Shown here piece by piece: positions 1 to 64,000 of a stretch of 64,000 nucleotides of DNA. A model generated the notes under the pieces. That model was given only the letters and a program-made list of their open reading frames with translations. It did no database searches and was not told the DNA's origin. Source of the DNA: Ruminococcus sp. GTDB lineage: Bacteria > Bacillota > Clostridia > Oscillospirales > Ruminococcaceae. Every line of letters starts with the position of its first letter. Within the stretch, counting starts at the first letter, position 1. The translations under genes were made by a program, and so were the position numbers. The stretch covers positions 1 to 64,000 of the forward strand of contig JAETQO010000005.1 in NCBI GenBank assembly GCA_021770655.1, read 5' to 3'.

Positions 1-233
1 AATTTTTTATTTTCATATTCCCTTGATAAGTATTTTCTGTTTTGAACACGCCAACCTATTGTTCCGTCAAAGTTTACCGAATAGACGTTATCATCTTCAT
101 TTTTTATGCAACTATCAAGTAAAATCAATATTTGAGATTTTAAAATTAAAACTTGTTCAATTTTGTACGGAAAAGTTACTTTATTAGAATTAATGTAAAG
201 AGTTTTATCATTCGTTTCAACTATCGGTAACAT
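1..233 (-). CDS. Partial small hypothetical protein, 3' end beyond window
   Basis: An open frame starts at an ATG preceded by a good AAAGGAG ribosome site and runs off the left edge, giving about 77 residues beginning MLPIVETNDKTLYI. No family is recognised. It lies just downstream of a broken coding tail and an IS3 remnant, a setting typical of small immunity-like genes behind toxin fragments, but that is inference from context only. Confidence 0.55.
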   Translation of the reverse strand, partial: MLPIVETNDKTLYINSNKVTFPYKIEQVLILKSQILILLDSCIKNEDDNVYSVNFDGTIGWRVQNRKYLSREYENKK

Positions 234-273
234 AAAATCTTCTCCTTTTATAAAGATCTGAATTACAAATTGA

Positions 274-346
274 TTACCAAGATCTTAAACTTTGAATTCG
301 TTTAACAAAAGTTCCGTCGTCAGGTGAAAACACAAATCTATCTGGA
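274..346 (-). pseudogene. C-terminal coding fragment cut by IS3 remnant
   Basis: A short in-frame stretch ending LRSW-stop (including PDRFVFSPDDGTF) precedes the left-edge gene. It has no start of its own and merges upstream with the end of an IS3-like element, so it looks like the tail of a larger gene whose body was replaced by the insertion. The family is not recognised. Confidence 0.35.
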
Positions 347-707
347 ATTGTCAAGAAAAGTGCAGTCAGGAAATACCCAAAATCTGAAATAGGCAGATAT
401 CAGGCAGCGTGATGAGAAATCTCTCTGGAAGATCTGAGTGCCACAGGTGGGAGTCCTCCTAGGTTGAAGCTGTTAACTCTCTGAGTATTGTAATAACCGA
501 AGAGATGTATCTGAAGATGACAGTTTTAACTTCATCACGCTTCATTTTGTATGTTGGCATCTGATACAGCTTCTCCTTTTTCAATGTAGCGAAAAAGCTC
601 TCCATACGGGCATTATCATAGCAATGAGCCGTTCCGCTGAGGCTTTGGACAAGCCCTGCCGAGACAAGAGAACGACGTAAGGCATTGTTAAGAGGCGTGT
701 CGGGTTC
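347..707 (-). mobile_element. Remnant of an IS3-family transposase (OrfB C-terminus)
   Basis: The reverse strand encodes the C-terminal part of an rve-type integrase: CYDNARMESFFATLKKEK, then FGYYNTQRVNSFNLGGLPP, which is the classic IS3 OrfB ending. The two parts are in different frames, so there is a frameshift near position 500, and the N-terminal two thirds are missing. The frame ends at a TGA at 400-402. The outer boundary near 347 begins TGTCAAG, as expected of an IS3-type end. It cannot be active. Confidence 0.8.
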
Positions 708-853
708 TGTTATTTATATTATTTGCGATTTTTTCTAAAATGTCTATAGAAAATATAGTTAAATAAATCTTAAAAATAATATGTAAATTGATCAAATGTT
801 ATAAAAATGATAGTCATATATACTTTTTATTTTAGAGCTTTATAAACGCTATG

Positions 854-1597
854 TCATTGTTCTCTTTTAGGTATCTTTTTTATAACATAAACCATATAAA
901 CGCTCATTATCAGTATTCTCACGGCAACCAATATAATAGAAGCCGTCTGTTCATTGCCCACAGCTCCTATTAGATTTTTCATAGAGATAAATCCTGTCAG
1001 GCAGTTATTCAGTGAATGGAAAGCAATACATGAAAGCAGACTACCTGTTCTGTAAAAAATAAATACAAGTGTAAATCCAACGCACACTGCATAAATTACC
1101 TGCAAAATATTGTCAAATATATTGTCACCGTTAAGCATATTTACGATATGACCGATACCAAATGTAATTGCAGTAATAACGACAGCTCGCTTGATATTTC
1201 TCCTGCATATACCTTTAAACAGAAATCCCCTGAATATCACTTCCTCAAGAAAACCTACAAACAGCATACTTACAGTACGGCAGACAAGTACAGCAGTCGA
1301 ATACTGCGCTTTAGCGCCAAATATTATCGGAAACGCAGCGACTGCAAAAAGCGGTATGTAAAACCACATTTTTGCCGCTGAAACATCTGAGCCGCAAAGT
1401 CCCAGATATTTCATCATATCATTTTTCTCTATAAAGACGAGCAGCACGACGCTCATAACGATATGAAACAGCATTTCGGCGATATATTCTATACCGACAC
1501 TTTCAGAGATCCCCTGCATGACGCTCGACCCTACCACATAGACAACTATCAGCAGTACGGCGAAAGTGACCTCGTTTTTATCAAACAGCTTTTTCAT
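854..1597 (-). CDS. CPBP family intramembrane glutamic endopeptidase
   Basis: A 247-residue polytopic membrane protein with the three CPBP (Abi/CAAX protease-like) motifs: EEVIFRGFLF (EExxxR) near residues 117-126, FGIGH near 146-150, and AFHSLNN near 192-198. Family members cleave membrane substrates or act in bacteriocin self-immunity and regulation. The start codon overlaps the stop of the upstream TetR-family gene by 4 bp (ATGA), so the two are translationally coupled and presumably co-regulated. The substrate is unknown. Confidence 0.85.
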   Translation of the reverse strand: MKKLFDKNEVTFAVLLIVVYVVGSSVMQGISESVGIEYIAEMLFHIVMSVVLLVFIEKNDMMKYLGLCGSDVSAAKMWFYIPLFAVAAFPIIFGAKAQYSTAVLVCRTVSMLFVGFLEEVIFRGFLFKGICRRNIKRAVVITAITFGIGHIVNMLNGDNIFDNILQVIYAVCVGFTLVFIFYRTGSLLSCIAFHSLNNCLTGFISMKNLIGAVGNEQTASIILVAVRILIMSVYMVYVIKKIPKREQ

Positions 1598-2169
1598 TTT
1601 TCTTCTCCTCCCGTCATATAGCCAACTATGTCCATAAAAGAATTTTTCAGCAATTTAGTGCAATGTTCTTCGTCAAATTCCATAGAATTATTTGCCAGAA
1701 GGCTCGCATAGCCGTGAACGCAGATAAACAGCGTTTCAAATACGGTTCTTGCCTGAGCAAGTGTCAGACCCGTTTGCTGAGCAAGCGGCTTGATCAAAAG
1801 CATCAAATCTCCACCCTCCAGAAGTTCTTTAAAACCAAGATTCCGGAATTTGTCCGACTGAAAAAGAAAGCGAAACAGGAATTTTTCCTCGAAAGCAAAC
1901 CTGATATAATTCAATCCGATAGAAAGCATAGGGTTCACACCGCTCTCATCAGGGCGCATGATATATTCTGTATGGAAGACGTCTGCGGCGAAATAAATAT
2001 CGTTCTTTAGCTCATCAACGGTCTTGTAGTGATACATGACCGGCTGTGTGGAACATTCAAGCTCGGCGGCTATACTGCGTACATTCAGGTTATGCTCTCC
2101 CTCCCGACGCAGTATGTCTAATCCTGCGTTTACAACCATTTCTTTCGTTATTTTCGCTTTTGGCGGCAT
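1594..2169 (-). CDS. TetR/AcrR family transcriptional regulator
   Basis: 191 residues. The N-terminal helix-turn-helix is visible (MPPKAKITKEMVV, then NVRSIAAELECSTQPVMYHY) and is followed by a variable ligand-binding domain. I chose the ATG at 2169 because GAGGTG lies 6 bp upstream; a GTG three codons earlier is less well spaced. It is the first gene of a two-gene unit with a CPBP protease, behind a promoter overlapped by paired palindromes that are probably its own operator. Confidence 0.85.
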   Translation of the reverse strand: MPPKAKITKEMVVNAGLDILRREGEHNLNVRSIAAELECSTQPVMYHYKTVDELKNDIYFAADVFHTEYIMRPDESGVNPMLSIGLNYIRFAFEEKFLFRFLFQSDKFRNLGFKELLEGGDLMLLIKPLAQQTGLTLAQARTVFETLFICVHGYASLLANNSMEFDEEHCTKLLKNSFMDIVGYMTGGEEK

Positions 2170-2193
2170 TGTCTTCACCTCGTTTTATTACAG

Positions 2194-2240
2194 ATGTTAT
2201 ATAACATATGTATTATAACATGCAACATAATATTTGTCAA
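2194..2240 (-). promoter_or_regulatory. Promoter with two abutting palindromes (TetR autoregulation)
   Basis: On the reverse strand TTGACA (2235-2240) and TATAAT (2212-2217) are separated by exactly 17 bp. A perfect 14-bp palindrome, ATGTTATATAACAT (2194-2207), is directly followed by a near copy, ATGTATTATAACAT (2208-2221), which covers the -10 box. Tandem dyads over the core promoter just upstream of a TetR gene are the expected arrangement for autorepression. Confidence 0.75.
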
Positions 2241-2603
2241 GCCTTTATTGCTCATATTACACGGTTATTATATGAGTTATTAAATTATGAACAAAGCAAT
2301 GATGATCTTGAAAAATGTGTTGATCTTGGCAAGACACTGGCAGAAAAATATATATTTTTGATATATAGTTACCCATTGCTAACTCAATGATTTGTGCAAT
2401 TATACAAAATTCAAACAACACCCCATCGAAGTGAGACGTTAGATGTTGTTGGTATAAAAGATGAAGACATAAAAGGATCATTTCAATCTCTCTGTGGTTG
2501 TATTTTCCTTTATGCTTTCATTTATTCGTTCATTGGAAATGAAACGGCTGTATTTCCACAAGGCTATAAAATCAAGATATGCTAAATAAATCTTGCAAAA
2601 CAG
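2241..2603. other. Intergenic stretch without a supported gene
   Basis: About 360 bp of AT-rich sequence with short open frames on both strands, none with a convincing ribosome site or recognisable domain. It may be decayed coding DNA, but I could not assign a family. Confidence 0.5.
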
Positions 2604-2632
2604 TTGATTTTATCACCGGGATATGATAAAAT
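2604..2632 (+). promoter_or_regulatory. Sigma-A promoter for small peptide gene and ung
   Basis: TTGATT (2604-2609) and TAAAAT (2627-2632) with 17-bp spacing, followed by the AAAGGA ribosome site of the next open frame. Confidence 0.6.
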
Positions 2633-2651
2633 GTATTTAAGAAAGGATTTG

Positions 2652-2765
2652 ATGGTTATGTATGATAATAAAAAGAAACCTTTGATTATGAGAATAATTG
2701 TCCTTGCGCTGGTTGCAGCCCTAGTGCTTGGACTTGTAGTCGGAACCGTCCTTTATGCGGTATAA
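2652..2765 (+). CDS. Small single-pass membrane protein (37 aa)
   Basis: A short gene below usual ORF cut-offs. It encodes a charged N-terminus (YDNKKKPLIMR) followed by one hydrophobic helix rich in Val, Leu and Ala. AAAGGA lies upstream; the ATG at 2652 or the one at 2658 may be used. Its stop overlaps the ung start in TAATG, which argues for genuine co-translation. Function unknown. Confidence 0.6.
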   Translation: MVMYDNKKKPLIMRIIVLALVAALVLGLVVGTVLYAV

Positions 2766-3439
2766 TGGTTCATATAGGCAATAGCTGGGACGACATCCTG
2801 GCTGATGAGTTTAAAAAGGATTATTATTTAAAGCTGCGGGAATTTTTGAAATATGAATATGCTCATTACACGGTTTATCCTAATATGTATGACATTTTTA
2901 ATTCTCTTAAATATACTCCTTATGAAAACGTTAAGGCCGTTATAATCGGACAGGATCCATATCACGGTGCCGGACAGGCTCATGGATTGTGTTTTTCTGT
3001 AAAGGTTGGCGTTAAACCGCCTCCGTCTCTGCAAAATATTTTCAAGGAGCTAAATGCTGATCTGGGTATCCCTTACCCAAATAACGGTGAACTTACAGAT
3101 TGGGCTAAGCAAGGCGTGCTTATGATGAACAGTGTTCTCACAGTTCGTGAAGGTATTGCTAATTCACATAAAGGTAAGGGCTGGGAGCAGCTTACAGACG
3201 CCGTTATAAGAATACTTAATGAAAGAAATGTACCTACTGCTTTTATCCTATGGGGTGGTAATGCGCGTGCGAAGGCTCCGCTTATCACAAATCATATTCA
3301 TGGAGTTTTTCAAGCAGCTCATCCTTCTCCCCTTTCTGCATATAATGGATTTTTCGGCTGCCGGCATTTTTCCAAGGTCAATGAGTTTCTTATGCGCAAC
3401 AATATAGCCCCGATTGACTGGAATATCAGCAATAAGTAA
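2765..3439 (+). CDS. ung: Uracil-DNA glycosylase (family 1)
   Basis: 224 residues, the usual length. Removes uracil from DNA in base-excision repair. The water-activating loop GQDPYHG, the uracil pocket and the HPSPLSAYNGFF DNA-intercalation loop are all present. The start overlaps the upstream small membrane peptide gene, and a strong terminator follows directly. Confidence 0.97.
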   Translation: MVHIGNSWDDILADEFKKDYYLKLREFLKYEYAHYTVYPNMYDIFNSLKYTPYENVKAVIIGQDPYHGAGQAHGLCFSVKVGVKPPPSLQNIFKELNADLGIPYPNNGELTDWAKQGVLMMNSVLTVREGIANSHKGKGWEQLTDAVIRILNERNVPTAFILWGGNARAKAPLITNHIHGVFQAAHPSPLSAYNGFFGCRHFSKVNEFLMRNNIAPIDWNISNK

Positions 3440-3441
3440 TA

Positions 3442-3475
3442 AAACGTCTCTGATCGATTTCAGAGACGTTTTGGT
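3442..3475 (+). terminator. Rho-independent terminator of ung
   Basis: Inverted repeat AACGTCTCTGA / TCAGAGACGTT around a six-base loop, followed by TTGGTTTT. Confidence 0.85.
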
Positions 3476-3490
3476 TTTCATTATTTTTAT

Positions 3491-3526
3491 AAACCCTACC
3501 ATTCTGAAATTAAAACAGTAGGGTTT
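3491..3526 (-). terminator. Terminator for the leftward rlmB operon
   Basis: AAACCCTAC and GTAGGGTTT are inverted with a longer loop, just past the stop of the 792-residue membrane protein gene and facing the ung terminator. Confidence 0.6.
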
Positions 3527-3545
3527 ATTTACTATTTACAATCAA

Positions 3546-5924
3546 TCAAAGCCGTTTAATGTGCTGGACAATAATAGCAGAAAATGCGACAATTAAATTA
3601 TACAGCAACACTAATGAAGGGGTGATCTGCGTAAACGAACCTGCAATCATCATTATAAGTGACAATACTGCGCCCAAGCAGGTTGCACCGTACATGATCG
3701 CTACTCCAAGATTAGCGGCGAATCTGAGCCTCTTGGCTCCGATTATGAGCATTGAAAACGACGGAAAATGCCCACTGCACAGCATTGAAGACGACTGCTT
3801 TGGCGTATATTCCGTAGCTGCTTCGTAATCCTTGTGATATCTGAAACTCAGAAGCTTTATGCTTTCCTCATCAATATCAAACAAATCAGAAAGAAACTTC
3901 TGTGACAAAAATCCGTCAACTGTTCTGATTATTGTTTTTATTCCTTCAAGTTCTAGTTCCTGAAGCCACCTGGTGACTGAAATGCTTGGCGTTACCTGAA
4001 TAACAAAAAGCGCAGTCACAATTCCGGAAATAGAAAGATATACAGCTACGTTATCCTTGGCATATTCCTTTTCCTTTGCCAACGACGGAAGTCCGTCAAT
4101 AGAGTGATTTTCCATGAGTTCTCTTGTTCCAAGAAGAACTCTTTTGTTTTCTATCCAGCCTGATAAACCTAGACCGTCTTCATAAATATAGCTTTCAACA
4201 GGATAAAGCATCTCAGTTTTGCCTCTGAGCATTTTGTAGAATGTAGGCTTGAGTATACTTCCCGCTTGACAGCTCAGGCTTGCGGCCATAAGGATACAAT
4301 CTTCAATTGATACGGCGGAAAGTAACTTCAGATTGGCAAGTTCAACGCTTCCGTTAGGAAAAAGCTGTTCAGCGTCCGCTAACATTGAATTTGTATCTGC
4401 AAATTCCGCTACTGATGAGTAACCGAGCATAACAGCAGAATACTGCAGATATTTCTTAGTTGCTCTTGCCATAGGAACATTTACAACAAGCATTACAGCA
4501 AACGAAGAACACATAGTTATTGTGCCGGATAACGCCGCCAGAGCGACAAACAAGCGCTCAATGAAATTTGATGCGCCTTTATCAAAGATAAAGGACAAAA
4601 GCGCTATAACGCCTCCTGCAATAAGAATAAACGGGCTTACCTTTTTTGAATATTCATCAGATATATCAGAGGTATAACTATTTTTAATAAAATCGTCAAC
4701 AAATTCAGTCTTTTTCATTGCAGCGATGCGAGGCTCTCCATTTACAGAACCTTTTGTAAAATTCTGCACTGCATCTTCGTCATCAACTGTTTTGATCGCA
4801 TAACGCTCAAAATCGCCGGCTACATACCTGAAATTTCTCTCTGTACGCTGAACGATCATAAGCTTTCCGACAGTATTGAATATTAGACCGACGATTGCGG
4901 CAGAAATATAAACGTGATATATGCCGTCTCTTATGGATTCCGGCTCAAACAGGTTTATAATTCCGGTAATGACCGTAACGAATATGCCTAAAGCAGCAAT
5001 AGTATCACTATCGGCCTTTCTTTTAAAGAGATTTTTCATGCCTGCCACGAGAACAGTATAACAAACAGCAATAGAGATAAGTCCTAAAATTGTATTTGTA
5101 AATAAGAAAGCTGCCGGAGTGATTGTTCTGTCGAAAGTTTTTATCAGAGGAAGCTCAAAATCGTTAGCTACCGTTATGAATGCGCTGAAAATACCGGCAA
5201 ACAGCAGTACGCACAATCTGAGTACCAGATTATTTTTAACCTGCAAAATATCGCGCAGTACCTTTGGCGCTTCTTCAAACTTCTGAAATTCCTTTTGGCC
5301 GGAGATCTTTCTTTCAGGTTGTTCCTCGTCGATATTTTGAGAATCGGCGTCATTGTCATTAGTTTTTAAAACGAAATTCTCTACCTTTTTCTTTCTATGC
5401 TGTGAAAGAATAGTAGATTTCTCTTCGTAAGTTGCATCATCAGGGATCAAGGCCTTATCAAATTCCTCCGTTTTAGGAATGATCTTCCCGGTCAATCCCA
5501 TATTTATGTCCTTGAGACTTGCTCTGTTGACCGGCGGCACGCTTTGCTTAGAAGAAACTGCTTTTCCTTTTTTATGCTTTATTAGATTGTTAATAAGAGC
5601 CGCATTTTCTGCATTGCGTTTTTTCTCACGGTTTTGTTCTGAAGCAAGCCCCTCGTCAAAATCGTTGCCTTGAACAGGTTTATACTCATAATTATCAGAA
5701 TCGTTTACGCCAATGTCAAAATCATCGTCGCTGTCTTCTGCCTTATCATCAGCCTCAGCAGTTTCAATATCATATCTTACGTCTGTTTCTTCAATTATCT
5801 CATCGATATCATCATCACTATTACTGTCGGAAAAGCTGAAATCTTTTATTGATTCGTTTTTCTTATTTTGTTTACCATCGCCGTACTCTGATAAAATATC
5901 GTCTATAGAAAATTTATCAGCCAA
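3546..5924 (-). CDS. Probable pseudo-P-type ATPase (P1B-like topology, catalytic motifs lost)
   Basis: About 792 residues. I place the start at a TTG (MADKFSIDDIL), 5-7 bp after GGGAGTGA; a TTG five codons upstream is the alternative. The first ~220 residues are acidic, low-complexity and probably disordered. Eight predicted membrane helices then follow in a 4+2+2 pattern, as in P1B metal ATPases. After helix 6 (VVNVPMARATKK) comes FADTNSMLAD where DKTGTLT would be, then GLGLSGWIENKRVLLGTREL, which resembles the N-domain GxGVxG region, and IIRTVDGFLSQ in place of TGDN. The TGE actuator motif and GDGxND hinge are not visible. It follows rlmB closely. I infer a non-catalytic relative with a regulatory or structural role; the function is unknown. 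Confidence 0.6.
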   Translation of the reverse strand: MADKFSIDDILSEYGDGKQNKKNESIKDFSFSDSNSDDDIDEIIEETDVRYDIETAEADDKAEDSDDDFDIGVNDSDNYEYKPVQGNDFDEGLASEQNREKKRNAENAALINNLIKHKKGKAVSSKQSVPPVNRASLKDINMGLTGKIIPKTEEFDKALIPDDATYEEKSTILSQHRKKKVENFVLKTNDNDADSQNIDEEQPERKISGQKEFQKFEEAPKVLRDILQVKNNLVLRLCVLLFAGIFSAFITVANDFELPLIKTFDRTITPAAFLFTNTILGLISIAVCYTVLVAGMKNLFKRKADSDTIAALGIFVTVITGIINLFEPESIRDGIYHVYISAAIVGLIFNTVGKLMIVQRTERNFRYVAGDFERYAIKTVDDEDAVQNFTKGSVNGEPRIAAMKKTEFVDDFIKNSYTSDISDEYSKKVSPFILIAGGVIALLSFIFDKGASNFIERLFVALAALSGTITMCSSFAVMLVVNVPMARATKKYLQYSAVMLGYSSVAEFADTNSMLADAEQLFPNGSVELANLKLLSAVSIEDCILMAASLSCQAGSILKPTFYKMLRGKTEMLYPVESYIYEDGLGLSGWIENKRVLLGTRELMENHSIDGLPSLAKEKEYAKDNVAVYLSISGIVTALFVIQVTPSISVTRWLQELELEGIKTIIRTVDGFLSQKFLSDLFDIDEESIKLLSFRYHKDYEAATEYTPKQSSSMLCSGHFPSFSMLIIGAKRLRFAANLGVAIMYGATCLGAVLSLIMMIAGSFTQITPSLVLLYNLIVAFSAIIVQHIKRL

Positions 5925-5943
5925 ATTTATCACTCCCAACCGG

Positions 5944-6723
5944 CTATTTCTTAATTGTTCTCTGCCTTACAGCCTCATACATAAAAATACCTGCGGCTAC
6001 AGAAGCGTTCAGAGAATTAACCTTTCCCGCCATTGGCAGGCTGAGCAAAAAGTCACATTTATCTTTAATAAGACGCCCCATGCCAAAACCTTCTGAGCCA
6101 ATAACCAGCGCCATAGGACCGCATAGATTTACTTCGTTATAGCTCTTTCCTGCTCCGTCGGTACCGTATATCCATATACCGTTTTCTTTTAGCATATCAA
6201 TAACCGCGGCGAGATTTGAAACTCTGGCAACCGGCATCCAGCTTGCGGCGCCGGCAGAGGTCTTGAATACAGTTGAATTCAAAGATGCGCTTCTCCTTTT
6301 AGGGATTATGATCCCATGAGCGCCTGCAGCTTCCGCCGTTCTTATGATTGCCCCTAAATTATGAGGATCTTCTATTTCGTCGCATATTATGATGAACGGA
6401 TCTTCATTCTTACGGCGAGCGGCTTCAAGAATTTCCTCCGGTTCAACATATTCAGCACATGCACCCATAGCAATTACGCCCTGGTGAGACGCTCCCCTAC
6501 TCATATTATCCAGCTTATTTTCATTAACCCTTTTTACAAGTATACCCTTCTCCTTAGCAAGTTTACATATAAGCGTAATTGAGCCTTTCGCCTCAGGATT
6601 TATAAATATAGTGTCGATCAGCTTATCAGCTTTAAGAGCTTCAATAACCGGGTTTCGTCCGATAATAAGCTGAAGCTCGTTATTATCATTACTGTTAATT
6701 TTATGCTTTTCTTTATTATCCAT
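5944..6723 (-). CDS. rlmB: 23S rRNA (guanosine-2'-O)-methyltransferase RlmB (TrmH/SpoU family)
   Basis: 259 residues from the ATG after AAAAGGA. An N-terminal substrate-binding part (IIGRNPVIEAL) is followed by the SpoU knotted SAM domain: DPHNLGAIIRTAEA (motif 1), VIGSEGFGMGRL (motif 2) and SLPMAGKVNSLNASVA (motif 3). It methylates a ribose in 23S rRNA domain V. Homologous bacterial clusters often pair rlmB with cysS or mrnC; here it is followed 19 bp downstream by the pseudo-P-type ATPase gene. Confidence 0.92.
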   Translation of the reverse strand: MDNKEKHKINSNDNNELQLIIGRNPVIEALKADKLIDTIFINPEAKGSITLICKLAKEKGILVKRVNENKLDNMSRGASHQGVIAMGACAEYVEPEEILEAARRKNEDPFIIICDEIEDPHNLGAIIRTAEAAGAHGIIIPKRRSASLNSTVFKTSAGAASWMPVARVSNLAAVIDMLKENGIWIYGTDGAGKSYNEVNLCGPMALVIGSEGFGMGRLIKDKCDFLLSLPMAGKVNSLNASVAAGIFMYEAVRQRTIKK

Positions 6724-6770
6724 AGAATTTTCCTTTTCAAAAAATATACCAAAATAAATTATATCACAAA

Positions 6771-6806
6771 AAAACTCAAATGCCAATAGCAAATGAGTTT
6801 TTTTTC
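6771..6806 (-). terminator. Terminator between the 86-aa gene and rlmB
   Basis: An A-tract plus ACTCA pairs with TGAGT plus a T-tract across a short loop, giving a U-tailed hairpin in either direction. Confidence 0.6.
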
Positions 6807-6853
6807 AGACTTTCGACAATTTACACAAATTTTATCAATTATATTTATCATAA

Positions 6854-7114
6854 TCACATACACAATGCAATCACAGCCGCCACAAAAACCGCAAAACAAA
6901 TCGCCAAAGCAATTATCTGAAATCTAATGCTTTTTTTACACTCCCTTTCGCTGTATGAACGAACGATATTTTCGGAATATTTCAAAGCCTGATCTTTCAA
7001 AATTTCGCCGGAAATATTATATTTTTCTGAGTTAACAAATAATAGAATCTTATCAAAATATTCATTATTTGTACATTTTATTTCGATGATTTGTTTATTG
7101 ATACCTTTGATCAT
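6854..7114 (-). CDS. Small hypothetical protein with C-terminal membrane anchor
   Basis: 86 residues with an AAGGAG ribosome site. A soluble N-terminal part (~62 residues) is followed by a positive stretch (ECKKSIRFQ) and one hydrophobic helix at the extreme C-terminus, so it looks tail-anchored. The family is not recognised. It is monocistronic, with a terminator downstream. Confidence 0.6.
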   Translation of the reverse strand: MIKGINKQIIEIKCTNNEYFDKILLFVNSEKYNISGEILKDQALKYSENIVRSYSERECKKSIRFQIIALAICFAVFVAAVIALCM

Positions 7115-7206
7115 TTTTCGATTTCTCCTTGATTTACCAGTTAGTTGATTATATTACTGATTATTGGCTAAAACCAAGAAGGTATTCAACATTTCAACCG
7201 AAAACA

Positions 7207-7326
7207 GTTGAAAACAATAACTTTCCATCAGCTCATATACTATATTCTGTTGAAAAGTCTGTTGAAAACGTTGAAAACTACTGATTTTTTCGCACTTTAC
7301 AAAGTGTTGAAAACTGTTTTTTCAAC
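7207..7326. repeat. Cluster of GTTGAAAAC iterons in an AT-rich intergenic region
   Basis: Within about 120 bp there are five direct copies of GTTGAAAA(C/G), at 7207, 7249, 7261, 7270 and 7306, two of them abutting, and one inverted copy ending at 7326. They sit in a 520-bp gene-free interval (7115-7635) between two leftward genes. The rest of the interval is AT-rich with no convincing gene. The repeats look like sites for a DNA-binding protein; which one is unknown. Confidence 0.6.
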
Positions 7327-7635
7327 TAAAAAATGCTGAAATCAATGGAAATTTACAAGATAATTACAATAAATTCAGTGACAAATGTTACAGAATGATT
7401 AACTCAGGAAATTGTTCTGTAATAAAGATTATGAAAGCCCAAAGTATCGGCTTTGACAGTTATTTTTAATTTGTTTGTGATAAAATTTACAAATAAATCC
7501 CTTCAGTACAAAAAATATCACACTAATCATTTTTGACGGAATAATTTGGACAGCCGAATTTTAGAGTACAATTAAATGTACTTTTATGCATTGACGAGTG
7601 AAAAAACTAAATTGTAATCTTTGTAACGAAATTTT

Positions 7636-8319
7636 CTATCTGGTAGTCAAAAATTTAATCGCTCTTTCGATTGAATCTTTTGAGTTTCCCCAATCTGCAT
7701 CTGCACCTGTATTTCTGTAATCATACATTTTGCAATAGTGAGAAATATCTTTTTCCAGTGTATCAAGGTATTTACCTGTAAGTTCTCCGCAAGCATCGAT
7801 AAACTGTTTCTGATATTTCTTGTCCATATGCTCTCCACTCATAGAAACTAACAGGTCATAATGAGGCAGACAGAGCATTTCCTGTTCTGCAAAAAGTTCC
7901 CGGAAATCACGCTGTTGAACATACATTTCAAAAAGCGTTACAAGAATGCGCGACATACCCCAGTCTATTTTACTGCATACAAAGCATTCGTTATTAACTG
8001 CCGATACCTTTTTTTGCTTGGCAGTTTTGCTTTCAAACATTTTCTTTCTTGTGAAAATATGCTTTTGCATATCTTGTAAATGAGATTGAAGCATAAGCGC
8101 TAAAGAAAGTCTGTTTTTACAGGATCGCATCTGTTCAAAATGAGTCTTGCAAAAACCCAGCTTATTGGTTTCCATTCGCACGTCCGGCTCCATCATAGCC
8201 GCACCCATTATGTACTCTACGGTTCTCTGTTCCAGCGTATCCCGCAGCCTGCAAATCGGACAGCCGCATTTAGGCTCAAATATATCGGTAACGGGAATTG
8301 TTAAAATGCTTTCTCTCAT
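7636..8319 (-). CDS. Cysteine-rich conserved protein, probably DUF6062 family
   Basis: 227 residues. The N-terminus carries a CGCPIC motif after EP, then GFCKTHFEQM and later ECFVCSKI and CLPHYDLL, so four Cys/His clusters are spaced as a likely metal-binding scaffold. This pattern is what I know from DUF6062 proteins of clostridia, whose role is unknown. The start is supported by AAAGGA 7 bp upstream. No obvious operon partner. Confidence 0.6.
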   Translation of the reverse strand: MRESILTIPVTDIFEPKCGCPICRLRDTLEQRTVEYIMGAAMMEPDVRMETNKLGFCKTHFEQMRSCKNRLSLALMLQSHLQDMQKHIFTRKKMFESKTAKQKKVSAVNNECFVCSKIDWGMSRILVTLFEMYVQQRDFRELFAEQEMLCLPHYDLLVSMSGEHMDKKYQKQFIDACGELTGKYLDTLEKDISHYCKMYDYRNTGADADWGNSKDSIERAIKFLTTR

Positions 8320-8361
8320 AGATAAAATCCTTTCATAATAAATAGAATCATAAAAATTGTG

Positions 8362-8390
8362 TTGAAAATTTCATTTATATATAGTATAAT
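8362..8390 (+). promoter_or_regulatory. Sigma-A promoter of the OGG-like glycosylase gene
   Basis: TTGAAA (8362-8367) and TATAAT (8385-8390) with a 17-bp spacer, about 100 bp upstream of the start codon. Confidence 0.65.
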
Positions 8391-8486
8391 GGTTTTAAAC
8401 AAATTTTTCAATAGGGAGAGTACAATTTTTTTCGATAATTAATTGCCAAAAAAGCTATGAACCTATGAAAGGAGCTTTAGAAGAAT

Positions 8487-9290
8487 ATGAATTATACACA
8501 AGACGGTAACGACATTCTTTTACAGCAATCCGACTTCAATCTAGACGAAACTCTGGACTGCGGTCAGGCTTTTCGCTGGGTAAAAGTTTCGTACAATATA
8601 TATAAAGGCGCATTTTTGAACCACCCGCTAACCATAAGCTGTGAAAACGGTTCAGATACGTTTCGTCTGCATAACACAACAGCGGATGAAATGGAAAATG
8701 TCTGGGCGGATTATTTCGATCTTTCAACCGATTACGGAGAACTTAAAAAGCGTTTTTCGGAAGACGAAACACTTTCTAAAGCCTGCGAGTATGCCGGAGG
8801 TATAAGAATATTAAAGCAGGATAAATGGGAGGCTCTATCCTCGTTTATCATAAGTCAGAACAACAACATTCCCCGTATAAAGGGCATCATAGGCAGACTT
8901 GTGGAACATTACGGCGGATATCCGTCCTGCGCAGACATGACAAACGAAACAGCGGACAGCCTTGCATATCTGCGTTCAGGGTTCAGAGCGAAATATCTTA
9001 TCGACGCTGTCACAAAAATAAGCTCCGGTGAAATAAACCTTGATGAGATTGCTGAAATGGATATTGATAATGCAAGGAAGACATTACAGACAATTAAGGG
9101 CGTAGGACCCAAGGTCGCGGAATGTGCTTTGCTTTTCGGCTTTTACAGAACCGAAGCTTTTCCTAAAGACGTTTGGGTGAAGCGTGTTATTGCAAACTGG
9201 TATCCTAACGGACTTCCCGACTGTGTTAAGGGTGTTGAGGGTATCGCACAGCAGTATTTGTTCCACTACATAAGAAATCTTGAGAAGTAA
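8487..9290 (+). CDS. 8-oxoguanine DNA glycosylase/AP lyase, OGG1-like
   Basis: 267 residues. The N-terminal OGG_N part has TLDCGQAFRW. The HhH-GPD domain has QNNNIPRIKGII and the hairpin KGVGPKVAECALLF, whose Lys is the expected Schiff-base nucleophile, followed by FPKDVWVKR with the catalytic Asp. It excises oxidised guanine in base-excision repair. Monocistronic, with its own promoter and terminator. Confidence 0.88.
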   Translation: MNYTQDGNDILLQQSDFNLDETLDCGQAFRWVKVSYNIYKGAFLNHPLTISCENGSDTFRLHNTTADEMENVWADYFDLSTDYGELKKRFSEDETLSKACEYAGGIRILKQDKWEALSSFIISQNNNIPRIKGIIGRLVEHYGGYPSCADMTNETADSLAYLRSGFRAKYLIDAVTKISSGEINLDEIAEMDIDNARKTLQTIKGVGPKVAECALLFGFYRTEAFPKDVWVKRVIANWYPNGLPDCVKGVEGIAQQYLFHYIRNLEK

Positions 9291-9294
9291 AATC

Positions 9295-9333
9295 AGGCAG
9301 TACCGTTACTGGAATTGAACGGTACTGCCAATA
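9295..9333. terminator. Bidirectional terminator between the glycosylase gene and argS
   Basis: GGCAGTACCGTT and AACGGTACTGCC form a 12-bp perfect stem between two convergent genes. Confidence 0.8.
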
Positions 9334-9348
9334 TTATTCAATATGTGA

Positions 9349-11037
9349 TTACATAGACTCAGGACAGGTAATTTTAAACATATCGAGTATATTCTTTATA
9401 ACCTGCTTAACTGCCAAAGAAAGAGAAAGTCTTGCCTGCATAAGATTTTCTTCCTCACCCATAATGCGGCAGTTGTTATAAAATTTGTGATACAGCGTTG
9501 CAAGATCTACAACGTATTTGGTTACCTTTGCAGGGTCATACGCTCTGGCGGCGTCGTTAATAACATTAGGAAGTGTAGCAAGGTGTTTGATGATCTCCTG
9601 CTCTTCCGGAGCGGCGAGAACTCTGAGCTCTTCTCTGCCAAGCGTCTTGACCTCTATTTCCGCATCAGTCATTTTCTTCATAACTGAGCAAATTCTCGCA
9701 TGAGCGTACTGAACATAGTAAACCGGATTTTGACTAGTCTGCGATACGGCAAGGTCAAGATCAAAATCAAAATGTGAATTCGGCTCACGGAGATTAAAGA
9801 AAAACCTTGCCGCGTCTATAGGAATCTCATCAAGAAGCGTGGAAAGCGTGATAGCTTTGCCCGAACGCTTAGAAAGCTTATACTTTTCACCGTTGCGGAC
9901 AAGATTTACCATCTGCATTATAACAATGTCAAGTCTGTCGGCGTCAACGCCCAAAGCAGACATTGAGGCCTTGATACGGGCGATATAACCGTGATGATCT
10001 GCACCCAGAATATCGATCGCCTTGTCAAATCCTCTTGTTACAAGCTTGTTGTAGTGATAAGCAATGTCCGGAACAAAATAAGTAGGCACACCGTTGTCCC
10101 TTACAAGGACTCTGTCTTTTTCATCGCCGAATTCAGACGACTTGAACCACAGTGCTCCGTCCTGTTCATAAGTATAACCGCTTTCTTTAAGCTTTTCGAT
10201 AACCCTCTGTACAGAACCGTCGTTATGCAAAGAGCTTTCGTTAAACCATTTATCATATTGAATTCTGTATTTCCCCAGATCATCATGAAGGGTCTGTATA
10301 TTCTTTGGCAGTGCAAAATCGCAAAGTGCCTGTCGGCGTTCTTCTCTGTCGGTGTTCACATATTTATCGCCGTATATTTCACTGAAAGCTTTTGCGTGTT
10401 CAATTATATCCTGTCCCTGATATGCGTCCTCGGGCAATTCGGTTTCAGGCTTGTAGAGCTGCAAATACCTTACTTCAAGCGATGTCTTGAATTTTTCAAT
10501 CTGATTGCCTGCGTCGTTTACATAGAACTCTCTGGCTACCTTATAACCGGCTTTCTCCAATACGGACGAAAGACAATCTCCGATAGCGCCGCCTCTAGCA
10601 TTGCCGATGTGCATAGGTCCTGTCGGATTTGCAGATACAAATTCAACAAGAACGCTTTTACCTGCGCCCATATCTGTTTCACCGTACTTTCCTTTTTGTT
10701 CAAGCACAGCCAAAACAACCTCGGCATACCAATCCTGCGAATAAAAGAAATTGATAAAACCCGGTCCTGCAACTTCGCATTTCTCGAAGAAAGTTCCGTC
10801 AAGCCGGATTTTAGAAACAATAGACTCCGCTATTTTACGAGGATTGTTTCTGAAAGGCTTTGCGGATACCATTGCCGCATTTGTAGAAATATCTCCGTTT
10901 TTAGGATCAGCGGGAATTTCAGCATTGAATGCGGGAACTGGCTCAGCCGGAAATGTACCGTCTGCAACAAGTTCGCCCATTGCTTTCATAACAAGCTCTT
11001 TAACCTGCATAAAAGCGTCGTTTATCAGATTTGTCAT
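9349..11037 (-). CDS. argS: Arginyl-tRNA synthetase
   Basis: 562 residues from the ATG reading MTNLINDAF; longer upstream codons are intergenic. Class I synthetase: NPTGPMHIGNARG carries the HIGH-type signature and YKLSKRSG the KMSKS-type loop; the N-terminal additional domain and C-terminal DALR anticodon-binding domain complete it. It is the last gene of a leftward run with ddl, murI and a DUF1934 gene. Confidence 0.96.
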   Translation of the reverse strand: MTNLINDAFMQVKELVMKAMGELVADGTFPAEPVPAFNAEIPADPKNGDISTNAAMVSAKPFRNNPRKIAESIVSKIRLDGTFFEKCEVAGPGFINFFYSQDWYAEVVLAVLEQKGKYGETDMGAGKSVLVEFVSANPTGPMHIGNARGGAIGDCLSSVLEKAGYKVAREFYVNDAGNQIEKFKTSLEVRYLQLYKPETELPEDAYQGQDIIEHAKAFSEIYGDKYVNTDREERRQALCDFALPKNIQTLHDDLGKYRIQYDKWFNESSLHNDGSVQRVIEKLKESGYTYEQDGALWFKSSEFGDEKDRVLVRDNGVPTYFVPDIAYHYNKLVTRGFDKAIDILGADHHGYIARIKASMSALGVDADRLDIVIMQMVNLVRNGEKYKLSKRSGKAITLSTLLDEIPIDAARFFFNLREPNSHFDFDLDLAVSQTSQNPVYYVQYAHARICSVMKKMTDAEIEVKTLGREELRVLAAPEEQEIIKHLATLPNVINDAARAYDPAKVTKYVVDLATLYHKFYNNCRIMGEEENLMQARLSLSLAVKQVIKNILDMFKITCPESM

Positions 11038-11065
11038 TATTTTTTTCCGTCCTTCCAAATTAATA

Positions 11066-11503
11066 TTATGCGACAGTGTTCGCCTCTTTAACTTCAATAG
11101 TAATATCAAAATCACCGACATAGCTTGAATTGATATCGATAACATAATGAAAATCAAGTCTGCCGCCGTTGTCGTTGAGAGTAGAGTTAATAGAAGTAGC
11201 GTTTACGCCCACCATAAAATCTCCGTAAGGAGTGCCGTAAACGCAGTGGTGTTTTGTTCCGAGTTCTATTATCAGATTTGATTCCACCGCTCCCGTTCGG
11301 AACATAGTTACCTTACTGTTCCCCTCAAGCTCCAAAGAAGTAACGCTGCCCTTGAAGCCTGTAGCTTCAGATTCTTCGTAGGTAATTCTGTAGCCGTTAT
11401 CGGTGCTTTCATAAGTACCGGAAGACAACAGCTCCGTTTCCTCCTGTGATTCTCCGTCTGATTGTCGGCTCACAAGCTTGATCGATACGTCTTTATTAAT
11501 CAA
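11066..11503 (-). CDS. DUF1934 family beta-barrel protein
   Basis: 145 residues. The pattern (N-terminal VSIKLVSRQSD, central YRITYEESEATGF, C-terminal GGRLDFHYVID) matches the lipocalin-like DUF1934 family that sits next to argS or murI in many Firmicutes. Function unknown; its conserved position suggests a link to envelope or translation housekeeping. Confidence 0.8.
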   Translation of the reverse strand: MINKDVSIKLVSRQSDGESQEETELLSSGTYESTDNGYRITYEESEATGFKGSVTSLELEGNSKVTMFRTGAVESNLIIELGTKHHCVYGTPYGDFMVGVNATSINSTLNDNGGRLDFHYVIDINSSYVGDFDITIEVKEANTVA

Positions 11504-11518
11504 TTACAGTCCTCCATT

Positions 11519-12328
11519 TTACAGCTTCAGGCTGCATTTAGAAATTTTTGCATTAATATTTTTCCCAAGAAATTTTTCAACATTCTCCGAAAACAATTCT
11601 TCGCTGTCGGTACAGTAAAGTTCGATATTACCCGACTCCTCTCTGTCGGCAGTACTGTCGCTGTATGTAAGTGTATTAAGCGCATACTTAGCAAGCTCGG
11701 CACCCGAAGATACCAGCGTAACTCTGTCTCCCATAACCTGAGAAATAAGCTCTGACAGGTGTGGATAGTGCGTACAGCCAAGTATAAGAGTGTCAACTTC
11801 TTCTTCCTTCATAATTTCCAGATACTCTTCCGCAAAATAACGTGCAGGAGGGCAATCGGGAGAAGTATAACCGTTTTCAACCAGCGGTACAAACATAGGA
11901 CAAGCCTTGCCGACAACTTTGATTTCCGGATTTATGCTTCTGATGACCTTCCCGTATACTCCGCTTTTCACAGTAGCGCTGGTTGCGATTATGCCGATAC
12001 GGTTATTTTTCGTTGCCGCGCAAGCCGCTTTTACCGCCGGTTGAACAACTCCGCTCACAGAAATCCCGGGATCCTCTTTCATAAAAGATAGTACAGACGA
12101 AACAGTTCCGCAGGCAACCAAAATCATTTTAACATTATGCTGTTTAAGAAATTCAATATCCTGTCTGGCATAACTCATAATAGTTTCGCGGCTTCTTGTG
12201 CCGTATGGAACTCTTGCAGTATCTCCAAGATAGACAATATCTTCATTGGGAAGAAGGTTTATAAGTTCCTCAACACAGGTAAGACCGCCGATACCGGAGT
12301 CAAACACTCCGATAGCCGAGTTATTCAT
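11519..12328 (-). CDS. murI: Glutamate racemase
   Basis: 269 residues. Supplies D-glutamate for peptidoglycan. Both catalytic cysteines are in place (VACGTVSS and LGCTHYPHL), as is the N-terminal FDSGIGGLT motif. The start overlaps the ddl stop by 8 bp, which ties two D-amino-acid steps of wall synthesis together. Confidence 0.96.
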   Translation of the reverse strand: MNNSAIGVFDSGIGGLTCVEELINLLPNEDIVYLGDTARVPYGTRSRETIMSYARQDIEFLKQHNVKMILVACGTVSSVLSFMKEDPGISVSGVVQPAVKAACAATKNNRIGIIATSATVKSGVYGKVIRSINPEIKVVGKACPMFVPLVENGYTSPDCPPARYFAEEYLEIMKEEEVDTLILGCTHYPHLSELISQVMGDRVTLVSSGAELAKYALNTLTYSDSTADREESGNIELYCTDSEELFSENVEKFLGKNINAKISKCSLKL

Positions 12329-13403
12329 AGTCTACCTCCGCCTTATCAAGCGCAAGTCTGATAAGTTTGTCTTCCTGTTCTTCAGGCGACATACCTGCGT
12401 CAATCATAAGCTGCGGATACATACTTATAGGTGTATGACCGGGCAAGGTGTTTATCTCATTGAGTATAACGGTATTGTCTTCGCAAAGGAAAAAATCTAC
12501 CCTTGAAAGACCCGAGCAACCCATAATTTTATAAGCATCAACAGCTGTTTGCCTGATATTTTCAATATTTTCAGCGCTCATTCTTGCAGGAATGACAGTC
12601 TTAGATGAAGCGTCGTTATACTTAGCGTCAAAATCATAAAATTCGTCGTTTGCCGAACAAACCTCTCCGATAGTCGAAGCAATCGGCTCATCGTTGCCCA
12701 TGACAGCACATTCGCATTCCATACCAGTTATTGTTTCCTCAACAACGACCTTACTGTCATGCGCAAAAGCAAGCTTGATTGCCGCTTTAAGCTCGTCTCT
12801 GTTTCCGGCTTTTGATACGCCGACAGAAGAACCGCAGTTAGCCGGCTTTACAAACATAGGATAGCCAAGTTTCTTCTCCATTTCATAGCATTTTTCATCA
12901 AGTATCGAAAGATGTGAAGTAAGCATAGAAACCCACTTGGCAGTTTTAATACCGTTAGCCTCGAGAATCGTGTGCGTTATTTCCTTATCCATACAATTAG
13001 CGGAAGAAATATGGTCACAGCCGACAAACGGGATCTCCGCTAACTGAAACAAACCCTGAATAGTGCCGTCTTCGCCGTTTTTCCCGTGAAGTACGGGAAA
13101 AACAACATCAGCCTTCACTTTTTGAACGGCACCGTCCTGTCCGAAAGCTAAAAATCCCTTGTGAAGCGGATCGGGACTGAGGATACACGGTACATTGTCC
13201 GGATGTTGTTCCCAATTATTGTTTTCAATATCCTCAACGTCGCCGATATATTTCATCCAATGACCTTTTTTGGTAATTCCTATACAGATCACGTCGTATT
13301 TATCCCTTGGTATACTTCTGATTACATGAGCGGCTGAGACGAGCGAAACATCGTGCTCGTTGGATTTACCGCCGAAAATTACAGCAACACGAATTTTTGA
13401 CAT
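12321..13403 (-). CDS. ddl: D-alanine--D-alanine ligase
   Basis: 360 residues, ATP-grasp fold. N-terminal VIFGGKSNEHDVSL, the ATP-binding region ending EETITGMECE, and the metal-binding LNEINTLPGHT are present. Makes the D-Ala-D-Ala dipeptide. The ribosome site is AAAGGA. First gene of the ddl-murI-DUF1934-argS operon. Confidence 0.96.
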   Translation of the reverse strand: MSKIRVAVIFGGKSNEHDVSLVSAAHVIRSIPRDKYDVICIGITKKGHWMKYIGDVEDIENNNWEQHPDNVPCILSPDPLHKGFLAFGQDGAVQKVKADVVFPVLHGKNGEDGTIQGLFQLAEIPFVGCDHISSANCMDKEITHTILEANGIKTAKWVSMLTSHLSILDEKCYEMEKKLGYPMFVKPANCGSSVGVSKAGNRDELKAAIKLAFAHDSKVVVEETITGMECECAVMGNDEPIASTIGEVCSANDEFYDFDAKYNDASSKTVIPARMSAENIENIRQTAVDAYKIMGCSGLSRVDFFLCEDNTVILNEINTLPGHTPISMYPQLMIDAGMSPEEQEDKLIRLALDKAEVDYE

Positions 13404-13437
13404 AAAAACTTCGTCCTTTCAGAATTAGTATCATAAT

Positions 13438-13466
13438 ATTATAACATATTTTTACCGGGATTGCAA
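13438..13466 (-). promoter_or_regulatory. Promoter of the ddl-murI-argS operon
   Basis: On the reverse strand TTGCAA (13461-13466) and TATAAT (13438-13443) with 17-bp spacing, about 35 bp upstream of the ddl start. Confidence 0.6.
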
Positions 13467-13525
13467 ATGCGTTTATGACAAAATAAACAGCGCAGAAAAT
13501 GAATTATTGTAATCTTTGCATAACA

Positions 13526-14305
13526 TTAAGCCTGCCTGCAAAATGCCGCGGCCTCTACAAAGCTGATATTTCCGCCGAAAATATCCAAAGCGGAGCCTAT
13601 GGTAAAATCAATTTTGTTTTTTCCAAGCTTTGACAGCATTTCCAGATCGTCAAATGAGGATATGCCGCCGGCGTATGTTGAAGGTATATCGCAGAAATCT
13701 CCCATAAATGCGGCAAGCTTTTCTTCTATGCCGTGAGACTTCCCTTCAGCGTCTACGGCGTGAATAAGAAATTCGCTGCAATAGTCCGAAAAAAGCTCAA
13801 AACACTTCTCATCGACCTCGATGTCGGTAAACTTCTGCCAGCGATCTGTCACAACATAATATTTTCCGTTTTTCCTGCGGCAGGATAAATCTATTGTGAG
13901 TCTGTCTTTTCCGATAGCTTTGACAAGACGTTTGAGGTTATCAAAATTTACATCCCCGTTTTTAAATACAAAGCTTGTAACAATAACTTTTTCTGCCCCG
14001 CGGTTTAAAAATTCCGGTGCGTTCTGATCATTAATTCCGCCGCCGATCTGAAGACCTCCTTCAAAAGCCGACAGAGCTTTGTACGCCTGAAAAAGATCCT
14101 GCTCGTAAAATTCACTCCCTGCGGGATTTAATAAAATAATGTGACCTCCGACAAGGTCAAAAGCTTTATAAAGCTTTCCGTAATATTCACCGTCATATTC
14201 GGATACAAAGTTATCTACGGCAAAATTCTCTCTGTCCGACAGACTTCCGCCTACGATCTGCTTTACCTTTCCATTATGTATATCGATACAAGGTCTGAAT
14301 CTCAT
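13526..14305 (-). CDS. hisA: ProFAR isomerase, eukaryotic HIS6-like type
   Basis: 259 residues from MRFRPCIDIHNGKVKQIVGG. Catalyses the HisA step of histidine synthesis. Unlike usual bacterial HisA, the sequence tracks the yeast HIS6 form throughout: VGGGIND-type loop (IGGGINDQN), KVIVTSFVF, DLSCRRKNGKYYV, EFLIHAVDAEG, and a C-terminal GSALDIFGGN. It is an orphan here; no other his genes are in the window. The gene ahead ends 8 bp upstream. Confidence 0.85.
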   Translation of the reverse strand: MRFRPCIDIHNGKVKQIVGGSLSDRENFAVDNFVSEYDGEYYGKLYKAFDLVGGHIILLNPAGSEFYEQDLFQAYKALSAFEGGLQIGGGINDQNAPEFLNRGAEKVIVTSFVFKNGDVNFDNLKRLVKAIGKDRLTIDLSCRRKNGKYYVVTDRWQKFTDIEVDEKCFELFSDYCSEFLIHAVDAEGKSHGIEEKLAAFMGDFCDIPSTYAGGISSFDDLEMLSKLGKNKIDFTIGSALDIFGGNISFVEAAAFCRQA

Positions 14306-14313
14306 TTTTACAC

Positions 14314-15321
14314 CTACTTGTTTTTTCTCATATATATGACAAGAACAACTTCGTCGCCGTTTTTTACTCGCTGGCATGATAAAATATATTCGCTGTGCCT
14401 TGAAGAAAACTCATCGAAAACTTCGGAAAGCCCTTTGATTTTCCGCACATTCAGACGATCGTCAATTGCATCAGCCTCATTCATTATCTCTGCATTATCG
14501 TTATTTAACCGCACGGCAACACTGTCGTTCATATCTTTTATCGCATTTTCCATAAGAGGAAAAAGATCTGAAATATCGGATAAATCAGTTAGCGTTTGAG
14601 AAATGTATGAATACTCACAGCTGTCTGTTTCCGGAAAATCCGAACTATCCCATGTATGTTTTTCTTTCATATATTCTTCCGAAACGTTGAAATATTTGTG
14701 ACGAACAGGTCTGCTGTCAAAATCCGGCGTCGGATCGTCCCAGCATACGTCTACATAATACCAGCTCCCGCATATCTCAACCATATTCCATGAATGTTCA
14801 TCACCCATAAAATCCTCAGCATAGATCGTCTTGCATGGTATCTCAAGCATATCCATAAAAAGCTGAAAGGTAGTAGAATAGCCTGAACAAATGGTTTTTC
14901 CGTTTATAAGTCCACCGTATGGATTATCTGCATTAGGCGACATTATTCCTAACGCATTAATATATACTTCATCATATTCAGTATGAAGCACGATATAATC
15001 GTGTACAGCAAGTTCTTTTTCATAGTTCGTCATATCCGGTTTGATTATTTCCGCAATGGCCGATGAAGCTTTATCGTATATTTTCAGCTGAGATTCAGTA
15101 AGACCATTTGTGTCTCCGCTCAGATATGCCCTTGATATAGGCGAGGAATCATATACTTTCATGGAATCTTCATTTTCGGAATTTGAAACTGTTTCTGATT
15201 TTTCGGAAGATCCTGTTGAATTATCATCGGCAGAATTGCTTTCTGAACAACCTGAAACGATAATACAGGACAGCATAACACACATTAAGGCTAGTAGCTT
15301 TGTCAAACAAATTCTCCTCAT
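14314..15321 (-). CDS. Lipoprotein with transglutaminase-like domain
   Basis: 335 residues. Signal peptide with lipobox IVSGC near residue 25, then a Ser/Asp/Glu-rich linker. The core has the cysteine-protease-like triad: GKTICSGYSTTF (Cys), GDEHSWNMVE (His) and YYVDVCWDDP (Asp). Such proteins are surface-anchored and may cleave or cross-link peptides; no substrate can be named. It reads directly into the hisA gene with an 8-bp gap, though the pairing has no obvious meaning. Confidence 0.8.
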   Translation of the reverse strand: MRRICLTKLLALMCVMLSCIIVSGCSESNSADDNSTGSSEKSETVSNSENEDSMKVYDSSPISRAYLSGDTNGLTESQLKIYDKASSAIAEIIKPDMTNYEKELAVHDYIVLHTEYDEVYINALGIMSPNADNPYGGLINGKTICSGYSTTFQLFMDMLEIPCKTIYAEDFMGDEHSWNMVEICGSWYYVDVCWDDPTPDFDSRPVRHKYFNVSEEYMKEKHTWDSSDFPETDSCEYSYISQTLTDLSDISDLFPLMENAIKDMNDSVAVRLNNDNAEIMNEADAIDDRLNVRKIKGLSEVFDEFSSRHSEYILSCQRVKNGDEVVLVIYMRKNK

Positions 15322-15561
15322 TTTTATATAATTGCAATAAATCCATATAATATACGCGGTTAACCGTCGGATATCCTTACGGCAAACCTATTCTAGTGTA
15401 ATTATATAATATGCACCCTTTTGTGTCAAGTCATAAAGAAAACTAATATAAAAATTATAATTTTAAACGCTTCTGCTTGTTAAATTATACAGTAAATTCA
15501 CTTTAGCACAGCAAAGTATTTATACTTTTTTATATTGTTATATGCACAGGTCTATTTTTTC

Positions 15562-15590
15562 TTGACAAAATCCTCAAATTATTATAAAAT
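15562..15590 (+). promoter_or_regulatory. Sigma-A promoter of the aconitase gene
   Basis: TTGACA (15562-15567) and TAAAAT (15585-15590) with 17-bp spacing. The 240 bp further upstream contain no supported gene. Confidence 0.7.
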
Positions 15591-15626
15591 ATTAATATCT
15601 AGTTATTCAGAAAGGATTGTTGAACA

Positions 15627-17570
15627 ATGGGACTTACTTTAACAGAAAAAATACTAAAGGCGCATCTTGTTGACGGTGAATTTGTCAAGGGCAATGAAAT
15701 CGGTATTAAAATCGACCAGACTTTGACTCAGGACGCAACAGGAACAATGGCTTATCTCGAATATGAGGCAATGGGCGTTCCCCGTGTAAAAACTGAAAAA
15801 TCAGTTGCATATATCGACCACAACACACTTCAGTCCGGCTTTGAAAATGCCGACGACCATAGATTTATCGGATCAGTGTGCAAAAAGCACGGAATCTATT
15901 TCTCACGTCCCGGCAACGGAATCTGTCATCAGGTTCATCTTGAGCGTTTCGGAATCCCCGGTAAAACGCTTATCGGTTCGGACAGCCACACTCCTACAGG
16001 CGGCGGAATCGGTATGATAGCTATCGGCGCAGGCGGATTGGATGTTGCCGTTGCAATGGGCGGCGGCGCTTACTACATTACATATCCTAAGATCGTAAAA
16101 ATCAATCTCACAGGCAAGCTTTCTCCTTGGGTATCCGCTAAAGACGTTATTCTCGAAGTTCTCAAAAGAATGTCCGTCAAAGGCGGTGTAGGTAAAGTTA
16201 TTGAATACTGCGGCGAAGGTGTAAAGACGCTTTCAGTGCCCGAGAGAGCTACTATTACAAACATGGGTGCGGAACTTGGTGCGACTACTTCTATCTTCCC
16301 TTCTGATGAAACAACTCTTGCTTTCCTTAAGGCTCAGGACAGAGCCGAGGTATGGAGCGAGCTTAAAGCTGATGACGACGCTGTATATGACGAGCAGATC
16401 GACATTGATCTTTCAACACTTGTACCTCTTGCGGCATGCCCTCATTCTCCCGACAATGTTAAGAGCGTAGATGAGATCGGACCTATGAAAATCGATCAGG
16501 TATGTATCGGTTCCTGCACAAACTCATCTTATGTAGATATGATGAAGGTTGCACATATCCTCAAAGGAAAGACTGTCAATCCTGATGTTTCACTTGCTAT
16601 TGCACCGGGTTCAAAACAGGTTCTTAATATGATTGCACAGAACGGCGCACTTGCAACAATGATCGAAGCCGGCGCCAGAATTCTGGAATCCGCCTGCGGA
16701 CCTTGTATCGGAATGGGACAGTCGCCAAATTCCAAGGGTATTTCACTCAGAACCTTTAACAGAAACTTTGAGGGACGTTCCGGCACAAAGGACGGACAGA
16801 TCTATCTGGTTTCTCCAGAAATGGCCGCTGTTTCCGCTGTCACAGGCGTTCTTACAGACCCTCGCACCCTTGGAGAAATGCCTGAATTCAAGCTCCCTGA
16901 ACAGTTCAAGATCAACGACAACATGGTCGTTGCACCTGCAGATGAAAAGGATATGGACTCTGTAGAAGTCCTCAGAGGACCGAATATCAAGCCTTATCCC
17001 GAAACTTCTCCGCTGGTTGAGAATATCGAATGCCAGGTATCGCTTAAGGTCGGCGACAATATCACAACAGACCATATTATGCCTGCCGGCGCTAAGATTC
17101 TTCCTCTCCGTTCAAACATTCCTGCTATTTCACAGCATTGCTTTACCGTTTGCGATGAAGATTTCCCAAGAAGAGCAAAGAATATGGGCAAATCCATAAT
17201 CGTTGGCGGTTCAAATTACGGACAGGGTTCGTCAAGAGAACACGCGGCTCTTGCTCCGCTCTATCTTGGAATCAAGGCAGTGCTTGTTAAATCCTTTGCG
17301 AGAATCCACAGGGCTAATCTTATCAACGCAGGTATACTTCCTCTCACATTTGTGAACGAAGCTGATTATGAAAAAATCAATCAGGGCGACGAGATCGTTC
17401 TTGCAAATGTTCGTGCAGATATTGAGGCTGATAAGACTCAGCTTACAGTTGTAAACAAGACTACCGGTGCTGAAATCCCTGTGCTCTGCGAGCTTACAGG
17501 ACGTACAAAGGATATAATCCTTGCGGGCGGTCTGCTTGACTACACAAGAGAACAATTATCAGAGCACTGA
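15627..17570 (+). CDS. Aconitate hydratase
   Basis: 647 residues, the short clostridial/archaeal-like aconitase. Interconverts citrate and isocitrate. The [4Fe-4S] cysteines are in CIGSCTNSSY and ACGPCIGMGQ; the swivel domain has GGSNYGQGSSREHAAL. With icd downstream it supplies 2-oxoglutarate, i.e. an oxidative half-TCA route to glutamate. Citrate synthase is not in the window. I give no symbol because the acnA/acnB naming does not fit this subtype. Confidence 0.93.
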   Translation: MGLTLTEKILKAHLVDGEFVKGNEIGIKIDQTLTQDATGTMAYLEYEAMGVPRVKTEKSVAYIDHNTLQSGFENADDHRFIGSVCKKHGIYFSRPGNGICHQVHLERFGIPGKTLIGSDSHTPTGGGIGMIAIGAGGLDVAVAMGGGAYYITYPKIVKINLTGKLSPWVSAKDVILEVLKRMSVKGGVGKVIEYCGEGVKTLSVPERATITNMGAELGATTSIFPSDETTLAFLKAQDRAEVWSELKADDDAVYDEQIDIDLSTLVPLAACPHSPDNVKSVDEIGPMKIDQVCIGSCTNSSYVDMMKVAHILKGKTVNPDVSLAIAPGSKQVLNMIAQNGALATMIEAGARILESACGPCIGMGQSPNSKGISLRTFNRNFEGRSGTKDGQIYLVSPEMAAVSAVTGVLTDPRTLGEMPEFKLPEQFKINDNMVVAPADEKDMDSVEVLRGPNIKPYPETSPLVENIECQVSLKVGDNITTDHIMPAGAKILPLRSNIPAISQHCFTVCDEDFPRRAKNMGKSIIVGGSNYGQGSSREHAALAPLYLGIKAVLVKSFARIHRANLINAGILPLTFVNEADYEKINQGDEIVLANVRADIEADKTQLTVVNKTTGAEIPVLCELTGRTKDIILAGGLLDYTREQLSEH

Positions 17571-17580
17571 TCCTTTACAG

Positions 17581-17820
17581 TTGAATAAAAATATAATTCC
17601 AATATTGTGGCTGCTGCTCATAGTAATTGCTTGCAGCTTATTGTATCAAGCAATGCTGACGCGATACAAAAAAACTAACAAGTCATTTTGGTTCAAGATG
17701 TCAAAATGGTTTTATCGGTTATGTAAAGTCACGGCGATAATCATAATCGCAGCCACACTTATTGTTTCTTTGCTTTCTATAGTAATTATTTTTGCATTCC
17801 CGTTTGTTTATAAAAGCTGA
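17581..17820 (+). CDS. Possible small membrane protein after the aconitase gene
   Basis: An open frame with a TTG at 17581 encodes about 79 residues with two hydrophobic helices (IPILWLLLIVIACSLLY and an Ile-rich C-terminal one). No Shine-Dalgarno sequence is visible, so expression is doubtful. It lies exactly between the real aconitase end and a short imperfect copy of that end. Confidence 0.3.
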   Translation: MNKNIIPILWLLLIVIACSLLYQAMLTRYKKTNKSFWFKMSKWFYRLCKVTAIIIIAATLIVSLLSIVIIFAFPFVYKS

Positions 17821-17873
17821 TTACGAAAAACACAATTCGGACGGTCTGCTTGATCATGCGGGAGAATTATAAT
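17817..17873 (+). repeat. Decayed copy of the aconitase 3' end
   Basis: In frame this reads KADYEKHNSDGLLDHAGEL-stop. It resembles two separate parts of aconitase (EADYEKINQGDE and GGLLDYTREQL), so it looks like a duplicated 3' end that has lost its middle. Confidence 0.45.
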
Positions 17874-17937
17874 AAATCAGAATTCAACATAAATTCTTGT
17901 TATCCCAGAGTTGTTGTATATGGAGATGAGATATTTT

Positions 17938-18390
17938 ATGGCTTTAAAAGATTGGAATCATAATGGTAAAAAAGATTTATCCGATGATTTTATTGAATAT
18001 ATGTTATGTACAGAAATTATGGAAGATCAAAAGAAAAAAGACCAATATGATGAATCTCATCAAAATTATTACGGTCAAAATAACTTTTCCGATAAAGATG
18101 AATATTCTCATAAAGCTCAAACCACAGACGGAAAAAAGGTATCAGGCGAAGATATTAACGGTTGCGTGGTTGTATTAGCGCTATTAGTGGCAGCTTTCGC
18201 ACTTCTGATTCTATATGCTGCAGTAAAAATAGAAGACACTGTTTCATCTATCATGTTGATTCTGCTTGGAATAGCTGTTGCTGTTTTCGGGAAATGGCTT
18301 TTGATGGGAAAACGGGCAATTAAAAAGGACGCCCACGAAAAATATGGTATTAAAGACGAAGATAAAGATAATGACAAGGAGGACTTTTAA
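17938..18390 (+). CDS. Membrane protein with N-terminal EF-hand-like loop
   Basis: 150 residues; start chosen at the ATG 7 bp after GGAGATGAG. Residues 4-16 (DWNHNGKKDLSDD) match a calcium-binding EF-hand/dockerin-type loop (D-x-N-x-N-G-x-x-D-x-x-D). A polar linker follows, then two membrane helices in the C-terminal half, then an acidic/lysine-rich tail. Its stop is adjacent to the icd start, so it is translated with icd. Short proteins with this opening are common in ruminococci, but the function is not known. Confidence 0.65.
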   Translation: MALKDWNHNGKKDLSDDFIEYMLCTEIMEDQKKKDQYDESHQNYYGQNNFSDKDEYSHKAQTTDGKKVSGEDINGCVVVLALLVAAFALLILYAAVKIEDTVSSIMLILLGIAVAVFGKWLLMGKRAIKKDAHEKYGIKDEDKDNDKEDF

Positions 18391-19611
18391 ATGGCCAAAA
18401 TTCAAATGAAAACACCGCTCGTTGAAATGGACGGCGACGAAATGACCAGAATTATCTGGCAGGAGATCAAGGATATCCTCATTTATCCTTATGTTGATCT
18501 AAAGTCGGAATATTACGATCTCGGTCTTGTTCACAGAAATGAAACCAACGATCAGGTTACTATCGATTCAGCAAATGCAACCAAGAAGTACGGCGTTGCA
18601 GTAAAGTGTGCTACTATCACTCCTAATGCGGCAAGAATGCCGGAGTACAACCTCAAGGAAATGTGGAAATCCCCTAACGGCACTATCAGAGCTATGCTTG
18701 ACGGTACTGTTTTCAGAACTCCTATACTTGTTAAAGGTATCACGCCTTACATTCCTACATGGACAAAGCCTATTACCATTGCCCGTCACGCTTACGGCGA
18801 TGTTTACAAAAACGTTGAAATGAAATGCCCTCAGGGTTCAAAGGCTGAACTTGTTCTCACAGACAAGGACGGAAATGTTTCAAAAGAAACTATCTACGAT
18901 TTTCAGGATTCTGCCGGAATCATCCAGGGCCTTCACAACAAGGAAAAGTCCATCGCCTCATTTGCAAGAGCTTGCTTTAACTTTGCTCTTGATAAAAAAC
19001 AGGATATCTGGTTTGCTACCAAGGATACAATATCCAAGAAGTATGACCATACATTCAAGGACATTTTCCAGGAAATCTATGATAACGAATACAAAGACAG
19101 GTTTGAAGCCGCCGGTATTGAGTATTTCTATACCCTTATCGATGACGCCGTAGCAAGAGTAGTTCGTTCAAACGGCGGATATATCTGGGCGTGCAAGAAC
19201 TATGACGGCGACGTTATGTCGGATATGGTAGCAACTGCTTACGGTTCTTTGGCTATGATGACTTCCGTACTGGTTTCTCCGGACGGAATATATGAATACG
19301 AAGCCGCACACGGCACAGTCCAGAGACATTACTATAAGCATTTGAAAGGCGAGGAAACCTCAACTAACTCTGTAGCTACTTTGTTTGCATGGACAGGCGC
19401 TCTCAGAAAAAGAGGAGAGCTTGACGATCTGCCTGAGCTTATCAAGTTTGCGGATTGTCTTGAAAAGGCTACAATTCAAACGATTGAGGACGGAGTAATG
19501 ACAGGAGATCTTTATTTGCTGTCAACTCTTGAAAATAAAAAGAAAGTAAACACAGAAGACTTCCTCAAGGCAGTAAACGAGAGACTCGCTAAACTTCTTG
19601 AAAAGCAATAA
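18391..19611 (+). CDS. icd: Isocitrate dehydrogenase (NADP+), eukaryotic-like type
   Basis: 406 residues. Oxidative decarboxylation of isocitrate to 2-oxoglutarate. The N-terminal [30 protein letters not shown] and [17 protein letters not shown] motifs are those of the homodimeric eukaryotic/Bacteroides-type enzyme rather than E. coli Icd. AAGGAGG precedes the start. It follows the aconitase gene and ends at a strong terminator. Confidence 0.95.
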
Positions 19612-19625
19612 CCTGCTTGTATTCT

Positions 19626-19660
19626 AACCGCATGAAATCTCGGTTTCATGCGGTTTTTTC
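19626..19660 (+). terminator. Terminator of the acn-icd unit
   Basis: AACCGCATGAAA pairs with TTTCATGCGGTT, followed by a run of T. Confidence 0.9.
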
Positions 19661-19689
19661 TTGGATTTTATTTTACATATATATACTAC

Positions 19690-19741
19690 TTGACAAATCA
19701 TTGCAAATGATATATAATAAACATTGTTATTTGTTTGTCAA
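19690..19741 (+). promoter_or_regulatory. rex promoter with candidate Rex operator
   Basis: TTGACA (19690-19695) and TATAAT (19713-19718), 17-bp spacer. Just downstream, TTGTTATTTGTTTGTCAA (19724-19741) has the Rex layout of two 7-bp half-sites around 4 bp. It differs at one position from the reverse complement of the adhE upstream site (22454-22471). Placed between the start of transcription and the rex start codon, it implies autorepression. Confidence 0.75.
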
Positions 19742-19761
19742 AGTGGAAAGAGGATTTTAAA

Positions 19762-20415
19762 ATGTCAAAAAACGGTTCAATATCTTCTTCTGTAATCAAA
19801 CGGCTTCCCCGATACTACAGGTTTTTGGGAGAGCTGGAAAAGCAGGGGGTAGACAGGATTTCATCAAGAGAGCTTTCAGAACTTATGAAACTAACAGCGT
19901 CTCAGATCAGACAAGATCTGAACTGTTTCGGCGGATTCGGACAGCAAGGATATGGATATCATGTTGAAGATCTGAGAAAAGAAATAGGAAAGATTCTTGG
20001 CGTTGACAGGCATTTTAAAACTATACTTATCGGTGCCGGAAATTTGGGTAAAGCGATAGCAATGCACATTAATTTTGAAACCAGAGGCTGTAGTCTTATC
20101 GGTATATTCGATGTAAATCCGAAACTCACCGGAGAGGTCGTCAGCGACATTCCTATCAGGCATACTGATGAAATTGAAAAGTTTTGTGAAAAGAACTCCC
20201 CTGTCGTTGCCGTTTTATGTATACCAAAAGCTAATACACAGGAAATTGCCGACAAGCTCGTTAGTCTCGGAATAAAAGCTTTCTGGAATTTTTCACATTA
20301 TGACCTGAGTATTGATTATGATAACATAGTTGTGGAAAATGTGCATCTCGGCGACAGCTTACTTACGCTTACATACGGAACGAATATTATTACCGATACA
20401 GAAGACGAAGACTGA
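19762..20415 (+). CDS. rex: Redox-sensing transcriptional repressor Rex
   Basis: 217 residues from the ATG after AAAGAGGA. The N-terminal winged helix has LPRYYRFLGEL, SRELSELMKLTASQIRQDL and FGQQGYGY; the Rossmann half has IGAGNLGKAI and a C-terminal domain-swapped helix. Rex releases DNA when NADH is high relative to NAD+ and controls fermentative genes, here presumably itself and adhE. Confidence 0.96.
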   Translation: MSKNGSISSSVIKRLPRYYRFLGELEKQGVDRISSRELSELMKLTASQIRQDLNCFGGFGQQGYGYHVEDLRKEIGKILGVDRHFKTILIGAGNLGKAIAMHINFETRGCSLIGIFDVNPKLTGEVVSDIPIRHTDEIEKFCEKNSPVVAVLCIPKANTQEIADKLVSLGIKAFWNFSHYDLSIDYDNIVVENVHLGDSLLTLTYGTNIITDTEDED

Positions 20416-20441
20416 TTGGTCTGATATTCAGTTATAAAAAT

Positions 20442-20474
20442 AAGGAGATGCTGTCATAAGCAACATCTCCTTTA
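20442..20474. terminator. Terminator between rex and the convergent lipoprotein gene
   Basis: AAGGAGATG pairs with CATCTCCTT between two convergent genes. Confidence 0.75.
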
Positions 20475-20484
20475 AATTATTTGT

Positions 20485-21102
20485 TTAAAAAACCGTTTTG
20501 AAAGCCGCAGTTTCGATAACATCAGGAAGTTCATCTGTGCTGTGATCAATATTTTTTTCGGAAGCTTCATAATACTCTGCAAATGAAGCCGTTATCTTAT
20601 CGGCCCATTTCTCTTCAGCTTCTGAACTGCTTTCATCCGGAACTTCCAGTTCGCTATAAGAGTTAGTTTCTTTATCAAGCGAATCAAGCGAATACATTTT
20701 ATCGGAATCAGTTTCTATTGCAATAGATGCAACCTTTGTATTCAGGTCATCTGCTTGATCGTAAATAACAAAAACATAACAATCTCTGTTGTTGACAGCC
20801 TCAACGCCCATATATCCATAAAGTCTCTTTGAACCTTCATGTTGAGGATAAATCACTTTAGCCGTTTCCACAACATAATCAAAAGATTCAACTGCTTCAT
20901 CGGGTATCTTCTCTAATGTATTTTTATCAGGAAGAGAACTAACAGTCTCAGATTCTTTTTCGTTCTCATCTTCAACAGATTCAGCAGCCGTTACAACTGT
21001 ATTAGCAAGGTTTACATTATCTTCTGTTTTTCCAGCAGATTTCCCGCAAGCTGAAAAAGAAAAAACAGCACATAAAAACGCAGTTAGAATCAGCTTTTCC
21101 AT
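20485..21102 (-). CDS. Hypothetical lipoprotein
   Basis: 205 residues with a signal peptide and lipobox FSACGKS at residues ~17-23. A Glu/Ser/Thr-rich stretch precedes a folded part with RLYGYMGVEAVN and CYVFVIYDQ. No catalytic motif is recognised. It is probably surface-exposed and monocistronic. Confidence 0.6.
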   Translation of the reverse strand: MEKLILTAFLCAVFSFSACGKSAGKTEDNVNLANTVVTAAESVEDENEKESETVSSLPDKNTLEKIPDEAVESFDYVVETAKVIYPQHEGSKRLYGYMGVEAVNNRDCYVFVIYDQADDLNTKVASIAIETDSDKMYSLDSLDKETNSYSELEVPDESSSEAEEKWADKITASFAEYYEASEKNIDHSTDELPDVIETAAFKTVF

Positions 21103-21208
21103 AATAATCCTCCGAAATTGTTATAATCATATGTCTTCTTTTCAACAGTTTTACATTATAGCATACAACCCTTGCTCTGTAAAGAGAATATATTAAATTG
21201 TAACAAAA

Positions 21209-21243
21209 TATCCCGATTATGCTAAAATCGCATAATCGGGATA
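21209..21243 (-). terminator. Terminator of the kinase-like gene
   Basis: A perfect 14-bp stem, TATCCCGATTATGC / GCATAATCGGGATA, with a 7-base loop. Confidence 0.85.
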
Positions 21244-21304
21244 GATTTAATTTGGCTTATTTGCACAATAATTGGTTACAAGAATGTAACAAATTGCATA
21301 AAGA

Positions 21305-22063
21305 CTAATCGTAATCAACAACATCGATCCACTTCATAAGCAGATCCTTTTCCTCCGGCTTGCCCTTGATGAGCTGAGCGGCGGCTACGATAGGAAGCCA
21401 AGCCTGAACATACTGTTTAGACGTTCCGCTCTTTACGCAATATTTCTCAAGGTAAGCATCTGCCATATCAGGATTGTTAAGGCAGAACAGCAAATATGTT
21501 CTTGCGACATCCGCAGAAGCGTTGCCCTGTCTTGCCGCACCCCAATTAATCACATAAGTTCCCTCATCATTGATGATAACATTCTTGGGTTCAAAATTTC
21601 CATGACACAGCTTGATATGCTTAGGCATGGAATCAAGTCTGGTAAGAAGCTCATATTTTTTGATTTCGTCGATTTGACCAAGCGACTTGATCTGTCTGGT
21701 CATTTTGTCCTTAAGCTTTGAAAGCAAAGGCATATACTGCGCATGAATCTCACACTGGATGTCAATAAACTGATTCAGATATGTATCCTTCTTATCAGGA
21801 TTTTCATCCATAAGCTGTTGGAGCGTCTTACCCTTTATGAAATCCATCGTAATTGCCCACTTTCCGTCAATAACGGAAACTTCGTGGAGAACAGGCATTT
21901 TTATAAATGAATTGACGAGCGTTGTCTCAACTCTGGCATGAGTAAGTGCAGCGTACAGGCATTTCTCTTTGTACTCAGGCTTAGTATAAATTCTTACCGC
22001 CATACCTTCAGATTCATAAACGTCGTAGATGTCACTTGTAGCAATGAAGTTATTAAGTTCCAT
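21305..22063 (-). CDS. Aminoglycoside phosphotransferase-fold protein with both catalytic Asp replaced by Asn
   Basis: 252 residues, APH/choline-kinase-like fold. The Brenner-type catalytic loop reads LCHGNFEPKNVII (normally HGD...N) and the metal loop reads YVINWGAA (normally IDW), so both acidic residues are Asn; the codons are AAT in both. The C-terminal ADVARTYLLFCL segment is typical of the family. AAAGGAG lies upstream. As written it should be a poor kinase or a pseudokinase. The ligand is unknown. Confidence 0.7.
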   Translation of the reverse strand: MELNNFIATSDIYDVYESEGMAVRIYTKPEYKEKCLYAALTHARVETTLVNSFIKMPVLHEVSVIDGKWAITMDFIKGKTLQQLMDENPDKKDTYLNQFIDIQCEIHAQYMPLLSKLKDKMTRQIKSLGQIDEIKKYELLTRLDSMPKHIKLCHGNFEPKNVIINDEGTYVINWGAARQGNASADVARTYLLFCLNNPDMADAYLEKYCVKSGTSKQYVQAWLPIVAAAQLIKGKPEEKDLLMKWIDVVDYD

Positions 22064-22453
22064 AAGTCATATCTCCTTTATAATATGATTGAGTTGTTCT
22101 TTTAAGATGTTATAAGAGACATAGAAATTTTTTCAACCGTGCACTTGTTGAAATTTACTTCCTATTCAACGGCTTAACCGCTTCTCTGTTTATGTCTATA
22201 TTATACTACATATTTTTTATTTGTCAAGGACTTTTCGTGATTTTCACAAACGTTATTATTTTATTTAGGCTTGAGACATCATTTATTAATATATGCGTTA
22301 GTGAGTTTGTTGTTTAAATTTGCGAGAATCAAGATTCTATTGTGCATTTTGACGGTCACTGATTGTTAATCTATCATAAAACTATGTTCAATATTTATGT
22401 ATATTGCATAATAAATTAGAGCAAATTATTAGAAAAGCTGTAGAAATATAAGA
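22064..22453. other. AT-rich interval upstream of adhE
   Basis: About 390 bp without a supported gene. It contains the upstream region of the leftward kinase-like gene and the approach to the adhE promoter. Confidence 0.5.
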
Positions 22454-22482
22454 TTGACAAAAAAATAACAAACGTATATAAT
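22454..22482 (+). promoter_or_regulatory. adhE promoter overlapped by candidate Rex operator
   Basis: TTGACA (22454-22459), 17-bp spacer, TATAAT (22477-22482). The 18-bp TTGACAAAAAAATAACAA (22454-22471) starts at the -35 box and fits the clostridial Rex pattern TTGTTAA-N4-TTAACAA with few mismatches. It is the near-exact reverse complement of the site in front of rex. Binding would block RNA polymerase. Confidence 0.75.
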
Positions 22483-22592
22483 AAAATTAAGATAAAAAAC
22501 CGTATATGCGGTCGGTTTATCACAGCGGAAGTGATTTGAATTCTCTTCCCGCCTATAAGGAAACAATAATTAATTTATTGGAGGTTTATTTT

Positions 22593-25211
22593 ATGGCAAA
22601 AAGTGAAGCTAAAACAGTTGGTCTTGTTGACACAGAAGAAGCTTTAAGCGCAAAGATTGCTGAAGTAAGAGAAGCGCAGAAGATTTTCTCCACCTACACA
22701 CAGGAACAGGTTGATAAGATTTTCAAGGCTGCTGCTATCGCTGCAAACAAGGCTAGAATCCCGCTTGCAAAAATGGCTGTTGAAGAGACAGGCATGGGCA
22801 TTGTCGAGGATAAGGTCATTAAGAATAACTATGCTGCTGAGCACATTTACAATGCTTATAAGAACGTACAGACTTGCGGAGTTTTTGAGGAAAACAAGGC
22901 TTACGGCACTATGAGACTTTATGAACCAATCGGTCTTATCGGTGCGGTTATCCCAACTACAAACCCAACATCTACTGCTATATTCAAGACACTTATCTGT
23001 CTTAAGACAAGAAACGGAATTATCATCTCTCCTCATCCGAGAGCTAAGAAATCTACCATTGCCGCGGCTAAGATCGTTTACGACGCCGCTGTTGCTGCCG
23101 GCGCTCCTAAGGGTATCATCGGCTGGATAGACGTTCCTTCTCTTGAACTTACAAACATGATCATGAGAGAGTCTGATACAATTCTTGCTACCGGCGGTCC
23201 GGGAATGGTCAAGGCTGCTTATTCATCCGGAACTCCTGCACTCGGTGTTGGTGCCGGTAACGCTTCTGCAATCATCGATTCTTCCGCAGACATCGTTAAT
23301 GCAGTAAACTCTATCATTCATTCAAAGACTTTTGATAACGGTATGATCTGCGCTACTGAGCAGACAGTTATCGTTGACAAGAGCATTTACAATGAAGTAA
23401 AGAAAGAGTTCAAATACAGAGGCTGTTATTTTCTCAACGATGAAGAAGCTGATAAGATCAGAAACACAATGCTTATCAACGGTTCTCTTAATGCGAAGAT
23501 TGTTGGCCAGCGTCCTGTAACTATTGCTAAGATGGCAGGCTTTGAAGTTCCTGAGGATACAAAGGTTCTTATCGGCGAGGCTACAAGCACAGACATAAGC
23601 GAAGCATTCGGTCACGAAAAGCTTACTACTATTCTTGGTATGTACAAGTCTAAGGATTTCGATAATGCTCTTGACATTGCTGAACAGCTCCTTTATAACA
23701 ACGGCGGTCTTGGTCATACTTCTGTTCTCTGGATCGATAATGTTAATGAGAGAGAAAAGCTCAACAAGTTTGCTGAAAGAATGAAAACTTGCCGTCTTAT
23801 TGTAAATTCACCTTCTTCACTTGGCGGTATCGGAGATCTTTACAACTTTGATTTTGCTCCTTCTCTTACGCTTGGCTGCGGTTCATGGGGCGGTAACTCC
23901 GTTTCCGAAAACGTTGGCATCAAGCACTTGCTTAACATTAAGACCGTTGCTGAGAGGAGAGAGAATATGCTTTGGTTCAGAGCGCCTGAAAAGGTATACT
24001 TCAAGAAGGGTTGTCTCCCTGTTGCACTTAACGAGCTTAAAGATGTTATGGGCAAGAAGAGAGCATTCATTGTAACTGATAAATTCCTGGGTAAGAACGG
24101 CTATACAAAACCGATTACCGATAAACTTGACCAGATGGGTATTGTACACGAAACATTCTGCGATGTTGCACCGGATCCGACGCTTAGATGCGCACTCGAA
24201 GGCGTTAAGATCCTCCGTGAATTTGAGCCAGACGTAATCATCGCTCTGGGCGGCGGTTCTGCAATGGACGCGGCTAAGATCATGTGGGTTCTTTATGAGC
24301 ATCCGGATGCAGACTTCTTCGATATGGCTATGAGATTTATAGATATTCGTAAGAGAGTTTACACTTTCCCGAAGATGGGTGAAAAAGCTTACTTCATCGC
24401 TGTTCCTACCTCTTCAGGTACGGGTTCCGAGGTTACTCCTTTCGCCGTTATCACCGATGAAAAAACAGGAACAAAGTATCCTCTGGCAGACTATCAGCTT
24501 ATGCCTAACATGGCTATCGTTGATACTGATCTTATGATGTCCGCTCCTAAGGGTCTGACTTCTGCTTCCGGTATCGACGCTCTCACTCATGCTCTTGAAG
24601 CATATGCGTCTGTAATGGCTACAGATTATACTGACGGTCTTGCAATCAGAGCTATGCAGCTTATTTTCAAGTATCTCCCGGGCGCTTATGAGAACGGTCA
24701 AACTGACGTTAAGGCTCGTGAGAAAATGGCAACAGCCTCTACAATGGCCGGTATGGCGTTTGCTAACGCATTCCTCGGTGTTTGTCACTCAATGGCTCAC
24801 AAGCTCGGCGCTTATCATCATCTGCCTCACGGTGTTGCAAACGCACTGCTCATCACTTATGTTATGAGATTTAACGCTGATCCGACACCTCGCAAGATGG
24901 GTACTTTCTCTCAGTATCAGTATCCGCATACACTTGAAAGATACTGCGAGTGCGCTGAGGCTCTCGGTATCGAAGGAAAGAACAACGAAGATACACTCAA
25001 CAAGTTCATCGACGCTATTGAAGAACTCAAGGAAAAGGTTGGTATCAAGAAGACTATCGCTGATTACGGCGTAGACGAAAAGACATTCCTTGATACTCTT
25101 GATAACATGGTTGAAGACGCATTCGATGACCAGTGCACAGGCGCTAACCCAAGATATCCTCTTATGAGCGAGATCAAGGAGATGTACCTCAAGGCTTACT
25201 ACGGTAAGTAA
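22593..25211 (+). CDS. adhE: Bifunctional acetaldehyde-CoA/alcohol dehydrogenase
   Basis: 872 residues from the ATG after TTGGAGG; the extra upstream codons are leader. N-terminal aldehyde dehydrogenase half (catalytic Cys in NGMICATEQ, GGPGMV nucleotide region) is fused to an iron-dependent alcohol dehydrogenase half (GGGSAMDAAK, GTGSEVTPFAVI, HALEAY, HSMAHKLGAYHHLPHG iron ligands). It reduces acetyl-CoA to ethanol in two steps, re-oxidising NADH; assembles into spirosomes in other bacteria. Monocistronic and probably repressed by Rex. Confidence 0.97.
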   Translation: MAKSEAKTVGLVDTEEALSAKIAEVREAQKIFSTYTQEQVDKIFKAAAIAANKARIPLAKMAVEETGMGIVEDKVIKNNYAAEHIYNAYKNVQTCGVFEENKAYGTMRLYEPIGLIGAVIPTTNPTSTAIFKTLICLKTRNGIIISPHPRAKKSTIAAAKIVYDAAVAAGAPKGIIGWIDVPSLELTNMIMRESDTILATGGPGMVKAAYSSGTPALGVGAGNASAIIDSSADIVNAVNSIIHSKTFDNGMICATEQTVIVDKSIYNEVKKEFKYRGCYFLNDEEADKIRNTMLINGSLNAKIVGQRPVTIAKMAGFEVPEDTKVLIGEATSTDISEAFGHEKLTTILGMYKSKDFDNALDIAEQLLYNNGGLGHTSVLWIDNVNEREKLNKFAERMKTCRLIVNSPSSLGGIGDLYNFDFAPSLTLGCGSWGGNSVSENVGIKHLLNIKTVAERRENMLWFRAPEKVYFKKGCLPVALNELKDVMGKKRAFIVTDKFLGKNGYTKPITDKLDQMGIVHETFCDVAPDPTLRCALEGVKILREFEPDVIIALGGGSAMDAAKIMWVLYEHPDADFFDMAMRFIDIRKRVYTFPKMGEKAYFIAVPTSSGTGSEVTPFAVITDEKTGTKYPLADYQLMPNMAIVDTDLMMSAPKGLTSASGIDALTHALEAYASVMATDYTDGLAIRAMQLIFKYLPGAYENGQTDVKAREKMATASTMAGMAFANAFLGVCHSMAHKLGAYHHLPHGVANALLITYVMRFNADPTPRKMGTFSQYQYPHTLERYCECAEALGIEGKNNEDTLNKFIDAIEELKEKVGIKKTIADYGVDEKTFLDTLDNMVEDAFDDQCTGANPRYPLMSEIKEMYLKAYYGK

Positions 25212-25264
25212 TCTTACAGGATAACAATTGATAATTTAGCTTATCAGTTATCTATAATAAACCT

Positions 25265-25305
25265 CCGGACTGCTTGTTCCCACGGTGGAGCAGGCAGTCC
25301 TTTTA
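25265..25305 (+). terminator. Terminator of adhE
   Basis: GGACTGC...GGCAGTCC hairpin with an inner GTTCC/GGAGC pairing, followed by TTTTAT. Confidence 0.8.
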
Positions 25306-25460
25306 TATTGTCACATTAGCTGTATTTTTATTTGGTTTTACAGTTTATATATATGAAAATTACAGTTGAAATCCCAGTCGTAATATGTTATAATAAAATA
25401 AGTATAATTAAATTGTACTTAATGTTCAGCGTTATACGCTATGACAAAGAGGTTATATGT

Positions 25461-26954
25461 ATGAACAACAATTATGATGTAATAATAGCCGGCTGCGGCG
25501 CAGCGGGTCTGTACGGCGCGTTAAATCTTTCCTCAAACCTCAGGGTGCTCGTACTTTCAAAAAGAGAGCTTACACTCTGCAATTCATCTCTGGCTCAAGG
25601 CGGAATTGCCGGAGTTTATGAGAGCCCTTCCGATTCTCCTGAGTATCATAAGCACGATACTTTTGTGGCAGGCGGATTTGAAAACGATCCTGATGCAACA
25701 GAAATCCTTGTTAATGAGGCTCACCTGGATATTGGCAGATTAGTAGAGCTTGGCGTTGATTTTGATAAATGCCCCGACGGGAGCTACCACAGAACGCTTG
25801 AAGGCGGACACGGTATGCATAGAATTTTTCATCATGCAGACACTACCGGTTTTGAGATCGAGACTACCCTGCTCAGAAATGTAAAGAAGCTTGAAAATGT
25901 GGATATTCTTGAAAACGCTGTTTTATGTGATACTAAAAAGACCGGCACAGGTTTTTCTGTTCTTGTTCTTATCGATAATAAATATAATGTTTTTAACTGC
26001 CGTTATGCTATCTTTGCAACAGGAGGTATAGGCAGAGTTTATGAGTATACCACTAACTCCGCTATTGCGACGGGCGACGGAATAACTATGGCATATAATA
26101 TGGGCGCTGAAATCAAAAATCTCAGCTATATACAGTTCCATCCGACAGGATTCAATAATAAGCATACACGTGAAACTTTCCTGATCTCGGAATCTGTTAG
26201 AGGAGAGGGCGCTTATCTTAAGAATTGTCACGGCGAAAGATTTATGCAGAACTATGACGAGCGTCTGGAGCTTGCTCCCAGAGACGTTGTTTCCCATGCG
26301 ATTATGGCGGAGGCAAAAAAGACGTGTTCAGATGATTTTTATCTTGATATTACTCATCAGGATCCTGAATTTGTAAAGAAACGGTTCCCAATGATCTACT
26401 CTAAACTTCTGGAAGCCGGATACGATATGACGAAGGACATGATACCTATTTTCCCGTGTCATCATTATCTTATGGGCGGCATTAATGTAGATATATATGC
26501 AAGAACAGATGTAGACAGGCTTTATGCCTGCGGCGAATGTTCGCACACGGGCGTACACGGCAATAACAGACTTGCCAGCAATTCCCTGCTGGAGGCTTTG
26601 GTATTCTCCCGCAGAGCGGCAAACGACATTAATGAGAAAATAAAATCAGACAGCGGTGATTTGGAACAATTTGACTTTGTTATCGATGAAAAAGCGTCTC
26701 ACATACCTGCCGGAATCAGAACAGAGATTAGAGATATTATGCAGAGAGCGTATTTTGTTGTTCCCGATGAAAAAGCTCTTGCACATGATCTCAAAAGAGT
26801 AAAAGAATTAAAGGATTTTCTTTATAACGGCAATTTTAAGATCGACAGAGATTATGTTGAAGCGAAATCACTTGCAACGGTTGCATACATAGTATTAAGC
26901 GACGCTATAGATAAGCTTGAAGCAAAACATAAAGCCTCGGAGGTAAAAAAATGA
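25461..26954 (+). CDS. nadB: L-aspartate oxidase
   Basis: 497 residues starting MNNNYDVIIAGCGAAG, an FAD Rossmann motif; upstream in-frame codons lack a ribosome site. The succinate-dehydrogenase-like body has SSLAQGGIAG, EGGHGMHRI, FHPTGFN and a capping domain with HHYLMGGI. Oxidises aspartate to iminoaspartate for NAD synthesis. Overlaps nadC by 4 bp. Confidence 0.94.
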   Translation: MNNNYDVIIAGCGAAGLYGALNLSSNLRVLVLSKRELTLCNSSLAQGGIAGVYESPSDSPEYHKHDTFVAGGFENDPDATEILVNEAHLDIGRLVELGVDFDKCPDGSYHRTLEGGHGMHRIFHHADTTGFEIETTLLRNVKKLENVDILENAVLCDTKKTGTGFSVLVLIDNKYNVFNCRYAIFATGGIGRVYEYTTNSAIATGDGITMAYNMGAEIKNLSYIQFHPTGFNNKHTRETFLISESVRGEGAYLKNCHGERFMQNYDERLELAPRDVVSHAIMAEAKKTCSDDFYLDITHQDPEFVKKRFPMIYSKLLEAGYDMTKDMIPIFPCHHYLMGGINVDIYARTDVDRLYACGECSHTGVHGNNRLASNSLLEALVFSRRAANDINEKIKSDSGDLEQFDFVIDEKASHIPAGIRTEIRDIMQRAYFVVPDEKALAHDLKRVKELKDFLYNGNFKIDRDYVEAKSLATVAYIVLSDAIDKLEAKHKASEVKK

Positions 26955-27790
26955 GATTAATGCAGTTTCAGATAGACGAAATTATAAAGAATGCCTTATT
27001 GGAGGATATTAACTATATCGATGTAACAACAGACTATCTTGTTGACGAGAATTCAGTTTCAACGGCTAAATATGTATCCAAGGACGAAGGCGTTCTCTGC
27101 GGTATCGATGTTGCTATGAGAGTTTTTCAGCTTCTTGACAGCAATGTCAAGTGCGAGATTTTTATCCACGATGGTGAAAAAGTCAAAAAGGGAGATATTA
27201 TCGCCAAAATCACAGGCTCAACAAGAGCATTGCTTAAAGGTGAAAGGACTGCACTCAATCTTGTTCAGCATATGTCGGGCATTGCAACAGCCACAAATAA
27301 ATGTGTTGAACTTGTAAAAGGAACAAAAGCTTCGATCGCGGACACGAGAAAAACTTTGCCTGGATTGAGAGTACTGCAAAAATATGCAGTAACTGTCGGC
27401 GGAGGAAAAAACCACAGATATAATCTTTCAGACTGCGCAATGCTAAAAGATACTCATCTTGACGCCTACGGAAGCATGACCGGAGCTGTTAACGCACTTC
27501 GGGAAAAAATGGGACACACCGTTAAAATCGAGGTGGAAGTTTCTACGCTTGAACAGCTTAATGAAGCTTTGTCTTTGGGTGTAGAGATCATAATGCTTGA
27601 TAATATGAGCAATACGGATATGACCGAGGCTGTTAAGATAACAAACGGAAGAGCTATGCTTGAGGCTTCCGGAAATGTTACTGCCGAAACTATCAGAGAA
27701 ATCGCCGAAACAGGAGTAGACATTATTTCTTTGGGGGCGCTTACTCACTCGGTCAAAGCGTTTGACATATCTATGAAAATCGAAAAATAA
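26951..27790 (+). CDS. nadC: Nicotinate-nucleotide pyrophosphorylase (quinolinate phosphoribosyltransferase)
   Basis: 279 residues. Converts quinolinate and PRPP to nicotinate mononucleotide. Motifs: ERTALNLVQHMSGIAT, ADTRKTLPGLR, GGGKNHRYNLSD and IIMLDNMS. Coupled to nadB through ATGA; the nadA that normally completes the trio is not in this operon. Confidence 0.95.
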   Translation: MRLMQFQIDEIIKNALLEDINYIDVTTDYLVDENSVSTAKYVSKDEGVLCGIDVAMRVFQLLDSNVKCEIFIHDGEKVKKGDIIAKITGSTRALLKGERTALNLVQHMSGIATATNKCVELVKGTKASIADTRKTLPGLRVLQKYAVTVGGGKNHRYNLSDCAMLKDTHLDAYGSMTGAVNALREKMGHTVKIEVEVSTLEQLNEALSLGVEIIMLDNMSNTDMTEAVKITNGRAMLEASGNVTAETIREIAETGVDIISLGALTHSVKAFDISMKIEK

Positions 27791-27847
27791 ACTTTAAGTA
27801 ACTTATAACAGAGAAATTAAGAAACGATTGTAAAGAGAGGGATCACA

Positions 27848-28636
27848 ATGGCATCAATAATGGACGGCGAAAGACAATTTCACATAAGAACGATTCCTGA
27901 TGAGATAGGCAGATATGTAATTTTACCTGGCGACCCCGGAAGAGTTCCCAGAATCGCCGCACTGCTCGACAATGCAGTACAGGTCGCTCAGAACCGAGAG
28001 TATAACGTTCATACCGGTTATCTTGACGGTGCAAAAGTTACTGTATGCTCTACCGGTATCGGAGGTCCCTCTGCTGCTATTGCAGTCGAGGAACTTGTAA
28101 AATGCGGAGCCGATACTTTTATCAGAATCGGCACAAGCGGAGGCATGGATCTGTCTGTAAGCGGAGGTGATCTGGTTATTGCCTCTGCCGCTATACGCAG
28201 TGAAGGAACTTCTCATGAATACTTGCCTGCCGGCTACCCTGCTGTCGCTGATTTTACCGTTACAAACGCTTTAGCTGAAGCGGCAAAAAAGCTTTCCGAA
28301 GATAAGCTTGGCAAACGCTATCATGTAGGAGTAGTACACAGCAAAGACAGTTTTTACGGAGAGGTTGAGCCTGAAAATATGCCGATCCGCGAAGATATTA
28401 ACTATCGCTGGGATTCATATTTAAAATGCGGCTGTCTTACATCTGAAATGGAATGTTCTGCTATTTTCTCCGTGGGTATTGCCAGACACGTCCGCTGCGG
28501 TGCAGTAATAACAGCTATTTGGAATGTAGAACGATCCAAAGCAAATCTTGAGGATAACGTCAGCGATGATACAGCAAGAGGCATAAGATGTGCAGTTGAC
28601 GCAGTAAAAATCTTAATTAGACATGATAAACAATAA
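27848..28636 (+). CDS. udp: Uridine phosphorylase
   Basis: 262 residues of the NP-1 family: PGDPGRVPRIA (phosphate binding), NVHTGYLDGAKVTVCSTGIGGPS, FIRIGTSGGMD, and SEMECSAIFSV, which contacts the ribose. Cleaves uridine to uracil and ribose-1-phosphate for salvage. AGAGAGGGATCAC precedes the ATG. Confidence 0.92.
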   Translation: MASIMDGERQFHIRTIPDEIGRYVILPGDPGRVPRIAALLDNAVQVAQNREYNVHTGYLDGAKVTVCSTGIGGPSAAIAVEELVKCGADTFIRIGTSGGMDLSVSGGDLVIASAAIRSEGTSHEYLPAGYPAVADFTVTNALAEAAKKLSEDKLGKRYHVGVVHSKDSFYGEVEPENMPIREDINYRWDSYLKCGCLTSEMECSAIFSVGIARHVRCGAVITAIWNVERSKANLEDNVSDDTARGIRCAVDAVKILIRHDKQ

Positions 28637-28637
28637 T

Positions 28638-28682
28638 AAAATGAGCAGTATCATAGAAGATTTACGATACTGCTCATTTTTG
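28638..28682. terminator. Terminator between udp and the pentapeptide gene
   Basis: AAAATGAGCAGTATC pairs with GATACTGCTCATTTT, with a T-run on both strands. Confidence 0.9.
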
Positions 28683-28707
28683 TACTCATTAAAAATCGTA
28701 GTTGTAC

Positions 28708-29358
28708 CTACTTTATTGTTATACCTAAAAGCGACGCAAGTTCAACTGCCTGTGAAGGTGTGAAAACCGCATTCCTCAGCTCTCTGAATGTATCGGAAAC
28801 CTTAACACCTGCAACACTGCATGATGTGAAATCAATTCCCCCCAGAGCGGTCCTGAAAAATGATGTATTCAGATATTTACAGCTTTCGGTTGAAAATGCC
28901 TTTAAAGTACAGGCAACAAGCTCGGCACATGAAAAATCACAACTGCTAAACCGGCAGGATGAGATTCTGCATTTATCAAAAATCGTATAGCCGCAGTTTG
29001 ATGAACCAATCAATACGTCCTGCATTATACAATCATTGAAATTAGTTCCCAGAAGCTTACTGCTTTTTATTTCGCATCTGCTGAAATATGCAGAATTCAT
29101 ATCTGCGTTTGAAAAATCCGTAGAAATAAATCTAACGTCAACAAAAGAAGTCTTTTCAAAATCACACCCGCTGAATATACAATTTTCAAAAGTGCAATTC
29201 AAAAAGGAAAGATAGGAAAGATCTTCGCTTTCAAGTACAACATCATAGAAAAGATAACCGCTTATGTCGGAATCATTACGCTTAGCCGCACGCCTTATAT
29301 CTGTCAAGTCATATACCTTTTCAAGGCTTTCATTAATATTAGGGGCAGATATTTTCAA
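28708..29358 (-). CDS. Pentapeptide repeat protein
   Basis: 216 residues. From about residue 50 to 180 the sequence follows a five-residue rhythm with Phe/Leu/Cys centres (CTFENCIFSG, CDFEKTSF, STDFSNADM), the signature of a right-handed quadrilateral beta-helix. Some relatives (Qnr, MfpA) mimic DNA and protect gyrase; nothing here proves that role. It follows a phosphodiesterase gene with a 2-bp gap. Confidence 0.85.
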   Translation of the reverse strand: MKISAPNINESLEKVYDLTDIRRAAKRNDSDISGYLFYDVVLESEDLSYLSFLNCTFENCIFSGCDFEKTSFVDVRFISTDFSNADMNSAYFSRCEIKSSKLLGTNFNDCIMQDVLIGSSNCGYTIFDKCRISSCRFSSCDFSCAELVACTLKAFSTESCKYLNTSFFRTALGGIDFTSCSVAGVKVSDTFRELRNAVFTPSQAVELASLLGITIK

Positions 29359-29360
29359 GA

Positions 29361-30104
29361 TTATTCCTCCCAGTTATCGGAAAAATCAAAATTCTCCGGA
29401 AAATTTTCTGCAATAACAGTTTTTGAAAACTGCGAAGCAGTTTCAATAAGTTCTCTGCCTCTTCCCGTCCATGTAATAAGGTCTGCACCTGCGTCCACCG
29501 CCTGAAAAGCAGTTTCAAGAGAAATCGAGCGTAAATCAGCAGAGAGAAAATCGGGTTTGGAAATCAAACGCCAGACTATAGGGAACGTGCATATTTTTCT
29601 GCCGAGATACTGCACGTCAAACTTCTTTTTATAACCTGATATTAGCTGACATCTGGGTGTTTTCGGCGACTTTATTCTGAACCAAAGCAATGAAAAAGGA
29701 TCAAAGCTTTGTACGGCATATTCGCCCTTATAGCTTTTCAGCAAATGGTTAAGCCTGCTTTCAAGTTCTCCGAACGGTGCGCCGCTTTTGATCTCGATCA
29801 GCATCGGAACTCTTCCGTCTATCAGTTTTAAGACTTCAGACAGAAGCGGTATTTTGTCATCACTGTCTCCAAGCCTGAAAGCAGACAACTGATCGTAAGT
29901 GAAATCACACACCTTTTCATCTACGCCGCACATGCGCAGCAGCGTATCATCGTGAAAAACAACCATACGGCAGTCTTTTGTAAGACGAACATCAAGTTCA
30001 ACAGATATGTTTTTCTCAGCGGCCGATTCAAAGGCTTTCAGAGAATTTTCAGGTCTCTCTTTTGAATGCAGACCGCGGTGAGCAATGTATTTACCGAAAT
30101 TCAT
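29361..30104 (-). CDS. Glycerophosphodiester phosphodiesterase
   Basis: 247 residues from MNFGKYIAHRG; an ATG ten codons upstream is too close to its GGAGG. GDPD fold: AHRGLHSKERPENSL, ELDVRLTKDCRMVVFHDDTLLR and EIKS hold the metal and acid-base residues. Hydrolyses glycerophosphodiesters to glycerol-3-phosphate. No signal peptide is seen, so it is probably cytoplasmic. Confidence 0.88.
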   Translation of the reverse strand: MNFGKYIAHRGLHSKERPENSLKAFESAAEKNISVELDVRLTKDCRMVVFHDDTLLRMCGVDEKVCDFTYDQLSAFRLGDSDDKIPLLSEVLKLIDGRVPMLIEIKSGAPFGELESRLNHLLKSYKGEYAVQSFDPFSLLWFRIKSPKTPRCQLISGYKKKFDVQYLGRKICTFPIVWRLISKPDFLSADLRSISLETAFQAVDAGADLITWTGRGRELIETASQFSKTVIAENFPENFDFSDNWEE

Positions 30105-30189
30105 ATTTAAAACCCCGCTTCCTTTCGGAAGCATACCTCCCTTTTAAAGTGATCGCAATAAAAATTATTACCGACAAATGATTATTTAT

Positions 30190-30253
30190 ATTATACTCTT
30201 GCGCAAACAAATTGTCAACAGCGGTTGAAATGCTTAAAGATTTATGTTATAAT
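30190..30253. promoter_or_regulatory. Back-to-back divergent promoters (GDPD gene and iorA)
   Basis: Leftward: TTGACA (30213-30218, reverse strand), 17-bp spacer, TATAAT (30190-30195). Rightward: TTGAAA (30225-30230), 17-bp spacer, TATAAT (30248-30253). The two -35 boxes are 6 bp apart inside an imperfect dyad with TCAAC/GTTGA arms, so one regulator could control both directions. Confidence 0.7.
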
Positions 30254-30353
30254 ATTTATGTTTAGATTATACAATTATTTTATATGATATTCTGCTGTTT
30301 TTACAGCAATAAAACAAACTATTCAGTCAACAAGTTTAGAAAGGACATTGTTA

Positions 30354-32147
30354 ATGAGAAAAGAATATGTTATGGGCAACAGCGCAATAGCCCTTGGAGC
30401 TATGACCGCCGGAATCAGCCTTGCGGCAGGTTATCCCGGCACGCCGTCATCGGAAATAATCGAAACTATAGCGAAACACAACAATGGACAAATTCATCTT
30501 GAATGGTCGGTGAATGAAAAGTCCGCTCTTGAAGTTGCTGCCGGCGCTTCTTATGCAGGCGCCAGAACGCTTGTCACAATGAAGCAAGTCGGATTGAACG
30601 TTGCTTCCGATCCGCTTATGTCGCTTGCATATGTAGGCGTCAAAGGCGGAATGGTAATCGTGTCGGCAGACGATCCCGGTCCTATTTCCTCACAGACAGA
30701 GCAGGATACAAGAATGTTTGCTGAATTTGCCAGAATTCCGGTGTTTGACCCGTCGTCGCCGGAAGAAGCTTACCTTATGATACAAGACGCCTTTGATTAT
30801 TCGGAAAAATATCATACTCCCGTGCTTTTCAGACCAACTACAAGGGTATGTCACGCATACGCCTCAATAGAATGGGAAGAAAATCCACAGCCAAAGGAAT
30901 ATGAGGGTTTTGTAAAGGATTCAAAGAAATGGGTAATTTTCCCGAAACTTTCTTTTGCTAATCACGAAATGATTGAGAAAAGAAATCCTAAAATAGGCGA
31001 TGATTTTTCAGAGTATGAAAAGAATACAGTTACAGGAAACGGAAGCAAAGCAATATTCGCATCCGGAGTGAGTTACGCTTACGCAAAGGAATATATCAAA
31101 GACAGGAATGATGTAATACTTTGCAAAATCTCTACTCCTTATCCTTTCCCCGAAAAGCTTACGTTATCTGTTCTTGAAAAATGCGATGAAGTTTTATGCT
31201 TTGAAGAGCTTAGTCCTTACATAGAAACACAACTTCAGCGCATAGCCGGTGTACATCATCTGCCTGTTAATATTCTTGGCAAGACCACAGGCAACGGCAG
31301 ACCTTCAGGAGAAAATTCAGCAGATTACGCCGCTGAGATCATCGGAAAGTTCTTGGGAGACAAACCAAAGGATAAAGCAAATCTGTCCGATATGCCCGCT
31401 CTACCTGTGAGACCTCCCGTACTTTGCGCAGGATGCCCTCACAGAGCGTCTTTCTATGCTGTCAAAAAAGCTATGTCAGGAAGAAAAGCGTATTTCTGCG
31501 GAGATATAGGCTGTTATACTCTCGGAAATGCAATGCCCCTAGATATGACCGATACTTGTTTATGTATGGGCGCAGGAATAACGGTTACACAGGGACTTCA
31601 CTGGACAGACGACAATGCCGTTTCGTTTGCCTTCGTCGGCGATTCTACATTCTTCGCTTCAGGTATGACGGGCATAGTCAACGCAGTATACAACGAAGCA
31701 GACATGATTCTCTGCGTGCTTGATAACTCCACTACTGCAATGACCGGTCACCAGCCTCATCCGGGCACAGGCAGAAATATGATGGGCGACATCATACAAA
31801 AGGTTGACATAATAAAGATACTCGAAGGAATAGGATTGAAAAAAATCATTACCGTAAATCCTTTTGATCTTGAGCAAGCTGTCGCCGCTGTTAAAGAATG
31901 CGCTGATACGAAAGGCGTAAAGGCGATAATTTTCAAGGCACCGTGTATTGCAATAACAAAACCAAAGGGAAAAATGGAGATTTCAGATAAATGCGTCAAC
32001 TGTAAAAAGTGTATCAAGGAGATAGGATGCCCTGCTATAATAATCCGGGAGGATAAGGTTGCGATTGATAAAACACTTTGCACAGGCTGTGGATTATGCG
32101 CTGAAATATGTCCTGCAAATGCTATCGGAGGTGAAGGCAATGAATAA
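30354..32147 (+). CDS. iorA: Indolepyruvate ferredoxin oxidoreductase, alpha subunit
   Basis: 597 residues from MRKEYVMGNSAIA after AGAAAGGA. The N-terminal pyrimidine domain (GYPGTPSSEIIE) and TPP-binding domain (GDSTFFASGMTGI...DNSTTAMTGHQPHPG) are followed by a C-terminal 2[4Fe-4S] ferredoxin part (CVNCKKCIKEIGCP and CTGCGLCAEICP). With IorB it interconverts aryl-pyruvates and aryl-acetyl-CoA using ferredoxin. Overlaps iorB by 8 bp. Confidence 0.95.
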   Translation: MRKEYVMGNSAIALGAMTAGISLAAGYPGTPSSEIIETIAKHNNGQIHLEWSVNEKSALEVAAGASYAGARTLVTMKQVGLNVASDPLMSLAYVGVKGGMVIVSADDPGPISSQTEQDTRMFAEFARIPVFDPSSPEEAYLMIQDAFDYSEKYHTPVLFRPTTRVCHAYASIEWEENPQPKEYEGFVKDSKKWVIFPKLSFANHEMIEKRNPKIGDDFSEYEKNTVTGNGSKAIFASGVSYAYAKEYIKDRNDVILCKISTPYPFPEKLTLSVLEKCDEVLCFEELSPYIETQLQRIAGVHHLPVNILGKTTGNGRPSGENSADYAAEIIGKFLGDKPKDKANLSDMPALPVRPPVLCAGCPHRASFYAVKKAMSGRKAYFCGDIGCYTLGNAMPLDMTDTCLCMGAGITVTQGLHWTDDNAVSFAFVGDSTFFASGMTGIVNAVYNEADMILCVLDNSTTAMTGHQPHPGTGRNMMGDIIQKVDIIKILEGIGLKKIITVNPFDLEQAVAAVKECADTKGVKAIIFKAPCIAITKPKGKMEISDKCVNCKKCIKEIGCPAIIIREDKVAIDKTLCTGCGLCAEICPANAIGGEGNE

Positions 32148-32736
32148 AGATATTATACTCTGCGGTGTCGGCGGACAGGGAACGGTTTTAGCCTCAAAGC
32201 TCATCGCTTCAGCCGCAATGAAAGACGGACAGACAGTCCATTCGGCGGAAACTATCGGAATGGCTCAGCGCGGAGGCTCTGTGATCAGTCATGTGAGAAT
32301 AGGAGATAAGGCTTATTCCCCTCTTATTCCCAACGGTTCTGCTGATATTATTCTTGCATTTGAACCTGCCGAAGCTGTTAGAAATCTTGCATATTTAAAG
32401 GCAGGCGGATTGGTCATTGTAAACAGCGTGCCTGTAAAGCCTGTCACCGAATCGCTTAACGATACGGGTTATGACGGTAAAGAAATGATCGAATATCTTA
32501 AAACAAAGTGCAGGAACGTGATTGTAGTAAATGCCGAGGAGCTTTGCAGAGAGTTCGGATCATCAAAATTCTTCAATGTGGCAATACTCGGCGTTGCGGT
32601 CGGCAGTGGGAAAACCGGTCTGTCACCTGAGAACGTGCTGTCTGAAATTGAAAACAGAGTTCCTGAAAAATTCAGAGAACTTAATATAAGAGCTTTTCTT
32701 AAAGGAGAGCAGATAGGAGCAAACTATGACGCTTAA
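32140..32736 (+). CDS. iorB: Indolepyruvate ferredoxin oxidoreductase, beta subunit
   Basis: 198 residues from MNKDIILCGVGGQGTV; GGAGG lies 5-10 bp upstream. The gamma-type fold of 2-oxoacid oxidoreductases has the GVGGQG and TIGMAQRGGSV motifs. It overlaps iorA and, by 11 bp, paaK, so all three are made together. Confidence 0.94.
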   Translation: MNKDIILCGVGGQGTVLASKLIASAAMKDGQTVHSAETIGMAQRGGSVISHVRIGDKAYSPLIPNGSADIILAFEPAEAVRNLAYLKAGGLVIVNSVPVKPVTESLNDTGYDGKEMIEYLKTKCRNVIVVNAEELCREFGSSKFFNVAILGVAVGSGKTGLSPENVLSEIENRVPEKFRELNIRAFLKGEQIGANYDA

Positions 32737-33967
32737 TAACAAACAAATCGAACAAATAAATAATCAGATCCGCAGGCTTTTGAAATCAGACAGCTATTAC
32801 GGAAAAATGTATAAAGAGCTAGGTATTGACGGGGTGACATCTCAATCTGATTTTGAAAAGCTCCCGTTCTCTGAAAAAAATGATCTGCGAAACGCTTATC
32901 CTTTGGGCATTATGGCTTGCAATGAAGAAGAAATTGTAAGGATACATTCATCATCAGGCACAACAGGAACGCCTGTTATTATCCCATATACCGCTAAAGA
33001 CGTTGACGACTGGGCTACTATGTTTGCCAGATGCTATGAAACAGCAGGTATTACCAGCAAAGACAGAATCCAGATAACTCCGGGATATGGTTTATGGACG
33101 GCAGGCATAGGCTTTCAGGCGGGCTGTGAAAAGCTTGGAGCAATGGCTGTTCCTATGGGACCGGGCAACACTGAAAAACAACTCAAAATGATGATAGATT
33201 TGCAGACTACCGTTTTAACTGCTACTTCTTCTTATGCACTTTTGCTGGCTGAAGAAATTCAGAAAAGAGGACTTGCTGATAAGATCAACCTCAAAAAAGG
33301 TGTTTTCGGCTCTGAGCGTTGGAGCGAGAAAATGAGAAAACGCATACGTAATGAATTAGGCATAGAACTGTATGATATTTACGGTTTAACGGAAATATAC
33401 GGGCCGGGAATAGGCATTAACTGTAAATATGACTGCGGTATTCATTATTGGGACGATTATGTGTACATAGAGGTCATTGATCCGGTTACAGGTAAAAATG
33501 TACCCGACGGTGAAGAGGGAGAAATTGTTATTACCACGCTGGTAAAAGAAGGCGCTCCCCTGCTGAGATTCAGAACCCACGACATATCCAGAATTATACC
33601 GGGTGATTGTCCGTGCGGAAGCCGTTTTCCAAGAATAGATATGATAAAAGGCAGAAGCGACGATATGTTCAAGGTAAGGGGCGTAAATATGTTCCCAAGT
33701 CAAGTGGAGGATATTCTAAAACAAGTTGACGGCGCATCCAGCGAATACACAATTACTATTGCCCATGACGATGATAACAATAAGGACGTTATGCTGTTAA
33801 CTGTGGAAGGCGAAGGAAGAGTAAGCTTTGAGTTTATGAGCAAGCAAATCCTTGAATTGTTCAAATCACTTATTGGTATGACTCCTAAGGTCATTGTAGT
33901 ACCTATCGGTACTCTTCCGAGAAGTGAGAAAAAGTCCAAGAGAGTAATAGACTACCGTAATTCATGA
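32726..33967 (+). CDS. paaK: Phenylacetate--CoA ligase
   Basis: 413 residues of the adenylate-forming family: HSSSGTTGTPVIIPYT (P-loop), DIYGLTEIYGPG, FRTHDISRI and a C-terminal KGRSDDMFKVRGVNMFP hinge. Activates aryl acetic acids to CoA thioesters. Coupled to iorAB, it can supply aryl-acetyl-CoA for reductive carboxylation to aryl-pyruvate, or work the other way to conserve energy from amino acids. Confidence 0.93.
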   Translation: MTLNNKQIEQINNQIRRLLKSDSYYGKMYKELGIDGVTSQSDFEKLPFSEKNDLRNAYPLGIMACNEEEIVRIHSSSGTTGTPVIIPYTAKDVDDWATMFARCYETAGITSKDRIQITPGYGLWTAGIGFQAGCEKLGAMAVPMGPGNTEKQLKMMIDLQTTVLTATSSYALLLAEEIQKRGLADKINLKKGVFGSERWSEKMRKRIRNELGIELYDIYGLTEIYGPGIGINCKYDCGIHYWDDYVYIEVIDPVTGKNVPDGEEGEIVITTLVKEGAPLLRFRTHDISRIIPGDCPCGSRFPRIDMIKGRSDDMFKVRGVNMFPSQVEDILKQVDGASSEYTITIAHDDDNNKDVMLLTVEGEGRVSFEFMSKQILELFKSLIGMTPKVIVVPIGTLPRSEKKSKRVIDYRNS

Positions 33968-34100
33968 AAATATCCATATATTATCGATTAATAAAAAATT
34001 AATAATTTATCACACAGTATCATCACAATAATAAGCTATAATATATTAATATGTTGTATAAATGCAATGAAAATGTAAAACAAGAAAGGATCTTTTCATA

Positions 34101-35324
34101 ATGATAAAAAGGATTTCAGCCGTTTTGCTGGCTTTGTCAATAACAATTTGCAGTCTTACTGCTTGCAGTAAAAATAATGACAGTTCGTCTTCTGTGACAT
34201 CAAGTAAAAATGATTCATCAGTATCTTCCGATGTTGACAGCACTGCGGACACTATGCCTGAAGCCTCGCTTACTATTGACGGCAAGAAAATAGATACGGA
34301 AAACTTTATTGTCTGCACTATTGACGGAAATGATATTGATTTTGACACGTTCAGATATTATTATTACTATACTATAAGCAAGTACACTTCTACCTACGGT
34401 GCAACGCTCGATACCATAAAAGAAACCGACGGCGGTTTTGAACTTTTGATGGAAGACGTTATCACGGCGCTGAAACAGGAATATGTTGCGCCTCGCCTTG
34501 CAAAGGAAAACGGAATAGACCTTACGGAAGACGATGAAAAAACGGTAGAAGAACAGATCGAAAGCGCTAAAGCTAATTACGATTCCGATGAAGCGTATCT
34601 TAATGATCTGAAATCTGCATATCTTACCGAGGCGCTTTACAAAAAAATGCTCGAAAGTGCAACTATTTACACAAAAGTAAATGAAACACTCTTCAAAAAT
34701 GACGGTAAATACGCTACCAAGAAGGACGATTTCAGAAAGATCGTTAAGGACACCGGCGAATACTGCCGTGAAGTTCATGTTATGATACCTTATTATGCAC
34801 AGGTAGAGCTTGACGACAGCACTGCGGAAAGCTTTGACAGTATGTCCTTGTCTGAAAAGGCAAGCGCAAAACAATCAGCATACGCCGCTCTTGACGAAGA
34901 CGCAGTTGCCGAGGCTAAAGAAAAAGCCAAGACTCTTGCAGAAGATGTTCTTAAGAAAGCAAAGGACGGCGAAGATTTCAATAAGCTTATCGAAGAGTAC
35001 GGATGGGATCTTGGACTTGAAGATCCTTCCACCGGATATTATTTCAATAAGGACACTACCGGTTATCCGGAAGAACTTGTTACGGACGCATTCAAGCTGA
35101 AAGAAAACGCTGTTTCTCAGGAGCTTACCGAAAATGATATTTACGGTTATTTCATAATTAAGCGTCTGCCTGTTGATATGGATTATGTAGAGGAAAATAT
35201 CGATGAAATGATCTATTCCTATGACGCTCCTGCAATTTCCGATGTTTACAATGAGATCATGGAGAAAATGGAAGTCACTTATTGCGACGAATGGGATAAG
35301 ATCACTGCCGACAGCATTACCTGA
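34101..35324 (+). CDS. Parvulin-type peptidyl-prolyl isomerase lipoprotein
   Basis: 407 residues. Lipobox LTACSK near residue 19-24, a Ser/Asp-rich linker, a SurA/PrsA-like N-terminal helical region (EDVITALKQEYVAPRLA), and a C-terminal part resembling the parvulin domain (VLKKAKDGEDFNKLIEEYG, AFKLKENAVSQ). Predicted to fold secreted proteins at the outer face of the membrane. Monocistronic with its own terminator. Confidence 0.75.
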   Translation: MIKRISAVLLALSITICSLTACSKNNDSSSSVTSSKNDSSVSSDVDSTADTMPEASLTIDGKKIDTENFIVCTIDGNDIDFDTFRYYYYYTISKYTSTYGATLDTIKETDGGFELLMEDVITALKQEYVAPRLAKENGIDLTEDDEKTVEEQIESAKANYDSDEAYLNDLKSAYLTEALYKKMLESATIYTKVNETLFKNDGKYATKKDDFRKIVKDTGEYCREVHVMIPYYAQVELDDSTAESFDSMSLSEKASAKQSAYAALDEDAVAEAKEKAKTLAEDVLKKAKDGEDFNKLIEEYGWDLGLEDPSTGYYFNKDTTGYPEELVTDAFKLKENAVSQELTENDIYGYFIIKRLPVDMDYVEENIDEMIYSYDAPAISDVYNEIMEKMEVTYCDEWDKITADSIT

Positions 35325-35342
35325 TATATTTTGCTGTTTCAT

Positions 35343-35373
35343 AAGCCTGAGGTTAAAATCTCAGGCTTTTCTT
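35343..35373 (+). terminator. Terminator of the PPIase gene
   Basis: AAGCCTGAG pairs with CTCAGGCTT, followed by TTCTTGTTTT. Confidence 0.85.
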
Positions 35374-35429
35374 GTTTTGTTTATTGACGTGAACTGCAAT
35401 ATCTGTTATAATATTTATGGGGTGAAAAT

Positions 35430-36173
35430 GTGGATAAGCTAAAATTTCACGAAGCCTGTGATAAAATAATTAATGCAGAGCGGGAGCGAAACGGTATCGG
35501 CACGCTCGGTGAAAAAACTCTTCACGCTGTTTTAAAAAATTATTTTGAACCGCACGGTGACAACCAGGAAATTAAAATCGGCGGGTATGTTGCCGATATA
35601 GTCGGAGAAAACGGAGTAATTGAAATTCAGACCAGACAGTTCAACAAACTTCTCAAAAAGCTCGAAGCTTTTCTCGAATTCAGCGATGTAACCGTCGTAT
35701 ATCCTATGGCTGAGATAAAATATCTCAGATGGCTTGACATTGACACCGGAGAACTCTCACAGCGCAGAAAATCGCCGCGAAAGGCTAAGATATATGACGT
35801 TTTTCCTGAGCTTTACAAGATAAAATATACTTTGGACAATCCCCGTTTTCATCTTTGTCTGTGTATGCTTGAAGTAGAAGAAATACGCTATCTGAACGGA
35901 TGGTCAAAGGACAAAAAAAGAGGATCATCGCGATGTGACAGAATACCTATTGAACTTACAAATGAAATTTACATTAATAACGTTAATGATTTCGGAATAT
36001 TTATACCCGACGATCTGCCTGAAAGCTTTACGTCCAAAGATTATTCTAATTGCTGTAAGATATCCAGACCGCTGGCGCAGACAGCGCTCAATATACTTAC
36101 ATATTTAGAAATAGTCAAACGCACGGGGAAAAACGGAAATACTATCATATACAAAGTACGAAAAAATGCTTGA
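35430..36173 (+). CDS. Hypothetical protein with nuclease-like (PD-(D/E)XK) region
   Basis: 247 residues from a GTG. After an N-terminal helix, YVADIVGENGVIEIQTRQF has the acid-then-E-x-Q arrangement of restriction-endonuclease-fold enzymes; HTH-like PLAQTALNILTYLEI lies near the C-terminus. I do not recognise a named family. It is followed by the carboxypeptidase gene with a 34-bp gap, which may be chance. Confidence 0.5.
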   Translation: MDKLKFHEACDKIINAERERNGIGTLGEKTLHAVLKNYFEPHGDNQEIKIGGYVADIVGENGVIEIQTRQFNKLLKKLEAFLEFSDVTVVYPMAEIKYLRWLDIDTGELSQRRKSPRKAKIYDVFPELYKIKYTLDNPRFHLCLCMLEVEEIRYLNGWSKDKKRGSSRCDRIPIELTNEIYINNVNDFGIFIPDDLPESFTSKDYSNCCKISRPLAQTALNILTYLEIVKRTGKNGNTIIYKVRKNA

Positions 36174-36207
36174 TATGAAATAACGCAATCGGAAAGGATA
36201 AGTCCTG

Positions 36208-37623
36208 ATGAAATTTATAAATAAACTGAAAAGAATAGTTTGTATGACCCTTGCAATTATCATGATTGTACCTGCGGTTTGTGCAGACGCTCTGAATTTT
36301 ACTCCGACGTCGGGTGTAGACGATAATGGAGATGACATTCCGCTCTCGCTATACTCAAAATCTGTTTATATGATGAATCTTGATACCGGAGAAACCATAG
36401 TGGATATTAACGGTGAAGATGAACGAGCGCCGGCTTCACTTACTAAAATTATGACCGCCGTGGTATTACTTGACGAATTTGACGGAGATGAGGAAAAACT
36501 CAGGTCTACATATTATTCTGCCGGTTCGCAGGCTTTCGATGAGCTTTACGATACAGGCGCATCGACGGCAGACATTCAGCCCGATGAATCTGTTAATTGT
36601 TACGATCTGCTTGCGGCTCTGCTTATTCCCTCTTCTTGTGAGGCGGCAAACATCATTGCGCTCAATCTTTCGGATTCGCTTACAGGCTTTGCTGATCTAA
36701 TGAATGAAAAAGCTGAGAAGCTCGGAATGAAAAACACTCATTTTTCAAATGCTCACGGCCTTTGGGCTCAGCAGAATTATTCGTCCTGCAAGGATATAGC
36801 TACACTATGTGAATATGCTTTGGAGAACTACCCGGTTTTCAAGGATATTGTTTCACAATCCAGCTATCACATGGACTCTACGTCGTATCATTCCGAAGGA
36901 ACAAACATTTACAATACCAATCTTATGCTTGACTCAATGACAGATTATTATTATTCTTATGCAAAAGGTATCAAAACCGGATCCCTAGACGCTGCAGGAA
37001 GGTGTCTTGCATCATATGCAGAATATGACGGCATTTCGTATATTACAGTCACAATGGGTGCTCCAATGGAAAAGCTTGATGAAGACGTAAAAAAAGGCGA
37101 AGAAGATCCGGATTCCATATACGGTTATGATACCGTATATTATAATATTCTGGATCATATTCGCTTGTACAAATGGGCTTTTTCCAGTCTTGTACCTACG
37201 GATTTTGTTGATAAAAGCAGTGAGGTAAGAGACGTTGCAGTTAAATTTGGAGACGGAAAGGATTATGCTAACCTGAAACCGGCAACCGGATATTCAAGGC
37301 TGTGGCCTACAAATATTCCTGTTGATGATGTAGAAAAGAAAATCACTGTTTACGACAACGTGGTAGCTCCTATAGAGGTCGGCGATGTTCTGGGTAAAAT
37401 GGAGCTTGTATACAACGGTGAAACACTGGCAGAAATTGATCTGATCTCAACAACTAGGGTTGAACGTTCTCAGACAAAAGCAAAAGTAAAAATAGCAAAA
37501 TCATACTTTGATTCACCGGTATTCAAGTATACTGCACTGGTAATTGTGACCGCTTTTATCATTTATTCAATATTGTATATTATAAAGATACAAAAAAAGT
37601 ACATAAAGAAAAAAGAGTCATAA
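36208..37623 (+). CDS. D-alanyl-D-alanine carboxypeptidase (PBP5-like, S11)
   Basis: 471 residues: signal peptide, catalytic S-x-x-K in PASLTKIMTA, KTG in GIKTGSLDA, and a C-terminal membrane helix followed by a Lys-rich tail. The usual SxN motif reads SSCEAAN here, i.e. Cys in place of Asn. Trims the terminal D-Ala of peptidoglycan stem peptides at the outer membrane face. AAAGGA precedes the ATG. Confidence 0.9.
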   Translation: MKFINKLKRIVCMTLAIIMIVPAVCADALNFTPTSGVDDNGDDIPLSLYSKSVYMMNLDTGETIVDINGEDERAPASLTKIMTAVVLLDEFDGDEEKLRSTYYSAGSQAFDELYDTGASTADIQPDESVNCYDLLAALLIPSSCEAANIIALNLSDSLTGFADLMNEKAEKLGMKNTHFSNAHGLWAQQNYSSCKDIATLCEYALENYPVFKDIVSQSSYHMDSTSYHSEGTNIYNTNLMLDSMTDYYYSYAKGIKTGSLDAAGRCLASYAEYDGISYITVTMGAPMEKLDEDVKKGEEDPDSIYGYDTVYYNILDHIRLYKWAFSSLVPTDFVDKSSEVRDVAVKFGDGKDYANLKPATGYSRLWPTNIPVDDVEKKITVYDNVVAPIEVGDVLGKMELVYNGETLAEIDLISTTRVERSQTKAKVKIAKSYFDSPVFKYTALVIVTAFIIYSILYIIKIQKKYIKKKES

Positions 37624-37789
37624 CCTATTCCATTGTTTCCGAATAATAAAATCAATTATGATTATCACCAGTAAGCTTTCAAGCCTACACTCTGGACAGT
37701 TGACAAAAGCAAAAGCGGAGCTGTTTGGGAAGCTTTAACTTCTATAATGCCCTTATCATTTAGCAAATCTACTCTCGTTCTCTTGGTAT

Positions 37790-38032
37790 TTATTTTCCCT
37801 TTTCGTCATACGCTCTTATGGAAACTTGTCGTTTAGTATCAGGATTTGTGGAAATAACCTTATCTCCCGCCCTGATATTCTCTATTGCAACCATACCTGC
37901 TACAGTCATAACAAAAGTTACTGCAACGAAACATGACAGCTTAACTCCGGCTTTATTTGCCGCATTGTTAAAACCTTTATTCATTCCGCAGGTGAATATA
38001 ACATAGGGTCTACTATTATTTCTACATATCAT
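37790..38032 (-). pseudogene. Fragment of a pretoxin-HINT domain (polymorphic toxin remnant)
   Basis: 80 codons overlapping the end of the ABC exporter gene by 11 bp. LSCFVAVTFVMTVAGMVAIENIRAGDKVIST is split here as LSCFVAVTFVMT and GMVAIENIRAGDKVIST, matching the start of HINT (intein-like) autoprocessing domains that release C-terminal toxins (consensus CFVAGT, with Gly changed to Val here). It has neither the upstream toxin body nor the C-terminal half. Further short coding-like sequence continues leftward to about 37665 in another frame. A decayed toxin tail is the best reading. Confidence 0.55.
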
Positions 38033-40208
38033 TTACTTGCTGACGTTCAACAAGCTCCGCAAAAAATCCTTTTTTAGCGATCAGTTCGTCATATGTACCG
38101 TCCTCAATGATTTTTCCTTTATCGAGAACCACAATTCGGTCACACTGCTTTATCGTTGACAAGCGATGTGCGATCACTATTCTTGTACATTTCAGCTTAT
38201 CAAGGGAATCTGAAACGATTTTCTGCGTTATATTGTCAAGAGCCGAAGTCGCTTCGTCAAACATAAGAATTCTTGGCTTCGGTGCAACAGCCCTTGCTAT
38301 CATAAGACGCTGCCGCTGACCTCCGGAAATTCCGCCGCTGCCTTCTGAAATAATGGTGTTCATTCCCATTGGCATATTGCGAATATCCTCGTCAATGCCG
38401 GCGGTTTTTGCTGCTTCCCACGCCTGTTCCAATGTCAGGTCAGGCGCTGAAATTGTAATGTTGGAGAAAATATCGCCCTGAAACAGCTTGCTGTTCTGCA
38501 TAACAACTCCGATTTTCTTTCTAACCGATTTCAGATCAAGGGAAGAAAGGTCTTTACCGTCATAATATACAGAACCTTTCATCGGCTTTTCAAATCCAAG
38601 CATAATTCGCATAAGCGTTGATTTTCCGCAACCTGTGCTGCCGACTATTGCAACATACTGACCGGGACGTATTTTAAGCGACAGGTCGTCAATTACAAGC
38701 GGCATACTGTCGGAATATCTGAACGAAATATGATTAAGCTCAATTCCTCCCGAAAGCCTTGAAACAGTCTTCTTTGATTCTGCTATCTCAGGAACTGTTT
38801 CCATGATAGGCTTTGCCATATCAAGTATAGGCTTCACATTTGCCGCAGTGAGTGCAACGGAGGAAAGAACCGTAAACGCACCGCTGACCATTGCATAAGC
38901 CGAATTAAATGCCATATAATCAGCAACACTTACTCCGCTTTTTACCGCTGTCGAGTAGAGAAAGATATTTCCTATAAGGCTTATTGCTGTTGTTATCACC
39001 AAATTATACTTTATAATTGCAGGTGGCGAATATGTAAGCTCTGCACTTTTAGTATAGGTGTCTGACCACTTTGCAAAAATTCGTTTTTCTGCTCCTGCAA
39101 GCTTTATTTTTGTCACTCCCGAAACAATAGAGTAAACAAGTCCGTGTTCTTTAGCTTGAAGTTCCATTTTTTCTTTGCTTATTTTCATCTGAACAATGGA
39201 GGATACAACGGTAAAAGCAAAGGTTATCAAGGTTATCATCAGAGCAGGAAGAACAAGTGCTTTGGCATATTTGAATATCTGTCCTATGTACAAAAGCGAA
39301 AACAGTGAGCTTAGTCCCGCCGAGAACACAGCTTCTCCAATAAGTCCGCAAAGCGTTCCCAAGGACTGCATACGGCTGCCAATATCTCCGGAGCTGAATT
39401 TTTTAAAGAAATCCGACGGCAGAGTAAGTATTCTCATCATCGAAGCAGCTTCTACAGCTATATTCGTCTTTGTCTGCACCCGTCCGATCAGTATAGACTT
39501 AATAACGTTTGCCAATGAGCTTGAGATCGTAACTCCCGCAAGAAACATCATTGAAGATATCAGAAGCAACTTATCTGAAGAGACAACCACATTTGAGAAA
39601 ATGAGGTTATTTACCTTCGGCACAAGAAGTCCGATAACCGTCACTGCCAGCGTGATAAGAACAATTACAAATATATCCGAAAGAGATGGAATTTTTGCAA
39701 GGTACTTTATAAGCTCCTTTACATTCAGCCTTTGCAGCGGCAAAGGATTATAAAAACAGATCGCTTCCCTGCTAATGTTTTTCTCATTCTTCTTTGTGAT
39801 TTTTACATATTTGCCCTTTGAACGGTCAAGATATTTGTAGCTGCTTACTCCGCTCGGTACAAGAGCTACAATATCTCCCGATACCGTGCTGCCGATCATT
39901 ATTCCAATACCGTCTTTATACCATTTATCATGAAGAACAACATTTCTGTACATAATGCCGTGTGGTCGAAGCTGATATTCAAGCTGTTCGCTCATATCTT
40001 TTAACTGTACCGAAACCTCCTGCGGTTTAATGTGATAGTACCGCAAGATTTCTTCAATAGCGTTCTGCGACTGCTTCATTTTATTATTCATCTGCTCTGT
40101 TATAGCAGATTTACCCATAACAGAGCCTGCTATTTTTTCAAAGGCTTCGGAAAAGGCGTCGTTATCGCTTTTTATACGTTGCCTTATCTGTTCGTCAAAC
40201 CAACCCAT
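38022..40208 (-). CDS. NHLM-type bacteriocin ABC transporter, ATP-binding/permease protein
   Basis: 728 residues. An N-terminal ~170-residue domain (GWFDEQIRQRIKSD..., a degenerate peptidase-like part typical of the NHLM second ABC protein) is followed by six membrane helices and an ATPase domain with Walker A GSTGCGKST, signature SGGQRQR and Walker B ILMFDEATSALD. Partner of the C39 exporter 15 bp upstream; together they export leader-bearing peptides. Confidence 0.88.
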   Translation of the reverse strand: MGWFDEQIRQRIKSDNDAFSEAFEKIAGSVMGKSAITEQMNNKMKQSQNAIEEILRYYHIKPQEVSVQLKDMSEQLEYQLRPHGIMYRNVVLHDKWYKDGIGIMIGSTVSGDIVALVPSGVSSYKYLDRSKGKYVKITKKNEKNISREAICFYNPLPLQRLNVKELIKYLAKIPSLSDIFVIVLITLAVTVIGLLVPKVNNLIFSNVVVSSDKLLLISSMMFLAGVTISSSLANVIKSILIGRVQTKTNIAVEAASMMRILTLPSDFFKKFSSGDIGSRMQSLGTLCGLIGEAVFSAGLSSLFSLLYIGQIFKYAKALVLPALMITLITFAFTVVSSIVQMKISKEKMELQAKEHGLVYSIVSGVTKIKLAGAEKRIFAKWSDTYTKSAELTYSPPAIIKYNLVITTAISLIGNIFLYSTAVKSGVSVADYMAFNSAYAMVSGAFTVLSSVALTAANVKPILDMAKPIMETVPEIAESKKTVSRLSGGIELNHISFRYSDSMPLVIDDLSLKIRPGQYVAIVGSTGCGKSTLMRIMLGFEKPMKGSVYYDGKDLSSLDLKSVRKKIGVVMQNSKLFQGDIFSNITISAPDLTLEQAWEAAKTAGIDEDIRNMPMGMNTIISEGSGGISGGQRQRLMIARAVAPKPRILMFDEATSALDNITQKIVSDSLDKLKCTRIVIAHRLSTIKQCDRIVVLDKGKIIEDGTYDELIAKKGFFAELVERQQVNDM

Positions 40209-40223
40209 AGCACACGCACCTCC

Positions 40224-42407
40224 TTACTCGCTTGTTACAAGCTCGGCATATTTTCCGCCAAGCTTTATAAGCTCATCGTGCGTTCCACGTTCAACGACTT
40301 CTCCCTTATCAAGAACGATTATCTCATCACAGTCACGTATAGTTGAAAGACGGTGAGCAACAACGATCATAGTTATACCTCTGTCCTTTATTGAACGAAC
40401 AACATTATATTCGGTTCTTGCATCCAAAGCACTTGTCGCTTCATCAAGAATAACTATGGTCGGATCCTGCGCAAGAACTCTCGCTATTTCAAGTCTTTGC
40501 CGCTGTCCTCCCGAAAAATCGACTCCGCCCTCAAGCATTTTGTACTGATAACCGTTGTCACGTTCCATAATAACGTCGTGTATCTGTGCATCCCTTGCCG
40601 CCAATATCATTTCAAAATCCTCAATGGAATTGTCCCACATTTTAATATTGTTTGCAATAGTGTCCTCAAACAAAATAATATCCTGATCAACGACTGCAAG
40701 AGAGCCTGTGAATATATCGTGATTTACTGATTTTATAGGCTTGCCGTCAAAGAGTATCTCACCGCTCCACGGTTCATAAAGACCGGAGATAAGCTTGCTT
40801 ATGGTAGATTTTCCGCTGCCCGAACCTCCGACAAGTGCCACGCTTTTTCCAACATTAAGCTTAAGCGAAAAATCCTTTATCAAAGGCTCGGATAATCTGG
40901 AATAACCAAAGGTCACATTTTTTAGCTCCACATTGCCTGAAAGCTTATCATAAGAAATATCATCCGAAATATCTTCACTGCCGTACTCTACGTCTGTGGG
41001 ATATTTCATAATGTCTTCCACACGCTCCATATTTGTCCGCATTTCCTGTATAATCTGTCCTGCGTTCATCAAATTTTGTGCAGGAGCTGAAAAAGATGTC
41101 ATAAATCCCTGAAATGCAAGTATCATACCAACAGTAAATTCTCCCTGCATAGTCAGATATACTCCCGTTCCGAGAATAACTATGCTGCACAAAGAAGATA
41201 CCAATGAAGGAATAATTCCTAAATGATAGTCGATTTCTTTGAATTTGACTTTCCCGTTATTAACGGACGCCTGATAGCCGGCCCATTTTTGGAAAAATCC
41301 GTTTTCTGCTCCGCTTGCCTTTATAGTTTCAATCATTTCTATGCCGGAAAGCGTTGCCGAATCAAGCTTTGCACTATCCCTCATCTGAACTCTGCTTACG
41401 TTAATTCTTTTTTTGGAAATATAATAGCTTACAAAAATATTGATAACCATTGAAATCAAGCCTATTGCCGTTAATAACAGACTGTATCTGAGCATAACCG
41501 CAAGATAGAACACCAGCATAGCTGTGTCAAGAACCAGTGGAGCAAGAGTATTTATCAGTGTTGAAGCTATACCTTGATTTATCCTTTGTCTGCCTGCAAT
41601 ATCTCCTGCCGCACGCTGAGAATAAAATTCAAGCGGCAGACGGAGAATATGCCACATAAATTTGCTGTCGGCAACAACAGCAAATTTGCCCTGTACTTTA
41701 AGCAAATATGATGCTTTTATCCAGCAAACCGCTATCTGTATAACTGCCGCAGCTGCAAGAGCAATAGTAAAGGGATAGAACCAATCGGGATTTTGCCCTG
41801 TGAGCAGTCTGTCCATAAACATTCTTGAAAATGCAGGATTTACAATGGAAATAAGCGATGAAATGAGCGTTGTGATTATTATCATCGCAAATGCAGATCC
41901 TGTGCCTTTCAGACGCTCCTTTGCAAAGGACATTACACTCTTGGGCACACCGCCGGGCGTGAAATTTTCCGAAGGTTCGATCATCAGACAGATACCTGTG
42001 AACGATTCGTCAAATTCCTCCATTGATATACATACATCACCTCTTGCGGGATCGTTTATGTAAACCTTGTTTCCCTTGAAACCGTCAAGCACAACAAAAT
42101 GATTGAAATTCCAATGGATTATACAAGGAAATTTGCCTTTTTCTTTAAGCTGAGTCGGCTCATAACGGTAGCCTTTAGCTGTAAAACCATAGTTTCTTGC
42201 CGCTTTTAAAATATTTTTTGCATTTGAACCGTCACGGGATACACCGCAATCTTTTCTGATTTGCTCCAAAGGAATCCATAGTCCATAATATGCCGATATC
42301 ATTGTAAGACAAGCTGCACCGCATTCCAATGCTTCCATCTGCATTATAACAGGAACCTTTGCCCTTCCTTTTGTGATCGGTTTTTCATTATATTTCTTAT
42401 TACTCAT
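40224..42407 (-). CDS. Peptidase-containing ABC exporter (C39, NHLM type)
   Basis: 727 residues. The N-terminal C39 protease has Cys in ECGAACL, His in HWNFNHFVV and Asp in NDPARG, so it should cut after double-glycine leaders. Membrane domain in the middle; ATPase with GGSGSGKST, SGGQRQR and IVILDEATSALD. Matching Gly-Gly leaders occur in the two small peptides of the same cluster. Confidence 0.93.
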   Translation of the reverse strand: MSNKKYNEKPITKGRAKVPVIMQMEALECGAACLTMISAYYGLWIPLEQIRKDCGVSRDGSNAKNILKAARNYGFTAKGYRYEPTQLKEKGKFPCIIHWNFNHFVVLDGFKGNKVYINDPARGDVCISMEEFDESFTGICLMIEPSENFTPGGVPKSVMSFAKERLKGTGSAFAMIIITTLISSLISIVNPAFSRMFMDRLLTGQNPDWFYPFTIALAAAAVIQIAVCWIKASYLLKVQGKFAVVADSKFMWHILRLPLEFYSQRAAGDIAGRQRINQGIASTLINTLAPLVLDTAMLVFYLAVMLRYSLLLTAIGLISMVINIFVSYYISKKRINVSRVQMRDSAKLDSATLSGIEMIETIKASGAENGFFQKWAGYQASVNNGKVKFKEIDYHLGIIPSLVSSLCSIVILGTGVYLTMQGEFTVGMILAFQGFMTSFSAPAQNLMNAGQIIQEMRTNMERVEDIMKYPTDVEYGSEDISDDISYDKLSGNVELKNVTFGYSRLSEPLIKDFSLKLNVGKSVALVGGSGSGKSTISKLISGLYEPWSGEILFDGKPIKSVNHDIFTGSLAVVDQDIILFEDTIANNIKMWDNSIEDFEMILAARDAQIHDVIMERDNGYQYKMLEGGVDFSGGQRQRLEIARVLAQDPTIVILDEATSALDARTEYNVVRSIKDRGITMIVVAHRLSTIRDCDEIIVLDKGEVVERGTHDELIKLGGKYAELVTSE

Positions 42408-42417
42408 AATTCATCAC

Positions 42418-42837
42418 TTAGTTCACAATAAAATAAAAAGGATTGATGCTTTCTTCAACTATTTCTATCTTATAATTTCCGTCCGAAAGTTCTGTACTTT
42501 CGATCTTTATGACGGAATTTCCGTCTGTATCGATTTCAACGGCAGATATATTTCCAATTTTTTCTCCGTTGACCCTTACTTCCATACCGCTTTCAAATTC
42601 GCAGTTTTCATTGGCTGTCACAACAGCAGACAGCTCTCCGTTTCGGACTGTTCCGTTTGCCGCTGCAACATTTTCAAGTCTGCCGAATAATCCCCATAGG
42701 CAAAAGCCTGCCGTTAGAACGATTATCGTAATGAGAACAAGCCATATGCTTGGTCTTGATACTTTTATGTAGCCGTCAAGTTCCTCTGGCGAAGAAATCC
42801 TTTTTAAGCTCTTTTGCCGAAATATTTCGTCTGCCAT
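42418..42837 (-). CDS. NHLM-type HlyD-like secretion protein (short form)
   Basis: 139 residues. EIFRQKSLKRISSPEEL followed by one membrane helix and a small extracytoplasmic beta domain matches the start of NHLM secretion proteins, but it lacks the long coiled-coil of full HlyD. AGGAGG precedes the ATG. It likely bridges the ABC proteins across the envelope. Confidence 0.75.
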   Translation of the reverse strand: MADEIFRQKSLKRISSPEELDGYIKVSRPSIWLVLITIIVLTAGFCLWGLFGRLENVAAANGTVRNGELSAVVTANENCEFESGMEVRVNGEKIGNISAVEIDTDGNSVIKIESTELSDGNYKIEIVEESINPFYFIVN

Positions 42838-42867
42838 AAAACCAAACCTCCTATTTTATGCTGAATA

Positions 42868-42981
42868 TCAACACCGTGAATCTATATTTTCTATGCTCGC
42901 AGGTAGTGCACCGCCACTTACTTGCTCCAGATCTTCGTCGGTCAGCAGTTTCTGCTCATCCAGCTGCTCATATGGTTTCAT
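42868..42981 (-). CDS. Short double-glycine leader peptide (candidate second RiPP precursor)
   Basis: 37 codons, too short for usual ORF calling. The leader has LTDEDLEQVSGG, the Gly-Gly signal for C39 exporters, then a 13-residue core ALPASIENIDSRC. The best-placed start is an ATG at 43003-43005, six bases after AAGGAG, but its next codon is TAA (43000-43002); the frame is open again from codon 3. The listed start is the next in-frame ATG, with only a weak purine-rich site upstream. Either the gene is inactivated by a codon-2 nonsense change (CAA to TAA would explain it) or it uses the internal start. Confidence 0.6.
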   Translation of the reverse strand: MKPYEQLDEQKLLTDEDLEQVSGGALPASIENIDSRC

Positions 42982-43090
42982 TTGTTCTTTCTCATTGGAT
43001 TACATAGGTTATTCTCCTTAAAATATCTTTTTGTTTTGCCGTTCCGAAAAGGTGTGCGTTCTTTGTATGCTTAAACTTACACTCACCGTT

Positions 43091-43831
43091 TCATCGTGCC
43101 GTCAAACCGCCGTCAATAGCAAAGGTCTGACCTGTAATATATTCAGCTTTATTGCTTGCGAGAAATACACAAAGCTCGGCTACCTCTTTTGCTTTTCCGA
43201 AGCGCTTCACCGGAATTTGCTCCTTGAACATACTAAGCTTTTTTTCATCAATATCCGCTAACATTTCCGTATCGATATAACCGGGAGCAACAACGTTCAC
43301 TCGGATGTTTTTTGAAGCCAGCTCCAAAGCTGCCGTTTTGGAAAGAGCGATTACCCCCGATTTTGAAGCACAGTAACCGCTCTGACCTTCGCCGCCCCTC
43401 ATTCCATACACAGAGCTTACGTTGACAATTGCTCCGCCTTTGTTTGCTGCCATAGGAACAATCACAGCTTTCATAGTATGAAAAACCGATGTGAGATTTG
43501 TGGAGATAGTATCTTCCCATATATCGGAACTCATCGAATAAAGCAGCCCCGGCTTGCTTATTCCTGCGGCATTTATCAGAATATCAATTCCGCCCAGCTC
43601 CATTATAGCACTTTTCAAAGCAGGAATAATGCTCTCTCTTTCGGAAAGATTTAATTCAAAGGGAGTAAATTTTCCGTTTGTTTTCTCGGACAGGCTGCAA
43701 AGCTTGTCCTTGCCGTTTCTGTAAGAACCGTAAACCTTTGCACCCTCATCAATACATTCTTCTGCACAAGCATAGCCAATACCGCCCGAAGCTCCAATGA
43801 TTACTGCCTTTTTTCCGTCAAGCAGTCCCAT
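43091..43831 (-). CDS. 3-oxoacyl-ACP reductase-like short-chain dehydrogenase
   Basis: 246 residues from MGLLDGKKAV after GGAGGTGGTATA. Rossmann loop IGASGGIGYA, NAAG, catalytic Ser in NVSSVYG and YCASK supply the SDR active site; the C-terminal GQTFAIDGG is FabG-like. Start overlaps the stop of the ketosynthase-like gene in TAATG. In this operon it would reduce the beta-ketone on the ACP. Confidence 0.88.
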   Translation of the reverse strand: MGLLDGKKAVIIGASGGIGYACAEECIDEGAKVYGSYRNGKDKLCSLSEKTNGKFTPFELNLSERESIIPALKSAIMELGGIDILINAAGISKPGLLYSMSSDIWEDTISTNLTSVFHTMKAVIVPMAANKGGAIVNVSSVYGMRGGEGQSGYCASKSGVIALSKTAALELASKNIRVNVVAPGYIDTEMLADIDEKKLSMFKEQIPVKRFGKAKEVAELCVFLASNKAEYITGQTFAIDGGLTAR

Positions 43832-44865
43832 TATACCACCTCCAGAAGCGCGCATAAATAATTTCCTGCCATATCAACACCTGTTACCGCTATGCACTTT
43901 ATCGGAAAACTTAACATTTCGGAGGATAAAGGCAATTTCTGTTTCCTCAATACGGCGGCGGCTAATGATATGTTCATCATATATCCGCTTCCAAGTGTTT
44001 CACCGAACAGCTTCTTCGGTGAATAGAATATGCTTTGGGGGAAAATTTTGCTAAGTGTTTCCTGTTCAATGCTGTCAAAATATGTTCCGTTCGCACAGGT
44101 AAATACAATATCGGGAGAATCGGTTCCAAGCTGCTTTATTGCTGAGCTTATCACTTCTTCTGCTTCCTCTGCCGACATCTCATGCAGATATGGACATTCT
44201 TCAAAGGAGCTTGAACCGAATGTCGCCGCTTTACAGTATGTTCTGTCGCTTTTTTCAGCAGAAACAGTTAAAACAGCAGCTCCTTCCGAAATTTCACAGC
44301 CCTGTGCCGCTGCGCTGAGCATTATGGAGTCGACAAGCTCATTGAAATATTCCTCGACCGAGCCGCAAAGTATTGTATCCGCTTTACCCGAATTAAGAAG
44401 CATTGCAGCGTATTCCAGCGGATCGCCGCCCATAAGAAGCGTACTTACACCTTTATATCCGCCGATAATACATATCTGACCGACACACGAATTGGGGACC
44501 GTACCCGCAAAAACAGCAGGACTGCACAGGGCAGGCTCACCCTTTACAACGGAATCCGCAAATTTTGTATTGCTCTCCGCTGCTCCGAAGCCTGTTGAGA
44601 TTATTGTGCCGATACGAAGCTTATCACTTTCCGATGTGATATTTCCATCCTCCGCCGCTCTTGCTGCCGTTTCCGCAGCCAGCTTTGTATATCCGCTGCA
44701 TCTGCGGAGCTTAGCGGAAGGCACAACAGGAGTATAATCAGCCTTACCTGTCTTATGCAATTCATATGACTCGTCTTTATTTAATAGAGCCGACAATTCA
44801 TCTGCCGAACAAGCACACCTTGAAATAATACCTATTCCGTCAATATAAACGGGATTCATACTCAT
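43831..44865 (-). CDS. Ketosynthase-like protein without catalytic residues (chain-length-factor-like)
   Basis: 344 residues, thiolase fold, clearly related to KAS II but shorter. At the catalytic Cys position (TACASG) it reads STLLMGG; the first His motif (NAHGT) reads CANGTYFD; the second (GHxxGAAG) reads GETLGSGYM. All three catalytic residues are therefore gone, as in the KS-beta partners of type II PKS. The start overlaps the intact ketosynthase by 4 bp (ATGA), so the pair is made in equal amounts and probably forms a heterodimer. Confidence 0.8.
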   Translation of the reverse strand: MSMNPVYIDGIGIISRCACSADELSALLNKDESYELHKTGKADYTPVVPSAKLRRCSGYTKLAAETAARAAEDGNITSESDKLRIGTIISTGFGAAESNTKFADSVVKGEPALCSPAVFAGTVPNSCVGQICIIGGYKGVSTLLMGGDPLEYAAMLLNSGKADTILCGSVEEYFNELVDSIMLSAAAQGCEISEGAAVLTVSAEKSDRTYCKAATFGSSSFEECPYLHEMSAEEAEEVISSAIKQLGTDSPDIVFTCANGTYFDSIEQETLSKIFPQSIFYSPKKLFGETLGSGYMMNISLAAAVLRKQKLPLSSEMLSFPIKCIAVTGVDMAGNYLCALLEVV

Positions 44866-46040
44866 TCGCCCTCCTCATAACTCTTTATCAACAGACTTGC
44901 ACTGTTTCCTGCAAATGCAAAGCTGTTTGACAAAGCATATTTTATATCAATATCCTTTGTTGACGATGAAATGAAGATTTTTTTATCGTCGGTTATGGGA
45001 GAACTGAGCCTTGGCATTGGTATGTACTTCCCGTTTATCATTGACATTATAGTGCTTGCAAGCTCGATCGCACCCGAAGCACCCATACAATGACCAAGAA
45101 TAGCTTTTGTTGATGAAAGAGCAGGAATCTTATCGGTATTCTCAAAAAGCCTTTCGATAGCTTTGACCTCCATTGAATCGTTGATAACCGTTCCCGTTCC
45201 GTGACCGTTTATGTAATCAACCATATCGGCTGATATTTTCCCGTCCGCCAATGCCATAAGCATTGTATTGTATGCTCCGCTGCCTTCGGGATCTGGGCTT
45301 GTGGCGTGATATGCGTCATTCCCGAGACCGTATCCTGCAATTTCACAGTAAATGCGGGCGTTTCTTTCCCGAGCGTGTTCAAGCTCCTCCACAAGGAAAT
45401 ACGCACCGCATTCTCCTATATTTATTCCGTCCCTGTTTTCATCATAGGGATTGCATACGCATGAACTGAGTGATTTAAGCGAATTGAAGCCGTAAGCCGC
45501 CGTGATTGTAAGAGGGTCTGCTCCGCCCATAACAACCATATCGCATACGCCGTTTCTGATATAGTCAAACGCCATACCTGCTGCAGAAGCTCCCGAAGCA
45601 CAGGCTGCCGATGAAACCGATACGCTGCCCTTTACTCCGAATATCTTTTTTGTATATGAGATATAATCGTTCATTGAAGCAAGAGAACCGCTGTTTGAAA
45701 TGCCCTCGGATTTTTCTGCGCTGTGCTTATACGCATTATCCGTCGTTGACAAAAGCGTACCTATACAAAGCCTGCATCGTCCTCCGGCTGCGGAAATATA
45801 TCGGGTATCAACGCCTGCATCCGCAAGCATTTCGACAGATGACAGACGAATAAGCTCATAAAGCCTGTTTTCCTCCGAAAGCTCGCACTCACCGAAACGG
45901 TCTGTCAATAGTCCGTCTGTATTAAATGCTGTACATTTTTTTATACCCGATATTCCATTGGTACAAGTCTCAAAAAGCTGTTCTTTACCCGACGCATTGC
46001 CGGCAACAGCACCTATACCGGTAATAACTGCTCTCTTCAT
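44862..46040 (-). CDS. Beta-ketoacyl-ACP synthase (KAS II/FabF-like, catalytic)
   Basis: 392 residues. Intact C-H-H triad: SSAACASGASAAG (Cys), INGHGTGT (His) and ILGHCMGASG (His), plus PDPEGSGAY and the C-terminal NSFAFAGNSA. Condenses malonyl-ACP with an acyl chain. Starts 4 bp after the ACP stop and overlaps the KS-beta-like gene; it is the catalytic half of the pair. Confidence 0.93.
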   Translation of the reverse strand: MKRAVITGIGAVAGNASGKEQLFETCTNGISGIKKCTAFNTDGLLTDRFGECELSEENRLYELIRLSSVEMLADAGVDTRYISAAGGRCRLCIGTLLSTTDNAYKHSAEKSEGISNSGSLASMNDYISYTKKIFGVKGSVSVSSAACASGASAAGMAFDYIRNGVCDMVVMGGADPLTITAAYGFNSLKSLSSCVCNPYDENRDGINIGECGAYFLVEELEHARERNARIYCEIAGYGLGNDAYHATSPDPEGSGAYNTMLMALADGKISADMVDYINGHGTGTVINDSMEVKAIERLFENTDKIPALSSTKAILGHCMGASGAIELASTIMSMINGKYIPMPRLSSPITDDKKIFISSSTKDIDIKYALSNSFAFAGNSASLLIKSYEEGE

Positions 46041-46044
46041 AATA

Positions 46045-46323
46045 TTATCCTATATGCTTTCTTATATAATCGGCTATCATATTTACGGTAAGAAGATTTT
46101 TGGCTTCTTCGGGAGGAATATCAATCCCCCACGTTTCATAAATAGTTACAATAAGCTCCAGCGTGTCCAGAGAGTCAAGTCCCATACAAACGCCCTCGGT
46201 GGTGCGGTCAAAGGTAAAAATAGGCGAATCAAAGGTGAAGCCCTCAATATCCGACTCGGAAATATCCATTTTTTCCAGAAGCTTTTCATATATCTTGTTT
46301 TCAAGATTTTCGAGATTTTCCAT
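46045..46323 (-). CDS. Acyl carrier protein
   Basis: 92 residues; the ATG at 46323 is 9 bp after AAAGG, a better fit than the one three codons earlier. Four-helix carrier fold with GLDSLDTLEL, whose Ser carries phosphopantetheine. Larger than the usual ~77-residue FabC-type ACP, and set between the precursor peptide and the ketosynthase, so it is probably dedicated to this cluster. Confidence 0.9.
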   Translation of the reverse strand: MENLENLENKIYEKLLEKMDISESDIEGFTFDSPIFTFDRTTEGVCMGLDSLDTLELIVTIYETWGIDIPPEEAKNLLTVNMIADYIRKHIG

Positions 46324-46357
46324 ATAAAACATCCTTTATATTTTTTTACTGTTGTAA

Positions 46358-46402
46358 AAAATGCACACGAGCGGTCCGGCACGTCATTCCCGTGTGCATT
46401 TT
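46358..46402 (-). terminator. Terminator-like hairpin between precursor and biosynthesis genes
   Basis: AAAATGCACACG and CGTGTGCATTTT form a perfect 12-bp stem; in the leftward direction it ends in six T. Its place just after the precursor gene fits partial termination that makes more precursor than enzyme mRNA. Confidence 0.75.
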
Positions 46403-46449
46403 GATTTCAATTTACCCGATATAATTTCATTATCAAGCAAACAATACAA

Positions 46450-46770
46450 TTACATCTTCTTACTTTTATCATGAAGATAAATTTCCGGATCATCATGTTC
46501 CGGATCATAAGGATCATAAATATAATAGCGGCTTCCTCCCGAAACCTTATCCAGCTCATCATCGGAAATTTCTTCGCCTTCTCCTGCGAAATATGACTTT
46601 GCTTCGTCAAGAGTGATCGCAAAGCCAAGCTTCTCTGCTATCTTGCCAATCTTAAGAAGCTCCTCATCGCTGAGTTCACTGATATTCTTGCCGCCGATAA
46701 CCGCTTCAAGCTCTGCCTTTGCCGACTCGTCTGCCATTGCCTTGGTATAAAATTCTGCAATTTTGTTCAT
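46450..46770 (-). CDS. Nif11-family RiPP precursor peptide
   Basis: 106 residues from the ATG after GGAGGTTTTTCTT. Residues 1-79 form a Nif11-type leader: MNKIAEFYTKAMADESAK, LSDEELLKIGKIAEKLGF, then DDELDKVSGG, with the Gly-Gly export/cleavage site. The 27-residue core starts SRYYIYDPYDPEH and ends HDKSKKM; it is rich in Tyr, Asp and Pro, lacks Cys, and has three Lys near its C-terminus. No lanthipeptide, YcaO or radical SAM enzyme is nearby; the only tailoring candidate is the GNAT, so lysine or N-terminal acylation is the likely modification. Confidence 0.85.
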   Translation of the reverse strand: MNKIAEFYTKAMADESAKAELEAVIGGKNISELSDEELLKIGKIAEKLGFAITLDEAKSYFAGEGEEISDDELDKVSGGSRYYIYDPYDPEHDDPEIYLHDKSKKM

Positions 46771-46846
46771 AAGAAAAACCTCCAAATAAAAATTTTTATA
46801 TTAACTTGTGCAGATGTTTTCCGCACAAATAATACTCGCTGTTGTT

Positions 46847-47152
46847 TTATTCAAAACAAACATACGATTCAGAATGATTGTGGTGCGAAGTAATTCTGTC
46901 AAGAATCTTTTTTCGAAATGCATTTGCATGCTCGTTATCCGAATCTATTGAATAATATGCTCTTTTGACATTAAACCTTTTCAGATTTTCCATCGCCTTT
47001 GCATATGGAAGGAATATCACGCCCGTACCCCGGTATTTCTCTGCTGCGGAATTCTGTTCAAAGATCACATACCCCGATTTAAAAGAGCGCACAAGGCAAT
47101 ATGCTGCCAGATGACCGTCCTTTTCTGCAATAAAGCTCATATCGGGATTCAT
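46847..47152 (-). CDS. GNAT acyltransferase, C-terminal half (split gene)
   Basis: 101 codons forming the second GNAT-like domain (FIAEKDGHLAAYCLV, EKYRGTGVIFLPYA). It overlaps the N-terminal half by 4 bp in a different frame. If one copy of the 17-bp tandem repeat at 47171-47204 is removed, the two halves join as one 295-residue protein, passing through PRQYFDNKYKNMNPDMSF. Separate translation from its own ATG through ATGA coupling is possible but lacks a good ribosome site. Confidence 0.7.
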   Translation of the reverse strand: MNPDMSFIAEKDGHLAAYCLVRSFKSGYVIFEQNSAAEKYRGTGVIFLPYAKAMENLKRFNVKRAYYSIDSDNEHANAFRKKILDRITSHHNHSESYVCFE

Positions 47153-47751
47153 ATTCTTGTATTTATTATCAAAATACTGCCGTGGATAAAATACTGCCGT
47201 GGATAAAGATGATTTTTAAACTCATTTTCATGAGAATGATAAAGCTCGTCCAGAAGCTCGGGGGAGGATTCGGAAAACAAGCGGCATACAAAGCCCTGCC
47301 GTTCAAGCATTTCGGTCAGCTTATGCCCTTTTTCATGCATATACCTTTCCCACTCGGCATAGCCGTTTTCATCGCACTCATACATTTCACAGGACTCTTC
47401 ACATTTAAATCCCAGTTTTTTCAGAGCCGCGCTTACAAAGCCGTACGATTTTGCTTTTACAGACATAACGCATATTACAGGCAGTATCTTATTATCCTTA
47501 AAGTACTGCATAAGCTCCGTAAAAATACCGGTATCCCGCTTGTTTTCGACAGTGTAAGCGTATAAAACATTATAATGTTCCAAAAAACGCTCATAGCAAA
47601 GAAATCCTGCTGCCGCTGCGTCCTCATACAGAATAAGAATTTTTCCGCCGCCTTCCAAAGCTCTTTTCACACTTCCGTCCGTTTGTGCATTTCTGCACAT
47701 TCCAAACAGAAATATGTAATCAATATAAGAAGCTTCTTTTATTTCACGCAT
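47149..47751 (-). CDS. GNAT acyltransferase, N-terminal part (split gene)
   Basis: 200 codons. Contains one complete GNAT-like domain (ILYEDAAAAGFLCYE, AYTVENKRDTGIFTELM, ALKKLGFKCEES) and the start of a second; the last ten residues or so are frame-shifted sequence created by a 17-bp tandem duplication. First gene of the cluster and the presumed enzyme joining the acyl chain to the Nif11 peptide, by analogy with goadvionin and selidamide GNATs. Confidence 0.75.
   Translation of the reverse strand: MREIKEASYIDYIFLFGMCRNAQTDGSVKRALEGGGKILILYEDAAAAGFLCYERFLEHYNVLYAYTVENKRDTGIFTELMQYFKDNKILPVICVMSVKAKSYGFVSAALKKLGFKCEESCEMYECDENGYAEWERYMHEKGHKLTEMLERQGFVCRLFSESSPELLDELYHSHENEFKNHLYPRQYFIHGSILIINTRI
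47171..47204. repeat. Perfect 17-bp tandem duplication splitting the GNAT gene
   Basis: AAAATACTGCCGTGGAT occurs twice head to tail (47171-47187 and 47188-47204). 17 is not a multiple of 3, so the duplication shifts the reading frame. Slippage could add or remove a copy. Confidence 0.95.
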
Positions 47752-48080
47752 AATTATTCACTCTTTCATTTCAAAAATCAAACAACGGAACAACTGCCTT
47801 TCCCGCTCTGCTTTATTTTATACAACGCCGAGTTAGCACTTTTTACAAGCTGACATAATCATTTATTCCCGAACCGACCATTGCCGCACCTATGCCGGAG
47901 GATAAATGCTTATACGGATATTCCTTTCCAAAATATCCTTCTATATCTTAACATTACTGCTTCCTATTTTTTTCTTGTCATATAGGCTATCACATACGAA
48001 ATATATCGGAGTGATTACCCTTAGGAAAATTCATCTTTTTATAAAAATTGGAAAATACAATGTTACATATTCCATAATAT
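47752..48080 (-). other. Long untranslated leader of the lipopeptide cluster
   Basis: About 330 bp between promoter and first gene. A stretch at 47843-47947 has a coding-like frame without a start (GKEYPYKHLSSGIGAAMVG, then NDYVSL-stop), possibly the remains of another small peptide gene. Nothing else is supported. Confidence 0.4.
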
Positions 48081-48109
48081 AGAATACCACATTTCGCCCG
48101 GGACGTCAA
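48081..48109 (-). promoter_or_regulatory. Promoter of the acyl-peptide cluster
   Basis: Reverse strand TTGACG (48104-48109) and TATTCT (48081-48086) with a 17-bp spacer; the only good promoter before the leftward genes. Confidence 0.6.
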
Positions 48110-48137
48110 GACAATTTACATCATTTTTTATTATACA

Positions 48138-48734
48138 ACATCACTTTCGCAAACCCTGCGTTTGCCCTACAAAACAGCCTGGTTTGTGCTTCAAAGACTG
48201 AGAAGTGCAATGTCAAACCGTGAAAACAAGTACATTTTAGAAGGCATTGTTGAGCTTGATGATACCTACATCGGCTCATCGGATCACGGCAAAAAGCGTG
48301 GACGGGGTACAAGCAAGATGAAAATAATGGTTGCTGTCTCCAAAACAGCAAATGGTGCTCCAAAGTTTGTGAAAATGAAGGTTTTGCCTAATCTTAAAGG
48401 CGTTACGATCGGCAAATTCGCCAAGCATAATATTGCTCAGGACAGCATTATCGAAAGTGATAATTACAGTTCTTATCAAAAGCCGTTGGCAGATAAATAC
48501 TTCCACAAATACGAAACATTTGCAGCAGATAAGAAAATGCTGGTATGGGTTCACACTTTGATTTCCAATATGAAAGCCTTTATCGGAGGAACTTATCACG
48601 GCATTGAAAGAACTTATATGCAGCTGTATCTTGACGAGTTCGGCTTTAGATTCAACCGCCGAAATTTCAATGAAAATCTCTTTGAAAGGCTGGCTTTGGC
48701 TGCTGTTAACTGTCATTGGATTCGTGATGAGTAA
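48138..48734 (+). mobile_element. Truncated IS1595-family transposase (ISXO2-like domain)
   Basis: About 190 residues from a TTG, with coding-like sequence slightly further upstream. LPYKTAWFVLQRLRSAM, EGIVELDDTYIG and IIESDNYSSY are the ISXO2-like DDE motifs. The N-terminal zinc ribbon is missing, so it is a remnant. It separates the lipopeptide cluster promoter from the following accessory genes. Confidence 0.8.
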
Positions 48735-48743
48735 AGTACATAA

Positions 48744-48800
48744 TCATATAAGTTTATTAAATTTATCGAATGCTTCACTTGCTGAAATATAATTATCCAT
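48744..48800 (-). pseudogene. Gene start truncated by the IS1595 remnant
   Basis: After AGGAG and an ATG, 18 codons (MDNYISASEAFDKFNKLI) end in a stop made at the junction with transposase DNA. It is the 5' end of a gene once co-transcribed with the 144-residue gene upstream. Confidence 0.4.
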
Positions 48801-48811
48801 GTTTAAATCTC

Positions 48812-49246
48812 CTAAAAGTTACATTTTGTATTGATTTTCTTATTCCATTCATCTGCTGTTCCATTTTTCCCATATGCAATTAAAGCAGATCGTAAATCAT
48901 CAATAAATCCCTCTTCAGTATTGTATGGGAAAACGATACTACTGCACGCATAGTGCTTTGGAATATCCCAAATAAGTGTATTTTTGTTCTCCCAGCTATA
49001 TCTGAATTGTACAAGATATTGTTTTTTTTTCCATATGAAGACAAAAACATTTTCTTCATAATAATCTCGGAGGTAATATACTCCAAAAAGATAAATTTTT
49101 CTTTCTTTATCAATAGTCCATTCCCAAGGATTCTCTAGTTTCATAGTTGTCAAGATCTGCCCCATTGAACAGAGATGATAACTAATTCCCCATGAATTAA
49201 CTTCTTTTTGTTGATCAAGTGTTAATTTTTCATTTACAAATGCCAT
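48812..49246 (-). CDS. MAFV-family hypothetical protein (copy A)
   Basis: 144 residues from MAFVNEKLTLDQQ. Beta-rich pattern with many Trp/Tyr. It aligns weakly but along its length with the 147-residue protein at 60890 (MAFV start, W...(D/N)(R/K)E-K-YL, NxxIW(D/I)I, ID/IN...A near the end). The 97 bp in front are almost identical in both. Family and function unknown; cassettes with a constant promoter and variable product recall immunity or effector families. Confidence 0.65.
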   Translation of the reverse strand: MAFVNEKLTLDQQKEVNSWGISYHLCSMGQILTTMKLENPWEWTIDKERKIYLFGVYYLRDYYEENVFVFIWKKKQYLVQFRYSWENKNTLIWDIPKHYACSSIVFPYNTEEGFIDDLRSALIAYGKNGTADEWNKKINTKCNF

Positions 49247-49343
49247 AATAAAAACCTCCAAATATAATTATTGATATTTTAAGTATGTCATAAAAAAGTT
49301 CGCAAGTCAAGCAAGCTATCCACATTTCATATAAAGTGAATCG
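49247..49343 (-). repeat. 97-bp promoter cassette, copy A
   Basis: Reverse strand sequence from CGATTCACTTTATATGAAAT to the ATG, including TTGACTTGC, GACATACTTAAAAT and TTTGGAGG, matches 60794-60889 with two substitutions and one indel. It contains the promoter and ribosome site of the MAFV-family gene. Downstream the two loci diverge strongly. Confidence 0.9.
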
Positions 49344-49914
49344 ACCAGTAATACTGCACAAAAGATTCATGAAAATCAGGCTGTTTTTTACAAATTAAAT
49401 TTAGATCAAGAGATAAATATTGACAGCAGTATTTTTCATGATATAATTTTGATGTACTCGAAAAAACAGGATATAAAGCAGTATAGCTATGTAGCAGTCA
49501 AGCAACGCAGTAGCTATATATTGTCTCATTGAATTTTACGCGCTTTTCGATGTTTTTTCGAAATGCGCTTTTGTTTGAGAGGAAACTTAGTTATGAACGA
49601 ACAGTTCAAAGAAAAATTGATACGAAGTTATTGACCAGTACTTTTCTGTTAAATTTGACGGTATACTATTATACGACTGAATAGAAATCGAAAATAGCGG
49701 AAAATCCATCTATACAATATTTTGCAGATCATCAATATAGGAATAAAATCTATCTGATTCAATAACAGACATTCTCCTCTGAATTGAAGAACCACACTAC
49801 TTTAATACGACGCCTAACCCCTGATTCACCACGAATCAGGGGTTTAAATTTACATACGATCAACAAACTAACAAAAAATGCAAGCAACTATCACCGTCCA
49901 GAACTTTGCATTTT
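49344..49914. other. Gene-poor interval with hairpins and a 13-codon ORF
   Basis: Contains a strong hairpin at 49541-49569 (GCGCTTTTCGA/TCGAAATGCGC, one mismatch, followed by TTTTGTTT), then GAGAGGAAA and a 13-codon frame at 49594-49635 (MNEQFKEKLIRSY). The layout resembles an attenuated leader whose main gene has been lost. No other gene is supported. Confidence 0.4.
49815..49846. terminator. Hairpin downstream of apbE
   Basis: AACCCCTGATTC and GAATCAGGGGTT make a 12-bp stem with a five-base loop. T-rich sequence follows only on the + side. Confidence 0.55.
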
Positions 49915-50970
49915 TCATCTGCGTATCACGCTCGCTTTTGTATCCGTAAGTTCTTCGTTTATTACAAAATCATTTTCAATACCCTCTGTAATATAAATGC
50001 CGCCGTCCGATGTAACGATTATCATTTCAAAGTCATCGCTTTCTTTCCATAACTTTTCGGATTTGTCAAGTCCCATTACAAACAAAGACGTGGAAAGTGC
50101 GTCGCACAATTTGCCCTCCGAGCCAATGACCGTAACGGAAGCAAGTCCGCTGTCGGCAGGTTTTCCTGTTTTCGGGTCGAGGATATGCCAGTAGGTTTTG
50201 CCGTCATCTACGAAATACCGTTCATATCCGCCCGAAGTTACAACGGCACATTCGCCTATTTCAAGAGTTGCAAAATTGCCCTCTCCGAAAGGACTGCGAA
50301 TTCCCACCGTCCATTTCTCTCCGTCGGGCTTTACTCCTACCGTCTGAATGTTTCCGCCGATGTCTATAAGTGCGGAGCTCACGCCGTTTGATTTAAGCCT
50401 CTGAGCTACCAGATCACCGGCATAACCCTTGCCTACTGCGCCCAGATCTATCTGCATATCGTCGGGTATCCGCACAGATCTATCATCAAGGCTGATATTC
50501 TGAACTCCCGTATTTTTCAGCAAAGCAGATATTTCCTCATCGTCGGGCACATGGTATTCGTCTGTCGTGAACCCCCAAGCAGTTAATACGGGATAAAGCG
50601 TGATATCGAATGCACCCTCTGTTCTTTCGTGCATATCAAGCGAAAATCCAAGCAGTTCTGCCGTTTGAGGGCTTACCTCCACAGCCTGTCCGCCGCTGTG
50701 ATTAATTCTGTATATCTCGCTGTTTTCATCGGTCACAGACCACAGATTTTCAAGGGTGTTTATCTCGTCTTCTGCGGCTTTTAAACCATTATCCGTATCT
50801 TCGCCGTAGGCGGTCAACGTAATATATGTGTCCATTGCGAAAAAGGATTTTGATTCTTTATTAGAAGAATTCAAGCTGTCGTCAGAGCTTTTACAGGAAG
50901 TCTGAATTAAGAGAGTGATAGCGAGAAAAATATATATTGCCAGATCGGTATATAAGATTTTTTTATTCAT
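49915..50970 (-). CDS. apbE: FAD:protein FMN transferase (ApbE), lipoprotein
   Basis: 351 residues; start chosen at the ATG after GGTGATATTA, overlapping the upstream gene by 8 bp. N-terminal signal with lipobox-like QTSCKS. ApbE motifs: AMDTYITLTAYG, DLGAVGKGYAGD, ALIDIGGNIQTVG, HILDPKTGKPAD and CDALSTSLFVMG. Attaches FMN covalently to Ser/Thr of exported proteins such as RnfG/NqrC or flavin-binding surface proteins. Confidence 0.92.
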   Translation of the reverse strand: MNKKILYTDLAIYIFLAITLLIQTSCKSSDDSLNSSNKESKSFFAMDTYITLTAYGEDTDNGLKAAEDEINTLENLWSVTDENSEIYRINHSGGQAVEVSPQTAELLGFSLDMHERTEGAFDITLYPVLTAWGFTTDEYHVPDDEEISALLKNTGVQNISLDDRSVRIPDDMQIDLGAVGKGYAGDLVAQRLKSNGVSSALIDIGGNIQTVGVKPDGEKWTVGIRSPFGEGNFATLEIGECAVVTSGGYERYFVDDGKTYWHILDPKTGKPADSGLASVTVIGSEGKLCDALSTSLFVMGLDKSEKLWKESDDFEMIIVTSDGGIYITEGIENDFVINEELTDTKASVIRR

Positions 50971-51661
50971 TAATATCACCATCAACCTTTTTTGAAGTGA
51001 GTTTCCGAAGTACTGCTAAAACATAATATCCGACAACAGCAAACAATCCCATTATCGCAGCGTAGTCAAGAATAAAGCAGACAAGAGATTCGCTCATATC
51101 AAAAAAGGCAAACTGAATTTTTAACAGCAGATAGTCTGTGACATTTCTTTTGACAAATGCGTATGCTCCGTACCCTGCTGTAACAGCGGCTAAAAATCGT
51201 AAGACAACGTTGCGTACCGATGACTTTTTGGCTTTTGTAATTTTCCGAACGATTCCCATGATAACATTCCAATGCAGACCAAGGTGCAAGGACATCAGCA
51301 CAAGTCCCCAATAGGAACAGAGCATATGTATTTTTCTTGCCAATGCCGCTCCGCCGTTTATGGGAAGAAATGAAAACACATATCGAGACATAACGATACC
51401 GCTGTACATAAGCCCCAGTATATTGACAAAAACAAGAACATTTACTGCCGTATTTAAAACGCGAACCGCCGGATATTTTCCTTTGAAAAGCGATGTCAAC
51501 CATTTGTAATTCAGAATATGGTGCAGGATAAAAAGCAGAAAAACGCCTGCGCCTATCCATTCATGAAACCTTGCTCCTATAAGCATATATCCCATAAGCA
51601 GCGGCATTGCAATAAGCATCAGTATGTCGACCGTGAGCTTAAAAAACGTTTTGGCACTCAT
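50963..51661 (-). CDS. DUF4405/cytochrome b-like membrane protein
   Basis: 232 residues with about six membrane helices. Paired helices carry His residues (LLFILHHILNY, KIHMLCSYWG, SLHLGLHWNV) suitable for heme or metal coordination, as in DUF4405 proteins found next to ApbE. It probably passes electrons across the membrane toward flavinylated partners. Two bp separate it from the flavodoxin-family gene upstream. Confidence 0.75.
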   Translation of the reverse strand: MSAKTFFKLTVDILMLIAMPLLMGYMLIGARFHEWIGAGVFLLFILHHILNYKWLTSLFKGKYPAVRVLNTAVNVLVFVNILGLMYSGIVMSRYVFSFLPINGGAALARKIHMLCSYWGLVLMSLHLGLHWNVIMGIVRKITKAKKSSVRNVVLRFLAAVTAGYGAYAFVKRNVTDYLLLKIQFAFFDMSESLVCFILDYAAIMGLFAVVGYYVLAVLRKLTSKKVDGDINE

Positions 51662-51665
51662 CGTA

Positions 51666-52301
51666 TCATCTCACGAAGTTTGTAAAAATTGCAGGCTCTT
51701 TCTCGGGAGGTTCAACTCCTGCTTTTCTTGCCGCCTCAATACATTTCAGCATATACGACATGTTTCTGCCAAGGACACGCATTGTGTACAATCCCTCTTC
51801 GTCCTGCAAAACCTCTTCGGGCTTTGCGCCGTGTACCATATTCCAGTAGCGTGACGAAACTATAGGCATTTCCTGAATGGTGAAATATTTATTCAGCTGG
51901 TCAAACGCAGCAGTCGTTCCTGCACGTCTTGCTGAAAGAACACAGGCGGCAGGCTTTAAGTAAAACGCTTTGTTGCCGTTTCCGCCAAGCTCGGAATAAA
52001 ACAATCTGTCCATAAAGGCGGTCATATTTCCGCTTGCTGCACCATAATGAACGGGAGAACCGAAAACAAAGCCGTCCGCTTCATATGCCTTTTTGCGGAA
52101 CTCATTTACCGTACCGCCAAGCACACATTCTCCTGTATTTACACAGCTTTTGCAGGCTATACAGCCGCCGATGGGCTTATTGCCTATCCAGAATATTTCG
52201 GTATCTATACCAAGATCGTTCAGCGTTTTTGCCACCTCTGTAAGAGCCGTATATGTACAGCCTTTTTCGTGCGGCGCACCATTTACCAGCATTACTTTCA
52301 T
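51666..52301 (-). CDS. Flavodoxin-family NAD(P)H-dependent reductase
   Basis: 211 residues from MKVMLVNGAPHEKG after GGAGTG. NADPH-dependent FMN-reductase fold with GAPHEKGCTYTAL (phosphate loop), GCIACKSCVNTGEC (Cys cluster, iron-sulfur flavoprotein-like) and GSPVHYGAASGNM. Cytoplasmic; reduces FMN or small quinone-like substrates. Confidence 0.85.
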   Translation of the reverse strand: MKVMLVNGAPHEKGCTYTALTEVAKTLNDLGIDTEIFWIGNKPIGGCIACKSCVNTGECVLGGTVNEFRKKAYEADGFVFGSPVHYGAASGNMTAFMDRLFYSELGGNGNKAFYLKPAACVLSARRAGTTAAFDQLNKYFTIQEMPIVSSRYWNMVHGAKPEEVLQDEEGLYTMRVLGRNMSYMLKCIEAARKAGVEPPEKEPAIFTNFVR

Positions 52302-52317
52302 TAACATTCACTCCTTT

Positions 52318-52875
52318 TTACTTGTCAGCTATTCTGCTGCCGCCAAAAACCGCCGACATTTTCATCTCATCGAGGGCTTTATCTATTGCAGATATTTCAG
52401 ACGCCGAAAGCTTTACCTCAACCGCTTTCAGATTTTCACTTAGACGCTCTGCTTTACGAGTGCCGGGGATAGGCACGATATAAGGCTTTTTGCACATCAT
52501 CCACGCCAAAGAAAGCTGAGCGGGAGTGCAGTTTTTTGCATAGGATAATGTTCTTATCAGTTCAAAAAGTCCTTTATTTTCATCATAAGCCGCCGCTCTG
52601 AACTGCGGCATAGACGAACGATAGTCGTTTTTATCAAATTCATTAGCTTTTGTATACTTATCCGACAGCAAACCATTTGCCAGCGGAGAAAAGGCAACAA
52701 AGCCTATGTTCAATTCTTCAAGGATAGGGAAAAGCGATTCGTAGTTTCTGTACATCATATGATAACGATTCTGTATTGCAGTAACGGGACACACGTTATG
52801 CGCTTTTCTGATCGTGTCTTCTCCGACCTCAGACAATCCCCAATGAAGTATCTTCCCTTCTTTTATAATCAACAC
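52318..52875 (-). pseudogene. Aldo/keto reductase, N-terminally truncated
   Basis: Only the C-terminal ~185 residues remain (LHWGLSEVGEDTIRKA, GFVAFSPLANGLL, VPIPGTRKAERL). The catalytic Asp, Tyr, Lys and His of the N-terminal half are missing. Its coding sequence starts inside the end of an upstream flavodoxin gene, so a deletion joined the two genes in different frames. Confidence 0.8.
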
Positions 52876-53473
52876 TGCCTCCTGCTATCGGCACTCCTGC
52901 GTGAACCTCTGAATCGGGGCACAGCTTTTCAATATCGTCAACGCTTGAACCTAAAAAACTGCCCTTGTGAGTTGATATGGGATAGATATCCTTGCCCGAA
53001 AGGTCGCAGCTTTCAAGAAATGTGAATACAGGCATTGGCATTGTGCTCCACCACACTGGATAGATAAGAATTATTTTCTCATACTTATCCATATTTTCAA
53101 CCGTTGCGGACAAATCCGGTCGTGCATTGTCTGACTGTTCCTCACTGGCACGGCTTACGGTTTCCTCATAGCTTTCGGGGTACTTATCATCGACCGTGAT
53201 AGCAAAAATGTCTGCGCCTGTTGCTTTTTTCAGCGTGTTCGCCATGACCTCGCAATTGCCCTCGAGTTCTCCGCTTAGATTTCTTCTCAGCGAAGCGGAG
53301 GATACTGCGTCTACGTTCTCGCTGAAATCCGTATTTCCTACTCTTGTGAAATACACGATGAGCGTTTTTTCTGAATTCGCTGCGTGAAGATATATAACAG
53401 CCGCCGTAAACACCAATATACTTATTCCAAGCAAAACGCCGGAAATAATTACAGGCAGTTTCTTTTTCGTCAT
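52829..53473 (-). CDS. Membrane-anchored flavodoxin, 3' end altered by deletion
   Basis: 214 residues. N-terminal signal anchor (PVIISGVLLGISILVF), then a flavodoxin_4-type domain (LIVYFTRVGNTDFSENVD, ILIYPVWWSTMPMPVFTFLE, THKGSFLGSSVDDI). The last dozen residues (after VPIAGGSVD) come from the fused aldo/keto reductase gene in the wrong frame, replacing the normal C-terminal helix. Folding may be impaired. Confidence 0.75.
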   Translation of the reverse strand: MTKKKLPVIISGVLLGISILVFTAAVIYLHAANSEKTLIVYFTRVGNTDFSENVDAVSSASLRRNLSGELEGNCEVMANTLKKATGADIFAITVDDKYPESYEETVSRASEEQSDNARPDLSATVENMDKYEKIILIYPVWWSTMPMPVFTFLESCDLSGKDIYPISTHKGSFLGSSVDDIEKLCPDSEVHAGVPIAGGSVDYKRREDTSLGIV

Positions 53474-53488
53474 ATCGATCACCAAACC

Positions 53489-54226
53489 TTACAGATCAAG
53501 ACCGGAAAGCCATGCTTTTAATTCGTCATCCGAATCGGGCACATCTTCCCTGCTTACTGTGAACCCGTCAAGAAGCTTTGCGTTTGGTTCATACTCCGAA
53601 ATTTGCTCAATGGTGCTTGAAAATCCGCTGCCGCCGTGAGAGCTGAAAGGCACAATAGTTTTTCCTCCGAAGTCATATTCCTCAAAAAACGTATTCATAG
53701 CCATAGGCATATCGTACCACCATATCGGATAGCCTATGAATATTATATCATAATCATCAAGATTTTCAATATGTGAAGCAAGCTCCGGGCGTGCTCCGCT
53801 GTCACGTTCCTCTGCCGCCTGATCCACAAGCGGTTCATGATCACCGGGATACTGCTCTGCAGTTTCGATACGAAACATATCTGCGCCCGTCTCATCTGCT
53901 ATTATATTCGCAAAATACTCCACATTCCCCTGAACCTTACCGTCGGCTGTAACCACACGGCTTGCGCCTGCGTCGGCGTCCGAGCCGTCCTCGGGCATTG
54001 TAAAATACGCAACAAGTATTCTGCTGTTTGTATCATTTGCAGAATTGCTCTGAACTTCATTGGAATCCGTTGATTCGGCATTGCTGTTTTCAGCTTTTTC
54101 GGACGAAACCGATGTTGTTTTATTTGATTTGGTATTATCGGAAGTTGAATTTTCCGCAGCATTTCCACAGGCGGAAAGTGTTAATACCGAGACCATTAAA
54201 GCCGTTAGAATCAGATTCTTTTTCAT
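53489..54226 (-). CDS. Lipoprotein flavodoxin
   Basis: 245 residues. Lipobox LSACGN at residues 17-22, Ser/Asn-rich linker, flavodoxin_4-type domain: ILVAYFTMPEDGSDADAGAS, GNVEYFANIIADETGADMF, FIGYPIWWYDMPMAMNTF and FSSHGGSGFSSTIEQI. Predicted to be attached outside the membrane, which is unusual for flavodoxins. Paralogue of the proteins at 52829 and 57812. Confidence 0.85.
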   Translation of the reverse strand: MKKNLILTALMVSVLTLSACGNAAENSTSDNTKSNKTTSVSSEKAENSNAESTDSNEVQSNSANDTNSRILVAYFTMPEDGSDADAGASRVVTADGKVQGNVEYFANIIADETGADMFRIETAEQYPGDHEPLVDQAAEERDSGARPELASHIENLDDYDIIFIGYPIWWYDMPMAMNTFFEEYDFGGKTIVPFSSHGGSGFSSTIEQISEYEPNAKLLDGFTVSREDVPDSDDELKAWLSGLDL

Positions 54227-54236
54227 AGCCGTCCTC

Positions 54237-55394
54237 CTATCTGCATTCGTTTAAAATATAAAGTATTTCTTCACGGGTAAGCTTTTTGCAGCAGCCTGCG
54301 GTAAGAACTGCCGTGTCTGCAATAGCTTTAAAATCGGTATCTTCGCTTATTCCCATTTCCGTAAAAGTGGTGGGAAGACCTATCTCCTTTATGAAATCCG
54401 CAAGGGCTTCAACCCCTGTAAGAGCGGTTTCCTCTGCCGTTTCCATATCGGAAATCCCCCATACGTTTCTTGCAAACCGTGCAAATCTGTCCGCATTGTT
54501 TTTATAAATATGACGGTACAGAACGGGGTGGATCACCGCCAGTCCCTGACCGTGGTTGCAGTCGGTATACGCTCCCAGCTGATGCTCAATCATATGCGCC
54601 TGAAAATCGGTTACCTTACCGATTTTGAGTACGCCGTTTTCAGCCATTGCCGACGCCCACATAAGTTCCGAACGTGCGTCATAATTCTGCGGTTCTTTCA
54701 GCAGAATACGGATATTTCTGATAACGCTTCTCATCACAGCCTCGTTTATATCATCGGAAAGATTGTTTTTATCGGGCTTTCCAAAATATGTTTCCATAGC
54801 GTGACTGAAAGTATCGAACGCTCCCGAAATGACCTGTTTCATAGGCACGGATATTGTGTAGGTGGGGTCGAGTATTGCAAAATCGGCATAAGCTCCGAAA
54901 AGCGGTCCTTTTATCTTCTTTTCTTCGTGTGTGATGACCGCTCCCGAATTCATTTCCGAGCCTGTTCCGCTTGCCGTGACAACTGCGCCCATAGGTATAA
55001 ACTCGGTGGGATATCTTTTATTTTCGTTTTCCATTGTCCAGATATCCTCTTGAAGTTCTGCCTGAGCGGAAATTATTTTACAGCAGTCGATGACCGAGCC
55101 GCCGCCCACAGCGAGGATAAAATCCACGCTTTTTTCTTTTGCGAGTTCTGCGCCCTCCTGAACCTTTGCGTAGGTCGGGTTGGGCATAATACCGCTGAAT
55201 TCGACTATTGTTTTACCCGCGGCCGTGAGTATCTCTTTCATTTCGCTGTAAACGCCGTTTTTCTTTATCGAACCTCCGCCGTAGGCAAGCATAACGGTAT
55301 TTCCGTATTTTGATAGCTCTCCTTGCAGTTTTTCCGCTGCTGAATCCTTACCGAAATATACTTTGGTCGGATATGAAAACGTAAAATTGTTCAT
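54237..55394 (-). CDS. Iron-dependent alcohol dehydrogenase (YqhD/BDH-like)
   Basis: 385 residues from MNNFTFSYPTKVYFG after AAGGAGG. Fe-ADH motifs: AVGGGSVIDCCK, TGSEMNSGAVIT, DTFSHAMETYFG and HMIEHQLGAYTDCNHGQG (metal ligands). NADPH-dependent reduction of aldehydes. First gene of a leftward group with flavodoxins and an aldo/keto reductase, divergent from a MerR regulator, reminiscent of yqhD-dkgA aldehyde defence. Confidence 0.93.
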   Translation of the reverse strand: MNNFTFSYPTKVYFGKDSAAEKLQGELSKYGNTVMLAYGGGSIKKNGVYSEMKEILTAAGKTIVEFSGIMPNPTYAKVQEGAELAKEKSVDFILAVGGGSVIDCCKIISAQAELQEDIWTMENENKRYPTEFIPMGAVVTASGTGSEMNSGAVITHEEKKIKGPLFGAYADFAILDPTYTISVPMKQVISGAFDTFSHAMETYFGKPDKNNLSDDINEAVMRSVIRNIRILLKEPQNYDARSELMWASAMAENGVLKIGKVTDFQAHMIEHQLGAYTDCNHGQGLAVIHPVLYRHIYKNNADRFARFARNVWGISDMETAEETALTGVEALADFIKEIGLPTTFTEMGISEDTDFKAIADTAVLTAGCCKKLTREEILYILNECR

Positions 55395-55436
55395 AAAAAA
55401 TCCTCCTTGACAGAAAACATATTGTATTATATAATT

Positions 55437-55467
55437 AGTATAAAACATAAAGCTAACTCGAGGTCAA
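55437..55467 (-). promoter_or_regulatory. MerR-type promoter with 19-bp spacer
   Basis: Reverse strand TTGACC (55462-55467) and TATACT (55437-55442) are 19 bp apart. The over-long spacer holds a dyad-like CTCGAGTTAGCTTTATG. This is the hallmark of promoters untwisted by MerR activators; the CTTGACCTCGAGT start resembles AdhR/NmlR-class sites. Confidence 0.75.
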
Positions 55468-55516
55468 GAGTGTATTTGACAGTTTACAAAAAATTAATTA
55501 TTGGAGGAAAAGAAAA

Positions 55517-55951
55517 ATGACATATACCATAGGAGAAGTTGCAGAAAAAATGGATCTTACTATCCACACTCTCAGATACTACGACAAAGAAGGACTTCTG
55601 CCGTTTGTTGAGCGCACCGAAAGCGGCAGACGGATATTCAGCGACAGAGATATTATTCTTCTGAGTACTATAGAATGTCTGAAAGCAACGGGAATGTCGT
55701 TAAAAGATATTAAGCAGTATGTTGACTGGTGTGTTGAAGGCAAAGAAACTGTGCCGCAGAGATACGAGCTGGTGAAGAATCAGAAAAAAGTCCTTGAAGA
55801 TCAGATGACGCAGTTACAGAAAATGCTTGACGCTATCAACTTCAAATGCGATTTTTACAAGCGTGCTATTGAAACCGGTTCTACCGATCTGTGCGACAGC
55901 GAACGCAAGGAATGGGCAGATAAGGTCATTAACGGCACATTCAACCGCTAA
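55517..55951 (+). CDS. MerR-family regulator (AdhR/NmlR-like)
   Basis: 144 residues. Winged helix YTIGEVAEKMDLTIHTLRYYDKEGLL, then a long dimerisation coil and a short C-terminus with few Cys, fitting electrophile-sensing MerR proteins. Divergent from the Fe-ADH gene whose promoter has the 19-bp spacer. TTGGAGG precedes the ATG. Confidence 0.9.
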   Translation: MTYTIGEVAEKMDLTIHTLRYYDKEGLLPFVERTESGRRIFSDRDIILLSTIECLKATGMSLKDIKQYVDWCVEGKETVPQRYELVKNQKKVLEDQMTQLQKMLDAINFKCDFYKRAIETGSTDLCDSERKEWADKVINGTFNR

Positions 55952-55982
55952 AGTAAAATAACCGATTATTGTATAATACAGT

Positions 55983-56017
55983 TTCAGCCGCCCGTTGCAA
56001 AGGCGGCTGATTTTTAT
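55983..56017 (+). terminator. Terminator of the merR gene
   Basis: CAGCCGCC pairs with GGCGGCTG, followed by ATTTTTAT. Confidence 0.85.
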
Positions 56018-56098
56018 AGATTTTATAGATCAAGACACCAACTATTCTTTGCCGACTAACGGCTTTGTGAATACCTAATATTGATCTGCCTGTGCTTT

Positions 56099-56941
56099 TT
56101 ACGCCTTTTCGTACTCAGGCTGCCAAGCCGCAAATCCTGCAAGAGCATCATCGGTACGGTTATAATAACGAACACCCTTGTCAAGTGATGCGATCTCCTC
56201 CATTTCATCATCAGTCAGAGTAAAGTCGAGGATATCAAGATTGTCCTTGATATGGGCGATATTCTTGCTGCCCGGAATGACAACAAAGCCTTTCTGCGTA
56301 TGCCAGCGCAGAATTATCTGTGCCGGAGATTTGCCGTATTTCTCGCCGAGCCTTTTGAATACAGGCTCTTCAATAAGCGATTTATCGCCGTGTCCAAGGG
56401 GATACCATGACGTCAGCTTTATTCCGTACTCGTTCAATTTCTTACAAAGCTCATTCTGAGCAAAATATGGGTGCGCCTCGACCTGAATAAACTGAGGAAC
56501 GATCTCCCACTTGGTTTCCAATTCTTCTATGTATTTGCCCTCAAAGTTAGAAATGCCGATAGCTTTGATTTTTCCCTCCTTATATGCCTTCTCCAACATT
56601 CTGTATCCTGCAAGCCAGTTTCCGGAAGGCTGATGAAGATATAAAAGGTCTACATAATCAACGCCGAGACGCTCCAGCGTTTCATCGACCGCATTTTCAT
56701 TCTCATATTCGCTCGGCCAAAGCTTTGTTGAGATGAAGATGTTCTCTCTGGCAACGCCGCTCTCCTTTATTCCACGTCCGCAAGCCCGCTCATTAACATA
56801 AGCTGCGGCGGTATCAATACAGAAGTATCCCATTTTGAGAGCCTCTCTGACACTGACTTCGGCGTCTGCCGGCGAAATCATAAAAGTTCCGATCCCTATT
56901 ACCGGGCACTTGTTTCCATTGTTAAGCGTTACAAATTCCAT
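56099..56941 (-). CDS. Aldo/keto reductase (AKR5-like)
   Basis: 280 residues from MEFVTLNNGNKCPVIG after AGGAGG. Catalytic tetrad visible: FCIDTAAAYVNE (Asp, Tyr), STKLW (Lys), YLHQP (His); C-terminal VIPGSKNIAHIKDNL binds NADPH. Reduces small aldehydes/ketones. 17 bp downstream of the flavin reductase gene. Confidence 0.93.
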   Translation of the reverse strand: MEFVTLNNGNKCPVIGIGTFMISPADAEVSVREALKMGYFCIDTAAAYVNERACGRGIKESGVARENIFISTKLWPSEYENENAVDETLERLGVDYVDLLYLHQPSGNWLAGYRMLEKAYKEGKIKAIGISNFEGKYIEELETKWEIVPQFIQVEAHPYFAQNELCKKLNEYGIKLTSWYPLGHGDKSLIEEPVFKRLGEKYGKSPAQIILRWHTQKGFVVIPGSKNIAHIKDNLDILDFTLTDDEMEEIASLDKGVRYYNRTDDALAGFAAWQPEYEKA

Positions 56942-56957
56942 GTTATATCCTCCTAGT

Positions 56958-57512
56958 TTATTTAAGTGCCGCTCCGTCTTTGAAAGCGTTTCCGACTTTT
57001 TCGCCAAGCTTGTAATATCCATGACCTGCCGTATCGTAAATGACAGGGAAGAATTTTTCAAGTGTCACGTCGCCGCCGCTGAGAATGCTTTCGTCAGCAC
57101 TTACATTTTTTATTTTGCCGAGATATTTTGATCCGTCGATCACTTTCACAAGCTCACATTCAAGTGCAAGTGGCAATTCATTTATTACGGGAGCGTCTAC
57201 AAATTCGCTTTTGACCGTTGTAAATCCTGCTTTTTCAAGCTTGTCCGGCTCTGCGTTTGCCGATACTATTCCCACATAATCGCAGGCAACAACATGGTCG
57301 GCGTCGGCGATGCTTACGGTAAAAGCCTTTTTCAGCCTGATATTTTCCGTGGTTTTGTGACTGCCAAGGTCGATGATTATTTCATCGCCGCCTGCTATTC
57401 CGCCCCACGCAGCGTTCATAGCGTTTGCTTTTCCGTTCTCATCATAAGTGCCGATTATCATTACCGGCTGAGGGAACAGGTATGGTTTTACTCCTAGGTT
57501 TTTTCTGCTCAT
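56958..57512 (-). CDS. Flavin reductase-like protein (flavoredoxin family)
   Basis: 184 residues. FMN-binding split barrel: FPQPVMIIGTYDENGKANAMNAAWGG and SVSLADADH-like FTVSIADADHVVACDYVG. Typical of flavoredoxin/flavin reductase proteins that carry FMN. It starts just downstream of a 42-bp element shared with the LysR intergenic region, so it probably has its own LysR-controlled promoter. Confidence 0.88.
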   Translation of the reverse strand: MSRKNLGVKPYLFPQPVMIIGTYDENGKANAMNAAWGGIAGGDEIIIDLGSHKTTENIRLKKAFTVSIADADHVVACDYVGIVSANAEPDKLEKAGFTTVKSEFVDAPVINELPLALECELVKVIDGSKYLGKIKNVSADESILSGGDVTLEKFFPVIYDTAGHGYYKLGEKVGNAFKDGAALK

Positions 57513-57570
57513 ATCAGCACTTCCTTTATATTTTCTTTGATTTTATTATATCACGACATACATTGAATGT

Positions 57571-57612
57571 ACAATATTACTTTATCATAGTGCTATAATT
57601 AATACTTATACT
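57571..57612. repeat. Shared 42-bp regulatory element, copy 1
   Basis: ACAATATTACTTTA... with core CATAGTGCTATAA and end CTTATACT; 33 of 42 positions match 59400-59441. It lies 58 bp upstream of the flavin reductase start and overlaps the end of a small lipoprotein frame. Confidence 0.7.
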
Positions 57613-57810
57613 ATTCTCTTTGGTTTCAGAGCGTATAAATATATCTTCTGCTTCTGAAATAACCTGATTGCTTTCTGTAGAATCATCTTTCGTCAGTGTA
57701 CTTGTTTCAATATGGTTTATTTCAGTATCAACATTGATATCAGGAGATTTTCCACATGCAAACTTAAATACCGTCAACGTCAGAAAAGTACAAATAAACT
57801 GTTTTCTCAT
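57577..57810 (-). pseudogene. Short lipoprotein, probable flavodoxin remnant
   Basis: 77 codons: signal peptide with lipobox-like KFACGKS, then a Thr/Ser/Glu-rich linker as in the neighbouring lipoprotein flavodoxins, but no flavodoxin domain. It ends inside the copied regulatory element. Most likely the N-terminal stub of another flavodoxin; a genuine tiny lipoprotein is the alternative. Confidence 0.5.
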
Positions 57811-57811
57811 A

Positions 57812-58486
57812 TTACTTTCCGTAACCCAGACCGTTCACCCACTCTTTGACCTCGTCCGACGCACCTTCAACATCGCTTTCATGAACAGACAAACCTTCCT
57901 CGATAACATTTGCATTTGGTTCAAGCTCTTTTATGGTATCTATAGTTCCGGAAAAACGGCTGCCGTTTGCAGAATTGAAAGGAACTATCGTCTTGCCGCT
58001 GAAATCGTACTCGTCGAAAAAGCTGTACATTACCTGAGGCAGATCATACCACCATGTGGGATATCCTATGAAGATAACGTCGTAGTCGTCGAGGTTTTCT
58101 ATGCGGCTAGTCAGCTCGGGGCGTGCGTTGTCGTCCTGCTCTTTCTGAGCGTAATCAATAAGCTTTTCGCCGTCTCCCGGATAGTCAACCGAGGTCTGTA
58201 TCGAAAACAGATCTCCGCCTGTTGCGATCTGTATCATATCCGCCAGAGCCTTCATTCTTCCTCGTCCGTCGGAGATAACGCTTGCCGAAGCGCTGGCGTC
58301 AACGTCGCTGTTTTCAGCCACCGCAAAATATGCGATAAGTATATTGCTGCCACTTGGCTCTCCTCCGTCGTTTACAGCGGCAACTTCCGACTTTGGTGCA
58401 GATCCGGAAGAAGTCTTTCCACAGCCTGTCAATGCTAACAAAGAAACAGCAGTAACAACAGAAATGGTTTTCAAAAATTTTTTCAT
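57812..58486 (-). CDS. Lipoprotein flavodoxin
   Basis: 224 residues. Lipobox LTGCGK near residue 20, short linker, flavodoxin_4-type domain: ILIAYFAVAENSDVDASASA, RMKALADMIQIATGGDLF, FIGYPTWWYDLPQVMYSFFDEYDF. Close paralogue of the 53489 protein. It sits 10 bp downstream of an aldo/keto reductase gene. Confidence 0.87.
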   Translation of the reverse strand: MKKFLKTISVVTAVSLLALTGCGKTSSGSAPKSEVAAVNDGGEPSGSNILIAYFAVAENSDVDASASASVISDGRGRMKALADMIQIATGGDLFSIQTSVDYPGDGEKLIDYAQKEQDDNARPELTSRIENLDDYDVIFIGYPTWWYDLPQVMYSFFDEYDFSGKTIVPFNSANGSRFSGTIDTIKELEPNANVIEEGLSVHESDVEGASDEVKEWVNGLGYGK

Positions 58487-58496
58487 TCAAATCACC

Positions 58497-59342
58497 TCAA
58501 TCATGTATTTTACAATTAATAAGCTTTCTTGCCGTGTGCGCACAGCGATGATCAATTATCTCGCTGTGTCCTTGATCCAAAGACTCAATTCTCCGCATTT
58601 CCTCGTCCGTCAGAGTGAAATCATCTAAACTGATGTCTTCAATGCGGTGTTCCTCGCAGGTCGACTGAGGAATTACAGCTATTCCGTTCTGTAAATTCCA
58701 TTTCAAAGCTATCTGCGCTGTTGATTTCCCGTGAGATCTTGCTATTTCGGAAAGTATCGGATCGTTAAAAATATTCTTCTGACCCTCGCACAAAGGTCCC
58801 CATGCCTGGGGCTGACAGCCGTAATTTTTCATATCGGATATTGCTTCACGCTGCGAAAAATACGGGTGAATTTCAATCTGATTTACCATCGGTGAGGTAT
58901 CTGTATTGAGCGAAAGGTCTACTATTCTTTCGGGCGAGAAATTTGAAACTCCTATTGCCCTTATGTATCCCTCTTTCATCAGCTTTTCCATTGCTCTCCA
59001 CGAACCGAAATAGTCGCCGTAGGGCTGGTGTACGAGGTATAAGTCCAGGTAATCAAGTCTAAGATTTTTCAGCGACCGATCAAATGCTTTTATTGTATTT
59101 TCATAACCTGCGTCCTGAACCCACAGCTTTGTGGTCACAAACAGCTTTTCTCTGGGTATTCCGCTTTCTTTTATCGCTCTGCCTATGTCCTCCTCATTAA
59201 AATATGACGCCGCCGTATCTATAAGACGAAACCCAAGTTTTAAGGCGTTCAGAACGTGTTCCTTGCAGTTATCCCTCAGCATAAACGTGCCGAAACCAAC
59301 GCTGGGCATTTCCACATTATTGGATAGCTTTATATTTTCCAT
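58497..59342 (-). CDS. Aldo/keto reductase
   Basis: 281 residues from MENIKLSNNVEMPSVG, with AGGAG 7 bp ahead. LIDTAASYFNE (Asp, Tyr), VTTKLW (Lys), YLVHQP (His) and VIPQSTCEEHRIED (cofactor) are all present. First gene of the leftward AKR-flavodoxin group, divergent from LysR. Confidence 0.93.
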   Translation of the reverse strand: MENIKLSNNVEMPSVGFGTFMLRDNCKEHVLNALKLGFRLIDTAASYFNEEDIGRAIKESGIPREKLFVTTKLWVQDAGYENTIKAFDRSLKNLRLDYLDLYLVHQPYGDYFGSWRAMEKLMKEGYIRAIGVSNFSPERIVDLSLNTDTSPMVNQIEIHPYFSQREAISDMKNYGCQPQAWGPLCEGQKNIFNDPILSEIARSHGKSTAQIALKWNLQNGIAVIPQSTCEEHRIEDISLDDFTLTDEEMRRIESLDQGHSEIIDHRCAHTARKLINCKIHD

Positions 59343-59399
59343 TTTCATTCTCCTCATTGTGTTTCTGTAGATAATTATACAGCCAAACTCATGAAAAGT

Positions 59400-59441
59400 A
59401 CAATATCAATTTAGCATAGCGCTATAAATTTCGCTTATACT
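59400..59441. promoter_or_regulatory. Shared 42-bp element, copy 2 (candidate LysR operator)
   Basis: Contains ATAGCGCTAT, a perfect 10-bp palindrome (59416-59425), within CATAGCGCTATAA and ends CTTATACT. The same element stands before the flavin reductase gene. Location between divergent AKR and lysR genes is the classic place for a LysR binding site. Confidence 0.7.
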
Positions 59442-59499
59442 TTATATTGACAACGCACCGTAAGCATGGTATCATATAAAAAATAAAGGCGGTGTTTTT

Positions 59500-60363
59500 A
59501 TGATCGAAATTTATATGCTTGCTCAGCTTATTGCGATAGCCGACAACGGAACGATGTCGAAAGCCGCAGAGCAGCTGCACCTTTCGCAGCCTGCTCTCAG
59601 CAGGACAATAAACAAGCTTGAAAATATTATGCAGGTCAGGCTTTTTGACCGCAGCAAAAACAAAATAGAGCTTAACGAGAACGGCAGGCTCGCTGTAGAA
59701 TATGCACGAAAGGTAATAAAGGATTCGGAGGATATGATAGATCAGATCCGTGCATTTGATGAAAGCAGACGCACTATTTCCGTCACCTCCTGCGCTCCCG
59801 CGCCTATGTGGCTTATCGTGCCGATATTATCCGAACTTTATCCCAATATGAAGGTATCGACGCAAATGAGGTATCACGAAAATTTTGAAGACGAGCTTGT
59901 CAGCGGCAAATGTCAGCTGCTGATAACGCCTTATCCGTTTGACGATCCCAATGTGAAATGCTTCAGATTTTTTGAGGAGAAGCTGTTGTTGTCCGTTCCG
60001 CCTGCTCACCCGCTTGCGGCTTATCCCGAGATATCCCTTAGCGACCTTGAGGGCGAAACAATGCTGCTCTACTCCGATATAGGATTTTGGCATGCGATGC
60101 ACAAAACCAAAACTCCCAACACGAAATACATTCTTCAAAGCGAATATGAAACTATGACCGAGCTTGTAAAGGCTTCTGCTCTGCCCTCCTTCGCTTCAAA
60201 CATTACGCTGAAAATGCGTCAGGAAGAACTTCGCAACTCAAACCGAGTGGCAATCCCCATAAAAGACAGCGAAGCAAAGGCGACTTTCTACTGCTGCTGG
60301 AACAAATCGGACAACAAAAAATTCAAGGCGTTGGAGCATCATTTTCAAAAAGAGAATGAGTGA
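59500..60363 (+). CDS. LysR-family transcriptional regulator
   Basis: 287 residues. Winged helix GTMSKAAEQLHLSQPALSRTINKLE, then a co-inducer domain (ISVTSCAPAPMWLIVPILSELYPN). Divergent from the AKR-flavodoxin operon, which it probably controls through the shared element in between. Confidence 0.93.
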   Translation: MIEIYMLAQLIAIADNGTMSKAAEQLHLSQPALSRTINKLENIMQVRLFDRSKNKIELNENGRLAVEYARKVIKDSEDMIDQIRAFDESRRTISVTSCAPAPMWLIVPILSELYPNMKVSTQMRYHENFEDELVSGKCQLLITPYPFDDPNVKCFRFFEEKLLLSVPPAHPLAAYPEISLSDLEGETMLLYSDIGFWHAMHKTKTPNTKYILQSEYETMTELVKASALPSFASNITLKMRQEELRNSNRVAIPIKDSEAKATFYCCWNKSDNKKFKALEHHFQKENE

Positions 60364-60659
60364 CAATTGCCTGTGCTTCAAGCCGCTCCACCCCGAGCCA
60401 AAAGCCTAAATGCATTTTGGGGAAATAATATCAGGCTTTCGCATTTAAAATTATGGTATGCAACCATTTCAGCATATTCTTATAAGGTTCAAAGATCTGC
60501 TGTGAAAATACTTTTATGCAAGTCACGGCGAACGGCAAGAGTGGGCAATTTGACCGTGCAGTGAGGGCAGGTGGGACGGCATATATATGGTTAGAGAGAA
60601 TGATCTTATTATGTTAACGAAATGCTCTGCAAACATATCAGTTTACAGAGCATTTTAAA
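60364..60659. other. Interval without a supported gene, ending in a hairpin
   Basis: About 300 bp with no convincing frame. Near 60627-60657, AAATGCTCTG and CAGAGCATTT form a long inverted repeat with inner AAAC/GTTT pairing, a probable bidirectional terminator. Confidence 0.5.
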
Positions 60660-60795
60660 TTAAGCTACATTGAGATTATTCAGCAATTCACCGGAATTAT
60701 CATCAAAAACAAAGATATAATCACCGCAGAATTCAAATGTGTATGAACAGTCGTTTTGTATCTCATCTGCCGTCTGTTTGAAGATGTAATACCCG
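60660..60795 (-). pseudogene. C-terminal gene fragment cut by the promoter cassette
   Basis: About 44 codons (GYYIFKQTADEIQND ... DDNSGELLNNLNVA-stop) with no start. The frame stops making sense exactly where the 97-bp cassette begins, which suggests the cassette and its gene replaced the rest of this gene. Family unknown. Confidence 0.5.
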
Positions 60796-60889
60796 ATTCA
60801 CTTTATATGAAATGTGGATAGTTTGCTTGACTTGCAAACTTTTTATGACATACTTAAAATATCAATAATTATATTTGGAGGTTTTTATT
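60794..60889 (+). repeat. 97-bp promoter cassette, copy B
   Basis: Nearly identical to the reverse strand of 49247-49343 (two substitutions, one indel). It ends at the start codon of a different MAFV-family gene. Confidence 0.9.
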
Positions 60890-61333
60890 ATGGCTTTTGT
60901 TTTTGAGAAAGTTCCTGAAAAGGATTATGAGTTTTTTAAATCTATGGGATTGAAAAATTTTTGGGGAACTGATTCACTTTCACTAAGTAAAGGTGACACA
61001 ACATGGTGTGCAAATCGCGAAAAAAATGCATATTTAGTTGCTATTGGTGGAGGTCATGCAGATATTCCAGAATATCATGATTTGTGGTGGAATGGACATA
61101 TAGTAAGAATGGAGACACTTGAAGCAGGGAATGGCAATTATGATACTGGTGTAAATATTATCTGGATTATAAAAAAAATACCTATTCCCAGAAGCATTTG
61201 GATTTACAAGGATGATGTATTACAAATGATTAACGAGGCTTTTTCCGTAGATTTAGATTGGTGCAGAGCTGAGCATTTAAAATCAATTAGTGTAAAAATA
61301 GAATGTGAACCAGAAATGGTGGAGGAGAAATAA
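60890..61333 (+). CDS. MAFV-family hypothetical protein (copy B)
   Basis: 147 residues from MAFVFEKVPEKDYEFF after TTTGGAGG. Rich in Trp and Gly (IGGGHADIPEYHDLWWNGH). Distant relative of the protein at 48812, sharing the N-terminus and overall layout. No known domain recognised. Confidence 0.65.
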   Translation: MAFVFEKVPEKDYEFFKSMGLKNFWGTDSLSLSKGDTTWCANREKNAYLVAIGGGHADIPEYHDLWWNGHIVRMETLEAGNGNYDTGVNIIWIIKKIPIPRSIWIYKDDVLQMINEAFSVDLDWCRAEHLKSISVKIECEPEMVEEK

Positions 61334-61432
61334 AAATTATTTTAGAAATTGAAGGAACGGAGATTTAAATATTATGTAAGCTTATCACTTGTTTAGAGTT
61401 CGCCCGATTCAGTTGAAAACTTCAAAAGATGT

Positions 61433-62545
61433 TTATTCCTTGCTGCAAGCAGTACAAAGATGATAGTTATTTTCAATAGCTTGCTGTTCCGATTCAAATG
61501 GAATAATTTTAGTTTTATCATAAGGTATATATTTACAGTGAGGATTGGTATGATATACCTTTTGATTTTTGCTGGTTGTATTTGCAATAATCATTTTAGC
61601 ATTCATAAAATCGACAAATTGACTTTGAAAATTTTGTAGGGCAACCGGAGAATGAACATTTGGAAGGGGTAATACTTTGGATGTCAAAGCTTTAAGCTCG
61701 GACACTTTCTGTATCTTAATACTTGTTTCACTTGTAGTAGGATAAAACAACATATAAAAATCACAATTCCAATGTCTTTGCAGTATGTCCAAACTCTGAT
61801 ACTTTAACTTGTCGCCCTTAACATATAAAGAAATATTTTCTTCTTCTATGGTGCTTGCATATCTTTTAACAGAACCAATACTATGTTTTTTTATTTCAAT
61901 AATAGCTTTTGGACAATAATCTTCATCAAAGAGAATAATATCTGCATCGCCCGGATATATTGCATCACCTTTATAACCTATTTTATTATTCCACATACTT
62001 AAAAAGTATTCTAATGAAGTTGTAGACAATTTTAGTCCTTCCGAGTCCATACGTACGCTTTTGTAGTCAACTTTATATGAATGAATTAAACCAATTAATT
62101 CCTTTACAGACATTGGTGAGACGGGATTAGCACCGTTATTTTCTTCAAATTTCTTAACATCAAACAAGATAACTTTATTATTGTTATCAATCCAAGCGTC
62201 TGTCGGGATTTCAGGTATCAAAATATATGAAAGATTAATACCATTTTTATAGCAAAAGTTCTTAACGGTTTCAAATTTATCTTTTCCGTCGCATTTTATT
62301 ATAGAGTCCATTATTTCATTCGGTTCAATAGTAAAACCTGAATATATAACTCGTTTTACCCATGCAATTGGCTGAAATGTATTATTACTCCAATTTATAA
62401 AGAAATCAAAAGTCGTAGAATATAGTGATTCATTTCTAAAATATTCAGTATCAAACCATTGCATGGGATCTCCGCAAATAGGATTAGATTCTGCAAGTTT
62501 GCTTCTATTGGTAGATAAAGAATGATACGGTATTTTTAATTTCAT
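61433..62545 (-). CDS. Putative nuclease with C-terminal Cys/His metal-binding motif
   Basis: 370 residues. The middle has DADIILFDEDYCPKAIIEIKKHS, written here as DADIILFDED and AIIEIKKHS, a PD-(D/E)XK-like arrangement (D...E-x-K). The C-terminal ~35 residues (YHTNPHCKYIP ... HLCTACSKE) look like an Ada-type zinc or small Cys/His site often found in DNA-processing proteins. It lies beside a type III restriction gene, so a defence role is plausible. No specific family recognised. Confidence 0.55.
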   Translation of the reverse strand: MKLKIPYHSLSTNRSKLAESNPICGDPMQWFDTEYFRNESLYSTTFDFFINWSNNTFQPIAWVKRVIYSGFTIEPNEIMDSIIKCDGKDKFETVKNFCYKNGINLSYILIPEIPTDAWIDNNNKVILFDVKKFEENNGANPVSPMSVKELIGLIHSYKVDYKSVRMDSEGLKLSTTSLEYFLSMWNNKIGYKGDAIYPGDADIILFDEDYCPKAIIEIKKHSIGSVKRYASTIEEENISLYVKGDKLKYQSLDILQRHWNCDFYMLFYPTTSETSIKIQKVSELKALTSKVLPLPNVHSPVALQNFQSQFVDFMNAKMIIANTTSKNQKVYHTNPHCKYIPYDKTKIIPFESEQQAIENNYHLCTACSKE

Positions 62546-62577
62546 ATAATTTCCCCCTCATAAATATAATGCGTAAA

Positions 62578-62677
62578 TTAAGGCAACACCGCACAACTAC
62601 CGCCTAACGGCTTTGTGTACGTCTAACTTGCCAATTTTCCGTTATCCGCACACAATAGTTGTGCGGTGTTGCCTTAA
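62578..62677. mobile_element. 100-bp MITE-like element with 22-bp perfect inverted ends
   Basis: TTAAGGCAACACCGCACAACTA at 62578-62599 is exactly inverted at 62656-62677. The 56-bp interior codes for nothing. Flanks are TAAA/ATTTA, allowing a short AT-rich target duplication. Part of the interior (CCGCCTAACGGCTTTGTG) recurs at 56052-56069 with one mismatch. Confidence 0.75.
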
Positions 62678-62727
62678 ATTTATAATTTGTAAACATTGTA
62701 AATTTAAGCTTTTTACGCTTTTGTTGT

Positions 62728-64000
62728 CTAAAATTCCGAATAATTGTCATCAATAAAAACCTGTGGAAAACTCTGTGTCATCGAAGCATCTTTGTAGGCA
62801 TTTACCCAAGCATATTTTACAACCTCGCTCATACTGTCGTTAACTGCTTCAAAATGCTTGGCCGCACACCTGATTTTTATTTTTTCGTCTTCATTAAGAT
62901 CACCGGCATCTTTACCCCACTTGGTTTCAGCGATAAAATACATTGCAATTTCATCGTTATTTTTCTGATACACAATCGCCCAATCGGGAGAGTAATTTCC
63001 TGCCGGCGTTTCTATGACAAAGCCACCTTTTTTTAACTTAGTATACATAAGAACATTCACATCATCGTCAAGAGCCTTTGCAAATTTCAACTCTCCGTCA
63101 CTGTCGAACTTGTATTTGAGGTTCATAGCCCTCTTGTGAGACGGATTGGGAGTGAACAGACAGCGGATTTCATCTTCATTAACGATCTTATCGACTTCAA
63201 AGATGTCATTTTCAGATGCGCCTATCCCCCCTATGAGTTCCGCTGTAAGAAAATTTTTACTCTTAGAAATAACAAGCTGCTGCTTAATTATTCTGATAGC
63301 CTCTTCAAGATAATCTTGATTATTGATCCTGCTGCGTGTATTATCTGATAACTTATTGATGATCTTCACAATAGCAAGTCTCGGCAGCATGGTGTGAAAC
63401 ATTATTGTATTTACAAGCTCAAAAAGTGGTCTTTGAGCATACGAAACAGTGTGGTCAGTACTGTCCTCAATCTGTTTTTGAGAATTACCCATCTGCATTT
63501 TTCGGAACTCATTGAAGTCTACGTCTGCATTTGTAATCTCAAACTTGATATAATCGTTTTTCTTAGCAAGCTGTCTTTCAATCTCAGACGCCGTTTCACT
63601 GATGAATTTATCCTTGTCAAGTTTATACCGATAAACTGAACGCTTTTGCAATATAGCTAGCAGATTACGATACATTTTTCCGAATTCTCCATCGGTGACA
63701 TACTTTTGAACATCATTTTCAAATGGTTCCTCATCGTCACCGTTGACTATCTCGATTTTCTTACTTCCCTTATCCTGCATTACTTCAACAAAAGACTTGA
63801 TTATCTTATTGGAATGCTCTATCAAAGTAGGATCGTTAAACAAGATATCTTGAAAATTTTCTTCGGCGTTTGTAAGAAAGATTTTACCGGATTCATCGAT
63901 CCTTACAGCTCCTGATGCTATGAGTTCTCGTTTAAATGCATCACAAGCTCCTTCAACCTTTTCAGCCGGAATACCCGCTTTAATCATTGTTGTTATGATA
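62728..64000 (-). CDS. Type III restriction enzyme Res subunit, C-terminal part (continues beyond window)
   Basis: At least 424 codons; the frame is still open at the right edge, so the helicase part lies outside. The C-terminal endonuclease domain has YSPDWAIVYQ and MYFIAETKWG, the PD...E-x-K catalytic motif of type III Res proteins; MNLKYKFDSDGELKFAKALD precedes it. Cleaves DNA lacking the cognate Mod methylation. The mod gene is not in the window. Confidence 0.8.
   Translation of the reverse strand, partial: IITTMIKAGIPAEKVEGACDAFKRELIASGAVRIDESGKIFLTNAEENFQDILFNDPTLIEHSNKIIKSFVEVMQDKGSKKIEIVNGDDEEPFENDVQKYVTDGEFGKMYRNLLAILQKRSVYRYKLDKDKFISETASEIERQLAKKNDYIKFEITNADVDFNEFRKMQMGNSQKQIEDSTDHTVSYAQRPLFELVNTIMFHTMLPRLAIVKIINKLSDNTRSRINNQDYLEEAIRIIKQQLVISKSKNFLTAELIGGIGASENDIFEVDKIVNEDEIRCLFTPNPSHKRAMNLKYKFDSDGELKFAKALDDDVNVLMYTKLKKGGFVIETPAGNYSPDWAIVYQKNNDEIAMYFIAETKWGKDAGDLNEDEKIKIRCAAKHFEAVNDSMSEVVKYAWVNAYKDASMTQSFPQVFIDDNYSEF

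What the first reader, a model, noticed from the sequence alone, without database searches (positions are those of the whole stretch)
37790..48109. Type II PKS/FAS-RiPP hybrid cluster with GNAT transferase and NHLM export
One leftward transcription unit joins a Nif11-leader precursor, a double-GNAT acyltransferase, an ACP, a ketosynthase with a dead partner, a ketoreductase, an HlyD-like protein and two NHLM ABC exporters, one with a C39 protease. Known acylated RiPPs (goadvionins, selidamides, lipolanthines) use GNAT transferases or modular/iterative synthases; a discrete KS-alpha/KS-beta/KR/ACP set dedicated to a Nif11 peptide in a gut or rumen Firmicute is not something I know. Inferred product: a ribosomal peptide carrying a beta-hydroxy or longer acyl chain, cleaved at Gly-Gly on export. 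No acyltransferase, dehydratase, enoyl reductase or phosphopantetheinyl transferase is in the cluster, so these would come from primary fatty-acid synthesis.
Basis: partly seen in the sequence, partly recalled or inferred. Interest (0 to 1): 0.9.

Follow-up and report, generated by a model that had tools for sequence, protein, structure and literature searches.

The report
Peptide cluster with its own acyl-chain factory
A gut-type bacterium carries a gene cluster that appears to build a short fatty chain and attach it to a ribosome-made peptide before export; a related bacterium has it with every gene open, while the copy read here looks damaged.

Summary
The observation largely holds. Minus strand, 47751-38022: tandem GNAT, Nif11-like double-glycine precursor, ACP, active ketosynthase (KSa), degenerate ketosynthase (KSb), ketoreductase, short HlyD-like protein, two NHLM exporters, one with C39. 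Co-location is not chance: KSb orthologues lie beside KSa in four further genomes, two genera. G238 has the full set with every gene open; G825 has it with one stop in ABC2; the G823 contig is cut; G808 is a reduced, odd copy. Between G823 and G825, KSa, KSb and KR show dN/dS about 0.1. Lys follows the Gly-Gly site in 7 of 9 Nif11-like cores of KS clusters, 7 of 7 of GNAT-LanM clusters and 0 of 9 controls; the tandem GNAT NpuN acylates exactly that Lys. Best reading: a selidamide-like lipopeptide whose acyl chain comes from a dedicated KSa/KSb/KR/ACP set. Each half has precedent (selidamides, goadvionins, lipoavitides), so: new variant of a known kind. Product, chain and acylation site are inferred; the window's own core has Ser, not Lys.

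The parts
47149..47751 (-). GNAT, N-terminal part (200 aa), cut short by a frameshift
   Evidence: 32% identical to the GNAT of G238; matched at E 3.7e-28
47171..47207 (-). exact 17-bp tandem duplication that shifts the GNAT frame
46847..47152 (-). GNAT, C-terminal part (101 aa), starts inside an ATGA overlap with the first part
   Evidence: PF00583 22.6 bits, cut-off 20.7; 46% identical to the GNAT of G238
46450..46770 (-). precursor A: Nif11-like leader ending VSGG, then core SRYYIYDPYDPEHDDPEIYLHDKSKKM
   Evidence: 47% identical to the G238 precursor
46358..46402 (-). hairpin (14-bp stem) with U-run between precursor A and ACP: possible attenuator
   Evidence: fold -21.1 kcal/mol, z -2.86, 3 of 200 shuffles as good; not listed by the simple terminator scan, whose loops are at most 8
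46045..46332 (-). acyl carrier protein, GLDSLDTL motif
   Evidence: PF00550 28.5 bits, cut-off 20.8; motif
44862..46040 (-). KSa, ketosynthase with catalytic Cys-His-His
   Evidence: PF02801 102.5 bits and PF00109 74.1 bits; motifs; 67% identical to G238, 69% to G823
43831..44865 (-). KSb, degenerate ketosynthase partner without Cys, HGTGT or GH
   Evidence: PF00109 20.1 bits, just under the cut-off 20.8; TIGR03150 53.7 bits, cut-off 493.75
43091..43855 (-). SDR ketoreductase (FabG-like), GASGGIG and YxxxK
   Evidence: PF13561 212.8 bits; TIGR01830 251.2 bits, under its cut-off 297.75; motifs
42868..43005 (-). precursor B: small double-glycine leader peptide, core ALPASIENIDSRC; stop at codon 2 of the SD-positioned start, internal ATG at 42981
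   Evidence: read directly; found by the GG scan
42418..42837 (-). short HlyD-like NHLM membrane protein (139 aa)
   Evidence: TIGR03794 positions 1-56 of 421, E 1.4e-8, under cut-off
40224..42407 (-). NHLM ABC1: C39 peptidase, permease, ATPase
   Evidence: TIGR03796 over cut-off; PF03412 130.6 bits
38022..40208 (-). NHLM ABC2: permease and ATPase
   Evidence: TIGR03797 over cut-off
48162..48734 (+). IS1595-type transposase next to the upstream end of the cluster (boundary, not part)
   Evidence: PF12762 94.6 bits

Best explanation
An acylated-RiPP cluster of selidamide-like logic with its own acyl supply. KSa, with KSb as non-catalytic partner, extends an acyl group on the dedicated ACP by one or a few C2 units; KR reduces the beta-keto group, so a 3-hydroxyacyl-ACP is the simplest product (malonyl-ACP, ACP priming and any dehydration or enoyl reduction borrowed from primary fatty-acid synthesis). 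The tandem GNAT transfers that acyl group to the Nif11-like precursor, in several relatives probably onto the side chain of the Lys that directly follows Gly-Gly. The NHLM exporter removes the leader at Gly-Gly with its C39 domain and secretes the lipopeptide. Shown here: gene content, its recurrence, kept or lost catalytic residues, purifying selection, the Lys1 pattern. Inferred: KSa/KSb pairing, chain length, acyl-ACP as GNAT donor, acylation site. In the window the GNAT is split, precursor B has an early stop and core A begins with Ser, so this copy is probably decaying or altered.
For: KSb orthologues in 5 genomes of two genera, all next to KSa. ACP-KSa-KSb-KR with GNAT and NHLM ABC1/ABC2 on one contig in window, G238 and G825; the NHLM genes of G238 and G825 pass TIGR03796/TIGR03797 cut-offs. 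Six Nif11-like precursors behind the KS genes in G823. dN/dS 0.092 (KSa), 0.098 (KSb), 0.108 (KR) between G823 and G825. Lys1 in 7 of 9 Nif11-like cores of KS clusters and 7 of 7 cores of GNAT-LanM clusters, against 0 of 9 family controls (Fisher p 2.7e-5 for 14/16 against 0/9; 1.1e-4 if the one GGG-K core is not counted as Lys1). NpuN, a tandem GNAT, acylates Lys1 of the Nif11 precursor NpuA and Lys3 or Lys24 cannot substitute (PMC13060382, section 9 and passages). Phaeornamide carries 3-hydroxydecanoate (PMC9505594, passages). A KS with a partner lacking functional motifs (AmcF-AmcG) does a single C2 extension on an ACP (PMC10698177, passages).
Against: No product is known. Lys1 fails in 2 of 9 KS-cluster Nif11-like cores (window Ser1, G825 Thr1, the latter with an open GNAT), and the two other double-glycine peptides of KS clusters (window B, G808 candidate) also lack it: 7 of 11 in all. 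Six of the seven Lys1 cores come from G823, whose contig starts in the ACP, so its GNAT was not seen; by cluster, Lys1 holds in 2 of 4 KS clusters with Nif11-like precursors; the 7 LanM cores come from two similar clusters and the 9 controls from 5 genomes. Two of the 9 controls have a Lys within the first three core residues. The G825 GNAT had no Pfam match at E 0.01; it is 51% identical to that of G238. G825 has an in-frame stop near the start of ABC2, G808 lacks ACP, KR and NHLM genes on the held contig and the first 40 residues of KSa, so only G238 is open throughout. Structure models of GNAT and KSb were poor (mean pLDDT 46.6 and 43.2).
Confidence: 0.63

Rival explanations
1. GNAT loads or primes the ACP, as GNAT domains of some polyketide synthases do (recalled), and the KSa/KSb/KR/ACP product is a separate small molecule; the peptide and exporter are merely adjacent.
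For: No acyltransferase for ACP loading was recognised in the cluster (ten proteins scanned). ACP directly follows GNAT in G238 and G825.
Against: The same tandem-GNAT family sits with LanM and Nif11-like precursors in G333 and G775, where no homologue of the KS, KR or ACP was found on the held stretches at E 1e-4, so its constant partner is the peptide. Lys1 pattern.
Confidence: 0.13
2. The GNAT takes ordinary fatty acyl-CoA/ACP or acetyl-CoA from primary metabolism, and KSa/KSb/KR/ACP do something else for the peptide, for example make another substituent or adjust the host's acyl pool.
For: Known selidamide GNATs take acyl groups from primary metabolism (PMC9505594 passages; PMC13060382). 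GNAT-LanM clusters here lack KS genes.
Against: KSa, KSb, KR and ACP are kept together beside GNAT and peptide in two genera (window, G238, G825) and KSa, KSb and KR are under purifying selection.
Confidence: 0.16
3. Chance neighbourhood of an exporter/bacteriocin locus and a fatty-acid locus.
For: Precursor leader is under the Nif11 cut-offs; the window copy is damaged and has a mobile element beside it; G808 has KSa/KSb without exporter or ACP on its contig.
Against: Same neighbourhood in G238 and G825, and in the part of it that the G823 contig holds.
Confidence: 0.03
4. In this genome the cluster is a dead remnant with no product, whatever its relatives make.
For: GNAT frameshift, precursor B stop at codon 2, IS1595 transposase at the upstream side, HINT fragment at the other. 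Core A has no Lys1.
Against: KSa, KSb, KR, ACP, both ABC genes and precursor A are open and keep their motifs. The GNAT halves overlap at ATGA and could be translated as two polypeptides. This reading concerns only the window and is compatible with the best explanation for the relatives.
Confidence: 0.5

Closest known systems
Selidamides, nostolysamide type (NpuA/NpuM/NpuN)
   Same: Tandem GNAT, Nif11-type leader with Gly-Gly, Lys directly after Gly-Gly in several relatives, C39 exporter (PMC13060382, passages and sections 9 and 11).
   Different: Here no LanM and a dedicated KSa/KSb/KR/ACP set; known selidamides take acyl groups from primary metabolism. Window core A has Ser1.
Lipoavitides (non-modular FAS plus acyltransferase LpvE)
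   Same: Discrete fatty-acid enzymes dedicated to a ribosomal peptide (title seen; LpvE named; further content recalled, paper not held).
   Different: Recalled: class III lanthipeptides of actinomycetes, KAS III condensation, N-terminal acylation. Here FabF-type KSa with degenerate KSb, Nif11-like leader, NHLM export, a Ruminococcus relative.
Goadvionins and other lipolanthines
   Same: Ribosomal peptide joined to a polyketide or fatty chain (PMC10435860 and PMC9505594 passages).
   Different: Those are class III lanthipeptides with avionin and, as recalled, larger multidomain synthases; no lanthionine synthetase is among the ten proteins scanned here.
AmcF-AmcG of cispentacin biosynthesis
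   Same: Active KS paired with a partner that lacks functional motifs, acting on a dedicated ACP, with FabI presumably recruited from fatty-acid synthesis (PMC10698177 passages).
   Different: No peptide there; KSa and KSb match the AmcF/AmcG models only far below their cut-offs (190.8 of 325; 20.7 of 80).
NHLM/NHLP bacteriocin export systems
   Same: ABC1 with C39, ABC2, Gly-Gly leader.
   Different: HlyD-like subunit is only 139 aa in the window; 305 aa in G238 and 303 aa in G825, both over the TIGR03794 cut-off.

Membership tests
NHLM/NHLP export system | ABC1 with C39 peptidase and ABC2 over curated cut-offs | tested here: met
   TIGR03796 947.6 (cut-off 853.3) and TIGR03797 722.3 (709.4) in the window; also met in G238 and G825
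NHLM/NHLP export system | HlyD-like adaptor over cut-off (TIGR03794) | tested here: not met
   34.1 (cut-off 156.2) in the window; G238 157.1, G825 164.9
Nif11-leader RiPP precursors | TIGR03798 / PF07862 over curated cut-off | tested here: not met
   20.8 (32.3) and 14.5 (23.8) in the window; G238 29.0 (32.3). Called Nif11-like for that reason
Nif11-leader RiPP precursors | double-glycine cleavage signal | tested here: met
   TIGR01847 22.2 (15.7)
Selidamides (GNAT-acylated RiPPs) | tandem GNAT encoded beside a Nif11/NHLP-type precursor | tested here: met
   Open in G238 and G825; split in the window. In G238 only the N-terminal half passes a Pfam GNAT cut-off, in the window only the C-terminal half, in G825 neither; the tandem nature rests on the alignment
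Selidamides (GNAT-acylated RiPPs) | acyl group on a Lys or Orn side chain of the product | not testable with these tools
   No product known; Lys1 pattern is indirect
Selidamides (GNAT-acylated RiPPs) | Lys at core position 1 (nostolysamide type) | tested here: inconclusive
   7 of 9 KS-cluster Nif11-like cores, not the window's
Type II PKS (KS-CLF-ACP) | active KS plus partner without catalytic Cys plus discrete ACP | tested here: met
   5 of 5 for KSa/KSb motifs; ACP motif in 3 of 3 examined; G808 has no ACP on its held contig
Type II PKS (KS-CLF-ACP) | partner groups with known CLFs; KS with known KSa | tested here: inconclusive
   26-row tree: KSa and KSb each their own 100/100 clade on long branches; KSa falls with the fused N-halves only at 87/90. 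No characterised KS-CLF was in the tree
Type II PKS (KS-CLF-ACP) | KSa/KSb heterodimer | not testable with these tools
   KSb model too poor
Cispentacin AmcF-AmcG | NF058662 and NF058659 over cut-off | tested here: not met
   190.8 of 325; 20.7 of 80
Lanthipeptides, incl. lipolanthines and lipoavitides | lanthionine synthetase in the cluster | tested here: not met
   none among the 10 window proteins scanned

The most novel reading that the evidence does not exclude
KSa with KSb is a new type II-like pair that, like AmcF-AmcG, performs one set C2 extension on its own ACP; with KR it makes one defined 3-hydroxyacyl group, which a selidamide-type tandem GNAT takes directly from that ACP onto Lys1 of Nif11-like peptides. 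It would be a plug-in acyl-tailoring module for ribosomal peptides in gut Firmicutes.
Probability: 0.35. Interest if true: 0.75.

Novelty: new variant of a known kind. Interest (0 to 1): 0.6.

Why it matters
If true, a ribosomal peptide pathway carries its own small acyl factory, so the lipid on the peptide would be set by the cluster and not by the cell's general fatty acids. That gives a compact set (precursor, GNAT, ACP, KSa, KSb, KR) for making lipopeptides of defined chain, and a natural comparison within one bacterial family: the same GNAT family with LanM and no KS, against GNAT with KS. It also makes the role of degenerate KS partners testable on a peptide read-out.

Tried and rejected
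Chance co-location: rejected (recurrence). GNAT as ACP loader: kept as rival, made less likely by GNAT-LanM clusters in which no KS, KR or ACP homologue was found on the held stretches. Structure prediction of GNAT and KSb: run, too poor for pockets or pairing; Foldseek on the GNAT model found ordinary GNATs at E about 1e-4, which confirms the superfamily only. Plasmid search with KSb: 18 records, all Streptomyces, all under 60% identity; with KSa: 1025 records, all under 60% identity, FabF and other KS. Viral contigs: no relative. Genome contigs: one relative, the record of G238 (two narrow patterns). Rfam: nothing over gathering in the window. PADLOC: nothing for four proteins.

Papers: ten searches. 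In the rows shown (for example 30 of 111, 30 of 55, 20 of 30, 15 of 99; titles and starts of abstracts only) I saw no description of a KS/KR/ACP set with a Nif11 precursor. The library lacks most subscription papers; the PNAS 2022 selidamide and Nat. Chem. 2024 lipoavitide papers were not held.

Controls and dropped rows: the Lys1 control had 23 loci; the final pattern kept 9 distinct peptides from 5 genomes. An earlier, looser pattern gave 14 frames, three of which look spurious (L055, L064, L077); none of the 14 had Lys at position 1. Where a third Gly follows Gly-Gly the final pattern counted from the residue after it: one LanM-cluster core (GGG-K) and two controls. By their numbers the control genomes belong to the family draw in which the GNAT was found in 4 of 396; this is inferred from handles.


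Full report
What is there. The minus strand from 47751 to 38022 holds, in order, a GNAT split in two frames, a double-glycine precursor with a Nif11-like leader, an ACP, KSa, KSb, a ketoreductase, a second small double-glycine peptide, a short HlyD-like protein, and NHLM ABC1 (with C39) and ABC2. The finding's low end, 37790-38032, is a pretoxin-HINT fragment and its high end lies just before an IS1595-type transposase; neither belongs to the cluster. The genome has one other ketosynthase over the Pfam PF00109 cut-off, of FabF type, on another contig.

Is it more than chance? KSb was used as the most specific probe. In 396 genomes of the family, 18 matched at E 1e-6 or better, but only the window genome and G238 (E 1.4e-101, 53% identity) are orthologues; ten others are parts of 749-800-aa frames and six are other matches. 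A draw of 394 genomes of the order gave only the window. The 29 genomes held of the window's genus gave 2 (window, G808) and the 21 of G238's genus gave 3 (G238, G823, G825). A draw of 218 relatives of G238 added none; these draws overlap. So five orthologues in two genera: rare, but repeated.

The relatives. G238 (its contig of 42,737 bases fits JAMPDU010000009.1, Ruminococcus sp. MAG) carries HlyD, ABC1, ABC2, GNAT in one frame (295 aa), ACP, KSa, KSb, KR, a DUF2807 protein, a Nif11-like precursor and two radical SAM proteins. G825 has the same order with an open GNAT (298 aa), a DUF7005 protein before it, one precursor and a radical SAM gene; its ABC2 has one in-frame stop near the start. 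The G823 contig starts within the ACP and goes KSa, KSb, KR, DUF2807, then six Nif11-like precursors. G808 is the odd one: KSa without its first 40 residues, KSb, and a GNAT N-terminal domain running into a SPASM fragment; a double-glycine candidate upstream was seen by eye only; no ACP, KR or NHLM homologue lies on the 11.5 kb held. No radical SAM protein is among the ten window proteins scanned. In G238 and G825 a tyrosine integrase (41% identical to each other) lies upstream, so the cluster may move.

Are the enzymes working genes? KSa keeps Cys, HGTGT and GH in 5 of 5; KSb has none of them in 5 of 5; the ACP motif is present in 3 of 3 and KR motifs in the three sequences read in the right frame (the G238 KR was read out of frame there, but its motifs are visible). 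Between G823 and G825, dN/dS is 0.092 for KSa, 0.098 for KSb and 0.108 for KR, so the degenerate KSb is kept as a protein.

The GNAT and its target. In the family draw the GNAT occurs in 4 of 396 genomes: window, G238, G333 and G362, in G333's genus in 2 of 43, and in a class draw of 341 only in the window. In G333 and G775 it sits with a LanM synthetase and Nif11-like precursors, in G333 also with NHLM ABC1/ABC2 over cut-off; no KS, KR or ACP homologue was found on those stretches. So the constant partner of the GNAT is the peptide. In Nif11-like cores of KS clusters Lys directly follows Gly-Gly in 7 of 9, in GNAT-LanM clusters in 7 of 7, in family controls 0 of 9. Fisher p is 2.7e-5 for 14/16 against 0/9, 0.0023 for 7/9, 0.0047 for 7/11 with the two other double-glycine peptides, and 1.1e-4 if the GGG-K core is not counted. 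These peptides are not independent: six of the seven KS-cluster cases come from G823, whose GNAT lies off the contig, and by cluster Lys1 holds in 2 of 4. NpuN of Nostoc is a tandem GNAT that acylates Lys1, and not Lys3 or Lys24, of a Nif11 precursor with a Gly-Gly site (PMC13060382: passages, sections 9 and 11). This is the strongest hint to mechanism, and the window peptide (Ser1) and that of G825 (Thr1) are exceptions to it.

The acyl part. KSa, KSb, KR and ACP without dehydratase or enoyl reductase point to a 3-hydroxyacyl group or to borrowing from primary metabolism. Phaeornamide, a selidamide, carries 3-hydroxydecanoate from primary metabolism (PMC9505594 passages). AmcF-AmcG, a KS with a partner lacking functional motifs, makes a single C2 extension on an ACP, and FabI presumably comes from fatty-acid synthesis (PMC10698177 passages). 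A tree of 26 ketosynthase rows puts KSa and KSb each in its own fully supported clade on long branches; no characterised KS-CLF was among the rows, so calling KSb a chain length factor goes beyond the evidence.

State of the window copy. The GNAT frame is shifted by an exact 17-bp tandem duplication, precursor B has a stop right after its SD-positioned start, and core A lacks Lys1. The cluster here is probably decaying; the halves of the GNAT overlap at ATGA, so a split enzyme is not excluded. A hairpin with a U-run behind precursor A would favour precursor over enzyme expression.

Known or new. Each half has precedent: tandem-GNAT selidamides, goadvionins and lipolanthines (polyketide or fatty acid with a ribosomal peptide), and lipoavitides with a non-modular fatty acid synthase (title; details recalled). 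A KSa/KSb/KR/ACP set with a Nif11-like precursor, tandem GNAT and NHLM export was not seen in the rows shown by the ten paper searches listed under Tried and rejected. Hence a new variant of a known kind.

Noticed in passing
L025:9443-11683, L026:2104-4500, L027:8831-11185: Fused KS-KSb-like proteins of about 750-800 aa in several genomes of the family; ten such frames were matched, three neighbourhoods were read. In L026 the neighbours are a patatin, a PlsC-type acyltransferase, an ACP, a FabG-like reductase and a FabA/FabZ-type dehydratase. A Priestia megaterium plasmid has a similar fused gene with fabG, fabZ and an ACP. Product unknown to me.
   Followed up: partly
L038:8656-10509: In G333 a Nif11-like leader fragment, an AMP-binding ligase frame (PF00501, 163.9 bits) and a GNAT piece lie in a row beside broken LanM-like pieces: possibly another acyl source for the same GNAT family.
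   Followed up: partly
L049:3783-5920: Six Nif11-like precursors in tandem behind the KS genes of G823; each core has a single Cys, in five of six followed by x-x-Gly; sister clusters have radical SAM genes.
   Followed up: partly
L048:10625-11489 and L036:2401-3745: GNAT domains running into or overlapping a radical SAM/SPASM gene in G808 and G362; the two share 77% identity over 257 bases in the SPASM part. Real fusion, decay or assembly error not settled.
   Followed up: partly
L023:3329-4447 and L050:13289-14392: Tyrosine integrases at the same side of two KS clusters, suggesting that the cluster is carried on mobile DNA.
   Followed up: partly
window 37790-38032: Fragment of a pretoxin-HINT domain next to the cluster's end, remnant of an unrelated gene.
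   Followed up: no
L050:5794-6651: DUF7005 protein of unknown function (PF22541, 179.2 bits) between ABC2 and GNAT in G825; no such gene at that place in G238.
   Followed up: no
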